A stretch of DNA of 64,000 nt, from NCBI GenBank assembly GCA_944324465.1, contig CALUWI010000009.1, forward strand, positions 1 to 64,000, read 5' to 3'. Shown piece after piece: positions 1 through 64,000 of the stretch. Made by a program: the position numbers and the translations under genes. The stretch is from an uncultured Mucispirillum sp. Lineage in GTDB: Bacteria > Chrysiogenota > Deferribacteres > Deferribacterales > Mucispirillaceae. The notes under the pieces are model-generated. The model made no database searches. It was not told the origin of the DNA and worked only from the letters and a program-made list of their open reading frames with translations. Position 1 is the stretch's first letter, and each line of letters begins with the position of its first letter.

Positions 1-36
1 GTTCTGTATTGACCACAATATTTAATATGTTATAAT
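1..36 (+). CRISPR. Single CRISPR repeat at the window edge (probable last repeat of a type II-C array)
   Basis: A 36-nt unit starts with GTTCTG and ends with TTATAAT. It is identified as a CRISPR repeat because nucleotides 4-33 are complementary, with one G-G mismatch, to a 30-nt anti-repeat at 4657-4686 beside cas9. That complementarity also fixes the crRNA-sense strand as plus, so the array reads rightward and lies to the left of the window. No second repeat or spacer is visible, and the unit touches base 1, so the 36-nt length is assumed from the usual type II size. A hairpin at 48-71 follows directly, as expected at the leader-distal end. Confidence 0.85.
9..36 (+). promoter_or_regulatory. 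Promoter embedded in the CRISPR repeat
   Basis: The repeat contains TTGACC at 9-14, a 16-nt spacer and an extended -10 box TGTTATAAT at 28-36. This matches the repeat-internal promoters known from Neisseria type II-C arrays, where each crRNA is transcribed from its own repeat. A start about 7 nt after the -10 box would fall inside the following spacer, or for this last copy just before the 48-71 hairpin. Transcription is inferred from sequence only. Confidence 0.7.
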
Positions 37-47
37 CGGTCAGCAAT

Positions 48-71
48 AAACCCCTTAATTATAAGGGGTTT
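48..71. terminator. Hairpin between the CRISPR array and cas2, probably a bidirectional terminator
   Basis: AAACCCCTTA and TAAGGGGTTT form a perfect 10-bp stem with an ATTA loop. A T-rich run (positions 82-86) lies a little downstream on the plus strand, and the stem itself ends in TTT on either strand. It lies between the convergent array (rightward) and cas operon (leftward), so it can insulate both. Confidence 0.7.
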
Positions 72-109
72 ATCTACTATTTTTAAGAAAATATTTTTTG
101 TATTTTTAC

Positions 110-481
110 CTATAAATTTGCACTTTCTGGCAAAAAATGCTCAATATTTGGTTGAAATAAAATATATTGGTTTGGATTATTTCTCTGCAGCTTATTGCTG
201 CCACGGATAGTTACTATATTTTCATACTGCTTATCTGTGATAGGCAGTATATCCACTTTGCCATCTTCTGGCACATTATTTTCTATTAACTTTATAAGCC
301 TTTCTACATGCTCTTTACTTGGGCATGGTCGCATATATACTGAAAACTGCACCATTTCAAAACTGTTATCAATTAAAAAATTTCTGAATTTAGTTGCTTT
401 TTTACGCTCTTTTTCTGTAGTAACTGGCAAATCAAACAAAACCATTATCCACATAAGCCTATACCCACTTAAATAAGTCAT
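110..481 (-). CDS. cas2: CRISPR-associated endonuclease Cas2
   Basis: This 123-aa protein is Cas2, the small ferredoxin-fold partner of Cas1 in the spacer-integration complex. The first beta strand runs into FDLP (Asp17, the conserved Cas2 acidic residue), followed by a basic helix and the FSVYMRPC strand typical of type II Cas2. Length is slightly above the usual 95-115 aa. The ATG at 481 gives the short N-terminal arm usual in the family; ATG 454 is a weaker alternative. It is the last gene of cas9-cas1-cas2, 12 nt after cas1, and there is no cas4 or csn2, which fits subtype II-C. Confidence 0.95.
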   Translation of the reverse strand: MTYLSGYRLMWIMVLFDLPVTTEKERKKATKFRNFLIDNSFEMVQFSVYMRPCPSKEHVERLIKLIENNVPEDGKVDILPITDKQYENIVTIRGSNKLQRNNPNQYILFQPNIEHFLPESANL

Positions 482-493
482 ATAAATAACCTG

Positions 494-1402
494 TTAATTT
501 TTATCGCATAAATCACTTACTTTAAGTATCGGTAAATCTAAATTTTTCTTTAATATTTCTAATGAATAAGCATAAGTATATGCCAATGACTGCATTCTAT
601 TTATTACTGGGCTCCTACCACGAGGACCGTCTAGATCTAAATATAAAATATTTACAAGTTTTTCTTTTACATCTGGTGTTAGTTCATACATTCCCTGCTG
701 GCTGAATTTATAGACAAAATAATCAACTATTGGTCTAAATGGTTCCATTAAATCATCTGCTAAACGCATAGAATTATATTTATTTTTATGAAATATTCCT
801 ATTGCTGGGTGAAGACCTGCACCCATTATAGACCTGGCAATACCAGAGCGTAAAATAGTATAACCATAATTTAGTAAAGTATTAATACCTTCCCCATTTT
901 TATCTCGTATAAAATCATCACCAAATAATTTATTCCAATACACTTTTGCAGCTTGTGCCTCAATATTTTCTCTATCCCCTATGATTACTTTTTTTATAAG
1001 TAATTTTAATACCCTGTCATCTTTTTCTAAACTGTTTAAGCATACTGACTGATTATAAATTTTTATTTGTATAATATCCTGCCATATTTTTTCATAAAAA
1101 CTTTTTCTCGTATTTATTTGGTTATCTATTTTGGCAGACATTAAAGAATGGGTTTCTACTGGCCAAAGAAAAGCAGCTGGAGAGTGATTTGTGCCGCATA
1201 TAATAAATGGTATATTTAACTCTGCTAATTTCACAAGCAGGCTGCTGCTGTATGTAATGCTGTATGAATTACTTATTATACCACAAATATCATATAATGG
1301 TATTTCATAATCTTTACCATCTTTTATACTGACTTTTAAAAAGCCTCTATGCAGGCTTAAATAAGCCTGCATATCAGTGATTTCTATTATTCGCTGGTTC
1401 AC
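494..1402 (-). CDS. cas1: CRISPR-associated integrase Cas1 (type II)
   Basis: Cas1 is the metal-dependent integrase that inserts new spacers at the leader-proximal repeat. The 302-aa length is normal for type II. An N-terminal beta domain is followed by the helical catalytic domain. Putative metal ligands are Glu148 (in RENIEAQAA), His205 (in IGIFHKNKYN) and Glu220 (in DDLMEPFRP), with Asp227 nearby. The start overlaps the cas9 stop by 4 nt (ATGA), so translation is probably coupled. Catalytic residues look intact, suggesting the adaptation module is functional. Confidence 0.96.
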   Translation of the reverse strand: MNQRIIEITDMQAYLSLHRGFLKVSIKDGKDYEIPLYDICGIISNSYSITYSSSLLVKLAELNIPFIICGTNHSPAAFLWPVETHSLMSAKIDNQINTRKSFYEKIWQDIIQIKIYNQSVCLNSLEKDDRVLKLLIKKVIIGDRENIEAQAAKVYWNKLFGDDFIRDKNGEGINTLLNYGYTILRSGIARSIMGAGLHPAIGIFHKNKYNSMRLADDLMEPFRPIVDYFVYKFSQQGMYELTPDVKEKLVNILYLDLDGPRGRSPVINRMQSLAYTYAYSLEILKKNLDLPILKVSDLCDKN

Positions 1403-4400
1403 TTTCTATTTTTCCAGAAATTAATATCTGCAGTTTTCTTTTTAGTAACAATACCAGTTACGCTTATATTAAACTGTTCTGCTTTATATTTATTAAAAAG
1501 AGTATTAAATACTATAAATCTTTGACTTTGTTCATCTGTCCCTTGACCATTTATACTGACTAAACCAAGTTCTTTTAATTCTCCAGATTTTTTTTGTCTT
1601 ATTTGCTGTACAATATAAAATATTCTATTTCTTCCTTTTTCTTTATCTATAAACCCTATTACATCACCTTTAAATAACCGCATAAGTAATTTGCCATTAG
1701 GATATTTATTCATCCATTCAGGCTTAAAGTTTTTTTGAGCAGCATCAAATAACTGTATAACTTCTGATTTTCTTACACCATCTACTTCATATACCTCTAC
1801 ACAAATATTATTGCCACCAGCAAATGCTTTATACTCATTACCTGATTTATCTTTTATTTTAATTACAGGGTTTTCTGATTTTAATACTCTTATACCTTTT
1901 ATAGATTTTTCATCTACTATTTTATTAAATAATTCTTTATCACTACATGCAATTTCCTTTAATTCATTATCTCTTATCATTTCAAAATGTTTTTTTTCTT
2001 TGAATTTATCTAATGTCCATCTTGTTACAACATTATATTTATCATTATCTTCAACGATACCATAAGCAGTATCTTCATGTAATTTACCAGATATGCTTCT
2101 ATCTGCCTTATGAGAAGTTTTGATATTATTAATAGAAAGCTGCAGACTTTTTCTATAATTTGGAAAAGGTTCTGGCATTTTTTCAAGTAATTTATTTCTA
2201 TATGATGATAAATTTCTATTATCTAAATCTTCCTGCAATGATGCTGCATAAGATATTTTTTGCAGTAAAGAGCGGCTTGTTATGGCTACCACAAAAGCAT
2301 CTACTGCATGATGTCTGTGGTCGCTTCTATTTTTACTATCATCTTCAGAAATTAATGTATTTAATCCTAAATAATTACGAATAAGTGCTGTAAGCTGACC
2401 TGGAATAGTCCAAAGAGAACTGTATTTATCTTCTGCATATAAAGACTGTAAATAGCTAAGTGCCAGTTTAGATAAATACTGAGTATCTGCCAACTGCCTT
2501 GCAATAAAATCTTTACCATCTTTATTGTAAATATCCATAGCATCTTTTGTAAATCTTTTAAATTTACTATTATTATTTAAAAGTTTTGCTCTCGCTAATA
2601 TGTCATCATAATTATAGCCATCTTTGCTATCCTTAAATGCTTCATAAGGAGTTTTATTGCCTTTATAATAGTTAGCTTTTTTCATAGATAAAGTTTTATT
2701 ATTCATACTGTCATCTAGTGTTTTAGAATATGGTATAATATGCTCAATCTGCACATCATCACTAAATAATTTTGCTATGCTTATTTGCTCACCTGTATAT
2801 ATGCATTTCCTTTCCAATACATCTTTTGAAAGTTCCTGCCATAATTTAACTTTATCCCTGTTTAATTTATTTTTTACAATTTGGGTATGGTGTGTTTCTG
2901 AATATTCTTGAATAATTTTATCTACTTCTTCATTAAGTTTTTTATTTTCTGCTATTTTTTTCTTAATTAAATCTTTTGCTTTTCTGCTGTTTTTTAAATC
3001 TCTGGCTAATTCTATAACAATCTGCTCTGGTTTACCATACAGCTTAATTAATTCATTAACCAGCTTTCTTAACTGATTTAATGCTGCATGGACTGTTGGG
3101 TTTGCTATTTTACCATATATTTCTTCATCATTTTTAGGGTTTTCTATCTGTGGGTCTATTACACTATTTGGAAGAACTTTACCATAATATTCCAAAAATT
3201 CAGATGCTGCGGGCACATTTTCCTTTCCAAAGCCTGCTTTTTCTCTAGCATAATGTAAATCTAAATTATCTTTATCCATTATACTGTTCAGCTTCTCAAC
3301 TGCCGTTTTTCCATACCTTATATATCCGCTGTCAAGTTTATATACAGCTTTATTTAATAAGCCATTTATCTGACTTTCATTTAAGTTATATTTTTCAGCA
3401 TAAAGCCTGCTTAATTCATTATTATCTTTATCTGAAAATAATTCTTCTATTATTTCATACTGCACTTCTGGTGATAAATCATACCAGCTTTCACCGATAA
3501 TATCTTTACTAGACATTATAACATTTGTTTTATTACCTTGCAGCTTTCCATCTGTAGTTTCATGGGAAAACATTCCATATTTACCATTTTCATAATATTT
3601 CTTTAAAAGTTTCCTTATATTTTCATAAGATATTTCTTTTTTTACTTTTAATTCCCTTTTAAGAATTTCTTTTTCATCATTGTTTAATGGTCTAAATTCT
3701 AATATATTATTATCAAATACTCGTAAATCCTGCACTTTCTGTAACAAAATAAAAGATTGTGCAAGCACATGAGCTTTTCTTAGTTTGGTTTCTTCTGGTA
3801 CAAGGCTGCATTTACCCACTTTCTGCGGTTTTAATTGTCTTTGATAAAAGATTATGTTAAATATTTCATTAAGAATATCATCAGTTAATTCTTTATGATA
3901 TTTTTTCTGCTCATTCATTATGATATTATATTCTTCTTCTATTATAGACCTGTCTAAATATATTTCATATCCTTCTTTTCCATCAATTTTACCAAGGCGG
4001 GCTCTAACAGATTGACCATTCTGCAAAAGAAAATATAAATACTCACCAGCTGTTTTTTTATCAGTTTCCTGCATTTTATTTTTTAATCTTTCTATTGCAG
4101 GTTTTATTTTGCCGCTGCTTTCCTCTTTATCAACTTTTCTATTACTTTTAAACCCTCTGCGTTTTGAAAGATGCATTAAACTTCTTCCAAGCTCAAATAA
4201 TTCTATTTTTTCATTTGCTGCTCTGCTTCTTAATTCATAAGGGTTTAAAACAGCTAATGCTTTTCTTTCATTTTCATCTGACGGCAGTATGCTGTATTTT
4301 ATTAATGTATTTAATAAATGATTTCTTCGGGATATTTTTCTATCAAGATTTCTTCTAATACTGCGTGCATTTCTGCGTACTACAGCTAAAGGTTCTTTTG

Positions 4401-4551
4401 TTTTTTCATTTCTTCCATCATGAAATATCCTAACACCTGATTTAATAACTGCAGTTGGCTCATTATCACTATTTAACCTAAGCATACACCAGCCTATAGA
4501 ATTAGTACCTAAATCAAGACCTAAACGATATTTTAATGAATTTCCTGCCAT
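1399..4551 (-). CDS. cas9: CRISPR RNA-guided endonuclease Cas9 (type II-C)
   Basis: This is a compact 1050-aa Cas9, the dual-RNA-guided DNA nuclease. RuvC-I is at the N-terminus (GLDLGTNSIGW, Asp13), followed by an Arg-rich bridge helix at about 59-80. RuvC-II is PEQIVIELAR (Glu514). The HNH domain holds IEHIIPYS (His604) with the downstream NNKTL asparagine. RuvC-III is DHRHHAVDAF (His748, Asp751). All catalytic residues are therefore present and the gene is uninterrupted. Size, lack of csn2/cas4 and gene order indicate II-C. AAGGAG lies just upstream of ATG 4551. The tracrRNA diverges from its 5' side. The C-terminal PAM-interacting region is unlike any I can name, so PAM cannot be predicted here. 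Confidence 0.98.
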   Translation of the reverse strand: MAGNSLKYRLGLDLGTNSIGWCMLRLNSDNEPTAVIKSGVRIFHDGRNEKTKEPLAVVRRNARSIRRNLDRKISRRNHLLNTLIKYSILPSDENERKALAVLNPYELRSRAANEKIELFELGRSLMHLSKRRGFKSNRKVDKEESSGKIKPAIERLKNKMQETDKKTAGEYLYFLLQNGQSVRARLGKIDGKEGYEIYLDRSIIEEEYNIIMNEQKKYHKELTDDILNEIFNIIFYQRQLKPQKVGKCSLVPEETKLRKAHVLAQSFILLQKVQDLRVFDNNILEFRPLNNDEKEILKRELKVKKEISYENIRKLLKKYYENGKYGMFSHETTDGKLQGNKTNVIMSSKDIIGESWYDLSPEVQYEIIEELFSDKDNNELSRLYAEKYNLNESQINGLLNKAVYKLDSGYIRYGKTAVEKLNSIMDKDNLDLHYAREKAGFGKENVPAASEFLEYYGKVLPNSVIDPQIENPKNDEEIYGKIANPTVHAALNQLRKLVNELIKLYGKPEQIVIELARDLKNSRKAKDLIKKKIAENKKLNEEVDKIIQEYSETHHTQIVKNKLNRDKVKLWQELSKDVLERKCIYTGEQISIAKLFSDDVQIEHIIPYSKTLDDSMNNKTLSMKKANYYKGNKTPYEAFKDSKDGYNYDDILARAKLLNNNSKFKRFTKDAMDIYNKDGKDFIARQLADTQYLSKLALSYLQSLYAEDKYSSLWTIPGQLTALIRNYLGLNTLISEDDSKNRSDHRHHAVDAFVVAITSRSLLQKISYAASLQEDLDNRNLSSYRNKLLEKMPEPFPNYRKSLQLSINNIKTSHKADRSISGKLHEDTAYGIVEDNDKYNVVTRWTLDKFKEKKHFEMIRDNELKEIACSDKELFNKIVDEKSIKGIRVLKSENPVIKIKDKSGNEYKAFAGGNNICVEVYEVDGVRKSEVIQLFDAAQKNFKPEWMNKYPNGKLLMRLFKGDVIGFIDKEKGRNRIFYIVQQIRQKKSGELKELGLVSINGQGTDEQSQRFIVFNTLFNKYKAEQFNISVTGIVTKKKTADINFWKNRK

Positions 4552-4581
4552 CTCTCGCTCCTTTTTATAGATAATAAAGAT

Positions 4582-4628
4582 ATGTTACTTCATATTTTTT
4601 AAATAATCAATATGAATTATCTTGACAA
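4582..4628 (-). promoter_or_regulatory. Candidate cas operon promoters
   Basis: Two sigma-70-like pairs point at cas9. One is TTGTCA (4623-4628) with a 17-nt spacer to TATTTA (4600-4605). The other is TTGATT (4605-4610) with a 17-nt spacer to TAACAT (4582-4587). The outer -35 overlaps the -35 box of the divergent tracrRNA promoter, because TTGACAA reads as TTGTCAA on the other strand. Neither is proven. Confidence 0.45.
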
Positions 4629-4650
4629 AAATACTGAAATAAAATATATT
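4622..4650 (+). promoter_or_regulatory. tracrRNA promoter
   Basis: TTGACA at 4622-4627, a 17-nt spacer and TATATT at 4645-4650 make a near-consensus sigma-70 promoter. A start 7 nt downstream of the -10 box is 4657, the first base of the anti-repeat. Confidence 0.8.
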
Positions 4651-4656
4651 TAATAC

Positions 4657-4740
4657 ATAACATATTAAATATTGTGGTGAATACAGTAATAAGTGATTCA
4701 CTCACACCAAATTTAGCCTTCCTACACGGAAGGCTTTTTC
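4657..4740 (+). ncRNA. tracrRNA of the type II-C CRISPR system
   Basis: The first 30 nt (4657-4686) are the anti-repeat: 29 of 30 positions are complementary to repeat nucleotides 4-33, with a G-G mismatch at 4679. The tail holds a small AGTG-ATT-CACT hairpin (4692-4702), then a 7-bp GCCTTCC/GGAAGGC stem-loop with five T residues, which serves as terminator. Predicted length is about 80 nt. GTGAAT at 4677-4682 can also pair with ATTCAC at 4696-4701, an alternative fold that would compete with crRNA pairing. It is transcribed away from cas9. Confidence 0.88.
4716..4739 (+). terminator. tracrRNA terminator hairpin
   Basis: Perfect 7-bp stem GCCTTCC (4716-4722) and GGAAGGC (4728-4734), loop TACAC, then TTTTT. 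In Cas9 systems this last hairpin is usually also part of the Cas9-bound RNA. Confidence 0.85.
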
Positions 4741-4755
4741 ATTTTGATTTTTAAT

Positions 4756-4790
4756 AAAAAAAGACTGCCGCAGAAAATCTCTTACGGCAG
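4756..4790 (-). terminator. Terminator of the flavocytochrome gene
   Basis: On the minus strand CTGCCG pairs with CGGCAG and is followed by seven T residues (4756-4762 on plus as A). It ends the flavocytochrome transcript and separates it from the convergent tracrRNA. Confidence 0.75.
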
Positions 4791-4826
4791 CCCCCTAGAA
4801 GTTGTATATTTGAGGTAAAGGGTTTA

Positions 4827-6668
4827 TTATTTTAATGATGCAGCCTGCTCACCAGCTATTCTTCCGAATGTAATCGTTTCAGAAATAGAGTTACCGCCAA
4901 GCCTGTTTGCACCATGAACGCCACCTGTTACTTCACCACCTGCATATAAACCTTTTATAACTTTGCCGCTGGTATTAATAACTCGTGCTTTTTCGTCTAT
5001 TTTTAAACCACCCATGCAGTAGTGGATAGCTGGTTTAACTTCAATTGCATAAAAGTTAGGACCTTGAATTTTTTGTGCAAAATTATGTCTGCCAAAATCT
5101 TCATCTTTGCCTTTTTCTACCATTGTATTAAACCTTGCTACTGTTGCTTTTAAAGCATCTGCTGGTATTGATAATTCTTTTGCAAGTTCATCTAATGATT
5201 TACCTTGTTTAACTTTGCCAAGTTGGAAAAATGCTCCAGTTTGTTTTACATTTTTTCTAACTGTATCATCAAATACGATAAAGCATGATGCACCTTTTTG
5301 TTTTCTAATAGCTGCAGTTGTTACATCTCTTGTAGTAAGTTCACTGATAAAGCGTTTGCCATCTCTGTTTACAAATATACCACCTGCACCGCGAACGATT
5401 TCTGATACAATTACTGGGCTGCCTACAAGCATAGTAGGGTTAAGCTGTATTTCTTTCATATCAACTGTTGCAGCACCTACTGATGTACCAAGAACTATAC
5501 CGTCGCCTTGTGTACCTGGCTGGTTAGAAGTCTGCACACCTTTTGCATCTGGTCTGTAGCTTGCAACTAATTTATTATTTGCACCAAAACCGCCTGATGC
5601 TAATATTACAGCTTTTGCATCAATCTGATAGATACCAGAATGTTTGCCTTTTACTAATACACCTGTTACATCGCCCTGTGCATTAGTAACTAATTTTACT
5701 ACTTTTGAGTTAACTCTTACATCTGCACCATCTCTAACTACTCTTTCTCTTAATTTAGCACTTAAAAATGGTCCTACAAAGTCGCCGCTTGTTGGGCCGT
5801 GGAATCTAGGATATGTTGCACCGCCGCCCATAGCTATAAAGCCAAGCTCTGCATTGATTGATGCAAGCCATTCTATAGATTTAGATGACTGGTCTGCTAA
5901 TATTCTTACAAGGTCAGGATTATTTATATTTTTACCACCTTTCATAGTATCATTAAACATTACATCTGCATTATCAGGTATTTTTTTAGCTTTTTGGAAT
6001 CTTGTTCCAGCTGCATTCATACCGCCTGCTGCAAGCTGAGAGTTACCACCAACTATTGGCATTTTTTCAAGCATAATAACTTTTTTGCCTTTGCTGAGTG
6101 CTGTAATTGCTGCTGTAAAGCCTGTTGCACCAGTACCTACAACAACGATATCAGTTTTTTCTACTCTTACAGGTTTTGCATTTGCATATTTGCTTAAATC
6201 TTCATACCATTCTGTTTTTACTTTGCCGCCTGCTGATATATTCATATCAAATTCGTGGCAGTTTAAGCAGTATGATTTAGATGGAGTATGACCTGTGTGA
6301 CATGTTGTACAGTTCATTGTGCCTAAGTGAGAGCTGTGCGGATTAACTTCACCTTCAGTTGTTTTTGCCATATCAGCAAGTGAGCCGTGGCAGCTTTCAC
6401 ATTTTGCATTAATATCTTTTTCACTGTCATCTATTACTGATGATGAGTGGCAGCCTTCACAGTTTTCCACTGTGCCCGCTTTCATGTGTATGCCTGATAA
6501 ATATGCAGCTTTCTTTCCTTTTGCATAAGAGTTTGCAGTTTTTGCATCAAACACACTTTTTTCTGCTGCTGGTGCAGCTACTGCTGTCATTTCTTTACTA
6601 GGAGCGACAGCCATTGTTATAATCAAAGTTAAAACAATTACTCCTAAGACAATTAGCTTTTTATTCAT
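4827..6668 (-). CDS. Periplasmic tetraheme flavocytochrome c (fumarate-reductase / urocanate-reductase family)
   Basis: A 613-aa exported flavoprotein reductase. After a signal peptide (MNKKLIVLGVIVLTLII...) come four CxxCH heme motifs at about 70-74, 90-94, 120-124 and 134-138. An FAD domain follows (DIVVVGTGATGFTAA with its GxGxxG) and a catalytic domain with YPRFHGP, SELTTRD, IHYCMGG and GANRLGGNSI. These correspond to the substrate-binding His/Arg motifs of Shewanella Fcc3. It should pass quinol-derived electrons through the hemes to an unsaturated acid. Fumarate is the default guess, but urocanate or another enoate is equally possible. The start is set at 6668 because GGGGG precedes this ATG and the signal peptide follows; an earlier in-frame ATG adds 14 unlikely residues. 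It is monocistronic, with a terminator, beside a MocR-type regulator. Confidence 0.9.
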   Translation of the reverse strand: MNKKLIVLGVIVLTLIITMAVAPSKEMTAVAAPAAEKSVFDAKTANSYAKGKKAAYLSGIHMKAGTVENCEGCHSSSVIDDSEKDINAKCESCHGSLADMAKTTEGEVNPHSSHLGTMNCTTCHTGHTPSKSYCLNCHEFDMNISAGGKVKTEWYEDLSKYANAKPVRVEKTDIVVVGTGATGFTAAITALSKGKKVIMLEKMPIVGGNSQLAAGGMNAAGTRFQKAKKIPDNADVMFNDTMKGGKNINNPDLVRILADQSSKSIEWLASINAELGFIAMGGGATYPRFHGPTSGDFVGPFLSAKLRERVVRDGADVRVNSKVVKLVTNAQGDVTGVLVKGKHSGIYQIDAKAVILASGGFGANNKLVASYRPDAKGVQTSNQPGTQGDGIVLGTSVGAATVDMKEIQLNPTMLVGSPVIVSEIVRGAGGIFVNRDGKRFISELTTRDVTTAAIRKQKGASCFIVFDDTVRKNVKQTGAFFQLGKVKQGKSLDELAKELSIPADALKATVARFNTMVEKGKDEDFGRHNFAQKIQGPNFYAIEVKPAIHYCMGGLKIDEKARVINTSGKVIKGLYAGGEVTGGVHGANRLGGNSISETITFGRIAGEQAASLK

Positions 6669-6752
6669 AATTGACCCCCGTTTTACTAGGATAATACAGA
6701 CTAATGTCAAAGATATAGTGCCAATTTATGAATTCAACCTAGACCAGAATTA

Positions 6753-8186
6753 TTATTTTAACTTATTAATATTATTTTTCAGCCTGATTAAACCTTCTTC
6801 TAATTCTGCATCACTGCAGGCAGCATTACATATTGATATATGGGAAGTATCATTTTGATTAAAGAAAAAGCCGGGATAAAATAATACATCATTTGTTATC
6901 TCAAAAAGTTTTTTTGTATTTATATTTTTAAACTTAAGCCATATATAAAAATCAGAATTATTTTCATCCCACTCTGCATCATCTTTTAAATATTTCTTTA
7001 AAAGGCTGTGAGAAAGCTCTCTTTTATGCAGCATTATTTCTCTTACTTTCTCTAAATAGTTATCATATACCCCGCTTGCCATAAGCTCTGTTACAATCAT
7101 CTGCAAAAGCATACTTGGGTATATATCATGCTGGGCTTTGACATCGCTTAATTTTTCTATAACATTTTTAGGTGCTGCTATCCAGGATATACCAAGGTTA
7201 ATAGTTAATGTTCTAAGCAGCGAGCCTAAATATATTACACTGTTATTTTTATCAAGAGCAAAAAGTGAACTGTCATGAGGCCTATCAAACCATATATCTC
7301 GCATAGAATCTACTTCCATAACTGGTATCCTGTATTTTGCTGCAGTATTTAAAAGTGCTTTTTTTCGTTCAAACCCCATATTTATACCTGTTGGGTTATG
7401 GTATGTAGAATTTAAATATATCATAGAACTTCTTGCAGATAACTCTTTTTTTAGCTTTTCTATAATTATGCCTTGCCTATCCTGCTCTATGCCTATCTTA
7501 TTTACTCCAGTATAATGGACAATAGAATCCATATTTATTACATTTGGAGTAGCATATATAAAGTTTGATGCAAAACTTAAAAACGCCACAGCAGAAAGAT
7601 TTATGCCCTGCAGAACACTGGGTATAATAAGCACATTATCTGCTGAGATATTTTTGCCCTGCATAGATATTCTTTCTGCAATAATTTTCCTTAAAGGCAG
7701 ATAACCGTATTTATTAAAATGGTTTATGCGGTTTAAATCTTTCGCACATATTTTTGATGTTGCTTCGGATATATATGATGCTAAAAAATTAAAATCTTTG
7801 CCTAGACCTGCAGCTGATATATTTATTGCATTTTCATTTGTACTGGAACTTGTAAGCTGGTCAATCCTGTTAATATTGCCATACCTGTGCATACCTATAG
7901 AAAAATATTTGTCCCAGTTAGGTGAGTGGCTTTCTTCTTTATCAAATATATTTTTTACAAATATACCAGACTGGGGCACTACTTCTACATAAGACATATA
8001 TATAAGCTGCTCTATTGCCATAATAACAGTATTACGGCTGACCTGAAATATTTCGCAGAGTTTTCTTTGAGATGGCAGTCTTGTATTTGGCTTTAATCTG
8101 CCGTTTTCTATATCATTAATAATAATATCTGCTATCTGCAGATATAAATGCTCGCTGCTGCCCTCTAGTTTCCAATGACTATACAT
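6753..8186 (-). CDS. MocR-type GntR regulator with a degenerate aminotransferase-fold domain
   Basis: A 477-aa MocR/PdxR-subfamily transcription factor. Residues 1-75 form a GntR winged helix (LPSQRKLCEIFQVSRNTV as recognition region). The rest is a fold-type I aminotransferase domain acting as effector sensor, with YHNPTG visible. The lysine that should hold PLP is missing: the expected S-x-x-K reads SLLR, Arg325 (codon AGA at 7212-7214). It may therefore bind PLP only non-covalently, or sense another ligand. It precedes the flavocytochrome gene in the same orientation with about 85 nt between them, making that gene a plausible target. Which effector it senses is unknown. Confidence 0.85.
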   Translation of the reverse strand: MYSHWKLEGSSEHLYLQIADIIINDIENGRLKPNTRLPSQRKLCEIFQVSRNTVIMAIEQLIYMSYVEVVPQSGIFVKNIFDKEESHSPNWDKYFSIGMHRYGNINRIDQLTSSSTNENAINISAAGLGKDFNFLASYISEATSKICAKDLNRINHFNKYGYLPLRKIIAERISMQGKNISADNVLIIPSVLQGINLSAVAFLSFASNFIYATPNVINMDSIVHYTGVNKIGIEQDRQGIIIEKLKKELSARSSMIYLNSTYHNPTGINMGFERKKALLNTAAKYRIPVMEVDSMRDIWFDRPHDSSLFALDKNNSVIYLGSLLRTLTINLGISWIAAPKNVIEKLSDVKAQHDIYPSMLLQMIVTELMASGVYDNYLEKVREIMLHKRELSHSLLKKYLKDDAEWDENNSDFYIWLKFKNINTKKLFEITNDVLFYPGFFFNQNDTSHISICNAACSDAELEEGLIRLKNNINKLK

Positions 8187-8250
8187 TTATACTGTACCCT
8201 GTATACTTAAATAATCAAACTTATACATAATATAAGGTTATTTTTATAGT

Positions 8251-8281
8251 TCCAGTTTTAATTTGGTAACGATACCAGTTT
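8251..8281. promoter_or_regulatory. Possible operator of the MocR-type regulator
   Basis: Two direct copies of CCAGTTT (8252-8258 and 8275-8281) lie 23 bp apart, with a GGTAACGATACC near-palindrome between them (8265-8276). They sit 65-95 bp upstream of the regulator start. MocR proteins commonly bind direct repeats in their own promoter regions, so autoregulation is plausible but inferred. Confidence 0.35.
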
Positions 8282-8339
8282 GTACAAAAAAAGTATATTT
8301 ATTATTACATATTAAGAAAAAAATAAGAATAAAATTTTG

Positions 8340-8385
8340 AAAAATAATAAGAAGATGAATAGATAAAAGTTATATACTATTCATC
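8340..8385 (-). terminator. Terminator overlapping the exonuclease stop codon
   Basis: GATGAATAG (8354-8362) and CTATTCATC (8377-8385) form a perfect 9-bp inverted repeat that includes the last codons of the upstream gene. On the minus strand a T-rich run follows. It would end the flgL-fliW-csrA-exonuclease transcript. Confidence 0.65.
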
Positions 8386-8991
8386 TATATGATGTTCTTC
8401 ATTATCATGAAAGCTGCCTGCTTCCTTTGCTGCTTCAGCAAGTTTATGATAATCTGTTGTATCATTTTTCACATGGTCTAAAAGCTGCAGACAAATCCAA
8501 GCATCCGTAGCTGCATATTCAAGCTGTCTAGGTGTAAGCCTGCTTAATGCCCAGTTGGTTTTTTGCGAGCTTTTTACAAGTTTTCTGCCTAAATATCTTG
8601 CTGTTAATGCTCTTGCACCAGACTGTACAAGACCTTTCTTTTTCATTTCAGCAGATAAATCATAAAAACCGCCCTGCTTAAATTTGCAAAGCTCATTTAA
8701 GCGTCTTATATCATCCTGCACACCAACGCCTACTTTAGTTATTTTTTCATCTGATAAAAGCTCCACAAGTCTGCCAGAAAAGCGGACATATTTTAACTGG
8801 AAAATAAACGCTTCTTCATTGGTTGCAAGCTGAATAATTGAAACAGGAAATTTTTGCCCCTTAAAAAATGCTGGGCGGGATTCTGTATCAAAACCTATAC
8901 ATTTCGCTGCAAAAAGTTTGTCTAATGCTGCCTCTGCTTTTGATAAATTATCTACTACTGTAATAGGGCCTTGAAAAGAAATAGGCTCCAT
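8377..8991 (-). CDS. DEDDy 3'-5' exonuclease (RNase D-like domain)
   Basis: A 204-aa single-domain 3'-5' exonuclease of the DnaQ-like/RNase D superfamily. The acidic signature is complete: DTE in GFDTESRPAF (ExoI), Asp in VGVQDDIRRL (ExoII) and YAATDAW (ExoIII, tyrosine type). There is no HRDC domain, so it is not full-length RNase D; substrate (RNA or DNA) is uncertain. It sits 84 nt after csrA and probably ends that operon. The reading frame stays open upstream of ATG 8991 as far as the csrA stop, but without an ATG, GTG or TTG. Confidence 0.85.
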   Translation of the reverse strand: MEPISFQGPITVVDNLSKAEAALDKLFAAKCIGFDTESRPAFFKGQKFPVSIIQLATNEEAFIFQLKYVRFSGRLVELLSDEKITKVGVGVQDDIRRLNELCKFKQGGFYDLSAEMKKKGLVQSGARALTARYLGRKLVKSSQKTNWALSRLTPRQLEYAATDAWICLQLLDHVKNDTTDYHKLAEAAKEAGSFHDNEEHHIDE

Positions 8992-9075
8992 TGTGTTGAT
9001 ATCTTCTACAGAGATTTTAAAATCTTTAATAGGAAGATGATTAATGTCTACTATGGTAACACCTGTAAATATATA

Positions 9076-9315
9076 TTATTTATGTTTTTTAAAATACTCA
9101 GCTAATGAGATAATATTTTCTTTCGGTGTTTCCTTAGGCACAGCCTGCAGATTTTCATTTTTAATAGCTTCATAGACTTCTTTTCTATGAACAACTATAT
9201 TTTTAGGCGCTTCTATACCCAGCTTGATAGCCTTCCCCGTAATCTCCACTACCCTGACTTCTATATCATCGCCAATCATGATGCTTTCGTTACTTTTTCT
9301 GGAGAGAACTAACAT
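9076..9315 (-). CDS. csrA: Carbon storage regulator CsrA
   Basis: A 79-aa RNA-binding translational regulator that binds GGA-containing hairpins in mRNA leaders, classically that of flagellin. [20 protein letters not shown] is the family N-terminus, with [16 protein letters not shown] as the second conserved block. I use ATG 9315, which gives the canonical MLVLSRK start and no overlap with fliW; an ATG 15 nt earlier would add five residues. It is directly behind fliW, whose product sequesters CsrA in the FliW-CsrA-flagellin switch. The C-terminal tail is slightly longer than in E. coli. Confidence 0.97.
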
Positions 9316-9316
9316 A

Positions 9317-9796
9317 TCACTCACTCTCAAATAAAGGCGTTTTTATTTTATAAGCATCATCATCAAGAATAATCTGCTTCGCCAGTTTTTTTTCAAAATT
9401 AACCACAAGCGGTGCACGCAGGTTGGCTGTAGATAATTTTGGGTCAGTAGGTACTACAACGATAGAAAATAGTTTCATTTCTTTCTTATCACTTATTGCT
9501 AGAACTTTCAACTCCCTTTTTGGAATATCTGGATTATAATCCTTAAAAAAAGTATTTGTTTCAATAAGGATAAAACAAATATCTGTATCTTCTACTGATT
9601 GAAACCATAAAAACGGGTATGAGTTATCATCAGAGATTATTAAAAAATCCTGCAAATCAGGAAAACCTAAAAGGGGAGAACTTAAAGTGATAATATCATC
9701 TTCTGAATATTCAATCTCCCCAAGCTTGGCTGAATTAATCTTCATTCTACTATTGCCGTCCTTTGTAATGTCCTGTTTTGATACAGTATTTGCCAT
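9317..9796 (-). CDS. fliW: Flagellar assembly factor FliW
   Basis: A 159-aa FliW, which binds either flagellin or CsrA and so couples flagellin secretion to flagellin translation. Family features are [13 protein letters not shown], a [14 protein letters not shown] block, and [17 protein letters not shown]. The first 17 residues are an unusual extension: a family-typical start is the Met at 9745, but AGG near -9 favours 9796. It lies 21 nt after flgL and 1 nt before csrA, a widely conserved arrangement. Confidence 0.95.
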
Positions 9797-9817
9797 ATAC
9801 TACCTACTATACACTAA

Positions 9818-12800
9818 TTATCCAAGAAAATCTAGTATAGAAATGCTCATCATTGAAGTTACTATACTCATAGCAGACTGATAAGCTGTTTTTGAAAGCT
9901 CTAAATCAGTAGTAAGTTTAATAACATCAGTAGCTGTAGCACCTAAATAACCTGCTTTTATTTCTTCGTTATTTGTAATAACTGTTTCCTGAAATTTAAT
10001 AACAGATTCTACTCTCTGGCCTCTTGTACCAATTAATGTACCAGCCTGTAATACCTGATTTACTGCTGCATCAAGAGTATCTATTTCATTTTCCACACCA
10101 CTGCCTACTGCTGCAGTAAAACTGTCTGTTGCACTAAGTGAGCCAGCATCAAAACCTAAATGTAAGCCGTCTGATACAAATACACTTTTATTTGCAGTAT
10201 CAAGTGTTACATTCTGCACTAAGCCGCCCTCTGCATTTGTTACTTTTACTGATACACTGTCCCCAGCTTTTGGAAAACCAAGTGTACCTGCATAATCACC
10301 TTCTACAACTATTCCACCGAATGTGCTGTTACTTGATTTTGCAAATGATATTTCACCTTTACTATTTACAACAGCATTTAAATTATCTGCAGAAATACCT
10401 TGTTTTACAAGCTGAGCATTAATATCATCTACCATTTCTTGAACTGATTTATACTCTTTTTTATCAAGAGTAACTTTTACTTCTTTCTGCTCATTAGTAT
10501 TTTCATCATAATATGTAATAGTTAATGTTCTTGCATCTTCTGAAAGCTCACTAAGGTCTGTTTTTGGAGTCTGTACACCTGAAACTGCTAATTCTGTTAT
10601 ATTACCTGTGCCACCATTATGAGTTAAACCTATGCTGAGTGGGTTATATGCACCAGATTCAACAGATACTTCTACAGGTAAATCTGTTCCAGATGCAACA
10701 AACTGAATAGAGCCGTCTGCTGCAATATTTGCTTTTATCCTGCTATTAGTCCCTGTGGCTGCATCAGCAAGCTCACTATTTATTTTTGCAAGTATATCTT
10801 CTTTACTGCTGAAAGCTGTTACCTGAAAGCTGTATGTGCCGTTACCATTATTTGTAACTTGTGTTGCACCTTCATTTACACTGATGCCAGCTTCTTTTAA
10901 TTTTTCATTAATAAAAGCATCTTTATCTGCTGCTGCCATAAAATCTTTTGATGAAATATTTACTTTATGACCGTTTATATCAAGAGCAAAAGTTTCACTT
11001 GCTGATACTGCAACATTAGCAATATTTTCAGTTACTACAGGGTCTACAGTGATTTCTTTAAAGCCTATACCTGCACCTGCCGGGTCAAGCGGGTCTGCCA
11101 CTTTAAATGTAAATGCAGCTGTAAATGTATCTGGAAGTTCTCCATTTGCAACAGTATCAAAACCCATTACAAAGCTTGCAAATGCTCTCTCTGCTGAGTT
11201 TGTTGCAGAGTTAGCAAAGTTTGCTATTTTTGTACCACTGCCAGACTGTATCTCTATAGCACCGTCTTTATTTGCAAACCTAATGCCTGCCTTTACAAAA
11301 TCAGGATTATTATTTAACTCTTTTAATATATATTCTTGAGCAGATTCTGCATTTGTTATTTCAGGGTTTGCTTTTGATAAATCTATTTTTACTTCTTTTC
11401 TTTCTACTTTACCTGTTTTATTATCAAAAATATCTACACTGAATGTTAACGGGATATTATTAGCAATTGCATTTTGATAAGCATTTTCATCATACTGCAC
11501 ATTACCAGATGTAGTTTTATATTCATTCTGCAGATAAAAATCAGTTTTTTGGTTAGCTGATAATATTTCATATTTCCAGTTATCATTAAAATTGCCTTGG
11601 AATACACCGTCTAAAAATGGTTTTGCAGTAGAATTTAAATCTGTTGCTTTCCATGCAGAAGGCTCACCAAAGCCATTTTTTGTAATATTATGTTCTAAAG
11701 CATGCATTAAGTTTTCTAATGCTCTGAATACATTTACATTTTTACCAGTTTCTTTAATATTTACATCACCAAAATTTAAACCAGGCTGTGCTTTTAAATC
11801 AAGCTGGAATGTAGTTGTAGACTCTCTTTTTGTTGGGTCTAACGGGTTAGGTATTTCCATATCATCTGGAGTAATAGTTACACCATTTGGAAGCTCAATA
11901 GGGCCACCTTTATAGTCATTTGTTACTTTATTATATATTGTATTGCCATTTTTATCCATAATAACTATAGATATATTTCTCTGGTCATTCTGACCTAATG
12001 TTGTTGTAACTGATACATTCCAAGTATCATCTTTTTTACCGCTGTATGCACCGCCTACTATTGTCATCTGGTCATTTGCATGGCTTATACCCTGATTAAG
12101 AGCATTTGTTCTAAATGTCAGCTTGCTGTCACCGCTTCTTAAATCTGCAATAGTAAGTTTACCGTCTACTATAGATACATCAACAGTCTGGCCGTATAAA
12201 TCTTCAAGAAATTTAACATAATCGCCAAGTGTTTTTTCTTCTGCATCATTTAAACGGCTTCTGTCAATTTTTGCTGTCTGCATATCAGAAGTTGGCGGAA
12301 TAGTAGTTCTGTCATAAGCTGTTGTAGTAAGAGTAGTATCTCTATCCATATTATAATTCTGCAGAGAGAATGTAATATCATAATTGCCAAGGTTTGCAGG
12401 GTCATTTGGATTTAAGTCAAGACTTACACCTACTTCAAAATCAAAACCTGCTTTTCTTAATGCTTCATCAAATAAAAATTCAAGCTCTTTTTTACTTGGA
12501 GTTGTAGTAGCAACACCTAAACTAAATGTTCCATTTGGATTATTATTAAAAGTGGTAATGACTGTTTCCCCGCCAAGACCAGCTTCTCTTAATTTTTCAT
12601 TTAAAAAGTTTGTTCTTTCTGCTGCTGGAATGTTCCTAAATTCTTCAGCACCAACTGTTATTTTCCTTCCGTTTACTTCAAACTCTACATCTTCTTGTCC
12701 AAACTTTAGATTTGGAATTGTAGAATTTGCTATTGTAGTTGCCGGCTTATTAATAACTACTTCTTTACCGTTTACAAAAAATGTGTAGCTTGTGCCATTT

Positions 12801-14416
12801 AAATCAAAGTTTTTATGAGTTGTTTCTACTGGGTTGATTGTATCAGTATGGAAATCATAACCTATTTCAAAAGTAGTATCTTTTCCTTCTGCTGCAACAG
12901 TTGCACCTTTAAAGCCTAATAAACTCTGGTCTGTACCTGTTACTGCTATGCGGACATTATCACCAGCTTTCTGGCTCATAAAATTAAGTCTGTCGCCATC
13001 TGCAGATATTTTTAATTCACTTGATAAGTCTACTTTATATTTATTTTTTCCTTCAGTAGTTGTTTCCCCTTGGAATTTGCCAGAATTAACCTGACTATTA
13101 ACTGTTGCCTCATATGTATCTATTGATGCATTTAAGCCAGATAAACTGCTTAATGAACCAATATATTCTGCATTTTTAAGTTCATTATTAATAGCATTTG
13201 CAAGTTCATCTGTAGAAGCATATGCTTTCTGCGGAACTACCACTTTATAAAGTTTATCCCCATAAGTAATAGTTAATGTTCTTTCTTTTTCAGTAGCTGA
13301 TGCTAAATCTAAACTTGGATTAGTATTTGATACAAGACTTGCTATACCCACTTTATTACCATTATGGTCTGTACCTGCTATCTCTATAGAATCACCAATA
13401 CTGATATTAGTATTATCTAAATTTGAAAATAAGCTGTTAATAGTTGCAGCCATACCATTTACTGTATTAAATGCTGAGCCCTGCAGTATTAAGCTGGATT
13501 GCGTAAATATATTACTTCCAGGCATATTTACTGCAATATCCTGACTGTAGCCTATCTGAGTATAAATATATCCATTATCGCCTTGATAAGTGATTTCTGA
13601 ACCTGATTTATAATCAAATTCCATAACAATAGATGTAGGATTTTCTAAATCATCAGGTAATTTAAATGATATACCTCTGCCTGTATTTATAACTTTACCC
13701 GGCTCATATTCAAAAGTCATAGAAACAGCCGATTTATTACCAGAACCACCTGCCTCATCTGAGCCGTTTGAGTCCATTATTACCACATTACCTTTTTCAT
13801 CATAAAGCTGTAATTTAGCAATACCAGTATTGTTATTTACTACTATTTTTGCAGTATATTTGCCAGATTTTAACTCTGTCATATCGCTGAATACATCTTT
13901 TACAATAGCATCACCAGATAAATTTTCACCATTTTCATTTTTGGTAACTACATTAGTAACAGAGTTTGTGCCGCCAGTAAAAGGTGGTTTTTCTGTCTGG
14001 AAACCGCCAAAAATATATCTGCCGTTATAACTGGCATTTGCTATATCCATAATTTGATTATATAAACTTAATACATCTTGAGCTAAAGCCTTTCTGCTTT
14101 CTTCATCATAAGAGTCTGACGCACCAGCAATTGCATAATCATCCCTTGCTTTTTTTAATGCTTCTAATAATTCCTGCAGTTCTGCATTAGTATTATTAAG
14201 CCAGTTAGATGCACTGTTGGCATTTTCACTAAACTGAGTAAGCTCATCAATCATGTTCTGAACATTATAAGCACCTACATACTTACTTGTATCTTCCCAC
14301 GGATTAAGCAGACTTTGCTGTGCATTTGCTTTTTTAACAGCTTCTGTATAGTTTGAAAGACTTGTTGAAAGCATATCTTTCATCTGCATACCGCGCATAT
14401 TAAATGTTACTCTCAT
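9818..14416 (-). CDS. flgL: Giant flagellar hook-associated protein 3 (FlgL / HAP3)
   Basis: FlgL joins the hook-FlgK junction to the flagellin filament. The ends are family-typical: residues 1 to about 165 (QSLLNPWEDTSKY, ANASYNGRYIFGGF) and the last 90 or so (LIGTRGQRVESV and the terminal helix). Between them are more than 1200 extra residues; the usual total is 300-500 aa and this is 1532. The insert contains repeated beta-rich units resembling flagellin hook IN motifs, for example GRKITVGAEEF near 587 and GHKVNISSKDF near 1147, and LTITYGDK near 375 and LTITYYDE near 1295. It is likely surface-exposed. The gene has its own sigma-54-type promoter and is followed by fliW and csrA. Confidence 0.93.
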   Translation of the reverse strand: MRVTFNMRGMQMKDMLSTSLSNYTEAVKKANAQQSLLNPWEDTSKYVGAYNVQNMIDELTQFSENANSASNWLNNTNAELQELLEALKKARDDYAIAGASDSYDEESRKALAQDVLSLYNQIMDIANASYNGRYIFGGFQTEKPPFTGGTNSVTNVVTKNENGENLSGDAIVKDVFSDMTELKSGKYTAKIVVNNNTGIAKLQLYDEKGNVVIMDSNGSDEAGGSGNKSAVSMTFEYEPGKVINTGRGISFKLPDDLENPTSIVMEFDYKSGSEITYQGDNGYIYTQIGYSQDIAVNMPGSNIFTQSSLILQGSAFNTVNGMAATINSLFSNLDNTNISIGDSIEIAGTDHNGNKVGIASLVSNTNPSLDLASATEKERTLTITYGDKLYKVVVPQKAYASTDELANAINNELKNAEYIGSLSSLSGLNASIDTYEATVNSQVNSGKFQGETTTEGKNKYKVDLSSELKISADGDRLNFMSQKAGDNVRIAVTGTDQSLLGFKGATVAAEGKDTTFEIGYDFHTDTINPVETTHKNFDLNGTSYTFFVNGKEVVINKPATTIANSTIPNLKFGQEDVEFEVNGRKITVGAEEFRNIPAAERTNFLNEKLREAGLGGETVITTFNNNPNGTFSLGVATTTPSKKELEFLFDEALRKAGFDFEVGVSLDLNPNDPANLGNYDITFSLQNYNMDRDTTLTTTAYDRTTIPPTSDMQTAKIDRSRLNDAEEKTLGDYVKFLEDLYGQTVDVSIVDGKLTIADLRSGDSKLTFRTNALNQGISHANDQMTIVGGAYSGKKDDTWNVSVTTTLGQNDQRNISIVIMDKNGNTIYNKVTNDYKGGPIELPNGVTITPDDMEIPNPLDPTKRESTTTFQLDLKAQPGLNFGDVNIKETGKNVNVFRALENLMHALEHNITKNGFGEPSAWKATDLNSTAKPFLDGVFQGNFNDNWKYEILSANQKTDFYLQNEYKTTSGNVQYDENAYQNAIANNIPLTFSVDIFDNKTGKVERKEVKIDLSKANPEITNAESAQEYILKELNNNPDFVKAGIRFANKDGAIEIQSGSGTKIANFANSATNSAERAFASFVMGFDTVANGELPDTFTAAFTFKVADPLDPAGAGIGFKEITVDPVVTENIANVAVSASETFALDINGHKVNISSKDFMAAADKDAFINEKLKEAGISVNEGATQVTNNGNGTYSFQVTAFSSKEDILAKINSELADAATGTNSRIKANIAADGSIQFVASGTDLPVEVSVESGAYNPLSIGLTHNGGTGNITELAVSGVQTPKTDLSELSEDARTLTITYYDENTNEQKEVKVTLDKKEYKSVQEMVDDINAQLVKQGISADNLNAVVNSKGEISFAKSSNSTFGGIVVEGDYAGTLGFPKAGDSVSVKVTNAEGGLVQNVTLDTANKSVFVSDGLHLGFDAGSLSATDSFTAAVGSGVENEIDTLDAAVNQVLQAGTLIGTRGQRVESVIKFQETVITNNEEIKAGYLGATATDVIKLTTDLELSKTAYQSAMSIVTSMMSISILDFLG

Positions 14417-14482
14417 AATTATGCTCCATTTTACTGGCTTTTTAAGCCCTGTTTATATAATCATTTCTGTGTATAATTTATT

Positions 14483-14499
14483 AGCAAATTCCTTGCCAA
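14483..14499 (-). promoter_or_regulatory. Sigma-54-type promoter of flgL
   Basis: The minus strand reads TTGGCAAGGAATTTGCT. GG (-24) and GC (-12) have the required 10-nt separation and match the TTGGCA-N6-TTGC(A/T) consensus. The predicted start near 14472 gives a leader of about 55 nt to the flgL ATG. Confidence 0.7.
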
Positions 14500-14577
14500 A
14501 TATAGATTATCTTAAAATATGGATATTTTTTCCTAACTGATTTTTTACTGATTTATTGAATTATTTGGACTACATAA

Positions 14578-14712
14578 TCATTAAAGGGGACTTACGCCCC
14601 CTTTAATGACTACCTATATTTTATGAAACTCTGGAAAGGGGAATTCTTCCCCTCTCCATCTCTCCCCTTATCATAAGGGATAAAATTCACGGTACACGCC
14701 CGATGAATTTTA
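14578..14712. repeat. Cluster of four inverted repeats between flgK and flgL
   Basis: Four hairpins in 135 bp: TCATTAAAGGGG/CCCCTTTAATGA (12 bp, 14578-14609); AGGGGAA/TTCCCCT (7 bp, 14637-14653); CCCTTA/TAAGGG (6 bp, 14665-14679); TAAAATTCA/TGAATTTTA (9 bp, 14681-14712). None is followed by a strong T run, so they are atypical terminators. They may attenuate or stabilise the flgK mRNA, or belong to a dispersed intergenic repeat family. Confidence 0.75.
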
Positions 14713-14762
14713 TAATATGTATTATATATATGATATATGATAAATATTATATTAAAATTATA

Positions 14763-16532
14763 TTATCTGCCTACTGAGCCTAAACCGTTGATTAATGTAT
14801 TTAGCATTTCATCTACTACATTTATATATCTTGAATTTGCTTCATACATTCTTTGGTAAAGAACTAAGTTAACCTGTTCATCTTCTTCTGATACACCGCG
14901 GATAGACATAAGCTGTGTATTTAATTCTTCATAAGCCATCTGTGTTGTAGTTGTAAAAGTATCAGCCTGAGATTTTGCACTACTCATTTCACCTATAAAG
15001 TATCCATAGAAAGCACTAAATGTTACATTTCCTTTCTCTGTTGAAAAAGAAGTAGTCTGCAGTTTTGATATTTTTAATGCATTAGTATTATCACCTTCTG
15101 CACCAAATTCTGAAGCTGCAATTAATCTTGGATTTTCTTTAATAGATGCTTCAATACTTATATCTTTTGCACTGCTGCCTGAAAAGAATGAATTCATACC
15201 AGTTGCCATTAAGAAATCAGATGTATCTTCTCCAAAGGCAATATAACTGCCGGCAGCAGCTTTAATTGTAACTGTATTATCTAAGTTGATAGATGCACTT
15301 ACATAATTTCCACCCTGCTGGTTGATTTTTTCAAGCACTGTTTTTAATGTATCACTTTCATTTACCTGAATAGTTATTTTTCTAGTATCATATATTTCAT
15401 TACCTTCATCATCTGTTTTACCAGTTGGTGTTGAAATATTAATTTCAAAAGAACCACTTTTAACAGTGTAAGGAAGCCCGCCTTCAGCAGAATTTAAAGG
15501 ATATTCTGGGTTAATAACCTGAGTTTTACCTGTATATTCTGTAGCTCTATCAAGCCCCATACCTGTTGCATGTATTCTGTTTGTTTCTTCAATCATTTTT
15601 TTTGCCAGTGCATCTAAATCTGACTGGTATTGTTTTAACTCGTTATCCCTTACCTGTAATTGTGCAGCTATTGCTCCACCTTTCATTAAAGATGTCATAT
15701 CAATTGGTTTAGAGTTAGGGTTGTCAGTTTTCCACATTACTTTTAAGTGGTTGTCATTTTCCGGGTCTTTCTCTGTTAGTAACAGGTGAGCTGTGCCGTT
15801 ATCTACAAGAGTCTGACCGTTCATATATACAGATACTGAGCCGTCCTCCCTTAAATATGTAGATATTTGTGTTTTTTCTGCTAAATCATCAAGCAGACCA
15901 TCACGCATATCTCTTAATTCATTAGCAGGCTGCCCCATAGCTTCTGCAGAAACAATCTCTTTATTAAGTTTTGCAATCTGAGTTGTTATTTCATTAATTG
16001 CATTTACTTCATTTTGTATTGTTGTATCACACTGATTTCTTGCATCTTCTAAATACTGATAACCGTCTTTTATTTTAGTTGCAAGAGTATCTGCAGCTTC
16101 TACAAGCACTGTTCTTTTTGTAAGAGATTCTGATGTATCATCTGGTGCTGAGTTACTTAAATCCTGCCAAGCATTAAAGTAGTCTTTTAAAGCATCACCT
16201 AAACCAGAACCTGATTCCAGTTCATTAAAATAAAGCATAGCACTTTTTAATGTAGAACTCATTGAGTTGTAATATAAATAATTAGAGTTAGAGTTGCGGA
16301 CACTTTTTGCAAGCAAATCATCATATTCACGCCTGATACCTGCAACATCAACACCTTTACCAATAGCACCATTATATGTGTACTGCGGTTTTTTTGTTAC
16401 AAGCTCTACAGTCTGCCTTGAATAGTTTTCTGTTTTCATATTGGCTATATTGTTACCAGTAACAGAAATACCAACCTGAGCAGCACTCATGCCTGATACA
16501 CCAGTCCAAATCATACCAAATAAATTACTCAT
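14763..16532 (-). CDS. flgK: Flagellar hook-associated protein 1 (FlgK / HAP1)
   Basis: A 589-aa FlgK, the first junction protein on the hook tip. The N-terminal rod/hook motif is intact (SGMSAAQVGISVTGNNIANMKT, then NYSRQ), as is the C-terminal heptad-rich helix (VNLVLYQRMYEANSRYI...). Length is normal, unlike its partner FlgL. It lies 13 nt after flgN, which encodes its export chaperone, and is probably transcribed from the flgM promoters. Confidence 0.97.
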   Translation of the reverse strand: MSNLFGMIWTGVSGMSAAQVGISVTGNNIANMKTENYSRQTVELVTKKPQYTYNGAIGKGVDVAGIRREYDDLLAKSVRNSNSNYLYYNSMSSTLKSAMLYFNELESGSGLGDALKDYFNAWQDLSNSAPDDTSESLTKRTVLVEAADTLATKIKDGYQYLEDARNQCDTTIQNEVNAINEITTQIAKLNKEIVSAEAMGQPANELRDMRDGLLDDLAEKTQISTYLREDGSVSVYMNGQTLVDNGTAHLLLTEKDPENDNHLKVMWKTDNPNSKPIDMTSLMKGGAIAAQLQVRDNELKQYQSDLDALAKKMIEETNRIHATGMGLDRATEYTGKTQVINPEYPLNSAEGGLPYTVKSGSFEINISTPTGKTDDEGNEIYDTRKITIQVNESDTLKTVLEKINQQGGNYVSASINLDNTVTIKAAAGSYIAFGEDTSDFLMATGMNSFFSGSSAKDISIEASIKENPRLIAASEFGAEGDNTNALKISKLQTTSFSTEKGNVTFSAFYGYFIGEMSSAKSQADTFTTTTQMAYEELNTQLMSIRGVSEEDEQVNLVLYQRMYEANSRYINVVDEMLNTLINGLGSVGR

Positions 16533-16545
16533 ACCGCACCTCCCA

Positions 16546-17031
16546 TTAACCTGTTATCTGTAAGGCGGCAGGCATCGATACTGTAGATTTACCCATACCG
16601 TATTTATTAGCTGGTACAAAACCCATTTTAGATTTTATATCGCTTATTATTTTCAGATTTGTATTGTATATGACTTTTAAGGAAACAGTAAGCTGAGATA
16701 TTTGTGATACTAATACTAAAAGCTCATCTCTTAACTGAGTAAGCTCACTTTTACTTTCTTCATCATCTATACCTTCAATGATTGCAAGTACAGTATCATC
16801 ATCAAGATTATATTCTTCTTTTATACGCAGAGATATTGTTTTGCGGGCTTCTTCAAGCAGTTTTTCTTTTTTAGAAAGCTGCTCTTTTGTTTTATTAAGC
16901 TCTTTTATTTTATCGCTTTGCCAGCTTGTAACAGCTGTTTTTTCACAGAGCAGAGTATCACGGATAAGGCTGTAATGACTAACCTGTGATTTTAATATCT
17001 CTACTAAGTTTTTAATAGAATTGTGCTCCAT
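16546..17031 (-). CDS. flgN: Flagellar export chaperone FlgN
   Basis: A 161-aa, almost entirely helical protein with heptads and a charged middle (KELNKTKEQLSKKEKLLEEA), of the FlgN family. It binds FlgK and FlgL and keeps them export-competent. The start is fixed at 17031 by AAGGAGG six nt upstream; an in-frame start 30 nt earlier lies before this ribosome binding site. It is placed between flgM and flgK, the family's usual position. Sequence identity in the family is low, so the call rests on position and helical character. Confidence 0.85.
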   Translation of the reverse strand: MEHNSIKNLVEILKSQVSHYSLIRDTLLCEKTAVTSWQSDKIKELNKTKEQLSKKEKLLEEARKTISLRIKEEYNLDDDTVLAIIEGIDDEESKSELTQLRDELLVLVSQISQLTVSLKVIYNTNLKIISDIKSKMGFVPANKYGMGKSTVSMPAALQITG

Positions 17032-17104
17032 ATATGTCCTCCTTAAAAGGCTTATCACCATATTTTAAGGATAACTTATGGAAAAATTTACCTACTAAAA
17101 AGTA

Positions 17105-17413
17105 TTAGAATACATCCTCTAATGCAGTATTAATAATTTTAGATGCAATATCTTTGCCAGATACATTGTATGTGCCATTAGCTATCCTTTCTTTTAAGTC
17201 AGCTATTTTGTCAGCACGAACATCAGGCATCTCTTTTAAAGTGCGAGTCATTTCTGAAACATCTTTACCTTTTTCAGAAATAGATACAGCATCACTTTCT
17301 ACTGCAGCAGCAGAATTTTGTTTGTCATTTGCAGAAACTTTTTCTACATTTCTTTTACGGGAAGTTTGTTCAAGTGTGTCCATTCCAGACATCATATTAC
17401 TATCAATTCTCAT
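17105..17413 (-). CDS. flgM: Anti-sigma-28 factor FlgM
   Basis: A 102-aa FlgM, which holds sigma-28 (FliA) inactive until the hook is finished and FlgM is exported. The N-terminal half is polar and probably disordered; the C-terminal half has the sigma-binding helices (VRADKIADLKERIANGTYNVSGKDIASKII). GGAGG lies five nt upstream of ATG 17413. Two promoters of different sigma class precede it, matching the dual control known for Salmonella flgM. It heads flgM-flgN-flgK. Confidence 0.95.
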   Translation of the reverse strand: MRIDSNMMSGMDTLEQTSRKRNVEKVSANDKQNSAAAVESDAVSISEKGKDVSEMTRTLKEMPDVRADKIADLKERIANGTYNVSGKDIASKIINTALEDVF

Positions 17414-17437
17414 AATATCCTCCAATGCTCATCTTCC

Positions 17438-17464
17438 CTATCGGATGCGACTAAAAAAACTTTA
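17438..17464 (-). promoter_or_regulatory. Sigma-28 (FliA) promoter of flgM
   Basis: The minus strand has TAAAGTTT, 11 nt, then TCCGATAG. The consensus is TAAAGTTT-N11-GCCGATAA, so the -35 half is perfect and the -10 half has two mismatches at its ends. The expected start is roughly 15-20 nt before the flgM ATG. Confidence 0.85.
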
Positions 17465-17592
17465 GCACTTTTTTTAAATTTTTTAAATATTTTTTTTGTG
17501 CCCGTTTTTTACCTGTCTTTTACCGATAATTCCTGCAAATCTGGTAAATTTTGCCTAAGCCATCCATAAACAAATTATCTCATAAATTTCAT

Positions 17593-17609
17593 AGCAATAA
17601 TTGTGCCAT
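17593..17609 (-). promoter_or_regulatory. Sigma-54-type promoter upstream of flgM
   Basis: The minus strand reads ATGGCACAATTATTGCT, with TGGCAC-N5-TTGCT spaced exactly as the sigma-54 consensus. It lies between the flgIJ terminator and the sigma-28 promoter, giving a leader of about 170 nt to flgM. Confidence 0.75.
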
Positions 17610-17622
17610 TTTCACAAATAGA

Positions 17623-17646
17623 AAAGGGAAGCTTTCGCCTCCCTTT
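17623..17646 (-). terminator. Terminator of the flgI-flgJ operon
   Basis: On the minus strand GGGAGGC-GAAA-GCTTCCC forms a 7-bp stem (one G-T pair) with a stable GAAA tetraloop, flanked by AAA/TTT and followed by TTTTCTATTT. Confidence 0.8.
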
Positions 17647-17683
17647 CCTATAAGTGTGTGAATTTATTGTGAAGTGATAGAAT

Positions 17684-18082
17684 TTACTGTACTAAATCTA
17701 AGCTCTCTTGAGAGAATGATTCCTGTCTTTTCTGCTGTACTGCATAAGGGTTTAATTCCCTGTGGAAAATTTTTCCCTCATCTCTATACTGCGGCATAGT
17801 TTGCTTTAAATGTTTATATAAAGTTTCACCTAAACCAGAACTTGGAGTTTTTGCTAAAATATCCACATACTGCTGGTCAAGCATTTCTGTAAATATTTTT
17901 TCGCCGTTACTTTTTTTAATCAATGATGATTCCATAGATGCTTTTCGCATAGTTTTCATCATCATATCCATAAACATACCTTCAAATGCTGCACATGCCT
18001 GTCTTAATTCTTTATCTCTTTTTTCACGAGCCTGTTCTTTTGTAAGCTCTGTGTTTGCATTAAGTTTCGCTAATTCTACCAT
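17684..18082 (-). CDS. flgJ: Flagellar rod-binding protein FlgJ (N-terminal domain only)
   Basis: A 132-aa protein matching the rod-binding half of FlgJ, the scaffold for rod assembly in the periplasm. The family block is visible: ELRQACAAFEGMFMDMMMKTMRKA, then FTEMLDQQYVDILAK and GLGETLYKHL. The C-terminal peptidoglycan hydrolase domain of enterobacterial FlgJ is absent, as in many other phyla, so a separate enzyme must open the cell wall. Its start shares one base with the flgI stop, and a terminator follows. Confidence 0.93.
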   Translation of the reverse strand: MVELAKLNANTELTKEQAREKRDKELRQACAAFEGMFMDMMMKTMRKASMESSLIKKSNGEKIFTEMLDQQYVDILAKTPSSGLGETLYKHLKQTMPQYRDEGKIFHRELNPYAVQQKRQESFSQESLDLVQ

Positions 18083-19173
18083 TACATTAACTCCAGTTCT
18101 GCATGCAGTGCACCTGCTGCTTTTATTGCCTGTAAGATAGATATTAAATCTCTTGGAGTTACACCTATTGCATTTAATGCTTTCACTAAATCTGAGATTG
18201 TAACACCTTCAGGCACAACCATTAAGTTAGTCTGTTCTTCTGCCACTGTGATTTCTGGATTATCAGTTACCACTGTTTCACCATCGCTAAACGGTGCAGG
18301 CTGACTAACATCTACCTGATTTGTAATAGTTATAGTTAAATTACCGTGTGCTACTGCTACAGTACTTATTCTTACATCTGAACCCATAACTATTGTACCA
18401 GTTCTTTCATCTACTATTACTCTTGCAAATGTTTCCGGCTGAATTTCAATATTTAAAAGACTGCTTAAAAAGTCATAATAACTATTTTTAAACTCACCAG
18501 GAATATCTACTCTAATACTAGTAGGTGAAGTTATAGTAGCAACCCCCGTGCCAATAAAACTATTTATTGCTGATTTTGCCTGAACTATATCTGCAACACC
18601 TAATGAACTGAATGATAAATCAAAATAATCTGATTCTAATTGAAATGGTATTTCTTTTTCAACTATCGCTCCGTTTGGTATCATACCTACTGTTGGGTGG
18701 TTTTTTGTAACTTCTGCACCGCCTGCTGTAACATTCATACCACCAACTGATAAAGGTCCTTGAGCAACTGCATAAACCTGACCATTAGCACCTGTTAATG
18801 GTGTTAATAAAAGTGTGCCGCCCTCTAAACTTTTTGCATCACCTACAGATGATACTGTTACATCTATTTTATTGCCTGCTTTTGCAAAGGCTGGAAGTTT
18901 TGCTGTAACCATAACTGCTGCCACATTTTTTACTTTTACATCGCCCTGTGGTACAGTTATACCCATTCTATCAAGCATATTTACAAGGGACTGAACAGTA
19001 AACTCTGTCTGCTGTTTATCACCAGAGCCATTAAGACCAACCACTAATCCATAACCGAAAAGCTGGTTGTCCCTGATACCTTGTACATCTGCTAAATCAC
19101 GGATTTTAACAGCTGCAAAACTAGGCACTGCTAAAATCGTAACCAAAACAATAGTTAAAATTAATTTTTTCAT
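18082..19173 (-). CDS. flgI: Flagellar P-ring protein FlgI
   Basis: A 363-aa periplasmic P-ring subunit. A signal peptide (MKKLILTIVLVTILAVPSFA) is followed by the family signature VKIRDLADVQGIRDNQLFGYGLVVGLNGSGD. Conserved internal blocks include VAAVMVTAKLPAFAKAGNKIDV and ERTGTIVMGSDVRI. ATG 19173 is chosen: the in-frame GTG at 19188 is really part of the GTGGAG ribosome binding site. It is transcribed with flgJ from two tandem sigma-54-type promoters. Presence of a P-ring confirms a Gram-negative flagellum. Confidence 0.97.
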   Translation of the reverse strand: MKKLILTIVLVTILAVPSFAAVKIRDLADVQGIRDNQLFGYGLVVGLNGSGDKQQTEFTVQSLVNMLDRMGITVPQGDVKVKNVAAVMVTAKLPAFAKAGNKIDVTVSSVGDAKSLEGGTLLLTPLTGANGQVYAVAQGPLSVGGMNVTAGGAEVTKNHPTVGMIPNGAIVEKEIPFQLESDYFDLSFSSLGVADIVQAKSAINSFIGTGVATITSPTSIRVDIPGEFKNSYYDFLSSLLNIEIQPETFARVIVDERTGTIVMGSDVRISTVAVAHGNLTITITNQVDVSQPAPFSDGETVVTDNPEITVAEEQTNLMVVPEGVTISDLVKALNAIGVTPRDLISILQAIKAAGALHAELELM

Positions 19174-19212
19174 AGCTTTACGCTCCACAATAATTATTCA
19201 CAACCTGATACA

Positions 19213-19229
19213 AGCAAGATTTATGCCAA
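19213..19229 (-). promoter_or_regulatory. Proximal sigma-54-type promoter of flgIJ
   Basis: The minus strand reads TTGGCATAAATCTTGCT: GG and GC are at the correct 10-nt separation with only one mismatch to TTGGCAC-N5-TTGC(A/T). The predicted start is about 30 nt before the flgI ATG. Confidence 0.75.
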
Positions 19230-19263
19230 ATCTCTCATACCACTTTTCTTATGTATTTTATAT

Positions 19264-19280
19264 TGCATATTCTGTGCCAA
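19264..19280 (-). promoter_or_regulatory. Distal sigma-54-type promoter of flgIJ
   Basis: The minus strand reads TTGGCACAGAATATGCA: perfect -24 element and ATGCA at -12. It lies 51 bp upstream of the proximal copy on the same strand. The two may be alternative starts, or one may be a decoy. Confidence 0.65.
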
Positions 19281-19324
19281 AAATATATATTTTACTAATA
19301 TTAATATATGCATGGGAGTTTAGT

Positions 19325-20467
19325 ATGATTAGATTTATTTTATCTATTTTATTTATTTTATCATTTGTTTTTTCTTCTTATGCTTATGATATTAATGATT
19401 ATAAAAAAAGTGCAGCTGCCTGTGCAAAAGAAGTGCAGAAAAAATTTGAATACGGCAAAATTAGTTTAAAATATAATATATTTGATATTAACGGTACTAA
19501 TTATGCAGCTTTTTATATATTAAGCGGCACTAATGTAGCTGTTGGTATGTGCCATGCAGAAAATAATGGAGTATTAAGTAACTGCCAGTTTACTAATCTT
19601 TATGGATTTAATTATAACAAAATGCCTCTGGAAAACTTTACTTTCTCTAAAAAAGCCAGCAGTTTTTTTAAATTCAGTATGAAAACTAAAAAACGCCATG
19701 ACCCATACATTCTAACTGTTATGGAAAACAAAAAAGATAAAAAATTTTATTTTCATTCCTTTTCTGCCATAGAGCCTGTATATCACTGGGAATCCAAGTC
19801 TTACATTGAAGGTATAAAACCTACTATATACTCATCTGATGAATTCCAAAGGAAATTTACTCTTTTGCTGGAAGATATTACACCTTTTCACTTATTTCCA
19901 CAAAAACTTAGTAATTACTTAGAATATAAATACAAATCCTTTCCTAAAAGTGCTCCATATGTATTTGAAGCAATATATAAATATGCTGGTGATAATCTTC
20001 ATCTTACAATTGAAACTCATAATAATACTGCAGCAATGTATATTGGCTCAATTTATTCAGAATATCAAATAGATGGAATTTATGATGACAGTAAATTTGA
20101 GTCTTTAACATTATATATTTGTGATAAAGATTTTAAAAAATGTATTTCTGATGATTTAAAAAAGTATTTACTGTTAGAATCTGTTTCTATAGATATATAT
20201 GATGATTCAATTATTTTCAGTGGCAGTGTATATGAACCGCCTTATGATTTTATCTATGAAAATGGAGTTGCCAAAGAGCATGAATATATAGGCATTGAAG
20301 CAAAAATTATATTTAATCTTGTAGATGAGAAGTATTATCTCCACCAAATTATAGAAGAATATCCCTTACTATATGATGAAAGAGCTATGCAGCAGGAATT
20401 TGAAACAAAAATAGTATATGACAGTAATGGCGATTATAATATTCCATTTGGTGTAACAAATAAATAG
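19325..20467 (+). CDS. Hypothetical exported protein
   Basis: I do not recognise this 380-aa protein. It has a clear signal peptide (MIRFILSILFILSFVFSSYAYD) with a predicted cleavage near residue 20, so it is probably periplasmic. The rest is rich in aromatic and charged residues with predicted beta strands and no membrane segment. Cysteines occur as scattered single residues and as a CDKDFKKC pair that could be disulfide-bonded. GGGAG six nt upstream fixes the ATG at 19325 rather than any earlier in-frame codon. It diverges from flgI and converges with pcm, leaving only 7 nt, with no terminator between them. Confidence 0.75.
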   Translation: MIRFILSILFILSFVFSSYAYDINDYKKSAAACAKEVQKKFEYGKISLKYNIFDINGTNYAAFYILSGTNVAVGMCHAENNGVLSNCQFTNLYGFNYNKMPLENFTFSKKASSFFKFSMKTKKRHDPYILTVMENKKDKKFYFHSFSAIEPVYHWESKSYIEGIKPTIYSSDEFQRKFTLLLEDITPFHLFPQKLSNYLEYKYKSFPKSAPYVFEAIYKYAGDNLHLTIETHNNTAAMYIGSIYSEYQIDGIYDDSKFESLTLYICDKDFKKCISDDLKKYLLLESVSIDIYDDSIIFSGSVYEPPYDFIYENGVAKEHEYIGIEAKIIFNLVDEKYYLHQIIEEYPLLYDERAMQQEFETKIVYDSNGDYNIPFGVTNK

Positions 20468-20474
20468 TAATATA

Positions 20475-21970
<1,496 letters not shown>

Positions 21971-21984
21971 TTATATTATAAAAA

Positions 21985-22914
21985 TTATTTATACCTTACT
22001 ACAAATGCACCACTGTATTCTGAAAGCTCGCCGTTTACTGCATTTAATGCCTGCTCTTTTGTAGGGTAACCTGTAACCCATACCCTGCTCCATTCTGTGC
22101 CTTTTGCATAGCCTTTTGATACTACCGCACGGCTGCCGATTTTACCAGCAAGCCTTTTTGCATTCTCTGCATTAGTAAATGCACCTATCTGTACAGCAAA
22201 ATTTCCTTTATCAATATTTACTTCATGACCTGCTGTAACATAACAGTCTGGGTCTTCTGATAATACAGAAACTCTTACTTTTGCAGTGCCTTTATCTATC
22301 ATACCTAATCTTCTTGCTGCTACTTCTGTTAAATCTATTATTCTGCCTTTAGAGTATGGACCTCTGTCATTTACTCTTACTACAACACTTTTACCGTTTT
22401 CCAAATTTTCCACTTTCACAAGTGTAGGAAGTGGCAGAGTTTTATGGGCTGCAGTCATTGCTTTCTGGTTATATGTTTCACCATTGGCTGTTAATTTACC
22501 ATGAAAGCCAGGACCATACCAGGAAGCGATACCTACTTCACTGTATCCGTCTGCACTTTCCATTGGATAATAAGTAACACCATTTATTTTATATGGCTTG
22601 CCTATTTTTTTAGGACCAGGGGCAGCAGCCGCTTTACATTTACCTGTTGACTTAACTACAGTATCTACCTCTACAGGTGCTTCCTGAAAAAAGCCGTCAT
22701 CAGAATATGCTTTGCCTTCATCTGTTACCTGAGCATTGTTTTCTACAGGCTCATCATAAGTATATGTATCATATCCGTCCTGCTCATTTTCTGAGTAATT
22801 AGTATTTGACGGGAAATAATCTTCATAACTTTTTACCTGCACTTCATTTTGTGCAGCACAGCTTAAGCTGGAGAAAATAAGCACAAAAATAACAGCTAAT
22901 TTAAATAATTTCAT
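21985..22914 (-). CDS. rlpA: RlpA-type septal lipoprotein (lytic transglycosylase family)
   Basis: A 309-aa outer-membrane lipoprotein. A lipobox ends in SSLSC, followed by a long acidic linker, then the double-psi beta-barrel RlpA domain ([40 protein letters not shown]). The C-terminus is a SPOR repeat domain ([21 protein letters not shown]) that binds denuded glycan at the division site. In Pseudomonas RlpA cleaves such glycans. I chose ATG 22914 because the lipoprotein signal starts there; an earlier ATG would place 16 residues before it and overlap the phosphodiesterase gene. It forms an operon with that upstream gene. Confidence 0.92.
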
Positions 22915-22949
22915 ATAAACTTCATACCTTGTAATTATTAAGAAATGGA

Positions 22950-23435
22950 TTACTCTGCACATTCTATTTTTGCTTGAAAGCTGCCATTATCAATAGTCAG
23001 CTCTGCATAAGTGCCGTAATTTAATGTTCTATTTAATGATGTTGAGCCTGGATTTATAAACCACACGCCCTCTATTTCTTCATTTAAAGGCACATGAATA
23101 TGGCCAAAAATAATTATCTGCGGGTCATCTTCACTGAACATATAATACATTCTGTCCACCACATTATTATAGTTGCCTGTGCCATGGCTGATGCCTATTT
23201 TTACACCCTCAATTTCTTCTACCAGCTTAACCGGCAGTTTTGAGCCTAAATCACAATTACCCTTTACTGCATATAAACACTTGCAGATATCTTCTAACTC
23301 GTCTATAAAGTTAAGAGTATCAGCATCACCTGCATGTATAACGATATCGGCTTCCTTTAAAGCCTGTAATACCTTTGGTGGAAGTTTTTCTATTGTGCCA
23401 CAATGTGTGTCTGATATAATAATTATACGCGTCAT
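22950..23435 (-). CDS. YfcE/MJ0936-family metallophosphodiesterase
   Basis: A 161-aa calcineurin-like phosphoesterase of the YfcE family. Metal-binding motifs occur in order: ISDTHCG (DxH), HAGDAD (GD), KGNCD (GNCD), GISHG and FGHIHVPL (GHxH). Members hydrolyse phosphodiesters in vitro, but their physiological substrate is generally unknown. It is divergent from the nucleotidyltransferase gene at 23464 with only 28 nt between starts, so the promoters must overlap. Confidence 0.9.
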
Positions 23436-23463
23436 TAGCTAATATATAACGGGGCAGACAAAA

Positions 23464-24585
23464 ATGTCAATAATTTCAATAGAGATTTTAAAGAAAAATA
23501 TTCCTTTTTTTTATATTCTTAAAAATATTGAAAAAGAATATAATGCAAAAATATATGTGGTTGGAGGCTGTCTGCGGGATATATGCCTTAATATTCCTGT
23601 ACATGATATTGATATTACCGCAGAAAATATTGAATATACTAAACTTGCTAAAATTTTGGGAAAATATTTAAAATCTTACGCTGTTGCTTTCAAAGATAAT
23701 ATGCGGATTATGAAAAATAACCTTATAATAGATATTTCAAAATTAAGGGGCAGCACTATTTATGAAGATGTTTTAAAGCGTGATTTTACTATTAATAACC
23801 TTGCCTGCTCTCTTGATGCAGAATTAATCGGAAGTATTGATGATATAAAAAACGGCGTTATTAAGGCAGTTTATAGTAATGTTTTTGATGATGATGCATT
23901 AAGGATTGTAAGAGCTGTTCGTTTTGCTGCTGTTTTTGGCTTTGATATAGAAAGTGATACTATGCAGCTTGCATTATCAAAAAACAGTCTTTTAAAAAAT
24001 ACTGCCAGCGAAAGAGTTTTAGAAGAATTTAGAAAAATGTTTCAAGGCAGGTTTTTAAATAAAGCTGTAAATATTATTACAGAATATAATATTTTATCAC
24101 CACTTTTAGATATATCAAAGTTAGATAACGAAAAACTGCTGCAGGCAGTAAATTTATCAGATAAATTTGATTTATTATTAAGCATATGGTGCAAAGATAA
24201 AAACTTTATAGAATATCTTGGCTTAACAGTAAAAGAACAGAAAAATATATCTGCTTATTTCAGCATAGATTATGATACTTTAAAGGAAAGTGATAATAGA
24301 AATCTTCAATATTTTATATTCACTCATGCTGATTTGATAAAAGATATTATTATATATGTAAAAATAAACTTTCAAGATGATTATCTAGCTGAAAAATTAG
24401 ATAATTTATATAACTTAATGGATTTTAATACTGCAAAAGCCGTAAATGGTGCACTGCTTTTATCACTTGGTTTTAAACCATCACCTTTATTTTCAGAAAT
24501 AATAAATGAAACTGCTTTTTTACTTGCAATAAATGAATTAAAAAAAGATAATATAGAAGAATATATAAAAACAAGGTGGTGTTAA
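23464..24585 (+). CDS. tRNA nucleotidyltransferase / poly(A) polymerase family protein
   Basis: A 373-aa class II CCA-adding-type enzyme. The head domain shows VVGGCLRD, the catalytic DID (HDIDITAEN), a KRDFTINNLAC block and DDALRIVRAVRFAAVFGF, which are the defining motifs. It should add or repair tRNA 3' CCA, or part of it; in some phyla CC- and A-adding activities are on separate proteins, and sequence reading alone cannot separate these. No HD domain is evident. It starts a plus-strand operon with three more genes that follow at 1 nt or less. Confidence 0.9.
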   Translation: MSIISIEILKKNIPFFYILKNIEKEYNAKIYVVGGCLRDICLNIPVHDIDITAENIEYTKLAKILGKYLKSYAVAFKDNMRIMKNNLIIDISKLRGSTIYEDVLKRDFTINNLACSLDAELIGSIDDIKNGVIKAVYSNVFDDDALRIVRAVRFAAVFGFDIESDTMQLALSKNSLLKNTASERVLEEFRKMFQGRFLNKAVNIITEYNILSPLLDISKLDNEKLLQAVNLSDKFDLLLSIWCKDKNFIEYLGLTVKEQKNISAYFSIDYDTLKESDNRNLQYFIFTHADLIKDIIIYVKINFQDDYLAEKLDNLYNLMDFNTAKAVNGALLLSLGFKPSPLFSEIINETAFLLAINELKKDNIEEYIKTRWC

Positions 24586-24586
24586 T

Positions 24587-25330
24587 ATGAAATTTATAAG
24601 ATATGCTAAAGGGCAGACTCAATACCGCGGAATATTAGATGGTAACATTATTAAACGAATTAACGGCACAATATTCCATGATTACTCCCTTTCTGCAGAA
24701 ACAGAAAATATAAATGATGTAGTAATTCTTCCACCTGTTCTGCCCTCAAAAATAATAGGCTTTCGTAAAAATTATAACGGCAAAAGAGAAGAAATTGGCG
24801 AGCCAAAAATATTTATGAAACCGCAAAGTTCCATTATTGCCCATAATGAAAATATTATACTTCCTAAAAATGAAATTGTAAAAATAGAAGGCGAACTGGC
24901 AGTAATTATTGGGAAAAAAGCAAAAAATGTGGCAGAATGTCATGCAATGCAGCATATTTTAGGATATACTGTTGCAAATGATATTACAGCTCAACAGAAA
25001 GAAGCAGATTTAAATGTTACAATAGGTAAATTTTTTGATACTTTTACACCACTTGGACCATGTATTGTTACAGATATAGATACTTCTGATATTATGATAA
25101 ATACATATAAAAACGGCAAGCTTGTACAGTCCGGCTCTACAAAAAATATGATTTTTGATATTATGTACCAAATATCGTATCTTTCCCATATAATGACACT
25201 GCTCCCTGGAGATATTATTTTAACAGGTACACCAAATGCTGCAGTAGAAGTGCACCATGATGATAAGATAGATATTACTATAGATAACTTAGGCACACTT
25301 ACTAATATATGTAAAAATGAGGAAATATGA
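24587..25330 (+). CDS. Fumarylacetoacetate hydrolase family protein
   Basis: A 247-aa member of the FAH superfamily (YcgM/HpcE-like), which cleaves or decarboxylates 2-oxo/acyl-pyruvate type substrates with a divalent metal. The metal ligands are visible: EGELAVIIGK (two Glu), VANDITA (Asp) and the GDIILTGTP loop near the C-terminus. In several bacteria members act as oxaloacetate tautomerases or decarboxylases, so the exact substrate is open. ATG lies one nt after the upstream stop; its own stop overlaps the next start by 4 nt. Confidence 0.88.
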   Translation: MKFIRYAKGQTQYRGILDGNIIKRINGTIFHDYSLSAETENINDVVILPPVLPSKIIGFRKNYNGKREEIGEPKIFMKPQSSIIAHNENIILPKNEIVKIEGELAVIIGKKAKNVAECHAMQHILGYTVANDITAQQKEADLNVTIGKFFDTFTPLGPCIVTDIDTSDIMINTYKNGKLVQSGSTKNMIFDIMYQISYLSHIMTLLPGDIILTGTPNAAVEVHHDDKIDITIDNLGTLTNICKNEEI

Positions 25331-25566
25331 GCAATAAAATAGAATGTGATATGTGCGGCACATGCTGCACAGCTTACAGCATATCTTCACTTAATAAAAA
25401 GGCAGGTGAGCCGTGCAAACACCTGCTTCCTGACGGCAGATGCGGCGATTATGAAAACAGACCGCAGGTATGCAGAGATTTTCAGGCAGATTATTTCTGC
25501 TTCTTTTTATCTTCATTACCTAAAGAGGAACAAATAGAAGTTATTAAAGAGCTTTATGATGCGTAA
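25327..25566 (+). CDS. YkgJ-family cysteine-cluster protein
   Basis: A 79-aa protein with the zinc- or iron-chelating cysteine cluster of the YkgJ/UPF0153 family: CDMCGTCC near the N-terminus, PCKHLL, GRCGDYENRPQVCRDF and YFC. The metal and role are not known. It is embedded in the operon (4-nt overlap with the FAH gene, 11-nt overlap with coaE), so translation is coupled. Confidence 0.88.
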   Translation: MSNKIECDMCGTCCTAYSISSLNKKAGEPCKHLLPDGRCGDYENRPQVCRDFQADYFCFFLSSLPKEEQIEVIKELYDA

Positions 25567-26182
25567 TATTGGTATGACTGGCGGTATAGGCAGCGGAAAA
25601 AATCAAGTGGCAGATATGTTTAATCAGCTTGGTTTTTATACTATTGATTCTGATATTTCAAGCAGAAAAGTTATGGAAAAAGGACATCCTGCCTATGAAA
25701 AAATAGTTTCTTTTTTTGGCAAAGATATATTGGATGAAAATGGGAATATATTAAGAAAAAAACTTGGGGATATTGTTTTTAATGATAAAGAAAAATTAAA
25801 AACATTAGAAAATATAGTGCATCCTGCCATATATGAATATGAAAGAAAAGAACGCTCTAAAATATACGGCAGAGATGATAAAGCTGTAGTTATTACCCAT
25901 GCTGCACTGATTATAGAAAGCGGAAGTATTGATAAATATGATGCATTAATAGCTATATCATGCCCAGATGAACTGCAGGTAAAAAGAGTAATGCAGAGAG
26001 ATAATTTCAGCGAAGAAAAAGCAAGAAATATAGTATCCCACCAAATGCCAAATGAAGAACGGCTTAAATATGCTGATTTTATCATAGATAATTCATCAAC
26101 TCTTGATGATTTATATAAGGAAGTAAAAAGAGTGCATAACTTGATAACTCAGATAAACTATGGAGAAAAACATAATAAATAG
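25556..26182 (+). CDS. coaE: Dephospho-CoA kinase with altered P-loop
   Basis: A 208-aa dephospho-CoA kinase, the last step of coenzyme A synthesis. The P-loop is GGIGSGKNQ, where the family has GGIGSGKST: the Walker A Ser/Thr that coordinates Mg is Asn here. Other signatures fit well, including DSDISSRKV (family: DADxIaR), ENIVHPAIY, and QVKRVMQRD with SHQMPNEERLKYADFII. An ATG at 25559 is an equally good start. It ends the plus-strand operon. Confidence 0.92.
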   Translation: MMRNIGMTGGIGSGKNQVADMFNQLGFYTIDSDISSRKVMEKGHPAYEKIVSFFGKDILDENGNILRKKLGDIVFNDKEKLKTLENIVHPAIYEYERKERSKIYGRDDKAVVITHAALIIESGSIDKYDALIAISCPDELQVKRVMQRDNFSEEKARNIVSHQMPNEERLKYADFIIDNSSTLDDLYKEVKRVHNLITQINYGEKHNK

Positions 26183-26185
26183 TAT

Positions 26186-26237
26186 ATATTCAATAAAATT
26201 ATTTATGCATAAACAATATTATATATTTATTGAATAT
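26186..26237. terminator. 12-bp inverted repeat between coaE and the helicase operon
   Basis: ATATTCAATAAA (26186-26197) and TTTATTGAATAT (26226-26237) are perfectly complementary, with a 28-nt AT-rich loop. It is the only structure between the convergent coaE and helicase stop codons and may act as a weak bidirectional terminator. It also marks the left border of the AT-rich operon. Confidence 0.45.
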
Positions 26238-26253
26238 TATTCAATATCCTAAG

Positions 26254-29200
26254 TTACAATTTTTCTCGTATAAAATCATAGATATTTTGATTGTTGTCTA
26301 TACCAAACATATCTTGCAATTGAGCTATAAAACTATCACTCCATAGTGGATGGCATAAGATAATATTATTATAAATAAAAATATCATAACCATCATACGA
26401 TTTTTTTATCACTTCGTCCTGCTTAATATATCTATAAATAAAATCGTGCCAATAATCTGTATTGAAGCCTATTTTAACATCTTTATCTAACGCCAATTGA
26501 TGAATATCTAATCCTAATCGCCAATTTAAATGTTTATGCTCAAACTGATTTGTATAGCTTAATAGACAATCATAACAAGATGTATAACAAAGATGATTTT
26601 CATTTATATATACAGATTTTAGATATTCTGAAGGTAATTTTATATCTAATAATTTTAAAATCTCTGTTAAAACTTGACCATTATTTGCTGCTACATGTGT
26701 ACTAATTCCAGCACCATTCTCTAATCTATCTGCTACATATATCTCACTGATATTATCCTTAGTTGCTCTATACCCACAAAATAATTCATCTGGATCTATA
26801 TCTAAATTATATGCAATACCATTTTTTATCATTTCTGCCCAAGAATATAAAGCGACAACTGCATATTCATTTACTTTAATATCTAATGTAACAGTATCTA
26901 GTATATGGTGAATCCTAAAAAGTAAAATATCTGTATGTTTAGATGTAACAAGTACATTATTACTTAACTGTTTAGGTTTATCGTCAGTAAGTTCATATTT
27001 TGATGTAAAGTCAAATAAACGACCTTTATTATCATTAATCGCATAAATTTTGCCATTATCACCATTTTCTGAACGGAATAATATATTATAAATAGATGTA
27101 TCTTCTTCTGTAATTTGTGCTATTTTTGGGCTCAGTTTTATATAATGATTATTTACTTGTTTATCATAAACACCTACATAATCTTCTGGTTTATTATTTG
27201 TAATATATCCATTGGGTATGATTGCATTAAGAGTTTTATAAATTGATTGTTCAGCACCACATATAGGACAATTATCATGTTTTGTAAAAGAAAAATGACC
27301 ACAATTATAACAAAAACCGCATAATCTGCTTTGCTGCGGATATACTTTTTTTAATCCTTTTGTGCTTATCTGATAAGAGCCTAATCCTATTGACTTATAT
27401 ATTTTTTTATCTTTTAATATACTGCTTCCTGGAGCAAATGTTGAAAGAGCTAATATATGGTCTCTGTCAATAATATCTACTTTATTTCTATAATCAGCTA
27501 ATAAGTTGTTAACAACACTGTATGATACATTATGAGACTGTAGACAATTATCATATTTATTAGATAAATAAAGATTACGCACATTTGTAGGGAACCCAAA
27601 AAGTGGTAAAAGAGCTGCAACAGCAAGCCTTTCACTGAGAGAAGAAATGTGAGAAAAATCATTATTAGAAGCAATGCTTTCTATATCTGTTGGCAGTTGT
27701 TTGTATATATAATTTTTCAAAGTTTCTTGTTCTACACTATTATTTATAAGATTTATAATAATATCTTCAACTATGTCTTGATTATTATTTAACCAATTTT
27801 TAAGCATATCTGGCTGATATTTATAGACTGTACCAAAATTTCCATGAATTTGTGATACATCAGCCTTTTCTACACCAAAATCGGCAAAAGCATGCCTTAA
27901 TACTTCTTTAATTACAATGCGTTTTTCTATCCTATACATATCTAATTCAAGATATGGATTTGGTAATGGAGCTGAAATCATTCTATGTATTTGTTTAAAG
28001 TGAGTATTATCATGGCTAGAGTTACCTGCTACAGTTAATGCAAAAGAAACTGGTGTACCTCTCCTACCTACCCTACCAATCCTCTGTTGATAATTAAATC
28101 TTTTAGGTGGCATATTCCCCATTATAACAGCATTTAATGAGCCTATATCAACACCTGCTTCCATAGTAGTTGTAACACTTAAAACATCTATTGCTAGAAA
28201 TTTTTCATACAGGCTTTCTTCGTTATTAAATAAATTTTGAAAATATCTTTGTCTGATTAATGCATCTTTATAATCTGTTTGTGCAGATAATTCTTCACAA
28301 TGTAATCTCATAGGTTCAAAATTATTCATAATATGAGAATAATAACCATCAGTATAATAAAGTGCATCTGATAAAGAAACCTCTTCCAATTTATCAATAC
28401 TAAAACAATTTGTACATACTCCACAGCTTCCATGCAAATGAATGACATTACATCTGCTGCACTTATAAACTTTTGCATCATTTTCTAGTTTATATAAGCT
28501 AATATCATTACCTGTAATTAAATATTTATTTGTTTGAAAAAATGATAAAGCTTTTAATTTTTTTAAATAATCATTTATTTCGTCAGATTTAGGTGCTCTA
28601 TTTAATTGTTTTCTAAGAACTTCTTTAGTATAGTTTGTAATTTTCCTTGGAATACTATTATCATAAACTATATATTTTGTGCCTTTGATACGCTTCAATT
28701 CTCCGAAAATACGTATACAGGAATTTATATATTCTTCAGGTAATCCATAAGTATTACCAGTATATTTTGGCAGGGCAATACATAATGCTTCAAAAGAACG
28801 CCTTATTCCAGAAAATATAGATAGTAAAATTTCAAAATCTACACTTGAAAGAAATTTATTAATATCATGTATTAATGATGCAGACCCATTACTATTATTA
28901 TTAAAATCTATTTTATACCATGGCTCTCCATCTAATTTTTGTATAGATGGTTTTGGACCTGCAGGACAAATACCAACATCTTTTATAGTTGCTGCTATAA
29001 TCCTTACCAACTGATTAATAGGAATAGATAAACCTTTAAGCTTATTTTTAATATCTTCAGCTGTATAGTCAGATGTGCTTTTATAAAATTGTTCATAAAT
29101 ATTTGCAGTAAAATCTGATTTAATATTACTATCTACATATATCTCTATTAGTGATAATAAGGTTTCCACCTGTTTTTTCTCTGTAATTTTGCCATTAAAT

Positions 29201-31221
29201 AAATCATCTATCAACTTAAATATTTGTTCTTTCTCTGATAATGAGCTAATAAAACTTTTGTATATTATAGTTCGCATTAAATCTCTAAAATAAGTTAGCT
29301 CTACATTAGCAGATAAATGGGCAGCTCTTTGCCTAGAATCTGAAAAAACAATCAATTTAGAATTTTCTTCATCAAAATATTGTTTCAGTTGATTTTTCAT
29401 TGATGCAACCATTATTTGATTGATTTTATCTGCTCCAACACCATGAGTTCTTATAACTTTATATGAACCACTACTTTCAGATAGACATAATGGACATGTT
29501 TCTGGATAATTTTTTTCAATATTACCAACTGCACCTGATTTACTTTTATATATTATTCCATCATTGCCATTAGGTATAGATTTTATTTTTAAAGAATTAA
29601 AATCCTGAATTTTACATAATGACCAGTTTATGGAGTTTTGTTTTGCTATAATATCTTCTAAATCGTCTAATATATTTTTTTCTTTATCGAATGGCAATAA
29701 GGTAGCATAACTATCTATATTTTTATTAATGATTTCTTCAGATTCTAATTTACCATCTATCTCATAACCAGATAAAAATACACCACCACATTGCGAACAA
29801 ACTGATAATTCTAATATTTTAGCTCCACATTTGCAGCGATATTGATTAGTTGAATATAATTTCCCTATATTTCTTTTAGGATATTTATATTTTTCATCTA
29901 CTTCAGAACACTCTGGATTGCTGCATGCATATAATTTATGCATATTTTTAAAAATAAAATGACACTTAATTCTTATATCACTATCGTATGGTAGTTTATT
30001 TATTTTATTTTGGATATCATATGATAAATCATTATAGTATTTTGGGGTAACAAGAGCATCTATTATATCTTGATTTTTATTTTTACTTTTAGATAATGTA
30101 TCTTCATTTGTTATGATAGCAAATTTTTCTTTTATCTTATTTTGTGGAATATTAAAAAAATCTGCAATATATTTTTCAGTTGCTTGATTTTTTTCTAACG
30201 ATGCAGAAGCTGCTAAAAATCTCACCTTATCAGAATTGCCAGAAATACCTAACCTGTATAACAGTAGTCTTAATAAATAAGCCACTTCTGAACCTGCAGT
30301 GCCTTTGTATGAGTGTAACTCATCAATTACAATATGAAATACATTTCCATCCTGCTTCAGCCATTTTTTTGTATTTTCAAATATAAAATCATCTTTATGA
30401 TTCATAAGCATTACATTAAGCATAGAGTAGTTTGTTATTAAAATATCTGGATGATTATTTCTTATGTCTTCTCTATTCCAAATCTCGCTAGAACCTTTAT
30501 CTGTATTGACATAATAATATTTTAGTTCTTCTTTATTATAATCATTTGATTCAGATACTGATTTCCATTGATTTACTAATTCTTTACCAATAGCATCATT
30601 ATTTGAATTTGGTGTTCTTCCTGTATATCTTGCAAATGTAATCGCATTTATATTATATGTATTGTAAAAGTCTTTTAATTTATTATATTCCAGTGCTTTT
30701 CTAAGCCTGGACATTTGGTCTTCAACAAGTGCATTTAAAGGATATAATATTATTCCTTTCATCACATTATTAGTTGTATTCTTTTTTTGTAACAATATAT
30801 TATGTAATAATGGTAAAAGAAAACTTTCTGTTTTTCCTGAGCTCACTCCTGTTGTTATTAATAAGTGTTTGTTATTATTTACCACACTATCTAATGAGGT
30901 TACTTGATGTTTATATAAAGTATATTCATTATGATTTTTATCAGTTACAAGACCTGTATATCTGAAAAAATCTGCTGCTGTTTTAGATATTATATTATCT
31001 CTTTCTAGTTGGGAAATAGTTTGTCCTGCTTCATAATGTGGCATTAATTCTATAATAGGATTTAGCCAAATAGATGTATTATCATTACTACTTATATTAA
31101 ATAACTCTGCTCTTTCATCTTCTAAATGTTTACTATATAGGGGAACACCTGTTTTTAAATATTTTATATAAGTATTTTTTAATTCGTTCCATACCAATTG
31201 AATGTTAATTATTCTGTTCAT
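26254..31221 (-). CDS. Large DEAD/DEAH-box helicase with DUF1998-type C-terminus (defence-associated)
   Basis: A 1655-aa superfamily 2 helicase. The ATPase core has TTGVSSGKTES (Walker A, Lys130), LYPLNALVEDQ (motif Ia) and DELHSY (Walker B, Asp300-Glu301). The second RecA domain ends in QQRIGRVGRRG near 1050. Cysteine clusters suggesting zinc ribbons occur near 425-475 (CSNPEC, CKC, CSQC), 575 (CPLC), 925-945 (CSRC, CGVCTNC) and 1294-1320 (CGFCYNC, CPIC). The C-terminus carries the DUF1998 pattern with CYTSCYDCLLSY near 1540. Such proteins are found in DISARM, Druantia (DruE) and Dpd-type defence systems as well as in repair helicases like MrfA. The fused size resembles DruE, but the neighbours do not match Druantia genes I know. 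It overlaps the preceding gene by 17 nt. All core motifs are intact. Confidence 0.88.
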   Translation of the reverse strand: MNRIINIQLVWNELKNTYIKYLKTGVPLYSKHLEDERAELFNISSNDNTSIWLNPIIELMPHYEAGQTISQLERDNIISKTAADFFRYTGLVTDKNHNEYTLYKHQVTSLDSVVNNNKHLLITTGVSSGKTESFLLPLLHNILLQKKNTTNNVMKGIILYPLNALVEDQMSRLRKALEYNKLKDFYNTYNINAITFARYTGRTPNSNNDAIGKELVNQWKSVSESNDYNKEELKYYYVNTDKGSSEIWNREDIRNNHPDILITNYSMLNVMLMNHKDDFIFENTKKWLKQDGNVFHIVIDELHSYKGTAGSEVAYLLRLLLYRLGISGNSDKVRFLAASASLEKNQATEKYIADFFNIPQNKIKEKFAIITNEDTLSKSKNKNQDIIDALVTPKYYNDLSYDIQNKINKLPYDSDIRIKCHFIFKNMHKLYACSNPECSEVDEKYKYPKRNIGKLYSTNQYRCKCGAKILELSVCSQCGGVFLSGYEIDGKLESEEIINKNIDSYATLLPFDKEKNILDDLEDIIAKQNSINWSLCKIQDFNSLKIKSIPNGNDGIIYKSKSGAVGNIEKNYPETCPLCLSESSGSYKVIRTHGVGADKINQIMVASMKNQLKQYFDEENSKLIVFSDSRQRAAHLSANVELTYFRDLMRTIIYKSFISSLSEKEQIFKLIDDLFNGKITEKKQVETLLSLIEIYVDSNIKSDFTANIYEQFYKSTSDYTAEDIKNKLKGLSIPINQLVRIIAATIKDVGICPAGPKPSIQKLDGEPWYKIDFNNNSNGSASLIHDINKFLSSVDFEILLSIFSGIRRSFEALCIALPKYTGNTYGLPEEYINSCIRIFGELKRIKGTKYIVYDNSIPRKITNYTKEVLRKQLNRAPKSDEINDYLKKLKALSFFQTNKYLITGNDISLYKLENDAKVYKCSRCNVIHLHGSCGVCTNCFSIDKLEEVSLSDALYYTDGYYSHIMNNFEPMRLHCEELSAQTDYKDALIRQRYFQNLFNNEESLYEKFLAIDVLSVTTTMEAGVDIGSLNAVIMGNMPPKRFNYQQRIGRVGRRGTPVSFALTVAGNSSHDNTHFKQIHRMISAPLPNPYLELDMYRIEKRIVIKEVLRHAFADFGVEKADVSQIHGNFGTVYKYQPDMLKNWLNNNQDIVEDIIINLINNSVEQETLKNYIYKQLPTDIESIASNNDFSHISSLSERLAVAALLPLFGFPTNVRNLYLSNKYDNCLQSHNVSYSVVNNLLADYRNKVDIIDRDHILALSTFAPGSSILKDKKIYKSIGLGSYQISTKGLKKVYPQQSRLCGFCYNCGHFSFTKHDNCPICGAEQSIYKTLNAIIPNGYITNNKPEDYVGVYDKQVNNHYIKLSPKIAQITEEDTSIYNILFRSENGDNGKIYAINDNKGRLFDFTSKYELTDDKPKQLSNNVLVTSKHTDILLFRIHHILDTVTLDIKVNEYAVVALYSWAEMIKNGIAYNLDIDPDELFCGYRATKDNISEIYVADRLENGAGISTHVAANNGQVLTEILKLLDIKLPSEYLKSVYINENHLCYTSCYDCLLSYTNQFEHKHLNWRLGLDIHQLALDKDVKIGFNTDYWHDFIYRYIKQDEVIKKSYDGYDIFIYNNIILCHPLWSDSFIAQLQDMFGIDNNQNIYDFIREKL

Positions 31222-32068
31222 AAGTATTACCTACAAAAATACGCATAAGTTCACTATATATACTGTTATTAATATAATATCTACCTTCTAATATATTTGT
31301 AATATTTGCATTATTTGATAAAATAAGAGCTCTTGTTATAAGAACAGGCATAGGAAGTTTATGATAAGTTTCTAATTTATATTCCTCTTTATTATACATT
31401 GTAAACATTTCTTGTAATACAATCTTATTTGTTCTATAGATATAATAATATTTTGCCCATATTTCATCATCAGGAAGCATATTATAATTGGCTATTCTAT
31501 AATACTTATAGTCTTGATAATAATATCTTGCAGAGTATTGATTATACCGTAAAACTCCTTCATTTATAGTGTTATTATAATTATTCCATCTGCCTATGTT
31601 AAGAGTATTATCAGAATGATTATTCTTCTTTTTTTTACTATTTTTTTTTGGGATAATACTCCATTGTTCTTTAAAATCATATAAATTAACTTCGTGAGAC
31701 TTATTATTTAGATAGTTAGAAATATTAGGGATTGATTTTAATAATAGTAAACCATTTTGAATTTTATCTTTATCCACATTCAATATAATATCACTATCCA
31801 TATTTAACTTCTGAATACTTTCAGACGGTATTAATGTAATATAAGTTTTATCATTAAAGGGTATAATTTCAGCAGCTCCCATTGCTATTAATGGGTAAAT
31901 AATATTATAATAATAGTGAAGGTTATCTATTTTCTCTATTTTCAAATAATCTTGTAATATTTGCTTTGCTTTATATACTGCATGTGAGTATAATATTGGT
32001 ATTTGCTTATATAAAAGATAATTATAAAAAGTATTAATAGCCTTTATTTTTAATTCCATAATGAGCAT
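31205..32068 (-). CDS. Unknown 287-aa protein of the helicase operon
   Basis: I do not recognise this family. Residues 20-75 (HAVYKAKQILQDYL to YPLIAMGAAEIIPFNDKTYITLIP) look like a winged-helix-type domain. The middle has a Lys-rich linker (KKNSKKKKNNH) and many Tyr/Asn residues. The C-terminus has LPMPVLITRALILSNNANI followed by EGRYYIN. There is no signal peptide, membrane segment or nuclease motif. ATG 32068 follows the stop of the preceding gene with no gap; ATG 32059 is an alternative. The overlap with the helicase suggests a fixed stoichiometric partner, possibly a DNA-binding adaptor. Confidence 0.7.
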   Translation of the reverse strand: MLIMELKIKAINTFYNYLLYKQIPILYSHAVYKAKQILQDYLKIEKIDNLHYYYNIIYPLIAMGAAEIIPFNDKTYITLIPSESIQKLNMDSDIILNVDKDKIQNGLLLLKSIPNISNYLNNKSHEVNLYDFKEQWSIIPKKNSKKKKNNHSDNTLNIGRWNNYNNTINEGVLRYNQYSARYYYQDYKYYRIANYNMLPDDEIWAKYYYIYRTNKIVLQEMFTMYNKEEYKLETYHKLPMPVLITRALILSNNANITNILEGRYYINNSIYSELMRIFVGNTYEQNN

Positions 32069-33118
32069 TTAACCTATATTATTAACATTCTCAATTAACT
32101 GCGGGTTAATCGGAAGGCTGTATTCATATTTTTCATCATTATTAACAGGAACAAACATAATATATAAGTTAGTAGGCATATAAGCATACATATCCTCTTT
32201 TACCATAGGATTATATCTTCTATTACCTAAATATATATCTAATAAAATACCTGCATATGATTCTATAACAGATAAGTTAGAGTTGCGTATTATGAATAAA
32301 TAATCAGTATCTTTATTTTTATGAGCTAAATACCATAATTCTTCTAATCCACTATACCATAAATATTCAAACTTATTCCATGAGGGAGATGTATACTGAA
32401 TAATTGTTTTTTGAGTGTTATCTTTTGATTTTATTAAATCATCTAAACTTCCAATAAATATTTTCTTTTGTAAATTATATTCTGTCTGTTCTATACAATA
32501 AGCACTTCTATATTGAGCTGTTTCATCATTTTGATGTTCATTATAAGTTACTTTATTAATACTTTCATTAAATGATGATATCAATGAAGATATAGAATTA
32601 GTATACTCTTTTAACTTGTTTAAACCATATAACTCAGCACGCATATTTTTTATATCTGCTTCAAGAGCTGTTATTCTATTTTCAAGAGAAGCTATAAGAT
32701 TTACTTTTTCTTCATATTCCTGCTCTATTATAGATAGTTCATTTTTTTTATTATCATATTCATTAGTTAGTTCATCTTGCTGTTTTTGAAGATTGTTGTT
32801 ATTTTCTTCTAAGTCTTTATTGATTTTTTTAAATAGTTTAATACTTTTTTGTAACTCTTGAAATTGTTTGTGTATGTTTTCATATTCTCCTTCAATTCCT
32901 TTCACACCATACATATAATTATTATTTTCTTGTTTTAACAATAATTTCTGATTTTTTAACTCTATTTTAACATTATGATTTATTATCTTCGGTGATATAA
33001 TATTTCTATATAATGCAATATTCATATTACAACTACTAGGTGATAAACAAACATTTTTAAATTTATACAATACCATATCTATTAAATTTTCCATTTGATC
33101 AGTATCATTATTCGTCAT
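32069..33118 (-). CDS. Unknown coiled-coil protein of the helicase operon (349 aa)
   Basis: I do not recognise this family. Residues about 80-190 form a long coiled coil (repeated heptads in KKINKDLEENNNNLQKQQDEL and onward). The C-terminal third is globular: DYLFIIRNSNLSVIESYAG, LLDIYLGNRRYNP, MPTNLYIMFVPVNND and LPINPQLIENV. In order and spacing this faintly resembles the Walker B to sensor part of McrB/AAA-type modules, but no Walker A is visible and the Walker B acid is absent, so at most it is an inactive relative. It lies 2 nt after the first gene of the operon. Confidence 0.68.
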   Translation of the reverse strand: MTNNDTDQMENLIDMVLYKFKNVCLSPSSCNMNIALYRNIISPKIINHNVKIELKNQKLLLKQENNNYMYGVKGIEGEYENIHKQFQELQKSIKLFKKINKDLEENNNNLQKQQDELTNEYDNKKNELSIIEQEYEEKVNLIASLENRITALEADIKNMRAELYGLNKLKEYTNSISSLISSFNESINKVTYNEHQNDETAQYRSAYCIEQTEYNLQKKIFIGSLDDLIKSKDNTQKTIIQYTSPSWNKFEYLWYSGLEELWYLAHKNKDTDYLFIIRNSNLSVIESYAGILLDIYLGNRRYNPMVKEDMYAYMPTNLYIMFVPVNNDEKYEYSLPINPQLIENVNNIG

Positions 33119-33120
33119 TT

Positions 33121-34632
33121 TTACTCCCTCACATATTTCAAACCAAATTTTTCTAAAATGTATTGGTGAATTTTATTTTTTTCTTTTTTCTGTTGTTTAT
33201 CGATCTTTATATTTAAACCTTGTATTAACCAGTTTTCCTCTACTATGCATGGAAACTCATTAATGTCTACTTTCCAGCCAACATTGTTATATGTATCATA
33301 CTTATCCTGCATATCAAATGAAACTATTTCAAATTTAACTGTTTTATTAAGAATAGATAATGTATATATTCCTGGTTTTTGTTGAACAAAATAATCTTTT
33401 CTTATTGCCAGCTTATTATCATTAATTTCTATATTATTAAGGTAATTATTATCTTTATTGGAAAATTCTATTATAGGACCTGCCCCATAAAGCCATTTTC
33501 TATAACCTACACTTAGCCCGCCACTAAGTTTAAATTCATTAATCTCAAATAAATTATTGCCTAAAAGCTCAATATCATCTTTAGATAGTATATACATTGA
33601 TATATTTTTCTCTTTATCATATATTGTTGCCTGTTCTATAATATCAAATTCCTGTGGTGCTTTATCCCCAATATAACAAATTGCACAAGTATTGTTATAT
33701 AATTCAATTTCATCTATTTCTCTAAATTTACTATTAGTATCTAAGATAATCCAAGTATCATCATACTGCTTATCTTTTTCTAACAACCTATATGTTTGCT
33801 TTTGAAATACTTCTGTATGAGAGATTTCTTTATTATTTCTTATAAATACAATTTCATCATTATATGCAGTGATGTATAATGTAGATTTTGCATTATATAC
33901 TGTATTATTAGGCTTAGTAGGTGTTACTGGTGTTTTAGAAGTATTATCTTCTTTAAGAACATTTATAAAAGAATTGATATAATCATCAAACATTTTATCT
34001 TTAATATTTGTAATTTTATTAACTAATGATTGTGGCATATATGTAACATAATCAGTGTATGTATTACTGTTTAGCTTATCAATATTATTATGAACAAAGT
34101 TTGTAAGCATTTTCATATCATCATTATTTAAATATAACTGGGATTTAGCAAACCTTACTGCAAAATGCGGCATTGATAAAGTTTCTGTTCCTAAAAAATA
34201 TTTATAAGAATATCTATTAAGAAAATCTTTATAACAGGTTAGCCACAACAGCTTTGTATATTCTGGGAGTTTTTTTTCTAAATATTTTTGATAGTCATCA
34301 TCACCTTTTAAAAGCGTTGTTAGTGAGTGGTAATATCCTTTTCTATTTATTTTATAAGCTGCATAAATATGTATTGCGATAATCCATAAAAAACCAGGAT
34401 ATTTATATTTTATATAATCATTACAATAATATTTTATAACATTTTCATAATTTCTTGATAAGTAGTCAATCATAGTATCCCAAGATGATTGACCATATTT
34501 TTTAATATAAGAATTAATGAAATTAGTATCTATACATAATAGCACATAATCATTAGCATTTAATTTATCTGATGATAAAAATGTATCTATAACAAAATCA
34601 TTAAACTGGTTGATATATTCACATGTATTCAC
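33121..34632 (-). CDS. Unknown first protein of the helicase operon (503 aa)
   Basis: I do not recognise this family. Residues 1 to about 235 are helical and Tyr/Asn-rich. A Pro/Thr linker (TPVTPTKPNN) separates a beta-rich C-terminal part, in which LSGGLSVGYRKWLYGAGPII and PGIYTLSI suggest an immunoglobulin-like or sandwich domain. No catalytic motif is evident. The start is GTG, with AAGGA eight nt upstream; the nearby ATG is out of frame. It opens the four-gene operon behind a TATAAT-type promoter. No homology claim can be made without a profile search. Confidence 0.7.
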   Translation of the reverse strand: MNTCEYINQFNDFVIDTFLSSDKLNANDYVLLCIDTNFINSYIKKYGQSSWDTMIDYLSRNYENVIKYYCNDYIKYKYPGFLWIIAIHIYAAYKINRKGYYHSLTTLLKGDDDYQKYLEKKLPEYTKLLWLTCYKDFLNRYSYKYFLGTETLSMPHFAVRFAKSQLYLNNDDMKMLTNFVHNNIDKLNSNTYTDYVTYMPQSLVNKITNIKDKMFDDYINSFINVLKEDNTSKTPVTPTKPNNTVYNAKSTLYITAYNDEIVFIRNNKEISHTEVFQKQTYRLLEKDKQYDDTWIILDTNSKFREIDEIELYNNTCAICYIGDKAPQEFDIIEQATIYDKEKNISMYILSKDDIELLGNNLFEINEFKLSGGLSVGYRKWLYGAGPIIEFSNKDNNYLNNIEINDNKLAIRKDYFVQQKPGIYTLSILNKTVKFEIVSFDMQDKYDTYNNVGWKVDINEFPCIVEENWLIQGLNIKIDKQQKKEKNKIHQYILEKFGLKYVRE

Positions 34633-34663
34633 ACTAAAATTCCTTTTATATATGAATAAATAT

Positions 34664-34690
34664 ATTATACTAACTATATTTTTTATGCAA
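34664..34690 (-). promoter_or_regulatory. Candidate promoter of the helicase operon
   Basis: The minus strand has TTGCAT (34685-34690), a short 15-nt spacer and a perfect TATAAT (34664-34669), about 30 nt before the GTG start. The short spacer predicts weak or activator-dependent expression. The rest of the 250-nt gap to 34883 is AT-rich, with no gene I can support. Confidence 0.45.
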
Positions 34691-34882
34691 TATTTTGTTT
34701 ATATATTTTTTATAAATAATTTATTCAGATTTTAATAATCAATTTTTTAAGTTGACATATATTTTTATTAATAGAAGAGTATTATATAATTGATAAATAT
34801 TTGTATAAATATAATGATATTCTAAAACATAGAACTTATATGGAACATTACATAACTGCACGCATCTATTTATTATATTTTT

Positions 34883-35149
34883 CTACGGAAACATTTCTTT
34901 AAAAAATGACTTTTTCTTTACTTCTTTTTCCTGCCCTGCTGATTTTTCGCCTTTGCTTTTTTCTATTCTTTTATCTGATATACTGAAATCTGCTGTATTC
35001 ATATTTTCCCGCGGCAGTTCATGTAAAGATACAGATATTTCACTTTTATCTATTTCTGCTATTTCTGATAATATGTCCTGCAGACTTTCTATTAATTTTT
35101 TCTTCTGTGCCTGAGAAATGCTTGGTAAATCAACTGAAATATGTGCCAT
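34883..35149 (-). CDS. 4-oxalocrotonate tautomerase-like small protein lacking Pro1
   Basis: An 88-aa protein whose first 60 residues read like the tautomerase beta-alpha-beta unit (AHISVDLPS, then SQAQKKKLIESLQDILSE, then EISVSLHELPREN). The catalytic N-terminal proline is replaced by alanine, so classical tautomerase activity is unlikely. A charged, Lys-rich tail follows (about 60-88, KKKSFFKEMFP). It lies 25 nt after ftsK and is probably co-transcribed. The family call is tentative. Confidence 0.55.
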   Translation of the reverse strand: MAHISVDLPSISQAQKKKLIESLQDILSEIAEIDKSEISVSLHELPRENMNTADFSISDKRIEKSKGEKSAGQEKEVKKKSFFKEMFP

Positions 35150-35174
35150 ATATATTACCTTCTAATAACTTTTC

Positions 35175-37727
35175 CTATCTTTTTATAACTTTTCTCGGTT
35201 TTGCAGTGCCGTCACTTGGCTCTAATATACCACGAGCTTCCATCATTTCCACAATTCTTGCTGCTCTGTTATAGCCTATTTTAAACATTCTTTGTATCAT
35301 AGATATTGATGCAGTACCTTTATCCATTACAGCATCTACTGCCTGCTGATAAAGTACATCTTCGTCTTCATCATCACTTCCTGCAGAATTTCCTTCACGG
35401 ACTTCCTGTACCATAGCCATATTATATTCAGGCTCACCATACTGTGCTTGAAGATATTCTACAATCCCCCTTACTTCATCATCTGAAACGAATGCACCAT
35501 GTATGCGGAGAGCATCACTTGTGCCAGGTGGTATAAAAAGACTATCCCCCATACCTAAAAGTGTATCTGCACCATTCTGGTCTAATATTACACGAGAATC
35601 GTTTTTCTGTGATACTTTAAATGAAAGCCTTGCAGGCATATTTGCTTTAATAAGACCTGTAATTACATTTGTAGTAGGTCTTTGTGTTGCAATTATTAAG
35701 TGAATACCTACAGCACGCGCCATTTGTGCTATACGGGCAATAGACATTTCCACATCTTTTCCTGCTACCATCATTAAGTCTGCAAATTCATCTACTATAA
35801 CTACTAAATAAGGCATTTTCTCTGCCTCATCATCATCTTTTATTATTTCATTATAGCCATCTAAATTTCGTACTTTTTTCTCTGCAAGTAAAGTGTATCT
35901 TCTAGTCATTTCTGCTACTACATTTTTTAATACACTTGCAGCAAGCCTTGTATCTGTTACAACTGGAGCCATTAAGTGCGGAATACCGTCATAAATACTT
36001 AATTCCACCATTTTTGGGTCTATCATTATAAATTTTACTTCATCAGGGGAAGATTTATATAATATAGAACAAATCATAGTGTTAATACCAACAGATTTAC
36101 CACTGCCTGTTGTACCTGCCACAAGTAAATGTGGCATTTTGCGGATATCAGACATATAAGGCTTGCCTATTACATCTTTTCCTAATGCAACTGTAAGGGG
36201 AGATTTACTGTTTTTAAACTCGCTTGTCTGTAATAATTCTTTTATAGATACTGACTGTCTGTTTTTATTTGGTATTTCTATACCTACTGCATTTTTACCA
36301 GGAATTGGTGCAATTATTCTTATAGATAATGCACTCATGCTTAATGCTAAATCGCTTTCAAGAGATGCTATTTTAGAAACCCTTGTACCAGCTACCGGCT
36401 CAAACTCAAACATAGTAACAACAGGACCAGGCTGTATTGCACGCACAATACCAGATATACCAAAATCTAAAAGTTTCTGTGTTAATATATCGCCTTGAGC
36501 TTTCATTTCTTCTTCGCTGTCAAGACGCACATTATTTACCGGGTCTTTTAATATGCTTAAAGGTATATTATAGGAAGTGAAAAATGCTTTTTTAGCCGTT
36601 TCCATTTCTCTTATTTCTATTTCTTCATCTTCTGCCTTACTTTCAGTTTTTTCTGCACTGTAAGCCTGCTTTATTAAAGGCTCTTGATACTCTATAACTT
36701 TTTCTTCCACTGCATTTTGTACGGTTTCTTCTGCTTTTTGCTCTTTTATTTCACTTTCGTCGTTACTTGTTTCTCTTTCAGGCTCAATATCTATAATATA
36801 ATTATCATCATCTTTTTCTGCTAAATGTTCTTCTGAGCTGTTTAAAAACTTAATACTTGATATTGCTTCAAGTTCATCTTTATCAAGCAGTTTTTCAGGC
36901 TGTTTTTCATAAAGCTGTAAAGATGTAACAGGCTTTTCAACTTTTTCTGCCTTTTCTTCCTGTTTTTCTCTTTTAAATAATGATTTTATTCTTTCTATTA
37001 ATGATGGTCTTTCTTCATATTCTTCATCATCATTTATTTCTTCGTCATCTTCTTCTATATATTCTTCTTTTTTGTTTTCTTTATTAAAGAGCCCTTTTAT
37101 GAAAAGCACAAACTTTTTAATGTATGCAAAAAGCATTCTAAAGCCATGCCCCATATCTGAAAAGGATATAGAAAAAAGCAGCATGCCAAAAGCTATGGTA
37201 ATAAATGAAAAGACGATTATACCGCCAACTCTGCCCATAAATGAGAGAATAAAACTGCTGCCAAGAGCTCCTAATGTAGCACCTGCTGGCTGTTTAGTAA
37301 AATAAAAATCCATGCCTCCAATAAGTCCGCTTATAATTGCAAGGCTTATTATTACACCCATGCCATATATAAACCCTAATATAGGGGAAAGCATAAATGT
37401 AAGTCCTTTTTTATATCTGTATAAAAGCACTGATATGTATATGGAAAGAAATGGTATAAATAAGGCAGTCCAGCCAAAATAAAGTCCTAGAAAATCTGCC
37501 ACATAAGCTCCTGCCTTGCCAAACAGATTTTCTGCCCTTATATCATTATATTTTGAGAACTCTATTGTTGAATATCCTGGGTCCTGCTCAGAATATGAAA
37601 GCAGCGAAAGCAGGAAAAATATTGCTATTAATCCAAAAAAAAGCAAAAGAATATCACTTGATATTCCTTTGTCACTGCTGCTGTGTTTTACTGTGTTTTT
37701 GTTTACAGTATTTTTGCGTTTTTTCAT
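35175..37727 (-). CDS. ftsK: DNA translocase FtsK
   Basis: An 850-aa FtsK/SpoIIIE translocase that pumps DNA at the division septum and aids dimer resolution. The N-terminus has four or five membrane segments (about 23-190), then an acidic linker (about 210-390, EEDDEEINDDEEYEERP). The motor has GTTGSGKSVG (Walker A, Lys544), VVIVDEFADLMM (Walker B) and ATQRPTTNVITG. The C-terminal gamma winged helix (ISMIQRMFKIGYNRAARIVEMM) would recognise KOPS. It overlaps uppP by 4 nt, in an operon of envelope and division genes. Confidence 0.97.
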   Translation of the reverse strand: MKKRKNTVNKNTVKHSSSDKGISSDILLLFFGLIAIFFLLSLLSYSEQDPGYSTIEFSKYNDIRAENLFGKAGAYVADFLGLYFGWTALFIPFLSIYISVLLYRYKKGLTFMLSPILGFIYGMGVIISLAIISGLIGGMDFYFTKQPAGATLGALGSSFILSFMGRVGGIIVFSFITIAFGMLLFSISFSDMGHGFRMLFAYIKKFVLFIKGLFNKENKKEEYIEEDDEEINDDEEYEERPSLIERIKSLFKREKQEEKAEKVEKPVTSLQLYEKQPEKLLDKDELEAISSIKFLNSSEEHLAEKDDDNYIIDIEPERETSNDESEIKEQKAEETVQNAVEEKVIEYQEPLIKQAYSAEKTESKAEDEEIEIREMETAKKAFFTSYNIPLSILKDPVNNVRLDSEEEMKAQGDILTQKLLDFGISGIVRAIQPGPVVTMFEFEPVAGTRVSKIASLESDLALSMSALSIRIIAPIPGKNAVGIEIPNKNRQSVSIKELLQTSEFKNSKSPLTVALGKDVIGKPYMSDIRKMPHLLVAGTTGSGKSVGINTMICSILYKSSPDEVKFIMIDPKMVELSIYDGIPHLMAPVVTDTRLAASVLKNVVAEMTRRYTLLAEKKVRNLDGYNEIIKDDDEAEKMPYLVVIVDEFADLMMVAGKDVEMSIARIAQMARAVGIHLIIATQRPTTNVITGLIKANMPARLSFKVSQKNDSRVILDQNGADTLLGMGDSLFIPPGTSDALRIHGAFVSDDEVRGIVEYLQAQYGEPEYNMAMVQEVREGNSAGSDDEDEDVLYQQAVDAVMDKGTASISMIQRMFKIGYNRAARIVEMMEARGILEPSDGTAKPRKVIKR

Positions 37728-38512
37728 AAGAAGATAACCACAAATAAACCTAATAATAAGCAGTATACAGCAAAGAATTTAAGCTGAGCTTTTCTAATAA
37801 ATGCCATCATTACACCTATTACGATAAAGCCTGAAACAAATGCTGCTATCATGCCGGCACCATAAGGTATAAGCATTTCTACACTTGTTATTGTTACATC
37901 TTTAATCTGTAAAATCATAGCCCCGAGTATTGCAGGCACTGAAAGCAGGAATGAAAATTCTGCCGCCTCATCTCTTTCTATGCCAAGCATACAGCTGACT
38001 GCTATTGTAGTACCGCTTCTTGAAATACCCGGAGTTACTGCAATCCCCTGTGCTATACCTATTATAACACTTTTACCCATTGTAACTCTGCCTCTGCCGT
38101 GAAAATTATCTGATATAATTAAAAGAATAGATGTTACAATTAATGCATAACCTACAAAAACGATTGTTTCAAAATAGGCAAGTGCATATTTTTCAAATGC
38201 AAGTCCGATTATTGCTGTAGGGATTGATGCAATAATAATGCCCCATAAAAACCTTTTATTTTCAAAGTAGTCTTTTTGAAATCTTTTAAAAAATATACCA
38301 AAAAATGCCTTGATAATTAAAAATACACGCCTGCGGAAATAGATTAATACTACAAGTAATGTTGCTACATGAAGCATTACATCAAAAAGCATATCTGGTG
38401 TTTCAAAATTTAATATATGTTTTCCTATTGCTAAATGGCCAGAACTGCTGACAGGCAGAAATTCCGTAAGCCCTTGTAAAATTCCTAATATTACTGCTTT
38501 TATTGTACTCAT
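37724..38512 (-). CDS. uppP: Undecaprenyl-diphosphatase UppP (BacA)
   Basis: A 262-aa integral membrane phosphatase that recycles undecaprenyl pyrophosphate, the lipid carrier for peptidoglycan and LPS sugars. Both catalytic blocks are intact: GLTEFLPVSSSGHL at about 15-28 and TPGISRSGTTIAVS at about 155-170. Seven or eight hydrophobic helices are visible. Activity gives tolerance to bacitracin. It shares 4 nt with ftsK and one base with rnj, so expression is tightly linked. Confidence 0.97.
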   Translation of the reverse strand: MSTIKAVILGILQGLTEFLPVSSSGHLAIGKHILNFETPDMLFDVMLHVATLLVVLIYFRRRVFLIIKAFFGIFFKRFQKDYFENKRFLWGIIIASIPTAIIGLAFEKYALAYFETIVFVGYALIVTSILLIISDNFHGRGRVTMGKSVIIGIAQGIAVTPGISRSGTTIAVSCMLGIERDEAAEFSFLLSVPAILGAMILQIKDVTITSVEMLIPYGAGMIAAFVSGFIVIGVMMAFIRKAQLKFFAVYCLLLGLFVVIFL

Positions 38513-40164
38513 TATGATACTGCTCCATTATGTGTGTTTATTATACTTATATGCGGCCGTTTGCTAAAGCGTTTTTTAAAAAATCTTCTAACTGTCTGTT
38601 CTGCATACTCATTAAAGTCTGCTTTTTGTGTTATGCCGCTTTCTTCTATCTGACTGTATTCTATAATTGACTGTTTTAATATATTTATGTATTCTTTTTC
38701 AATAGAAAATCCAATCAGCTGAATAATTATATTATTTTCGTTAATATTTTCTACATTTTCTGCACTATTTACTACCACAACTGCCCCATTAATTGCAAGT
38801 TTTTTTCTGTTTTTTAGTTCTTCAGGTGTTAAGAATTCCTCTGTGTTTAAATCAACATATCTTTTGCCTGCTGGTATTTCCTGTTTTTCTATAAAACTGC
38901 CGTTTTCAAAAATTATTTTATTACCTGCTAAAAAGAAAATAACATTTTCATCAATCATTCCATGGTCTATGGCAAGTTTTTTATGTTTTACTAAATGCTG
39001 CACTTCTCCATGGATTGGCACTAAATATTTTGGCTTTAATATATTTAATAAAAGAAGTGCATCTTCTTTTGACGCGTGTCCTGAAACATGTATAGGCAAA
39101 TCATCTGCAGTTATAACAGAGCCGCCCTTTTCATATACATTATTCATAATATATATCAGCCTGTGCTCGTTGCCTGGTATTATTCTTGATGAAAATACAA
39201 ATGTATCGCCTTTCCTTACTTTTATATTTGAATAGTCATTCTCTGCTATTTTTGTTATAACACTTGCGCCTTCCCCTTGAGAGCCTGTGGCTATAAAGCA
39301 TATTTTATTATCATCAAGTTTTTCTACCTGTTTTCTTGAGATTAATATATCATCATTAAAGATGAGCTTGCCGTGTTTTCTTGCTGTATCTACATGCTTT
39401 ATAAGTGATGAGCCTTCAAGAGCCACTTTTCTGCCGTATTTTTCTGCCATATTAAATACTGACTGCAGTCTTTCTGTATTTGATGCAAATGTAGTAAAAA
39501 ATATGCGGCCTGAGGCTCTTTTAAATACTTGCTCTATACCATTTACTACCTGATGTTCGCCTTTAGTAAAGCCGTTTTTTATTATGTTTGTAGAATCTGC
39601 CATTAATAAATCTATACCCTCTTTTCCAAACTCTATAAACTCTTTTAATGGAAACGGTGTACATGTTACAGGGGACGCATCTATTTTGTAATCTGATATA
39701 TGCACAGCTTTAAATTCTTCTGCAATTTTAAGCAGAACTGCATAAGTGCCGTGTATTGAGTGGCTTATTGGGTAGGCTGTAATCTCAAAATCGCCCCATT
39801 CAAAGGGCTTAAAATCATCTATATATATTTGATTAACTGATATATCGTGTTCATTAAGTCTTTTATTTAATATATCCCATGAATATCTGCCGCATACTAC
39901 TGCTATATCTTTATACTCTTTTATTAAATACGGCACTGCACCGATATGGTCCTCATGGGCATGAGTTATTATCAGCATTATTTTTTTATGTTTTATGGTT
40001 TCTATATAGGAAAAGTCTGGAATAATAAGGTCAACGCCTATTTCATCGCTTTTAGTAAATTTAACACCGCAATCAACAATTACTGCATATCTATCTGTTT
40101 CATAGATATATATATTCATTCCTATCTCTCCGGCACCGCCAAGGCTGGATATAGATATTTTCAT
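38512..40164 (-). CDS. rnj: Ribonuclease J
   Basis: A 550-aa metallo-beta-lactamase/beta-CASP ribonuclease with endo- and 5'-3' exonuclease activity in mRNA decay. LGGAGEIGMN and DCGVKF are followed by the zinc motif THAHEDHIGAVPYL at about 66-79. ISHSIHGT and ADSTNIIKNGFTKGE follow, then beta-CASP motifs ATGSQGEG, HVSGHASKED and PIHGE. The C-terminal domain ends with the basic FFKKRFSKRP. The first codon overlaps the ispF stop by one base. Confidence 0.95.
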   Translation of the reverse strand: MKISISSLGGAGEIGMNIYIYETDRYAVIVDCGVKFTKSDEIGVDLIIPDFSYIETIKHKKIMLIITHAHEDHIGAVPYLIKEYKDIAVVCGRYSWDILNKRLNEHDISVNQIYIDDFKPFEWGDFEITAYPISHSIHGTYAVLLKIAEEFKAVHISDYKIDASPVTCTPFPLKEFIEFGKEGIDLLMADSTNIIKNGFTKGEHQVVNGIEQVFKRASGRIFFTTFASNTERLQSVFNMAEKYGRKVALEGSSLIKHVDTARKHGKLIFNDDILISRKQVEKLDDNKICFIATGSQGEGASVITKIAENDYSNIKVRKGDTFVFSSRIIPGNEHRLIYIMNNVYEKGGSVITADDLPIHVSGHASKEDALLLLNILKPKYLVPIHGEVQHLVKHKKLAIDHGMIDENVIFFLAGNKIIFENGSFIEKQEIPAGKRYVDLNTEEFLTPEELKNRKKLAINGAVVVVNSAENVENINENNIIIQLIGFSIEKEYINILKQSIIEYSQIEESGITQKADFNEYAEQTVRRFFKKRFSKRPHISIINTHNGAVS

Positions 40165-40652
40165 TAAGCTCCCTTAATTAATATTGATGAGGCAAGGGCT
40201 GCTATTCCTTCCCCTCTGCCTGTAAATCCCATTTTTTCTGTAGTTGTAGCTTTAATAGTTATAGATGTTGTTTTTATACCCATAATCTCTGCCAGAACTC
40301 TCTGCATTTCTGGTATATATGGCATGAGCTTTGGCTCTTGAGCAATTATTTCTGCATCAATATGAGAAATACGCCAGTCGTCATAATATATCATTTCAGA
40401 AACACGCTGCAGAAGTATTTTAGAATCTATATCCTTATATTCATCATCACTGTCTGGAAAAAGCATACCAATATCTTTTCCAAAGGCAGGGCCTGCAAGG
40501 CTGTCTATAATTGCATGAATTAATACATCTGCATCGCTGTGACCTAAAAGTCCTTTACTGTGGGGGATTTCTATACCGCCTAAAAACAGTTTTCTTGTTT
40601 CATCAAACTTATGAGCATCAAAGCCTATTCCACATTTAATATCCATAGCCAT
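40164..40652 (-). CDS. ispF: 2-C-methyl-D-erythritol 2,4-cyclodiphosphate synthase
   Basis: A 162-aa IspF, which closes the cyclodiphosphate ring in the MEP isoprenoid pathway. GIGFDAHKF gives the DxH zinc ligands, GLLGHSDADVLIHAI the third His and substrate loop, and the C-terminus has GFTGRGEGIAALA. Length is normal. The first two in-frame ATGs are 6 nt apart; neither has a strong ribosome binding site. It is stand-alone rather than fused to IspD. Confidence 0.96.
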   Translation of the reverse strand: MAMDIKCGIGFDAHKFDETRKLFLGGIEIPHSKGLLGHSDADVLIHAIIDSLAGPAFGKDIGMLFPDSDDEYKDIDSKILLQRVSEMIYYDDWRISHIDAEIIAQEPKLMPYIPEMQRVLAEIMGIKTTSITIKATTTEKMGFTGRGEGIAALASSILIKGA

Positions 40653-40678
40653 ACCATTACCAATTTATTTTTTTCACT

Positions 40679-41959
40679 CTACTGTGCTGGTTTTAATATG
40701 TATACTGCTTTTGGGGTTTTAAATATTTCTGCTGCTTTTAAAAGTGCATCTTTATTAATATGCTTTAATGTATCTACATATTTTTCATAGTAGTCTGCAC
40801 CAAGCCCCATTGTTTCATAAAATGCCATAACCCATGCAACACTGCCGTTTGACTGTGTTTCCATAAGTGATGAGCCTATAATAGATTTTTTTGCTTTTTC
40901 TATTTCTTCATCTGTTATAGTTTTATCAAGATTTAAGTTTATTTCATCTATTTTATTTATTGCTGATTCTACATTTTTATAGTCAAGCCCCATAGATACG
41001 AAAAATCTTGATGCACAGTATCTTGTAGGGTAGCCTGCACCAACTGCATAAGCATAGCTTGAGTTTTTACGGATTTCAGTAAAATATCTAGAGCTCATAC
41101 CGCCGCCAAGAATATCTGTAAGCACTTTTAATGCTGCATAGTCTTCACTTCTTGCATCAGGTGCTGTGTATCCTACATACACTTTTGCCTGCTGTATTCT
41201 TGAATCTACTACTTCCTGCCTTCTTTCTTCTAAAATAGCCGAGTTACTGCAGTCATATACATAAGGAGAGCCTTTATCAAGCTTTGCAATAGTAGAATTT
41301 AATGATACTGCAAGACCTTCATCAAATTTACCAGCAATAACTGCCACAATATATGATGCTTTTATATTATTTTTATAATAGTTTTTAATATCTTCAAAAG
41401 TTATTTTTTCAACACTTTCTATCCTGCCTTCTACAGGCATTTCATATGGTGAGCCTTTAAATGCAAGAGCCATAAACCCATTTTGAGCTATTAAGTTAGG
41501 GTTATCAAGGGATGTTCTAAGCTCATCTATATGCTGCATTTTTTCTCTTTCAAAAATATCTTCCTTAAATTCTGGAGCTGCCAAAAATGCTGCAAAATCA
41601 TTATAAACTTTTTCTATTTTATCACTTGGCACAGAAAGCCTTATTTCTAATGCAAATGGAGATACTTTGGCACTTACACTGCCGCCGTAAAATTCTACTG
41701 TTTCTAAAACTTTATTACTTTTTACCCATACTCTGCTGAAAAGTGAGCCTATACCATTATTTTCCTGATTTTCAGCAAATAAGCCGCCTTTTATCATTAA
41801 CTGTATTGTAACTGTTTTTGTAAAATCTCTCTGCTTTGTTAAAATTGTGGCACCATTATTTTCTGCCATCTTGCTGCCTCCTGAAAGGAATACCATAACT
41901 GTCATATTTGCAAGCACTAAAAGTACTATAACTATTATTAATATTTTAAGTTTTTTCAT
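40679..41959 (-). CDS. M16-type peptidase-like protein lacking the HxxEH motif
   Basis: A 426-aa pitrilysin-fold protein, anchored or secreted by an N-terminal hydrophobic segment (KILIIVIVLLVLANMTVMVFL). M16 features are IQLMIKGG, NNGIG, the GGGMSSRYFTEIRK block and AYAVGAGYPTR. In active members NxGxAHxxEH follows; here it reads NNGIGSLFSRVWVKS, with neither His nor Glu, so zinc binding is lost. It could be the inactive half of an M16 heterodimer whose active partner is elsewhere, or a periplasmic binding protein. It lies between ispF and purN. Confidence 0.8.
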   Translation of the reverse strand: MKKLKILIIVIVLLVLANMTVMVFLSGGSKMAENNGATILTKQRDFTKTVTIQLMIKGGLFAENQENNGIGSLFSRVWVKSNKVLETVEFYGGSVSAKVSPFALEIRLSVPSDKIEKVYNDFAAFLAAPEFKEDIFEREKMQHIDELRTSLDNPNLIAQNGFMALAFKGSPYEMPVEGRIESVEKITFEDIKNYYKNNIKASYIVAVIAGKFDEGLAVSLNSTIAKLDKGSPYVYDCSNSAILEERRQEVVDSRIQQAKVYVGYTAPDARSEDYAALKVLTDILGGGMSSRYFTEIRKNSSYAYAVGAGYPTRYCASRFFVSMGLDYKNVESAINKIDEINLNLDKTITDEEIEKAKKSIIGSSLMETQSNGSVAWVMAFYETMGLGADYYEKYVDTLKHINKDALLKAAEIFKTPKAVYILKPAQ

Positions 41960-41960
41960 A

Positions 41961-42572
41961 TTATTTATCCAGTACTTCTACCTTTCTGCCAGATACTTTT
42001 AATCTTCCTGCTGCATATAACGCTACTGCTTCGCTGTATGCTGTATGTTCTTGCTCTAATATTCTTTCAGACAATGTATCTTCTGTATCGTTATCATATA
42101 CAGGCACAGTTTTCTGCAAAATTACAGGACCAGTATCCATACCGCCATCTACAAAATGAACTGTGCAGCCGGAAACTTTTACACCATAATCTATTGCCTG
42201 TTTTTGTGCATGAAGACCTGGAAAAGATGGAAGTAATGCAGGGTGAATATTAATAATTCTGTTTTTATATGCATCTACAAGTTCCTGAGTAACAATTCGC
42301 ATATAGCCTGCTAAACATATTAAATCAATATTATACTCTGATAAAGCATTTATGATTTCTTTATCATATTCTGCCCTGTCACTTCTGTTTTTTGATGGTA
42401 TAACAATGGTCTTTATACCAGCCTCAGCTGCATATTCAAGACCTTTTGCATTTGGATTGTTAGAAAATACAACTGCTATCTGGCAGTTCTTTAAAACACC
42501 TTTTTCTATATTTTTAAGCAGGGCAAGAAAGTTACTTCCCCTGCCTGAAATAAATACTGCTATATTAATCAA
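41961..42572 (-). CDS. purN: Phosphoribosylglycinamide formyltransferase
   Basis: A 203-aa PurN that transfers a formyl group from 10-formyl-THF to GAR in purine synthesis. It has AVFISGRGSNFLALL (phosphate loop), CLAGYMRI, INIHPALLPSFPG (catalytic Asn-His) and CTVHFVDGGMDTGPVI (catalytic Asp). All catalytic residues are present. It overlaps purM by 8 nt. Confidence 0.97.
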   Translation of the reverse strand: MINIAVFISGRGSNFLALLKNIEKGVLKNCQIAVVFSNNPNAKGLEYAAEAGIKTIVIPSKNRSDRAEYDKEIINALSEYNIDLICLAGYMRIVTQELVDAYKNRIINIHPALLPSFPGLHAQKQAIDYGVKVSGCTVHFVDGGMDTGPVILQKTVPVYDNDTEDTLSERILEQEHTAYSEAVALYAAGRLKVSGRKVEVLDK

Positions 42573-43629
42573 AATCTATCCCTTTTATTTTAACTGTATT
42601 ATCGCCTTTTACTGCTTTACCAATAACAAAAGCTCTTTCGCCAGTTTCTGCTGCTGCTTTTATTACATTATCTTTATCTTCTGGAGATACTACAAATATA
42701 TAGCCAACTCCCATATTAAATACACGGTAAAGCTCATGTTTATCAATATCTGATACTTCTGCAAATCTTTTTATAACTTTAGGCATTTCTACATCTGTAA
42801 CATCAATCTCTGCAGAAATATCTTTTGGCAGCACCCTAGGAATATTATCATAAAAACCGCCGCCAGTAATATGCACCATACCTTTTACATTAACTTTGCT
42901 TACTACATTCTGCACTGTTTTTGCATATATTTTTGTAGGAATAAGAAGTGCATCTGCCACTGTTACATCATCATAAAAAATGTCTGATGCTTTATATCCC
43001 ATATCATTAAATAACACATTCCTAAGCAGTGAATAGCCGTTGCTGTGAAAACCTGAACTTGAAAGTCCTAATATTATATCGCCATCTTTAATAGATGAAC
43101 CGTCTATTATTTTTTTCCTGTCTACAATACCTACAGCAAAGCCTGCTAAATCAAAATCTTTATTTACATAAAGACCAGGCATCTCAGCAGTTTCGCCCCC
43201 AAGAAGTGCACAACCTGCATCTTTACAACCTGCAGTTACACCTTGCACAACATCTTTCATAGTTTCAGGCACTAACTTGCCAACTGCCACATAATCTAAG
43301 AAAAATAATGGTTTAGCACCAGTTACAAGCAGGTCATTTACACTCATTGCAACTAAATCAATACCTACTGTATCATACTTTTCACTCATTAAAGCTACTT
43401 TTAATTTTGTACCAACACCATCTGCACCAGAAACAAGTACTGGTTCTTCCATATTTTTAAATTCTGCCAGACTGAAAAGTCCTGCAAAACCGCCTATACC
43501 GCCTATTACACCATTTATTTTAGTGCTGTCTACTGATGATTTAATAAGAGAAACAAATCTGTTCCCTTCGTCAATATCAACTCCGCTTTGTCTATAACCT
43601 GTTTTTTGTGTTTCGCCACGCCTACTCAT
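42565..43629 (-). CDS. purM: Phosphoribosylformylglycinamidine cyclo-ligase
   Basis: A 354-aa AIR synthetase of the PurM/ATP-grasp-like fold. Conserved blocks are YRQSGVDIDEGNRFV, VSGADGVGTKLKVA, GIDLVAMSVNDLL, GGETAEMPG, GLSSSGFHSNGYSLLR and HITGGGFYDNIPRVLP, all in order. It lies between purN and the response regulator with 8-nt overlaps on both sides. Confidence 0.97.
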   Translation of the reverse strand: MSRRGETQKTGYRQSGVDIDEGNRFVSLIKSSVDSTKINGVIGGIGGFAGLFSLAEFKNMEEPVLVSGADGVGTKLKVALMSEKYDTVGIDLVAMSVNDLLVTGAKPLFFLDYVAVGKLVPETMKDVVQGVTAGCKDAGCALLGGETAEMPGLYVNKDFDLAGFAVGIVDRKKIIDGSSIKDGDIILGLSSSGFHSNGYSLLRNVLFNDMGYKASDIFYDDVTVADALLIPTKIYAKTVQNVVSKVNVKGMVHITGGGFYDNIPRVLPKDISAEIDVTDVEMPKVIKRFAEVSDIDKHELYRVFNMGVGYIFVVSPEDKDNVIKAAAETGERAFVIGKAVKGDNTVKIKGIDFD

Positions 43630-45976
43630 CGTTTTTTAACCTTTCTATTTCTTCTTTAATATATTTTTCTGCAATTGCTGGAACAATATTTCTAACAATT
43701 TCTTTCATATTAGATGCAATAACTTCTTTTACTGCTTCTTCAAGGAAATGTTTATCTATTGCATTGCCAAGCATTGCTATTATTTCATCTCTGCTTATTG
43801 TAACAGTTATGCCGCCAAATCTGCCAGATGTTTCAGGGCTGTATGTTTCTGCCTGTTTAACTTCTGTCTGCTGAATTTTTGCAGGCTCTTGAACTGCTTC
43901 TTCTTTCTGTACTGGAAGAACTGGTTCTTCTACTGCTGTCTCTTTATCTTCTGCCGCTTCTTCAGTTTGATTTTCAGACATATCAAAAGATGTTTCTTCT
44001 GCCTGTGCTTCTTCAGTTTCTTCTATAACTTCTTCATCTGCAGGCTCAGTAGTTTCTTCTTCTGCTGCCATTTCTTCTACTGGGTTTTCTTCTGCAATAT
44101 CTATTGATTCTGCCATAGTAGACATTTCTTCTAATGACGGCATTTCTGGAAGTTCATCTACTGCAGGAATAACTGTTTCTTCTGCTGTTTCTGCAGCAAT
44201 TTCTTCTTGTATATTTTCCAGCATTTCTTCCTGTACAGGCTCATTATCAGCTATATCAAAACTATCTGCAGTTTCTTCTGCTTTATCTTCAAATAATGCA
44301 GTATCTTCTACAGGTTCAGTTTCTTCTGAAAGTTCTGGAATAATTTCTTCCTGTTTTTCTTCCTGCTCTTGAGTTTCTTCAACAGATATTGCTGTATCTG
44401 CAGCTTCTTCCTGCACTTCATTATTATCTGCTGATATTTCTTCTGCTGCTGTATCTTCTTCACTTTCTACAGTAATATCTTCTGATAAATCTAATTCATT
44501 ATCTTCTGACTGCATATCTACAGAAGTTTCTTCCTGTGCAACAGGTGCATCTGAAAGCCAGTCATCATCATCTACAAGTAATGTTTCCTGCGGCTGTTCT
44601 TCTGCTGGAGCTTCTTCCTGATATGCTGTTTCTTCAGCCAGTACTTCTTCTAAAGGCTCATTTATTTCTTCATCTGCATTATCTGTATTATCTGCACTTT
44701 CTTCCATTATATTTTCTTCTGGAAGTGCTTCCTGCATATCTTCTATATTTGGAAGTTCCATATTTTCATTTTCATTTTCATCTGCCTGCATATCTGCAGT
44801 TTCCTGACTGTCCTGCATTTCATCTGTAGAAACATCATCTACATCTGGAAAATCTGGAAATTCATCAAGTCTTTCATTTTTACTTATGTTATCTACTTCT
44901 TCTAAATTATCCTGCATAACATATTCATCTGAAATATCAGCAGCATCATCAATATCAGGCAATACTGGGTTATGGACTGCTGTTATATGGTCAGGAATTT
45001 CTATTTCTTCAGTATTTACTGGTGCATTTTCTTCTTCCTGAACTTCTGCTGTTAAAGGTATTTCTTCCTGTGGTTCTTCAGTATTTACAGGCTCATTAAA
45101 TTCCGCTTCTTCCACTGGAGTTTCTTCAACTGCAGGCATATCTAAAACTTCTTCATTTTCTACTGCATCAAATGTTTCTTCTGCAGTTTCTTCTACTGCA
45201 GTTTCATCTAATACGGCAGGTTCAGTTTCCTTTTCATCAAAAGAAATATTTACCTGTTCTTCATCATTATTTTCTGCAACTATAATATCTTCTTCAGGGC
45301 TTTCTTCAATAATACTGCTTTCTGCAGTAATATCTGCAGTTTCTTCCTGTGGTTCTTCCTGATTTTGCTGGAGAGCTTCTTCTGCTTCTTTTGGAAGTTT
45401 ATCAAATTCTAATGATGGGGCAGTATCTAAATCTTCGGCATAGCCGTTATCTGTTAAATCATCAGGCTGCACTTCTTCTAAATTTTCTAAATATTCTTTT
45501 TTAGAAAGACCGTCTATAACTTCACCAGTAGTTAAAGATGCTGTTGGAGTAATATAATCATCATTATCTCTTGCAAAATCAGCTTCTGCTATTTTTTCCA
45601 CAATACCTGCAGGCATCATATCTGCATCAGATGATAATTTTTCATTTAATGACTGAGAATCAAAAGGCTTAACAAGATAATCATCAGCACCTGTTTTTTC
45701 TAAATCACTTTCGTCAAATCTATCAAACGCACCAACTAAAAGTATGATAGATGCTGACGGCTGTGCTGCTTTCAGCTCTTTTATATATTCTGATATAATA
45801 ATGTTATCAAGTTTATTATCAAGCAGAATATAGTCATACTGTTCAGACTGCATTTTTAAAGCTGCATCTTCTTTGGAAAAAACTTTAACAATGTCATACC
45901 TGTCTACATCAATAGAAAGGTCAATTACTCGGTGTATTGTAACACTGTCATCAATAAGAAGTACTTTACTTTTCAT
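43622..45976 (-). CDS. Response regulator with a very long acidic linker and a conserved C-terminal helix
   Basis: A 784-aa protein. Residues 1-120 are a complete receiver domain: Asp9-Asp10, phosphoacceptor Asp53 (YILLDN) and YLVKPF. From about 130 to 690 the sequence is Glu/Asp-rich low complexity (strings such as EETAEETFDAVENEE), expected to be disordered. The last 60 residues fold again (VTISRDEIIAMLGNAIDKHFLEEAVKEVI, then IVPAIAEKYIKEEIERL). This tail resembles the C-terminal element of uncharacterised deltaproteobacterial response regulators. No DNA-binding or enzymatic output domain is visible. It is the first gene of the purM-purN run, with an 8-nt overlap. Confidence 0.82.
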   Translation of the reverse strand: MKSKVLLIDDSVTIHRVIDLSIDVDRYDIVKVFSKEDAALKMQSEQYDYILLDNKLDNIIISEYIKELKAAQPSASIILLVGAFDRFDESDLEKTGADDYLVKPFDSQSLNEKLSSDADMMPAGIVEKIAEADFARDNDDYITPTASLTTGEVIDGLSKKEYLENLEEVQPDDLTDNGYAEDLDTAPSLEFDKLPKEAEEALQQNQEEPQEETADITAESSIIEESPEEDIIVAENNDEEQVNISFDEKETEPAVLDETAVEETAEETFDAVENEEVLDMPAVEETPVEEAEFNEPVNTEEPQEEIPLTAEVQEEENAPVNTEEIEIPDHITAVHNPVLPDIDDAADISDEYVMQDNLEEVDNISKNERLDEFPDFPDVDDVSTDEMQDSQETADMQADENENENMELPNIEDMQEALPEENIMEESADNTDNADEEINEPLEEVLAEETAYQEEAPAEEQPQETLLVDDDDWLSDAPVAQEETSVDMQSEDNELDLSEDITVESEEDTAAEEISADNNEVQEEAADTAISVEETQEQEEKQEEIIPELSEETEPVEDTALFEDKAEETADSFDIADNEPVQEEMLENIQEEIAAETAEETVIPAVDELPEMPSLEEMSTMAESIDIAEENPVEEMAAEEETTEPADEEVIEETEEAQAEETSFDMSENQTEEAAEDKETAVEEPVLPVQKEEAVQEPAKIQQTEVKQAETYSPETSGRFGGITVTISRDEIIAMLGNAIDKHFLEEAVKEVIASNMKEIVRNIVPAIAEKYIKEEIERLKNDE

Positions 45977-46176
45977 TATGTGCCCTCGAGAAGTTATATT
46001 ATAAGTTATAGTAACATATCATTATATAAGAAAAAAAGCAAATTTTATTTATTAATACAAGCGAAAAAATACATTTTTTGATAGATTTATTTTATATGTA
46101 AAAAAATTAGTGGTTTGATAAGGATATTTTATTAAAATTCTTCCTTTCACTCAAGATGATACTGTCTATACATTTT

Positions 46177-47199
46177 TTATTTTCTTTTTATATACATAGC
46201 ATCGCCGTAACTGAAAAATCTGTAATTTTTCTGCACTGCTTTACTATATGCCTGCATAATTAAGTCATAACCGCCTAAAGCTGTAACCATTGCTAAAAGA
46301 GTAGATTTTGGCAGATGAAAGTTTGTTATCATATTATCTACTATCTTAAAATTATAAGGCTCCATAATAAATATATTTGAGCTGTTTTCTCCAGCTTTTA
46401 TTATGCCATTATCATTTGCAGCAGTTTCTAATGCTCTTACACTTGTAGAGCCTACTGCGGTGAGCTTTTTCCCTTTAGATTTTAAAAGATTAATTTGTTC
46501 TGCTGCCTCATCTGATATATAATATCTTTCATGGTGCATTTCATGGTCTTCCATATACTCTGTCTTTACTGGTCTGAAAGTGCCAAGACCTACATCAAGT
46601 GTAAGTTCTATTACTTCTACACCTTTATTTTTTAAAGCAGTAAGCAGGCTTTCAGTAAAATGCAGCCCTGCAGTTGGTGCTGCTGATGAGCCAGTATATT
46701 TTGCATAAACTGTCTGATAGTCCAGCTTATCCTGCTGAGTATCTTTTCTATCTATATATGGCGGCAGCGGAACATGACCTTTTTCCTGCATAATCTTTTC
46801 TATATCACTTTCTGCCTGAATAAGCCATAAACCATCATTTAGTTTTTCAAGCAGTGTAAAATACATTCCTTCCGCAATAACTTTATCCCCCGGCTTAAAC
46901 TTACCGCGGACAAGCCCTTTAAAGTGAGTATTATCCATAACATCTGTAACAAATACTTCAGATGCTCCGCCAGTTACTTTCTTTGCATAAAGCCTTGCAT
47001 TTCTTACTTTTGTATTATTTACAACTAAAAAAGATGTATCATCTAAAAGGTTAACTATATCTGAAAAAATATGGTCTTGAATACTTTTACTTACTGTATC
47101 TACCATCATAAGCCTGCACTTATCCCGCTTTTCAGCAGGATAAAGTGCTATTAATTCTTTTGGCAGATTGTAATCAAATTTATCTACTTTTGTTGCCAT
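46177..47199 (-). CDS. queA: S-adenosylmethionine:tRNA ribosyltransferase-isomerase
   Basis: A 340-aa QueA, which transfers the ribosyl moiety of SAM to 7-aminomethyl-7-deazaguanine in tRNA during queuosine synthesis. Family blocks include FDYNLPKELIALYPAEKRDKCRL, FLVVNNTKVRNARLYAKK, GSSAAPTAGLHFT, LDVGLGTFRPV, and NFHLPKSTLLAMVTALGG. The ATG overlaps the thrC stop by one base. No other queuosine gene is in the window. Confidence 0.97.
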   Translation of the reverse strand: MATKVDKFDYNLPKELIALYPAEKRDKCRLMMVDTVSKSIQDHIFSDIVNLLDDTSFLVVNNTKVRNARLYAKKVTGGASEVFVTDVMDNTHFKGLVRGKFKPGDKVIAEGMYFTLLEKLNDGLWLIQAESDIEKIMQEKGHVPLPPYIDRKDTQQDKLDYQTVYAKYTGSSAAPTAGLHFTESLLTALKNKGVEVIELTLDVGLGTFRPVKTEYMEDHEMHHERYYISDEAAEQINLLKSKGKKLTAVGSTSVRALETAANDNGIIKAGENSSNIFIMEPYNFKIVDNMITNFHLPKSTLLAMVTALGGYDLIMQAYSKAVQKNYRFFSYGDAMYIKRK

Positions 47200-48584
47200 T
47201 ATTTTGCATGCTGCATTATAAAAGATTTTAAATCCTGTAATTCAGGTGTAATTTTATATGATACTTTCTGTCTTTCTTCTAAATCACGGATACCCTCCGG
47301 CATTTCAGGCCATACACCTAATACTTCATGTATAACATCTGGAAATTTTGCAGGGTGAGCAGTAGATAAACATACTGTATTATCTGCAACTATTTCCATC
47401 TGTCTTGCAGCATATATACCGCATGCAGTATGAGGGTCAATAACATAATCTGACTGTTCAAATACTTTTCTAATAGTATCTTTCATATTTTCATCAGATG
47501 CTTCCCCAGCAATAAAATCTCTCTGCAGCTGGCCTAATAAATGACCACGGATATCTATTTCTTTTTCTACCCTTAAAAGCTCCATAGCATCTGCTACTTT
47601 TTCGCAGTTTTCCCCATAGAGATAGTAAAGATATCTTTCAAAGTTACTTGCAACTTGAATATCCATAGCAGGACTTATTGTAGGATGCACCCTTTCTATA
47701 CTGTAATCACCAAATTTTACAGCTCTTGTTAATATATTATTTCTATTAGTAGCAATCATAAGTTTTGCAATAGGAAGACCCATTCTTCTAGCTAAATAGC
47801 CGGCAAACACATTACCAAAGTTACCAGTAGGCACAACAATATTTATTTCATCGCCCACTCTGTGTACAGTTTTAAAATATATCCAGAAATAATATACAGT
47901 CTGAGCTAAAATTCTTGCCCAGTTAATAGAGTTAACTGCACCAAGGCTGTATTCTTCTTTAAACTCTAAATCATTAAATGTGCGTTTAACTAAATCCTGG
48001 CAGTTATCAAAGTTACCACCTATTTCTAAACAGAATACATTAGGTGATTCTGTAGTAGTCATCTGCATTTCCTGCACCTGACTTACTCTGTTTGCAGGGT
48101 AAAGCATAAAAATATTTATATTCTTTTTGCCTTTTACACCATAGATTGCAGCACTTCCAGTATCGCCGCTTGTAGCACCTAAAATATTTAACTGCTGGCC
48201 TCTTTTAGTTAAGATATATTCAAAAAGATTGCCTAAAAACTGCAGTGCCACATCCTTAAAAGAATATGTTGGACCATGATAAAGCTCAGCAACACGCATA
48301 CCTGCAGCTTTTCTTACAGGTATCATATTAACAGTATCATATTTTGCATAACTTTTTTGAATAATAGCCATAAGGTCATTAGAAGGGATACCTTCCTGAT
48401 ATCTGTTCATGATTTCATAAGCAAGCTTTGTGTAAGGAAGTTCTGATAAGTGTTTTAAATCTTTTTCATTTAAGTGTGGTATTTTTTCAGGTATTAAAAG
48501 ACCGCCGTCACTTGCAAGTCCCATCATAACAGCTTCTTCAAATGAAAGACCAGATACTCCGCCTCTTGTGCTTTTATAACGCAT
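47199..48584 (-). CDS. threonine synthase (thrC): Threonine synthase
   Basis: A 461-aa PLP enzyme making threonine from O-phosphohomoserine. The long form is recognised by YKSTRGGVSGLSFEEAVMMGLASDGGL at the N-terminus. GPTYSFKDVALQFLG holds the PLP lysine, and GATSGDTGSAAIYG binds phosphate. VPTGNFGNVFAGYLA and the terminal STAHPAKFPD follow. It lies upstream of queA in a two-gene operon. The 215-nt gap to ndk shows no attenuator-like leader peptide that I can support. Confidence 0.96.
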   Translation of the reverse strand: MRYKSTRGGVSGLSFEEAVMMGLASDGGLLIPEKIPHLNEKDLKHLSELPYTKLAYEIMNRYQEGIPSNDLMAIIQKSYAKYDTVNMIPVRKAAGMRVAELYHGPTYSFKDVALQFLGNLFEYILTKRGQQLNILGATSGDTGSAAIYGVKGKKNINIFMLYPANRVSQVQEMQMTTTESPNVFCLEIGGNFDNCQDLVKRTFNDLEFKEEYSLGAVNSINWARILAQTVYYFWIYFKTVHRVGDEINIVVPTGNFGNVFAGYLARRMGLPIAKLMIATNRNNILTRAVKFGDYSIERVHPTISPAMDIQVASNFERYLYYLYGENCEKVADAMELLRVEKEIDIRGHLLGQLQRDFIAGEASDENMKDTIRKVFEQSDYVIDPHTACGIYAARQMEIVADNTVCLSTAHPAKFPDVIHEVLGVWPEMPEGIRDLEERQKVSYKITPELQDLKSFIMQHAK

Positions 48585-48744
48585 ACTTTTTTCTCCTGCA
48601 TAATATTATATATCCATAACACTATATATGGAATTTTTTATTACTGCAAGAATAAAATATATTTATGTTTTTATATTATAAAATAGTCTGAATTATTTAA
48701 AAGATAATAAAAATATAATAGAAAATTTTTATGCTGAATATAAC

Positions 48745-48774
48745 AAAAAACCCGCCTTATTTTTATAAAGCGGG
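48745..48774 (-). terminator. Terminator after ndk
   Basis: On the minus strand CCCGCTTTAT and ATAAGGCGGG pair (one mismatch) around an AAAA loop, followed by six T residues (48745-48750 as A on plus). A strong intrinsic terminator. Confidence 0.88.
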
Positions 48775-48799
48775 CAGTATATAAAATAATGTATAAAAA

Positions 48800-49216
48800 T
48801 TACATTAATTCAATGCCAGTGAAGAAAAATGCAACTTCTTCTGCTGCTGTTTCTGGTGCATCTGAACCATGAACTGCATTGTTATCAATATTTTTACCAT
48901 ATAATTTACGGAGAGTGTTAGCTTCTGCTGCTTCTGGATTAGTTGCACCCATTAAAGCTCTCCAGCCTTTGATTGCATCTTCTTTTTCTAAGCACATAAC
49001 TATGCATGGACCTGAGCTCATGAAATTAGTTAAGTCATTATAAAATGGACGCTCTCTGTGAACAAAATAAAATCTTTCAGCTATAGCTTTAGTCATGTGG
49101 ATTTTTTTCATAGCTTTAATAGTGAAACCTTCTGCTTCTATTCTATCAATAATTTTACCTGCATTTTTTGCAGCTACTGCATCTGGTTTAATAATAGCAA
49201 ATGTTTTTTCAAGCAT
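48800..49216 (-). CDS. ndk: Nucleoside diphosphate kinase
   Basis: A 138-aa Ndk, balancing NTP pools by phosphate transfer through a catalytic histidine. Present are FAIIKPDAV, RPFYNDLTNFMSSGPCIVM, NTLRKLYG and the active-site NAVHGSDAPETAAEEVAFFF. The gene is monocistronic, or ends a short unit with its own terminator. AAAGGAG precedes the ATG. Confidence 0.98.
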   Translation of the reverse strand: MLEKTFAIIKPDAVAAKNAGKIIDRIEAEGFTIKAMKKIHMTKAIAERFYFVHRERPFYNDLTNFMSSGPCIVMCLEKEDAIKGWRALMGATNPEAAEANTLRKLYGKNIDNNAVHGSDAPETAAEEVAFFFTGIELM

Positions 49217-49315
49217 TCTTTTCTCCTTTGTTATTTCTTGTTTTCTTATTTTTTATGTATGCTTTTACTATTTTTTTAATATAATTTCAAGATATTTTAA
49301 AAATATCTGCAAAAT

Positions 49316-49657
49316 TTAACCAATAATTACTGCTATAAAGTCTAATTTACCATTTTTTGAAGAAAGTCCATGGTATTCGCCTTTATTACAGAGCATTACA
49401 TCATTTACTGTAACTTCTACTTCCTTACCGTTATCATTATATATACCTGTGCCTTCTGTAATGATATATATTTCTAAGTCATCTATATGCTGATGATAGC
49501 CTATTGCAGAATCTTCTTCTAATCTCATATGATTAAAGGCTTTTACTTTGCCATCTATTCCTTTTAATATGTCGTAAGGAAAACTGAAAGCCGTGCCTTT
49601 GCCATCTCTTGGGGCAGTCATTTCCATTGGATTAATCAGCTGAAATTTAGTAACCAT
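49316..49657 (-). CDS. Small cupin-domain protein
   Basis: A 113-aa single cupin. Motif 1 is GYHQHIDDLEIYIITEGTG, with His and Glu metal ligands, and motif 2 contains CNKGEYHGLSSKNG with the last His. These suggest a divalent metal and a small-molecule ligand, but the substrate cannot be told. It sits alone, with 68 nt to the S4 gene and 99 nt to ndk. Confidence 0.85.
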   Translation of the reverse strand: MVTKFQLINPMEMTAPRDGKGTAFSFPYDILKGIDGKVKAFNHMRLEEDSAIGYHQHIDDLEIYIITEGTGIYNDNGKEVEVTVNDVMLCNKGEYHGLSSKNGKLDFIAVIIG

Positions 49658-49725
49658 ATTATACCTCTATTAAAAATTTTTATCCATTCTATATCTGCTT
49701 AAACATTACTGTATTTTCAAAACTT

Positions 49726-49998
49726 TTAAAACTCTATTTCTTTTGCTTTGTATTCCAGCACTTTTATATATTTATCAATATCCTTTTTAGGAATAGTGTT
49801 TTTTTCAGGCACCATTACAACTTCTATTTTTTTATAATAGTTCCACATATCTATCTCTATAATATCACCAGCTTTTAACTGCAAAGCAGGTTTTGAATCT
49901 CTGCCGTTTACTTTTATAAACCCTTCATCAGCTGCCTCATTTGCAACTGTTCTGCGTTTAATAAGCTGTGCCGTTTTTAGAAATTTATCAAGTCTCAT
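49726..49998 (-). CDS. S4-domain RNA-binding protein (RqcP/HslR-like)
   Basis: A 90-aa protein starting with a complete S4 domain: MRLDKFLKTAQLIKRRTVANEAADEGFIKVNG. It is the size of YabO/RqcP and HslR, which bind peptidyl-tRNA-obstructed 50S subunits during ribosome quality control. Assignment to RqcP is by size and domain only. The C-terminal tail (about 60-90) is charged. Its ATG overlaps the stop of the surA-like gene by one base. Confidence 0.85.
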   Translation of the reverse strand: MRLDKFLKTAQLIKRRTVANEAADEGFIKVNGRDSKPALQLKAGDIIEIDMWNYYKKIEVVMVPEKNTIPKKDIDKYIKVLEYKAKEIEF

Positions 49999-50954
49999 TA
50001 TTTTACCTTAAACCTGTCTGATGCTTTTAATACAATAATTGTTTCTTTATGTTTTTTAAGCCATTCTGCAACAGATTTTGCAAAGAGAGCTTCCCCTATT
50101 GCATTTCTGATTTTGCCTTCTGTTTCGTTATCCATTTTGTATTTGCTCATAAACTCATCAACATAACATACTGCCCATAAATCATTATATTTAAAAGGCT
50201 CAGTTAAGCCGCCTTTTTGTGTTTTTTCTAATGCTCTCTCCATCTCTATAGGCACATAAGTTACATCTACCCAGCCAATATTCCCGCCGTCTGCAGCACT
50301 TATATCAAGAGATTTTTTCCGCGCCTCATCACTGAAATCTGCACCCTGCTTTATGCTTTTTATGATTTTATTTATTTCAGATTTTGTTTGAGCAGTAATT
50401 AACCTGGCTTTATATTTATCTTTAAGCCCGTATTCATCGCCTTTTTCATCAACCATATTATATATGTCTTCTTCAGTAATCACTACCTGCGGCATAAATA
50501 TCTGGCTGCGGATTCTTGCCTGAATAATCTGCCCCTTAATCTGATAGCGGTATTGTGCTAAACTTAAGCCTTCCTTAGCTATCATTTTTTCAAACTGTGC
50601 AAGGCTCACTTTATTATTTGCAGCAATCTCATTAACAGCCCTGTCTACTTCTGCATCAGTTACCTTTATACCTTCCCTTTCTGCAGCTATCTCCATAATA
50701 GTTGCTTCTATTAAAAAGTTCAATGCCTGTGCTTTAAACTGTTCAAGCTGTGTGTTTCTTGTTGCTTCATCAGGTATAGAAAGCAGCCTTTTATATGTGG
50801 CAGGGTCAAGGCCCTCAATATCATAAGAAGTAATTATCTTATTGCCAACATGGGCTTCTATCTTACCTATTACTTCCGCTTTTAGCTGATAAGGAAGCAT
50901 CACTAAGATTAATGTCAGTAAGATATTCAATATCTGCATTTTTGTAAAGTTCAT
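49998..50954 (-). CDS. surA: SurA-type periplasmic chaperone / peptidyl-prolyl isomerase
   Basis: A 318-aa exported protein with a signal peptide (MQILNILLTLILVMLPYQLKA) and a SurA N-terminal domain (GKIEAHVGNKIITSYDIEG, QALNFLIEATIMEIAAEREGIKVTDAEVDRAV). A single parvulin domain follows (KARLITAQTKSEINKIIKSIKQGADFSDEARKKS, GGNIGWVD). It should help outer-membrane protein folding. AGAGG upstream supports ATG 50954, although this lies 92 nt inside the preceding gene. The parvulin domain lacks one or two typical His residues, so isomerase activity is uncertain. Confidence 0.88.
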   Translation of the reverse strand: MNFTKMQILNILLTLILVMLPYQLKAEVIGKIEAHVGNKIITSYDIEGLDPATYKRLLSIPDEATRNTQLEQFKAQALNFLIEATIMEIAAEREGIKVTDAEVDRAVNEIAANNKVSLAQFEKMIAKEGLSLAQYRYQIKGQIIQARIRSQIFMPQVVITEEDIYNMVDEKGDEYGLKDKYKARLITAQTKSEINKIIKSIKQGADFSDEARKKSLDISAADGGNIGWVDVTYVPIEMERALEKTQKGGLTEPFKYNDLWAVCYVDEFMSKYKMDNETEGKIRNAIGEALFAKSVAEWLKKHKETIIVLKASDRFKVK

Positions 50955-51849
50955 TAATTAATTCCTCTATTTTTTTATCCTGCTCTTTATTATAAAGAGA
51001 AAAATGTATTTGTGTTTTTACATCATCATAATTAATTCTTTTAGGCTTGCTGTATTCCTTTACTAAAAATATATGATAACCGTATTCACTTTTTACTATA
51101 TCACTTATTTTACCAGGCCTTAATTTAAATGCTTCACCAAAAATTTCTGGATAATCTGTATCTATAATAAAACCTAAATCGCCGCCATCTTCTTTTTCAG
51201 GACCTTCTGAATAGCGGGTAGCTACTTCATTAAATGCAAGACCTCTTTTTAACTCTGCCATAGCTTTTTCTGCCACCTGTTTGTCAGTTGTAAAAATCTG
51301 AAAAAGATGAGCTTTTTTTGCTGGCTCTTTTTGGCTGTAAAGCTCTGTGTATTCCTGTTTTATTTCATCTTCTTTAATATCTATATTACTGTTTATCATA
51401 TCAGCAATAAGTGTTTCCACCATAAATTTTTCTCTTAATATTTCTGATAATGCATTAGCATCTGTATCAAAAGAGCCGGAATATACTTTTAAATCCTGAG
51501 TGCCTGCCTCTGATAAAAAACTTTCTGTAACTGCATTTATTTTCTTTTCATCTACTTTTATATCACGGCGACGAGCTTCCTGAAGAAGTAAATTATGCTC
51601 TATAAAGTTTTTTACAAGATATTTTTTTACTTCCTCGTTTTTTAAATCTTTTTCATTCATTTCTTTTAATACAACACCTGCAAATTTAAAAAAATCATCA
51701 GTATATAATGTTTTACCATTAATAACTACATAAGCAGTTCTGTTGTCTTTTGGAACATTTGCTGTATCTGCCTTTTTTTCTTTTTCAAAAAGGCTGCAGC
51801 CTGCTGTAAAAAGCAGTAATGATATTACTAAAACACTTACCTTTTTCAT
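50863..51849 (-). CDS. Parvulin-type peptidyl-prolyl isomerase lipoprotein (PrsA/SurA-like)
   Basis: A 328-aa lipoprotein: the signal ends in the lipobox FTAGC. A SurA_N/PrsA-type helical domain (about 45-150) precedes a parvulin domain (KAHLFQIFTTDKQVAEKAMAELKRGLAFNEVATRYSEGPE, DGGDLGFI, FGEAFKLRPGKISDIVKSEYGYHIFLV). It probably folds exported proteins together with the SurA-like protein downstream. The last 18 or so residues (TDINLSDASLSAKSGSNR) look like an extension past the usual family end, reading through the signal peptide region of the next gene. Confidence 0.88.
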   Translation of the reverse strand: MKKVSVLVISLLLFTAGCSLFEKEKKADTANVPKDNRTAYVVINGKTLYTDDFFKFAGVVLKEMNEKDLKNEEVKKYLVKNFIEHNLLLQEARRRDIKVDEKKINAVTESFLSEAGTQDLKVYSGSFDTDANALSEILREKFMVETLIADMINSNIDIKEDEIKQEYTELYSQKEPAKKAHLFQIFTTDKQVAEKAMAELKRGLAFNEVATRYSEGPEKEDGGDLGFIIDTDYPEIFGEAFKLRPGKISDIVKSEYGYHIFLVKEYSKPKRINYDDVKTQIHFSLYNKEQDKKIEELINELYKNADIEYLTDINLSDASLSAKSGSNR

Positions 51850-51864
51850 CTACTCTCCTTTTAT

Positions 51865-54800
51865 TTAATCTGCCCTTGAAAGTGTGTATAAATCCTGAAA
51901 AAAATCTGCCGTTACTTTCAATGGCTCACTTGCGTCCACTGCAAGAGAAAGCTCATACTCTGAAATAAATCTATATAATATTTTTCTATCCTGAGAGCAT
52001 TTTACAATTAATGCAGGGTTTAGCTTTGTTTCCTTTGCAAAAGTTATTTTTGATGCACCAGATTTAGAAAGCATGAGTTTTTCTGCACCCAGCATACTTG
52101 CAAAGTTTTTAATAAGCATGATTAAAGAAAGATTTAAAACTTCTTCCGGCAGCTCTCCATAGCCTGCCTCTATTTCCTTTAAAAGTTCCTGCATACTATT
52201 CATATCATAAATATCTGCAAACCGTCTATAAAAATCAAACCTTATTCGCGGATTTTCTATATAATCTGCTGGTATAAAATATGCAATATTAGAGTTTATC
52301 TCTGTATCTGCAATATTTGTATACTCCCCTTTCATTTCCTGCACTGCTTCTTCTATCATAGCAACATAAAGTTCATAACCAACTCTTACCACAAACCCAG
52401 ACTGCTCTGCACCTAAAATATTACCTGCACCTCTAAGCTGTAAGTCATACATTGCTATTTTAAAGCCACTGCCTAAATCTGAAAGCTGCTGAATAATTGA
52501 AAGCCTTTTTTGTGCAATATCATTAAGCCTTGCAAAATCATCTACTGCTAAATAACAGTAACCACGCCTTGCACTTCTGCCCACTCTGCCCTTTAACTGA
52601 TAAAGCTGAGAAAGTCCAAAATGAGCAGCATTATTTATTATGATAGTATTAACATTTGGAATGTTGATACCGTTTTCTATAATAGTGGTAGCAACAAGCA
52701 CATCTATTTCCCCATTATAAAATGAAGAAAGTATCTGCTCCATAGTTTTTGCATCCATCTGCCCATGAGCATAATCTACTCTTGCAAGTGGAAGTTCTCG
52801 TTTTATTTCAAGAGCTGCTTCCTGTATATCCTGCACTCTGTTATGGAGAAAAAATACCTGACCGCCCCTTTCAAGCTCTACTTTTATAGCTTTTATCCTT
52901 TCTGCTAAACCTTTAATAACTTTCACTACTACAGGCAGCCTGTTTTCAGGCGGTGTTTCTATAATACTCATATCCCTTATGCCTGATAAAGAAAGCTGTA
53001 ATGTTCTAGGTATTGGAGTGGCACTTAAAGTTAGAGTATCCACATTTCTTTTGATTGATGCAATTTTTTCCTTATGGCTTACCCCAAACCGCTGTTCTTC
53101 ATCTATTATTAAAAGCCCTAAATCTTTAAAGGATAAATCTTTTGATAATATTTTATGAGTGCCGATTAATATATCAACAGTGCCCTCTGACACTTTATTA
53201 AATATACTTTTCGTTTCCTTATCTGTTCTAAACCGTGATACAAATTCAATATTTACAGGCAGCCCTTTAAACCTTTCTATAAATGTTTCATAATGCTGCC
53301 TTGCAAGTATAGTTGTAGGCACAAGCACTGCAACCTGTTTACTGCATGCAATAGCCTTGCAGGCTGCACGCATGGCAACCTCTGTTTTTCCAAATCCAAC
53401 ATCACCGCATACAAGCCTTTCCATCGGTGTTTCGCTTTCCATATCATTATAAACATCATAGATAGCTGAAAGCTGGTCTTCTGTTTCTGTATATTCAAAA
53501 TTTCTTTCAAATATCTCTATTAATGAGCCGTCATCATTAAAAGCAAACCCTTTCCTTGCTTTTCTTTCTGCATACAGCCTAAGCAAATCTTCTGCAATAT
53601 GTTTTGCACTTTCTTTTGCATGTTTTTTAAGTTTCTGCCATGCAGAACTTTTTAAGCTGTTTAATTTTGGCTGCTGGTTCTGCATGCCTATATATTTCTG
53701 CAGCTGACCTATTGAGTGAAGCGGAACATAAAGCAAATCTTCCCCTTCATACATAATAGATAAGAAATCCCCTTCGCTGCCTGCAATTACCATATGTTTT
53801 ATACCCTGATATATACCTATACCATGGTTTACATGTACTACATAATCGCCTTCTTCTAAATCTGAAAGTTTAGTATTAAATGCATCTTTCTTTTTAGGCT
53901 TTGGCTTTCTTTTTGTAAAGCCGAATATATCCATATCAGAAATAACTGCCAATGAGCTTTCCTTATCAATAAATCCACCAGAAATGTGCTTTCTGTATAA
54001 GGAAATAGAGGGCTTTTCTATTTCTGATAATTTCTTTATTTCCTTTGGAAAAATATCATAATCTCTAAGAAAATCTTTAAATATGCCAGTAAACTTTTCA
54101 CTTTCTACAGAAAATACTATCTTCATATTTTCTTTTAAAAGAGCAAGCAGAGTTTCTGCCGCATTAGTCATAGACTGGTATAAGTTTTTTTTCTCAAATG
54201 AAAACCGTGTTTTTGAACTTGCAAAAGTTAAAGGCACACTTGCAACACTGTCTGTTATTTCTGATATTACATATAAGTTGTTTCTGCTTAATTTTTCTAC
54301 TGCCTCTTTTGCTGTTATAAAACTTTCTTTTTGAATATCATTTTGTACAGATGATTCTATTATATCATAATATCCATATACACTGTCCTGCAGATTACTC
54401 ATTAAGCAAGCAGTATCATAATTGCCTAAATATTCAAAAATATCTGACTGTTCTTTATTTATATATGGAGCAAGCCAGTGGAAACCTGCAAACTTGCCAA
54501 AACTTTCTGCCTTTTCTTTTAATTCATTATCTTTAAGCTGCTCTTTAAATTCTTCAGTAGTAATAAGTAAATCTGTAACTGGCAGTATTTTTAAGCTAGT
54601 GATTTCTTTTTTCCTTGCCTGGCTGTCTTTATTATATATAAAAATACTTTCTATTTCTTCATCAAAATATTCTATACGGACAGGGTCATCATATCCTGCT
54701 GGAAAAATATCTGCAATACCACCGCGAAAAGTATATTCTCCCGCATCTGTTACAAATTCTACATGTATATAACCTAACTTATCAAGCTCACTTTCAAACC

Positions 54801-55182
54801 TTTTCATTGGGTATTCTTTATCTTTTTCCAGTGTGATAGTGCTTTCTAAAAACTCATTCTTAAACGGTATTTTTTTAAGCACAGAATATGGAGATAAAAG
54901 CAGAATATAGTCTTTTTCATTAAGTATATTATAAAGAGTACTGCTTCTTGCAGCCATAATGGAAGTAAGCGGTCTTGCTTCTTCAAAAGGGTTTTGAGTG
55001 TATGATGGATAGTCTAATATTTTTAAATCAGAGAAAAGCTCCAATTCATTTTTTACACTTTCCATAATAGACTTATTTTCAGGCAGAAAAATAACTAAGG
55101 GAACACCTTTTTTCTTTTTATGACATGCATAAAAAGAGGCTGATGCTCCCCAGGCATTATGATATTCAAAATAGTTAGACAT
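51865..55182 (-). CDS. mfd: Transcription-repair coupling factor Mfd
   Basis: A 1105-aa Mfd that displaces stalled RNA polymerase and recruits UvrA. The UvrB-homology module at the N-terminus (about 1-330) is followed by a CarD-like RNAP-interaction domain (DLEEGDYVVHVNHGIGIYQGI). The translocase has VCGDVGFGKTEVAMRA (Walker A), LIIDEEQRFGV (DEEQ) and GRVGRSARRGYCYL. The TRCF C-terminal domain closes the protein. Length is near normal (E. coli 1148). It has 2 nt to gmhA. Confidence 0.98.
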   Translation of the reverse strand: MSNYFEYHNAWGASASFYACHKKKKGVPLVIFLPENKSIMESVKNELELFSDLKILDYPSYTQNPFEEARPLTSIMAARSSTLYNILNEKDYILLLSPYSVLKKIPFKNEFLESTITLEKDKEYPMKRFESELDKLGYIHVEFVTDAGEYTFRGGIADIFPAGYDDPVRIEYFDEEIESIFIYNKDSQARKKEITSLKILPVTDLLITTEEFKEQLKDNELKEKAESFGKFAGFHWLAPYINKEQSDIFEYLGNYDTACLMSNLQDSVYGYYDIIESSVQNDIQKESFITAKEAVEKLSRNNLYVISEITDSVASVPLTFASSKTRFSFEKKNLYQSMTNAAETLLALLKENMKIVFSVESEKFTGIFKDFLRDYDIFPKEIKKLSEIEKPSISLYRKHISGGFIDKESSLAVISDMDIFGFTKRKPKPKKKDAFNTKLSDLEEGDYVVHVNHGIGIYQGIKHMVIAGSEGDFLSIMYEGEDLLYVPLHSIGQLQKYIGMQNQQPKLNSLKSSAWQKLKKHAKESAKHIAEDLLRLYAERKARKGFAFNDDGSLIEIFERNFEYTETEDQLSAIYDVYNDMESETPMERLVCGDVGFGKTEVAMRAACKAIACSKQVAVLVPTTILARQHYETFIERFKGLPVNIEFVSRFRTDKETKSIFNKVSEGTVDILIGTHKILSKDLSFKDLGLLIIDEEQRFGVSHKEKIASIKRNVDTLTLSATPIPRTLQLSLSGIRDMSIIETPPENRLPVVVKVIKGLAERIKAIKVELERGGQVFFLHNRVQDIQEAALEIKRELPLARVDYAHGQMDAKTMEQILSSFYNGEIDVLVATTIIENGINIPNVNTIIINNAAHFGLSQLYQLKGRVGRSARRGYCYLAVDDFARLNDIAQKRLSIIQQLSDLGSGFKIAMYDLQLRGAGNILGAEQSGFVVRVGYELYVAMIEEAVQEMKGEYTNIADTEINSNIAYFIPADYIENPRIRFDFYRRFADIYDMNSMQELLKEIEAGYGELPEEVLNLSLIMLIKNFASMLGAEKLMLSKSGASKITFAKETKLNPALIVKCSQDRKILYRFISEYELSLAVDASEPLKVTADFFQDLYTLSRAD

Positions 55183-55184
55183 TA

Positions 55185-55766
55185 CTAACCTGCAAACCTG
55201 CCAAACATTATTTCATCTACAAGGCCGCATATAATATGGGCACTCATAATATGTATTTCTTGAATTCTTGCTGTTGACTGGTGGTTTACTACAAGTATTT
55301 TATCGCAGAGTCCTGGCATTTTGCCGCCGTCTCTGCCTGCAAAACCTATTGTTTTAGCTTCGCATTTAATGGCTCTTTTTAAGCCTCTTATTACATTTTC
55401 AGAATTACCGCTTGTGGAAATTCCCCATACAACATCACCTGGATTTGCTAATGCTGCAACCTGCTTTTCAAATACTTCATCAAAGGAATAGTCGTTGCCT
55501 ACTGCTGTTAAAAGTGATGTATCAGTAGTAAGTGCAACGGCAGCAAGGGGCGGCCTTTCCATTACAAAACGGCTTGCAAACTCTGCTGCTATATGCTGAG
55601 CATCTGCTGCTGAACCACCGTTGCCGAAAATAAGAAGTTTATTACCATTTTCAAAGCATTCTACTATTGTTTTTGCTATTTCTTCTATAATTCCTGCATG
55701 GTCTAATGCAAATTCTTTATGGGCTTTTATTGCCTCATCAAACATATCTTCAATATATTGTTTCAT
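55185..55766 (-). CDS. gmhA: Sedoheptulose-7-phosphate isomerase (phosphoheptose isomerase)
   Basis: A 193-aa SIS-domain enzyme that makes D-glycero-D-manno-heptose 7-phosphate, the first step to LPS core heptose. Family motifs are NKLLIFGNGGSAADAQHIAAEFASRF, PLAAVALTTDTSLLTAVGNDYSFDEVFEKQ, GISTSGNSENVIRGL and the C-terminal HIICGLVDEIMF. It fits with the two GT9 heptosyltransferase-type genes about 5 kb away. Confidence 0.95.
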   Translation of the reverse strand: MKQYIEDMFDEAIKAHKEFALDHAGIIEEIAKTIVECFENGNKLLIFGNGGSAADAQHIAAEFASRFVMERPPLAAVALTTDTSLLTAVGNDYSFDEVFEKQVAALANPGDVVWGISTSGNSENVIRGLKRAIKCEAKTIGFAGRDGGKMPGLCDKILVVNHQSTARIQEIHIMSAHIICGLVDEIMFGRFAG

Positions 55767-55921
55767 AATATCTCCTTAGATACATACTAAAATAATAGAT
55801 ATTTTATAAAATAGCAAGGGTTTATATGTTACATTGCTGCTGTTTTTGACGGGTTATACTGTTTCAAATTACTTATATTTTCAAATGGTAATAAATCAGA
55901 TTTATATATTAATTTTGTAAC

Positions 55922-56176
55922 TTATCTTAACTCGTTTATCCAGCCTTGTTTATTAAGAATTTCTCTATTTTCTGCTTCTAGTTTTTCTCTGCTTTTACCG
56001 CAGGCAACAAAGCAGTTTATTTCTTTTGTTGTCATAGGTATTAATGATATAAGCCTTTCTTTTTCTTCTTCAGAAATATTTTTATTTAATATCCAGTTTC
56101 TATAAATATTTTTAGCTATTTCTAAAATTTATTCATCACTTAATACAATATCTTTTTCTTCGTTTGTTTTAGTCAT
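55922..56176 (-). pseudogene. Small gene interrupted by an in-frame TAA
   Basis: From ATG 56176 the minus strand reads MTKTNEEKDIVLSDE, then TAA (56129-56131), then continues open for 67 codons in the same frame (ILEIAKNIYRNWILNK... ending GWINELR) to a TAA at 55922. AAGGAG lies six nt before the ATG, and a good promoter lies upstream. The composition after the stop looks like a real, helical, charged protein. No start codon with a ribosome binding site follows the stop. A single base change (for example GAA to TAA) explains it. I do not recognise the family. Confidence 0.65.
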
Positions 56177-56209
56177 TTTGTTCTCCTTTTTTACTAATTA
56201 TATTATTAC

Positions 56210-56238
56210 AGTATAGATTATATCTGTTATTTTTTCAA
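56210..56238 (-). promoter_or_regulatory. Promoter of the interrupted small gene
   Basis: TTGAAA (56233-56238), a 17-nt spacer and TATACT (56210-56215) on the minus strand, about 35 nt before the AAGGAG site. Its preservation suggests that the gene was lost recently. Confidence 0.6.
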
Positions 56239-56362
56239 CAAACAAGGCTTGATTAATTATAAACCTGTAATGTATTACTTTTTCCAAGTATGTAAAATTT
56301 TATCCGATAAAATTTTTGGAATAGAAGATTGTATTTAAACTGTACTTCTTATTTAGGAGATT

Positions 56363-56392
56363 AAAAAAGCCTTCTTGTTATTAAGAAGGCTT
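56363..56392 (-). terminator. Terminator of the FmdB-type gene
   Basis: On the minus strand a perfect 10-bp stem (AAGCCTTCTT / AAGAAGGCTT, loop of six) is followed by a TTTT run. A strong intrinsic terminator, 7 nt after the stop codon. Confidence 0.9.
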
Positions 56393-56398
56393 ATAGTA

Positions 56399-56641
56399 TT
56401 ATTTTTCTGTATGGCATGCGCCGCCAGCACAGCATGAACCCTGTGGACAGCATGACTGAGCAGCTTTTTTATCTGTATTATAAAAACCGCTGCCTGTTAA
56501 GTGGTATGATGTAACAGATACTTTTCTTTCTGCCTGTTTGCCGCAGTAAACACATTCTGTTACTCGTTCTTCATTATTAATGCTCTGCATTTTTTCAAAA
56601 TCTTTACCGCATGATGTGCAGTGATATTCATATATTGGCAT
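56399..56641 (-). CDS. FmdB-family zinc-ribbon protein
   Basis: An 80-aa protein with the FmdB/CxxC regulatory zinc ribbon: MPIYEYHCTSCGKDFE, then TECVYCGKQAERKVS. The C-terminal half is a Cys-rich tail (SCCPQGSCCAGGACHTEK), as in many family members. Role is unknown; FmdB was proposed as a regulator of formamidase, but the family is widespread and probably more general. Single-gene unit with its own terminator. Confidence 0.9.
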   Translation of the reverse strand: MPIYEYHCTSCGKDFEKMQSINNEERVTECVYCGKQAERKVSVTSYHLTGSGFYNTDKKAAQSCCPQGSCCAGGACHTEK

Positions 56642-56708
56642 ATTTTTCCCTCACTGGTTATTTATCAAATACTAAATTTATTACTTTATAAAATTATTGC
56701 AATAGTTT

Positions 56709-57197
56709 TTATTCTGCTGATGCTGCTAAATCTTCACATACAATATATACTGGATGGCCTATATATGTAATTGAGCCTACTCCATAACCTATGTTTCCGT
56801 CAACTGCTCCAAGGTTGGAAGCACCTTGATAATGGGTATTTACTAAAAACTTACTGCCTATGATAGCATTATAGCCTTCTTTTTCTGCTATGCTTTGTGC
56901 CTCATCTATTAAGTCGCCTTGATATTTATGCATTACTTTACTGAAATTTCTGTTATTATTAAATTCTTCCCTTTCTGGTGCACGAAATTCTGTTGTTGAG
57001 CGTATAACAGATGGTCTTATTTTGATTATCTCACAGCCTGTTACTGGGTATGAATCTATAAAAAATACACCTAAAAATTCTTTACTTTTACTATTTGATG
57101 TAGATACTTTCTGTTCCTGTTCACTGTTTTGTGCCTGTGCATAAACCATAAACGGCATAAAACATGCGGCTAATAATGCAATAACTCCTTTAATCAT
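56709..57197 (-). CDS. Exported protein, possibly YbjQ/UPF0145-like
   Basis: A 162-aa protein with a signal peptide (MIKGVIALLAACFMPFMVYAQA). The mature part has GCEIIKIRPSVIRST, HKYQGDLIDEAQSIAEKEGYNAIIGSKFLV and GSITYIGHPVYIV. The AxxxGANAIIG-like block and overall length recall YbjQ domains, which form pentameric barrels of unknown function. No close family is certain. The gene lies 13 nt after the NTF2-like gene. Confidence 0.6.
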   Translation of the reverse strand: MIKGVIALLAACFMPFMVYAQAQNSEQEQKVSTSNSKSKEFLGVFFIDSYPVTGCEIIKIRPSVIRSTTEFRAPEREEFNNNRNFSKVMHKYQGDLIDEAQSIAEKEGYNAIIGSKFLVNTHYQGASNLGAVDGNIGYGVGSITYIGHPVYIVCEDLAASAE

Positions 57198-57210
57198 CGG
57201 GTACCCCTTT

Positions 57211-57567
57211 CTAAAATCCTTTATTTAAGATGCTTTCTCTTATTTCTTTTAATATTTTCCAGCTGCCTTCTTCTAATACAAAATATGATTTTGAATAGCA
57301 GCAGATAAGTTTATCTTCTTTTATATCCCTTAATTTTTCTAAAAACAGTATTTCTGCACTTTCATTATTATATAAAACTTTGTAAATTTCAACAGATTCA
57401 GGTATAAATGTTTCTATTAGATTGTTAAAATGTTCTCCATAACTTTCTTTTGTTTCAAAATACCTGCGAAATTCACTATCTACACTGTATATATCGTATA
57501 TTTTTTCATATTCTTTATTTTTAAAATATTCTAACCGCTTTTGCAATATATTTTCTGCCTTAATCAT
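57211..57567 (-). CDS. Small NTF2-like protein of unknown function
   Basis: A 118-aa acidic protein with an alpha-beta cone-like pattern: an N-terminal helix pair (NILQKRLEYFKNKEYEKIYDIYS), FETKESYGEHFNNLIE, then strands ending YFVLEEGSWKILKEI. This pattern suggests an NTF2-like fold such as in YchJ-type proteins. The real start is ATG 57567 with GAGGG upstream; a TTG 12 nt earlier is less likely. It overlaps the hflX end by 8 nt. Confidence 0.6.
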   Translation of the reverse strand: MIKAENILQKRLEYFKNKEYEKIYDIYSVDSEFRRYFETKESYGEHFNNLIETFIPESVEIYKVLYNNESAEILFLEKLRDIKEDKLICCYSKSYFVLEEGSWKILKEIRESILNKGF

Positions 57568-59101
57568 TAAAACCCTCAATGCCTTCTTTAAAGAAATAGT
57601 AGCCTATTTTATTAAGCATATCATTAAATGTTGCCCGCTTAAATGCACTTACATATACTGCATCACAGTATTCTTTTTTTACTTCATCTAATTCTTCATC
57701 GCTTAATTTATCTATCTTATTAAATACAATTATTCTTTCTTTTTCCATCAGCTCCATTTCTTCTAACACTTTCTCCACTGATTTTATGTGCTTTTTAAAG
57801 TGTTTGTCGCTTATGTCTACCACATGTAAAAACATATCTGCATTATGCAGTTCTTCTAATGTTGATTTAAATGCACCAGCTAAATTTGCAGGCAAATCTC
57901 TTATAAAGCCAACTGTATCTGTAATGATTACATCCCTTTCCTTTGGAAAGCGTATTCTTTTACTTGATGTATCAAGAGTAGCAAAAAGCAGATTATCTGC
58001 ATAAACATCTGACTTTGTTAAGCTGTTTAATAATGTTGATTTTCCTGCATTAGTGTATCCTATGATAGATACAACAGGCAGGGAATTTTTTTCCCTTCTT
58101 GCTCTTTGTATGTCCCGTGCCTGCTCTGCCTTTTTCAGCTTGTCATTTAAAAATGCAATCCTGTCGCTTATCCGTCTTTTATCTATTTCGAGCTTTGTTT
58201 CTCCCGGCCCTCTGCCGCCGATACCACCTGTAAGCCTTGATAAAGAATCGTCTTTTGCTCCAAGCCGTGGAAGAATATATTTAAGCTGTGCAAGCTCAAC
58301 CCGTATTTTACCTTCATTACTTTTTGCCCGTCTGGCAAAAATATCAAGTATAAGCTGAGTTCTGTCTAATATTTTTAGTTCCGTAAATTCTGCAACTGCT
58401 CTTGATTGAGATGGTGACAAACTGTTATCAAAAATTATATATTCTGCACCAGTAAGCAGTGCTTTAATAACTGCTTCCCTCAGCTTGCCTGGCCCTACCA
58501 CATATTTTGGATGTATTTCTTTTTTCACCTGAGGCATACGAGCAATTATATGCACACCTGCACTTCGTGCAAGCTCTTCAAGTTCATCTAAATTTATATC
58601 GCACTCATCTTTACTTTTAAATACACCTGTTAATACTGCATATTCGCCCTCTTTAGCTATATGCATCTGGTCAGTTTTTCTTTGTATCTCATCATCTAAT
58701 GCTTCAATAAAGAGTGGATAATCTGTTTTTTGGTTATATGGGTCCGTATCTTCTAAATATCCAAACTCAGTCTGAGATGTATCAATTTCCGGCGGTAAAA
58801 TATATGCTGTATCTAAAAGCATAGGGTAGCCTTTACTATCCATAGCACAAGCTGTAACACTGTCTAACCTTAAAAGTGCTAAGTCTGCCATATCATCATG
58901 GTCTAATTTATCGCCTTTTGGGTGAGTATGAATTAATCTTAACCCTCTTAATCTGCCGGGAGCAAGTTTAAATCTGGAAAGTACAGGAATCATGATACTG
59001 TCATAACTTCCAACAAGTACATATTCAATACCGCCTGCCCTGTTTATTAATAGACCTAACTGCCTGCCTGTTTCATAAGAATAGGTACATAACTGTTTCA
59101 A
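57560..59101 (-). CDS. hflX: Ribosome-associated GTPase HflX
   Basis: HflX splits stalled or hibernating 70S ribosomes. The N-terminal ribosome-binding region is long (LINRAGGIEYVLVGS, LIHTHPKGDKLDHDDMADL). The glycine-rich GGIGGRGPGETKLEIDKRRI block follows, then the GTPase: GYTNAGKSTLLN (G1), DTVGFIRDLP (G3) and NKID (G4). As given (TTG at 59101) it has 513 aa. However the frame is open and HflX-like for about 43 codons more, until a point where an ATG at 59232 is exactly one base out of frame across an A7 tract (see findings). The true 5' end is therefore uncertain. Confidence 0.9.
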   Translation of the reverse strand: MKQLCTYSYETGRQLGLLINRAGGIEYVLVGSYDSIMIPVLSRFKLAPGRLRGLRLIHTHPKGDKLDHDDMADLALLRLDSVTACAMDSKGYPMLLDTAYILPPEIDTSQTEFGYLEDTDPYNQKTDYPLFIEALDDEIQRKTDQMHIAKEGEYAVLTGVFKSKDECDINLDELEELARSAGVHIIARMPQVKKEIHPKYVVGPGKLREAVIKALLTGAEYIIFDNSLSPSQSRAVAEFTELKILDRTQLILDIFARRAKSNEGKIRVELAQLKYILPRLGAKDDSLSRLTGGIGGRGPGETKLEIDKRRISDRIAFLNDKLKKAEQARDIQRARREKNSLPVVSIIGYTNAGKSTLLNSLTKSDVYADNLLFATLDTSSKRIRFPKERDVIITDTVGFIRDLPANLAGAFKSTLEELHNADMFLHVVDISDKHFKKHIKSVEKVLEEMELMEKERIIVFNKIDKLSDEELDEVKKEYCDAVYVSAFKRATFNDMLNKIGYYFFKEGIEGFND

Positions 59102-59277
59102 AAGGTCAATGGAAATTATATCTGTTCCTTGACTTTTTTTGTTTTCCAGCTTTTCTATCTGTTTTATTATTTTCTGGGAAATTCCCTCTAAACTGCCGTA
59201 TAAAATTTTAATATCCTTATTATTTTTTTCATATATATACAGGTTTTAAACTTTTTTTTCAAGGATAATTATAATTA

Positions 59278-59306
59278 TTGACACATTTATACTCTTTTAT
59301 TATAAC
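59278..59306 (+). promoter_or_regulatory. Promoter of the RluA-type gene (leaderless)
   Basis: TTGACA (59278-59283), a 17-nt spacer and TATAAC (59301-59306). A start 7 nt downstream is 59313, the A of the ATG itself. No ribosome binding site is present upstream, so a leaderless mRNA is predicted. Confidence 0.7.
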
Positions 59307-59312
59307 TCCACT

Positions 59313-60002
59313 ATGGAAGAATACAGCTATATTGAAATATATAAAGATAAAAATATACTGGCAGTGCAGAAAAATCATGGTGTATATGTGATACCAGATA
59401 GACAGAATACTGTTACACCATTAATAGATATTTTAAGGCAGGATTACGGCGAAATATATGTTACTCACCGTCTTGATGCAGGCACTGGCGGCTTAATGAT
59501 TTTTGCCAGAAATAAATATGCTCACAGACATTTATCTATGCAGTTTGAAAAATCTGCAGTTACAAAATATTATATTGCTGTTACTGAAAATAAAATATTT
59601 CCTCAGTCTTTAATGCTTCCACTTGCTAAATCAAACCATGGAAAATATGCCGTTAATTTTAAAAGCGGCAAAAAGGCAGTTACTTCTTTTTATAACCTTT
59701 CATCAAGTAATAAAGGTGCATTAATACTTGCTGAACCTAAAACCGGCAGAACTCACCAGATAAGAGTACATCTTAAATCATTAAAAGCACCGCTTTTTCA
59801 GGATTTCCTTTATAATAAAAAAACAGATGATAAAAGGCTTACTTTGCAGTGCTTTTATATGGGGCTTTTAAATCCTGAAAATGAGAAATATATCAGCTTT
59901 AAATCAAATATTACAAATTTTATGCTTAAACATATCAATCTACTTGAATTATCAGAAAAAAGTGTGTATCAATATAATTATGAAAGCAAACAATCAATTT
60001 AA
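59313..60002 (+). CDS. RluA-family RNA pseudouridine synthase
   Basis: A 229-aa member of the RluA family, which isomerises uridine in rRNA or tRNA. The catalytic block is VTHRLDAGTGGLMIFA (Asp of HRLD), with KYYIAV, and EPKTGRTHQIRVHLKSL further on. There is no N-terminal S4 domain, so it is of the shorter TruC/RluE-like or RsuA-independent type; the target base is unknown. It overlaps the next gene by 23 nt. Confidence 0.92.
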   Translation: MEEYSYIEIYKDKNILAVQKNHGVYVIPDRQNTVTPLIDILRQDYGEIYVTHRLDAGTGGLMIFARNKYAHRHLSMQFEKSAVTKYYIAVTENKIFPQSLMLPLAKSNHGKYAVNFKSGKKAVTSFYNLSSSNKGALILAEPKTGRTHQIRVHLKSLKAPLFQDFLYNKKTDDKRLTLQCFYMGLLNPENEKYISFKSNITNFMLKHINLLELSEKSVYQYNYESKQSI

Positions 60003-61038
60003 AAATATACTTGTATTTAACCCGGCTTATTTAGGGGACACTATTATTACTACACCATTAATAAGAGCTCTGCATGTGCTTTATCCAAAAGCAAGAATAT
60101 CTTTCTGCGTACGGCCTGAACATGCTGACCTTTTTTATAATATACCTTTTATTGATGAAGTTATTATTTTTGATAAAAGAAATACTCAAAAAGGGTTTTC
60201 AGGGCTTTTAAAGTTTGTAAAAGTTATTTCTAACTACCAGTTTGATTTAATTATAGACCTGCACTTATCACTTCGTTCTACTACTTTATTTTCCATGGTG
60301 AAAAATACATATATTATTGGCTTTTCTTCTGCTGTTATGAGCTATATGTTTAATAAAAGAGTAGAGAAAAAGCAGGAACTTTGCGAAGTAGAAAGAAACC
60401 TGATGATTTTAAGTGCATTATGTGATGATTTTTCCCTGGAAGAAGCTAAAAAAATCGGCGGTCCGCTGACTGCATATATTGATGAACATTTAAAGGAAAA
60501 TACACTTTCTTATTTTGCAGCTTCTACACCTGAAAAAAAAGTTGTAGCCATTGCTCCAGGAAGTGTATGGGCTACTAAAAGATACCCTGTAGAATATTTT
60601 GTAAAAGTGGCTGAAGATTTATATAATAAAGGTTACGCTATAGCATTATGTGGCGGTAAAGATGATAAAGACAGCCTTGATGAATTTGCAAATCTTTTTA
60701 AATACCCTTACTTTGATTTTGCATATAAAACATCTTTAAGGGAACTTCCTGCTATTCTTTCAGCAGTTGATTTACTTTTATCTAATGACAGCGGTGCAAT
60801 GCATATAGCTATTGCTGCAGGCACTCCAACTGTTGCTGTTTTTGGTCCTACTGTTAAATCTTTAGGCTTTTTCCCATACGATGAAAAAAGCATTGTAGTA
60901 GAAAATAATAGTATAGACTGCAGACCATGCGGAAAACACGGCGGCCATACATGCCCTAAAGGTCATTTTAAATGTATGAAAGATATTGAACCTGAAAGAG
61001 TTTTAATTGCTGCTCTTTCTATTTTGCAGCAGGGCTGA
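59980..61038 (+). CDS. Glycosyltransferase family 9 (heptosyltransferase-like), copy 1
   Basis: A 352-aa GT9 enzyme (WaaC/WaaF type), which transfers heptose to lipid A-core. Family blocks are NPAYLGDTIITTPLIRAL near the N-terminus, IAPGSVWATKRYP, and DLLLSNDSGAMHIAIAAGTPTVAVFGPT. A Cys-rich element near the end (CRPCGKHGGHTCPKGHFKCM) is typical of this branch. The start is placed at ATG 59980 because the protein would otherwise begin far inside the preceding gene. It pairs with the next gene in tandem. Confidence 0.92.
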   Translation: MKANNQFKNILVFNPAYLGDTIITTPLIRALHVLYPKARISFCVRPEHADLFYNIPFIDEVIIFDKRNTQKGFSGLLKFVKVISNYQFDLIIDLHLSLRSTTLFSMVKNTYIIGFSSAVMSYMFNKRVEKKQELCEVERNLMILSALCDDFSLEEAKKIGGPLTAYIDEHLKENTLSYFAASTPEKKVVAIAPGSVWATKRYPVEYFVKVAEDLYNKGYAIALCGGKDDKDSLDEFANLFKYPYFDFAYKTSLRELPAILSAVDLLLSNDSGAMHIAIAAGTPTVAVFGPTVKSLGFFPYDEKSIVVENNSIDCRPCGKHGGHTCPKGHFKCMKDIEPERVLIAALSILQQG

Positions 61039-61041
61039 TGT

Positions 61042-62007
61042 ATGAAGGAAATTTTAGTTGTCAGATTCAGCTCTCTTGGTGATATTGTACTTCTTACTGG
61101 TGTCTTAAAATATGTAAAAGAAAATGTTTCTGAAGATATTGCGATAGATTTACTTACTTATTCCCATTTTGCAGGTGTACTGCAGGATTATCCATATATC
61201 AGGAATATATATACTATCAAAAAAGGTGATTCCTTAGTTGACTTAAATGAAACAATGTCTACTATGCCTAATTATGATATTGTTTTTGATTTGCATAATA
61301 ATATTCGCTCACGATTTGTCCGCCTTATTTCTTCCTGCAAAAGCTATGTATATAATAAACATTCACTGGCAAGAAGGCTTTATGTTAAGTACAGATTATG
61401 CCGCTCAAAACTGCAGGAACATACAGTTATTAAATATTTTAAGCCATTTATGAAGGCTTTTAAACTTGATATGCCTGATATTGAAATGCTTAGGCCTTAT
61501 CTGCCTTTTCCTAATATTGAAAGAAATAGTTCTTTTAAAAATGCTGTTATCCACCCTTTTGCATCTAAAGCTACTAAAGAATGGCCTTTTTTTGCAGAAC
61601 TTGGTAGTTTGCTTTCTGATGATGGCTTGAATGTTACATATATTGGAAATGGCGAAATGAATGTACCTGCATCTGCTGATGATAAAACTGGTAAAGTTTC
61701 TCTTTCTGCATTAATAGAGTTTATTGCTCAGGCTGATATATTTATTACAACTGATTCAGGCCCTATGCATATTGCAACAGCTTTAAATGTACCTACTGTT
61801 GCAATATTTGGACCTACTACTAAAGAACTTGGTTTTTATCCAACATTTAAAAACACTAAAGTTATAGAATATATAGGCTTAAAATGCAGACCATGCCATA
61901 TCCATGGCAGCAGCTACTGCTATAAAAAACACTTTAAATGTATGCTTGATATTGGCGTAGAAGAAGTGCGGTATCATGTTAATGCTGTACTGAGCAGTAA
62001 ATCGTAA
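61042..62007 (+). CDS. Glycosyltransferase family 9 (heptosyltransferase-like), copy 2
   Basis: A 321-aa second GT9 enzyme, 3 nt after the first. It has VVRFSSLGDIVLLTGVLKY, IHPFASKATKEWPF, DIFITTDSGPMHIATALNVPTVAIFGPT and a matching Cys element (CRPCHIHGSSYCYKKHFKCM). It is clearly paralogous to copy 1 but diverged, so the two probably add successive heptoses. The N-terminus has no membrane segment, as expected for a cytoplasmic inner-leaflet enzyme. Confidence 0.92.
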   Translation: MKEILVVRFSSLGDIVLLTGVLKYVKENVSEDIAIDLLTYSHFAGVLQDYPYIRNIYTIKKGDSLVDLNETMSTMPNYDIVFDLHNNIRSRFVRLISSCKSYVYNKHSLARRLYVKYRLCRSKLQEHTVIKYFKPFMKAFKLDMPDIEMLRPYLPFPNIERNSSFKNAVIHPFASKATKEWPFFAELGSLLSDDGLNVTYIGNGEMNVPASADDKTGKVSLSALIEFIAQADIFITTDSGPMHIATALNVPTVAIFGPTTKELGFYPTFKNTKVIEYIGLKCRPCHIHGSSYCYKKHFKCMLDIGVEEVRYHVNAVLSSKS

Positions 62008-62022
62008 ATAACAGGTTAAGTG

Positions 62023-62592
62023 ATGAAACATATAATAACTTTATTTTTCATTCTTTTTGCTTTTAATGTATCTGCTCAAAATGTTTTTAATCCTGTTATT
62101 ATTGATGAGTATAAAGCATTAGACAGCCAAAGCGCCATAGAATATCTGCAAAGAAAACTTAATCCTAAATTTCCTAAAGATACACATATTAAAATTGATG
62201 ATATAACCCTTTCAGGTGAAAATTTTAAAATGATTTCATTTTATTATTCTGAATATGACGGGGCAACAAGAGGCACAAGCCAGTATTTTATTTCCTTTTG
62301 GAAAGATAATAAAGATTATCTTACATGTATAGGCTCTAATTTATTAAATATATATGACCCTGTTGTTACAATATCTAATAATATTATAAATATAAAAGCA
62401 TATAAATTATATGAACCATTATCTGTTTATTATTACTCTTTTAGATATGAAAGACCAGCAATTTTATTGCACTCTATAATGGAAATATCAACTGACGGCG
62501 ATAATAATACAGAAATGAAATACTACTATTCTGCTGATAATTCATCTATCAATATTAATTCAATATTTGCTGATAAATTAATTAAAAAATAA
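62023..62592 (+). CDS. Hypothetical exported protein (189 aa)
   Basis: I do not recognise this protein. It has a signal peptide (MKHIITLFFILFAFNVSAQN) and a mature part of about 170 aa with alternating beta strands and many Tyr/Ser residues. ATG 62023 is used (AGG seven nt upstream); a GTG 3 nt earlier is an alternative. It is the last gene of the GT9 operon and converges with the SUFU-like gene two nt away. A role in the envelope is plausible from its position only. Confidence 0.65.
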   Translation: MKHIITLFFILFAFNVSAQNVFNPVIIDEYKALDSQSAIEYLQRKLNPKFPKDTHIKIDDITLSGENFKMISFYYSEYDGATRGTSQYFISFWKDNKDYLTCIGSNLLNIYDPVVTISNNIINIKAYKLYEPLSVYYYSFRYERPAILLHSIMEISTDGDNNTEMKYYYSADNSSININSIFADKLIKK

Positions 62593-62594
62593 TT

Positions 62595-63218
62595 TTATAT
62601 AACTGATTTCCTGCTGTAATCTGTTATATCTGTTTTTATCATATCCAGCAGTTTATATACTTCTATTTTTTTATCAATTACCGCTTTTAATTCATTATCT
62701 GTCATACCTGTAAGCTGTAATATTTTCACTTTTCCATTTACAGTATCCACTGTTCCTGCTTTATGTGCAGTAATTACAAAGCCTGTTAATGCAGATTTAC
62801 ATTCAGCATCTATTCCTTGCGTCTGACCTGTATATATATACTGGTTTTCTTTAAAAACTTTCCCGCTTTCAAATACATAACCTGCTAAGCCGTTAAATAT
62901 ACTGCATATATTATTACATTCTTTACTTATATTATCTTCATTCATATCTTTAATATTTAGTTTTACAGCAAGCTCAAACCCATATCCACTGTATTCACCG
63001 TTTTCTATTTCTTTTTCTGCTACATCAGAAAAACCTAATGTTACAAATTCAATTATCTCCTTTGTTTTATATAACACAACACTATCAAGCAAGAAATCTC
63101 CACCGAATTCAGCACTGATTAATGGTCTGTAATATTCTGCCTCTATGTTTTTATATTCTTTTTGAAAAAAACTAAGAACTGCACCTGTATTTTGTTCATA
63201 TAAATTACTTTCTTTCAT
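62595..63218 (-). CDS. SUFU-domain-like protein
   Basis: A 207-aa protein resembling bacterial suppressor-of-fused (SUFU) domain proteins: FVTLGFSDVAEKE, followed by GYGFELAVKLN, is the characteristic pair of blocks. The C-terminus has LTGMTDNELKAVI. Bacterial SUFU proteins often act as immunity proteins in polymorphic-toxin loci, but no toxin is visible beside this gene. The call is tentative. Confidence 0.6.
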   Translation of the reverse strand: MKESNLYEQNTGAVLSFFQKEYKNIEAEYYRPLISAEFGGDFLLDSVVLYKTKEIIEFVTLGFSDVAEKEIENGEYSGYGFELAVKLNIKDMNEDNISKECNNICSIFNGLAGYVFESGKVFKENQYIYTGQTQGIDAECKSALTGFVITAHKAGTVDTVNGKVKILQLTGMTDNELKAVIDKKIEVYKLLDMIKTDITDYSRKSVI

Positions 63219-63274
63219 ATTTTTCTCCAGCTTTTAATGTTGTTTTATTTACTGATATTATAGTTTATATAACT

Positions 63275-63295
63275 AAAAAGGGAGCTTAAGCTCCC
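63275..63295 (-). terminator. Terminator of the LysM gene
   Basis: GGGAGC-TTAA-GCTCCC is a perfect 6-bp hairpin (63280-63295), followed on the minus strand by TTTTT. It lies 13 nt past the stop codon. Confidence 0.88.
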
Positions 63296-63308
63296 AGTAA
63301 TGTTTTAC

Positions 63309-64000
63309 TTATCTTACATTCTTCTTAATGGTTAACACCCTGCCTGCATAAATGTTAGAAGATTTTAGTTTATTAATGCTTTTTATGCTTGCTACTGATG
63401 TATTAAATTTTTTAGCTATACTCCATAAGGAATCACCGCTTTTTACTCTGTATTTTACATTAGCAACCTGTCGAGATGATTTTTTTGCAGCATAGCTTAC
63501 ATTAGTATATCCATCTTTTGTTACCATAATATACTGACCAGGGTATATTCTGCTTGGCCTTATATTAGGGTTTAATTTCTGCAAATCTTTCATACGCATA
63601 TTGTGGTTGTGTGCTATGCCTATAAAAGTATCACCTTTTCTGACCTTATAGTATTTTGGGTCTATTTTTTCAAGAACTTGAGCAAACATACTATCTATTT
63701 TTATATTGCTGTATTCTTTAATTGGTATAAATACTTTTCGCGCTGTTAAAAGACTTTCCCTTTTTATACCGTTTACTCTTAAGATATCTTCTTTTGTTAC
63801 ATCAAACTTTTGAGCAATTTCAGCAACACTTTCACCACGCTTTCCTTCATATATTTTATATCTTGCTCTTTCTTCCACACTTGCTTTTGCAAGTATGTCT
63901 TTTGCTTCATTATCTCTTAAATAAGGCACTCTTATTTTATATGAGGATGGTGGAGTAATAGGCAGCTTTAATGCTGGGTTTAAATCCCGCATTAATTCAT
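63309..64000 (-). CDS. MltD-like lytic transglycosylase, C-terminal part with three LysM repeats (cut by window edge)
   Basis: The visible 230 codons run off the right edge, and the ATG at 63992 is probably internal, because the frame continues upstream as ELMRDLNPALKLPITPP, the usual link between the MltD catalytic domain and its LysM tail. Three LysM domains follow: YEGKRGESVAEIAQKFDVTKEDILRVN, VRKGDTFIGIAHNHNMRMKDLQKLN and VKSGDSLWSIAKKFNTSVASIKSIN. They bind peptidoglycan. The SLT catalytic domain would lie outside the window. An isolated LysM protein is the alternative. Confidence 0.78.
   Translation of the reverse strand, partial: ELMRDLNPALKLPITPPSSYKIRVPYLRDNEAKDILAKASVEERARYKIYEGKRGESVAEIAQKFDVTKEDILRVNGIKRESLLTARKVFIPIKEYSNIKIDSMFAQVLEKIDPKYYKVRKGDTFIGIAHNHNMRMKDLQKLNPNIRPSRIYPGQYIMVTKDGYTNVSYAAKKSSRQVANVKYRVKSGDSLWSIAKKFNTSVASIKSINKLKSSNIYAGRVLTIKKNVR

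Follow-up and report, generated by a model that had tools for sequence, protein, structure and literature searches.

A predicted Druantia variant, druF-X-druL-druE, in apparently acquired DNA of an uncultured Mucispirillum sp.

Results

The operon and its insertion site

The window (the whole 64,000-nt stretch of contig CALUWI010000009.1 that was analysed) carries four minus-strand genes in the order druF-X-druL-druE (F-X-L-E), spaced by 2 nt and 0 nt and then overlapping by 17 nt. The strand, sizes, gaps and overlap given in an earlier sequence-only reading of this DNA were all reproduced from the ORF coordinates. The features are as follows.

33121..34632, minus strand: p503 (503 aa), predicted DruF homologue with a helical N-terminal part and a beta-rich C-terminal part
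32069..33118, minus strand: p349 (X, 349 aa), predicted coiled coil with a C-terminal P-loop-less AAA+ McrB-like domain, DruG-like
31205..32068, minus strand: p287 (287 aa), predicted DruL homologue, from a profile match and a shared operon position
26254..31221, minus strand: DruE (1655 aa), predicted YprA-type SF2 helicase with an MZB/DUF1998 domain
26176..34873, no strand: inserted segment between coaE and tautomerase-ftsK, with similarity to congeners breaking at both ends

The AT bias described earlier was also found, with a GC content of 25.8% for 26254-34632 against 32.8% in the remaining window (1-kb bins of 22–29% within the operon and mostly 30–38% elsewhere). The proposal of a single promoter for all four genes found no support, promoter-like sites being no more frequent than in shuffled sequences (77 observed, 84.5 in shuffles).

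Comparison with congeners placed the operon in an 8.7-kb insertion, flank similarity ending at approximately 26176 and resuming at approximately 34873. The coaE-ftsK interval is near-empty in four congeners (about 0.1–1.2 kb), whereas a fifth (G003) has a restriction-modification system there, made up of a C5 methylase and an HpaII-type endonuclease, alongside further genes. The same interval of G003 (L140, 1953-11394) also contains genes resembling a DMSO-reductase operon by sequence. A search of 50 other genomes from the phylum yielded no DruE, p503 had no match in 59 relatives, the insert contained no recombinase and the window no tRNA. Helicase matches in phylum relatives were considered as DruE and rejected, being short matches to ordinary helicases. 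The site between coaE and the ftsK run, with no visible recombinase, is as the sequence-only reading described it, the insert ends now being mapped, and its suggestion of acquired DNA agrees with the clean insertion, the low GC content and the absence of DruE from the 50 genomes; judged from these comparisons, the operon is horizontally acquired.

Two other loci in the window were recorded. Genes for Cas9 (HNH_4, RuvC_III and Cas9 alpha lobe) and Cas1 at 494-4551, also in low-GC DNA, constitute a type II CRISPR-Cas locus. A gene at 9818-14416, beside FlgK, encodes a protein that carries the flagellin N-terminal domain and that, at 1532 aa, is unusually long for this family.

The helicase and its partner genes

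The 1655-aa protein scored 1045 bits with the PADLOC DruE4 model and 1032 bits with DruE2, whereas other families reached only 78 bits (DpdJ) and 48 bits (DrmA), which, with no partner genes of these systems found in the operon, separates the locus from DISARM, Dpd and ARMADA. These systems are marked, respectively, by DrmA with DrmB, by DpdJ with dpd genes, and by a methylase with an SNF2 helicase. In the window's DruE, SF2 motifs I, II, III and VI are intact, the Walker A lysine being K130, and several Cys pairs and the MZB/DUF1998 domain (PF09369) are present, in keeping with the SF2 helicase with zinc clusters and a DUF1998-type tail that had been claimed. By profile, the protein is assigned to DruE of Druantia. 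Among plasmid records, 155 matched the window DruE; in 9 of these 155 a single place covered at least 80%, all with less than 60% identity.

Searched alone, p503, p349 and p287 gave no meaningful match in PADLOC or the other family libraries used. A genome scan with DruE as a single-protein query likewise gave no match, and loci surfaced only with a DruE alignment as query, which returned 80 DruE loci (one genome per species, 84,980 species). In the window's nearest relatives among these loci, DruE is preceded by genes for proteins of approximately 520, 600 and 285 aa. For p503, phmmer matched the counterpart in L071 (4e-14), a profile built without the window sequence gave 99 bits (6e-29), and up to 10 of 18 members of its relatives matched a single PADLOC DruF model, from which p503 is assigned as a DruF homologue; its fold model was weak (pLDDT 60) and a fold search with it returned nothing. 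Iteration of the DruL family gathered 86 sequences, among which are C-terminal parts of fused DruF proteins, and two members matched PADLOC DruL directly. Against the leave-out profile p287 scored 43 bits (E 8e-12) with a high composition bias, and it occupies the operon position of the DruL homologues of relatives; we assign it to DruL, allowing for the strong bias in the score. Plasmid searches with p503 and with p287 returned no match, the F, X and L profiles, run against PDB sequences, found coiled-coil or chance matches only, and sequence comparison revealed no evident conserved catalytic residues in F, X or L.

Protein X (p349) matched its counterpart in L033 (phmmer, 3e-12) and scored 50 bits against a leave-out profile. 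In it a long coiled coil is joined to a C-terminal domain that was modelled with good local confidence. Fold searches returned mostly AAA+ proteins, McrB prominent among them (probability 0.89–0.95), at E values of approximately 0.01 that are not significant alone. The P-loop is absent from every member; Asn281 and Asn317 are invariant. Three type II loci have a DruG to which the profile of the C-terminal domain aligned at 39–77%; 1 of 240 random control ORFs reached 39%, and that ORF occupies the place of X in a Poribacteria locus. The PADLOC DruG match of p349 covers the coiled coil only. Matches of p349 to LmuB, JetC and SMC families reflected coiled-coil similarity, and these identities were rejected. 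X is thus predicted, mostly from fold matches at E values near 0.01, to be a coiled-coil protein whose C-terminal domain is of the AAA+ McrB-like kind but has no P-loop, and to be related to type II DruG. The sequence-only reading, which had regarded the helicase as the sole recognisable member, is in this respect superseded by the profile matches to DruF and DruL and by the DruG-like X.

Conservation of the gene set and the DruE tree

The F-X-L partners are kept in order with DruE in 18 loci on sufficiently long contigs, in addition to partial loci, so that the conserved four-gene unit proposed from the window, which would have been contradicted had the partners never been conserved with the helicase, is seen across neighbourhoods. 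The order was found in Bacteroidota, one member of the Bacillota and Gastranaerophilales, and in Poribacteria with a divergent X. Four Poribacteria loci (L108, L046, L041, L045) carry a divergent X-like gene with a similar motif between DruF and DruL (hhalign 10–60%).

In the DruE tree (59 rows, a quick method, uneven composition) the window DruE falls in a fully supported clade of 20 rows, comprising 19 F-X-L-E loci and one Treponema locus. It sits on a long branch (1.36), and which row is its nearest sister is uncertain (support 82). X is present in every locus of this clade with enough upstream sequence except the Treponema locus (L101). The latter (1-2700) encodes an 899-aa protein, part of which is DruL-like (94.5%); neither F nor X was detected there. 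Type II groups elsewhere together with two F-L loci, and types I and III lie outside the window clade. The Gastranaerophilales F-X-L-E loci and Poribacteria form another group, and because this group stands apart from the window clade, X is either ancestral or has moved.

Nearly identical F-X-L-E sets occur in a Sphingobacterium (L081) and in a contig from a viral collection (L112), the latter with genes for an S24 peptidase and an rve integrase core nearby. Two phage-collection records (L030 and L031) carry DruE-like helicases; in the first, a Ruminococcus phage, a large uncharacterised gene precedes the helicase gene.

Relation to known Druantia types

Since profiles recover DruE, DruF, DruL and a DruG-like protein, the operon belongs to Druantia. 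PADLOC type IV is defined by DruE, DruF and DruL (PMC8565338), and at the level of family profiles the operon has in common with it DruE and homologues of DruF and DruL, the latter as a separate gene; it differs in that X sits between F and L, where type IV has no further core gene, in the different clade of its DruE, and in that the PADLOC models miss the window's F, X and L. With type II (DruM, DruF, DruG, DruE) it shares DruE, a homologue of DruF and probably, in X, a coiled-coil counterpart of DruG. DruM and DruG are both required by the PADLOC definition of type II, whereas the operon has no DruM and, in library searches, no methylase family; DruL is a separate gene here, whereas in type II an L-like part forms the C-terminal portion of DruF, and the type II DruE belongs to another clade.

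Relative to type I (DruA-E), no DruA (DUF4338) match was found in the operon, but DruD resembles DruL, the two aligning at 84.5% in one type I locus (random ORF maximum 3.5%), and in another type I locus the fused 955-aa partner aligned at 84.8% with the C-terminal part of DruF (random ORF maximum 8.4%). DruB and DruC of type I locus L121 gave no match to F or X. The operon contains no match to DruH of type III, which is itself unlinked to F, X and L. If the McrB-like assignment of X is right, the pairing of a DruE helicase with a coiled-coil protein whose McrB-like domain lacks a P-loop would be shared with the type IV CoCoNuT of Bell et al. (Druantia I/II with inactivated CnuB; PMC12458937). 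These authors point to diversity in types I and II that had gone unappreciated, but the F-X-L-E set is absent from the portions of their main text considered here and is not separated out in the PADLOC types.

The earlier statement that no known defence set was matched consequently holds for the exact gene set, F-X-L-E being unlisted, and fails for the family, which is Druantia; the library searches agreed with it that the operon has no methylase, PLD nuclease, DUF4338 or dpd gene. By these comparisons the operon is an acquired variant of Druantia that falls between PADLOC types II and IV.

Discussion

One alternative, that the locus is plain PADLOC type IV with X as a dispensable accessory gene, draws on the homologues of DruF, DruL and DruE all being present and on 34 of 96 related loci that have F-L-E with no X detected. 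We consider it unlikely, although it is the most credible of the alternatives, as within the window clade X is found between F and L in all loci with sufficient upstream sequence bar the Treponema one, has counterparts in type II (DruG) and in Poribacteria, and accompanies a DruE clade that is separate from the F-L-E clades. The operon could instead be decaying and non-functional in the window's strain: its X lacks the N-terminal domain of approximately 200 aa present in most orthologues, its DruE branch is long and the segment is very AT-rich. This seems improbable given four open frames, tight spacing and intact helicase motifs, and X of Gastranaerophilales and some Poribacteria lacks or replaces the same domain. 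Lastly, YprA-family helicases include repair enzymes, according to Bell et al. (PMC12458937), and a DNA-repair operon of the YprA/MrfA kind might be imagined; the DruE4 score far above other families, the absence of DruE from the 50 other phylum genomes searched, the inserted segment and partners from Druantia families make a repair function very improbable.

A defence role for F-X-L-E is, by contrast with repair, strongly indicated, as the sequence-only reading had supposed, by the Druantia homologies and by the setting of relatives, several of which adjoin Mokosh, Lamassu, TOTE, CBASS or type I methylase genes in a sample that was hand-picked and had no control. Type III DruE has been reported to act on replication intermediates containing ssDNA (PMC13192584), and DruE of types I and II has been reported to have an inactivated C-terminal nuclease (PMC12458937); from these reports and the defence neighbours we propose a helicase-driven block of replication. 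The enzymatic core of the operon, DruE, can be read from its sequence, and for sensing, assembly and outcome we infer the following. DruE, as the sole evident enzyme, would engage phage replication DNA with single-stranded parts and then translocate along or unwind it, so that replication would be blocked or the DNA exposed to host nucleases, while F, L and the coiled-coil pseudo-AAA X may form a sensing, loading and regulatory assembly deciding when DruE acts. The DruE step is carried over by analogy from type III, a remote branch in which the nuclease is active. Overall, we regard it as probable that the locus is a horizontally acquired Druantia anti-phage system of the variant druF-X(druG-like)-druL-druE, in which DruE acts on replicating phage DNA under the control of an F, X and L assembly.

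The alignments suggest, but do not prove, a common plan F/B-G-L/D-E across Druantia types. A further proposal, to which we give somewhat less than an even chance, treats F-X-L-E as a Druantia type of its own: DruE, with no evident nuclease, would be under the control of a catalytically dead McrB-like coiled-coil protein and not of a nuclease or methylase, and types I, II and IV would have arisen from one F/B-G-L/D-E core by fusion, by loss, or by the addition of DruA and DruM.

For the genus, the coaE-ftsK interval appears to be a place of exchange for differing cargo, defence genes included. A standard defence library (PADLOC 2.0.0) can miss three of the four genes of a likely defence operon, and X is a conserved additional component left out of the E-F-L definition of type IV. 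The F-X-L-E arrangement may bring DruF, DruG and DruL together with type I DruD under one common plan that can be tested, and thereby helps to show the relations among Druantia types.
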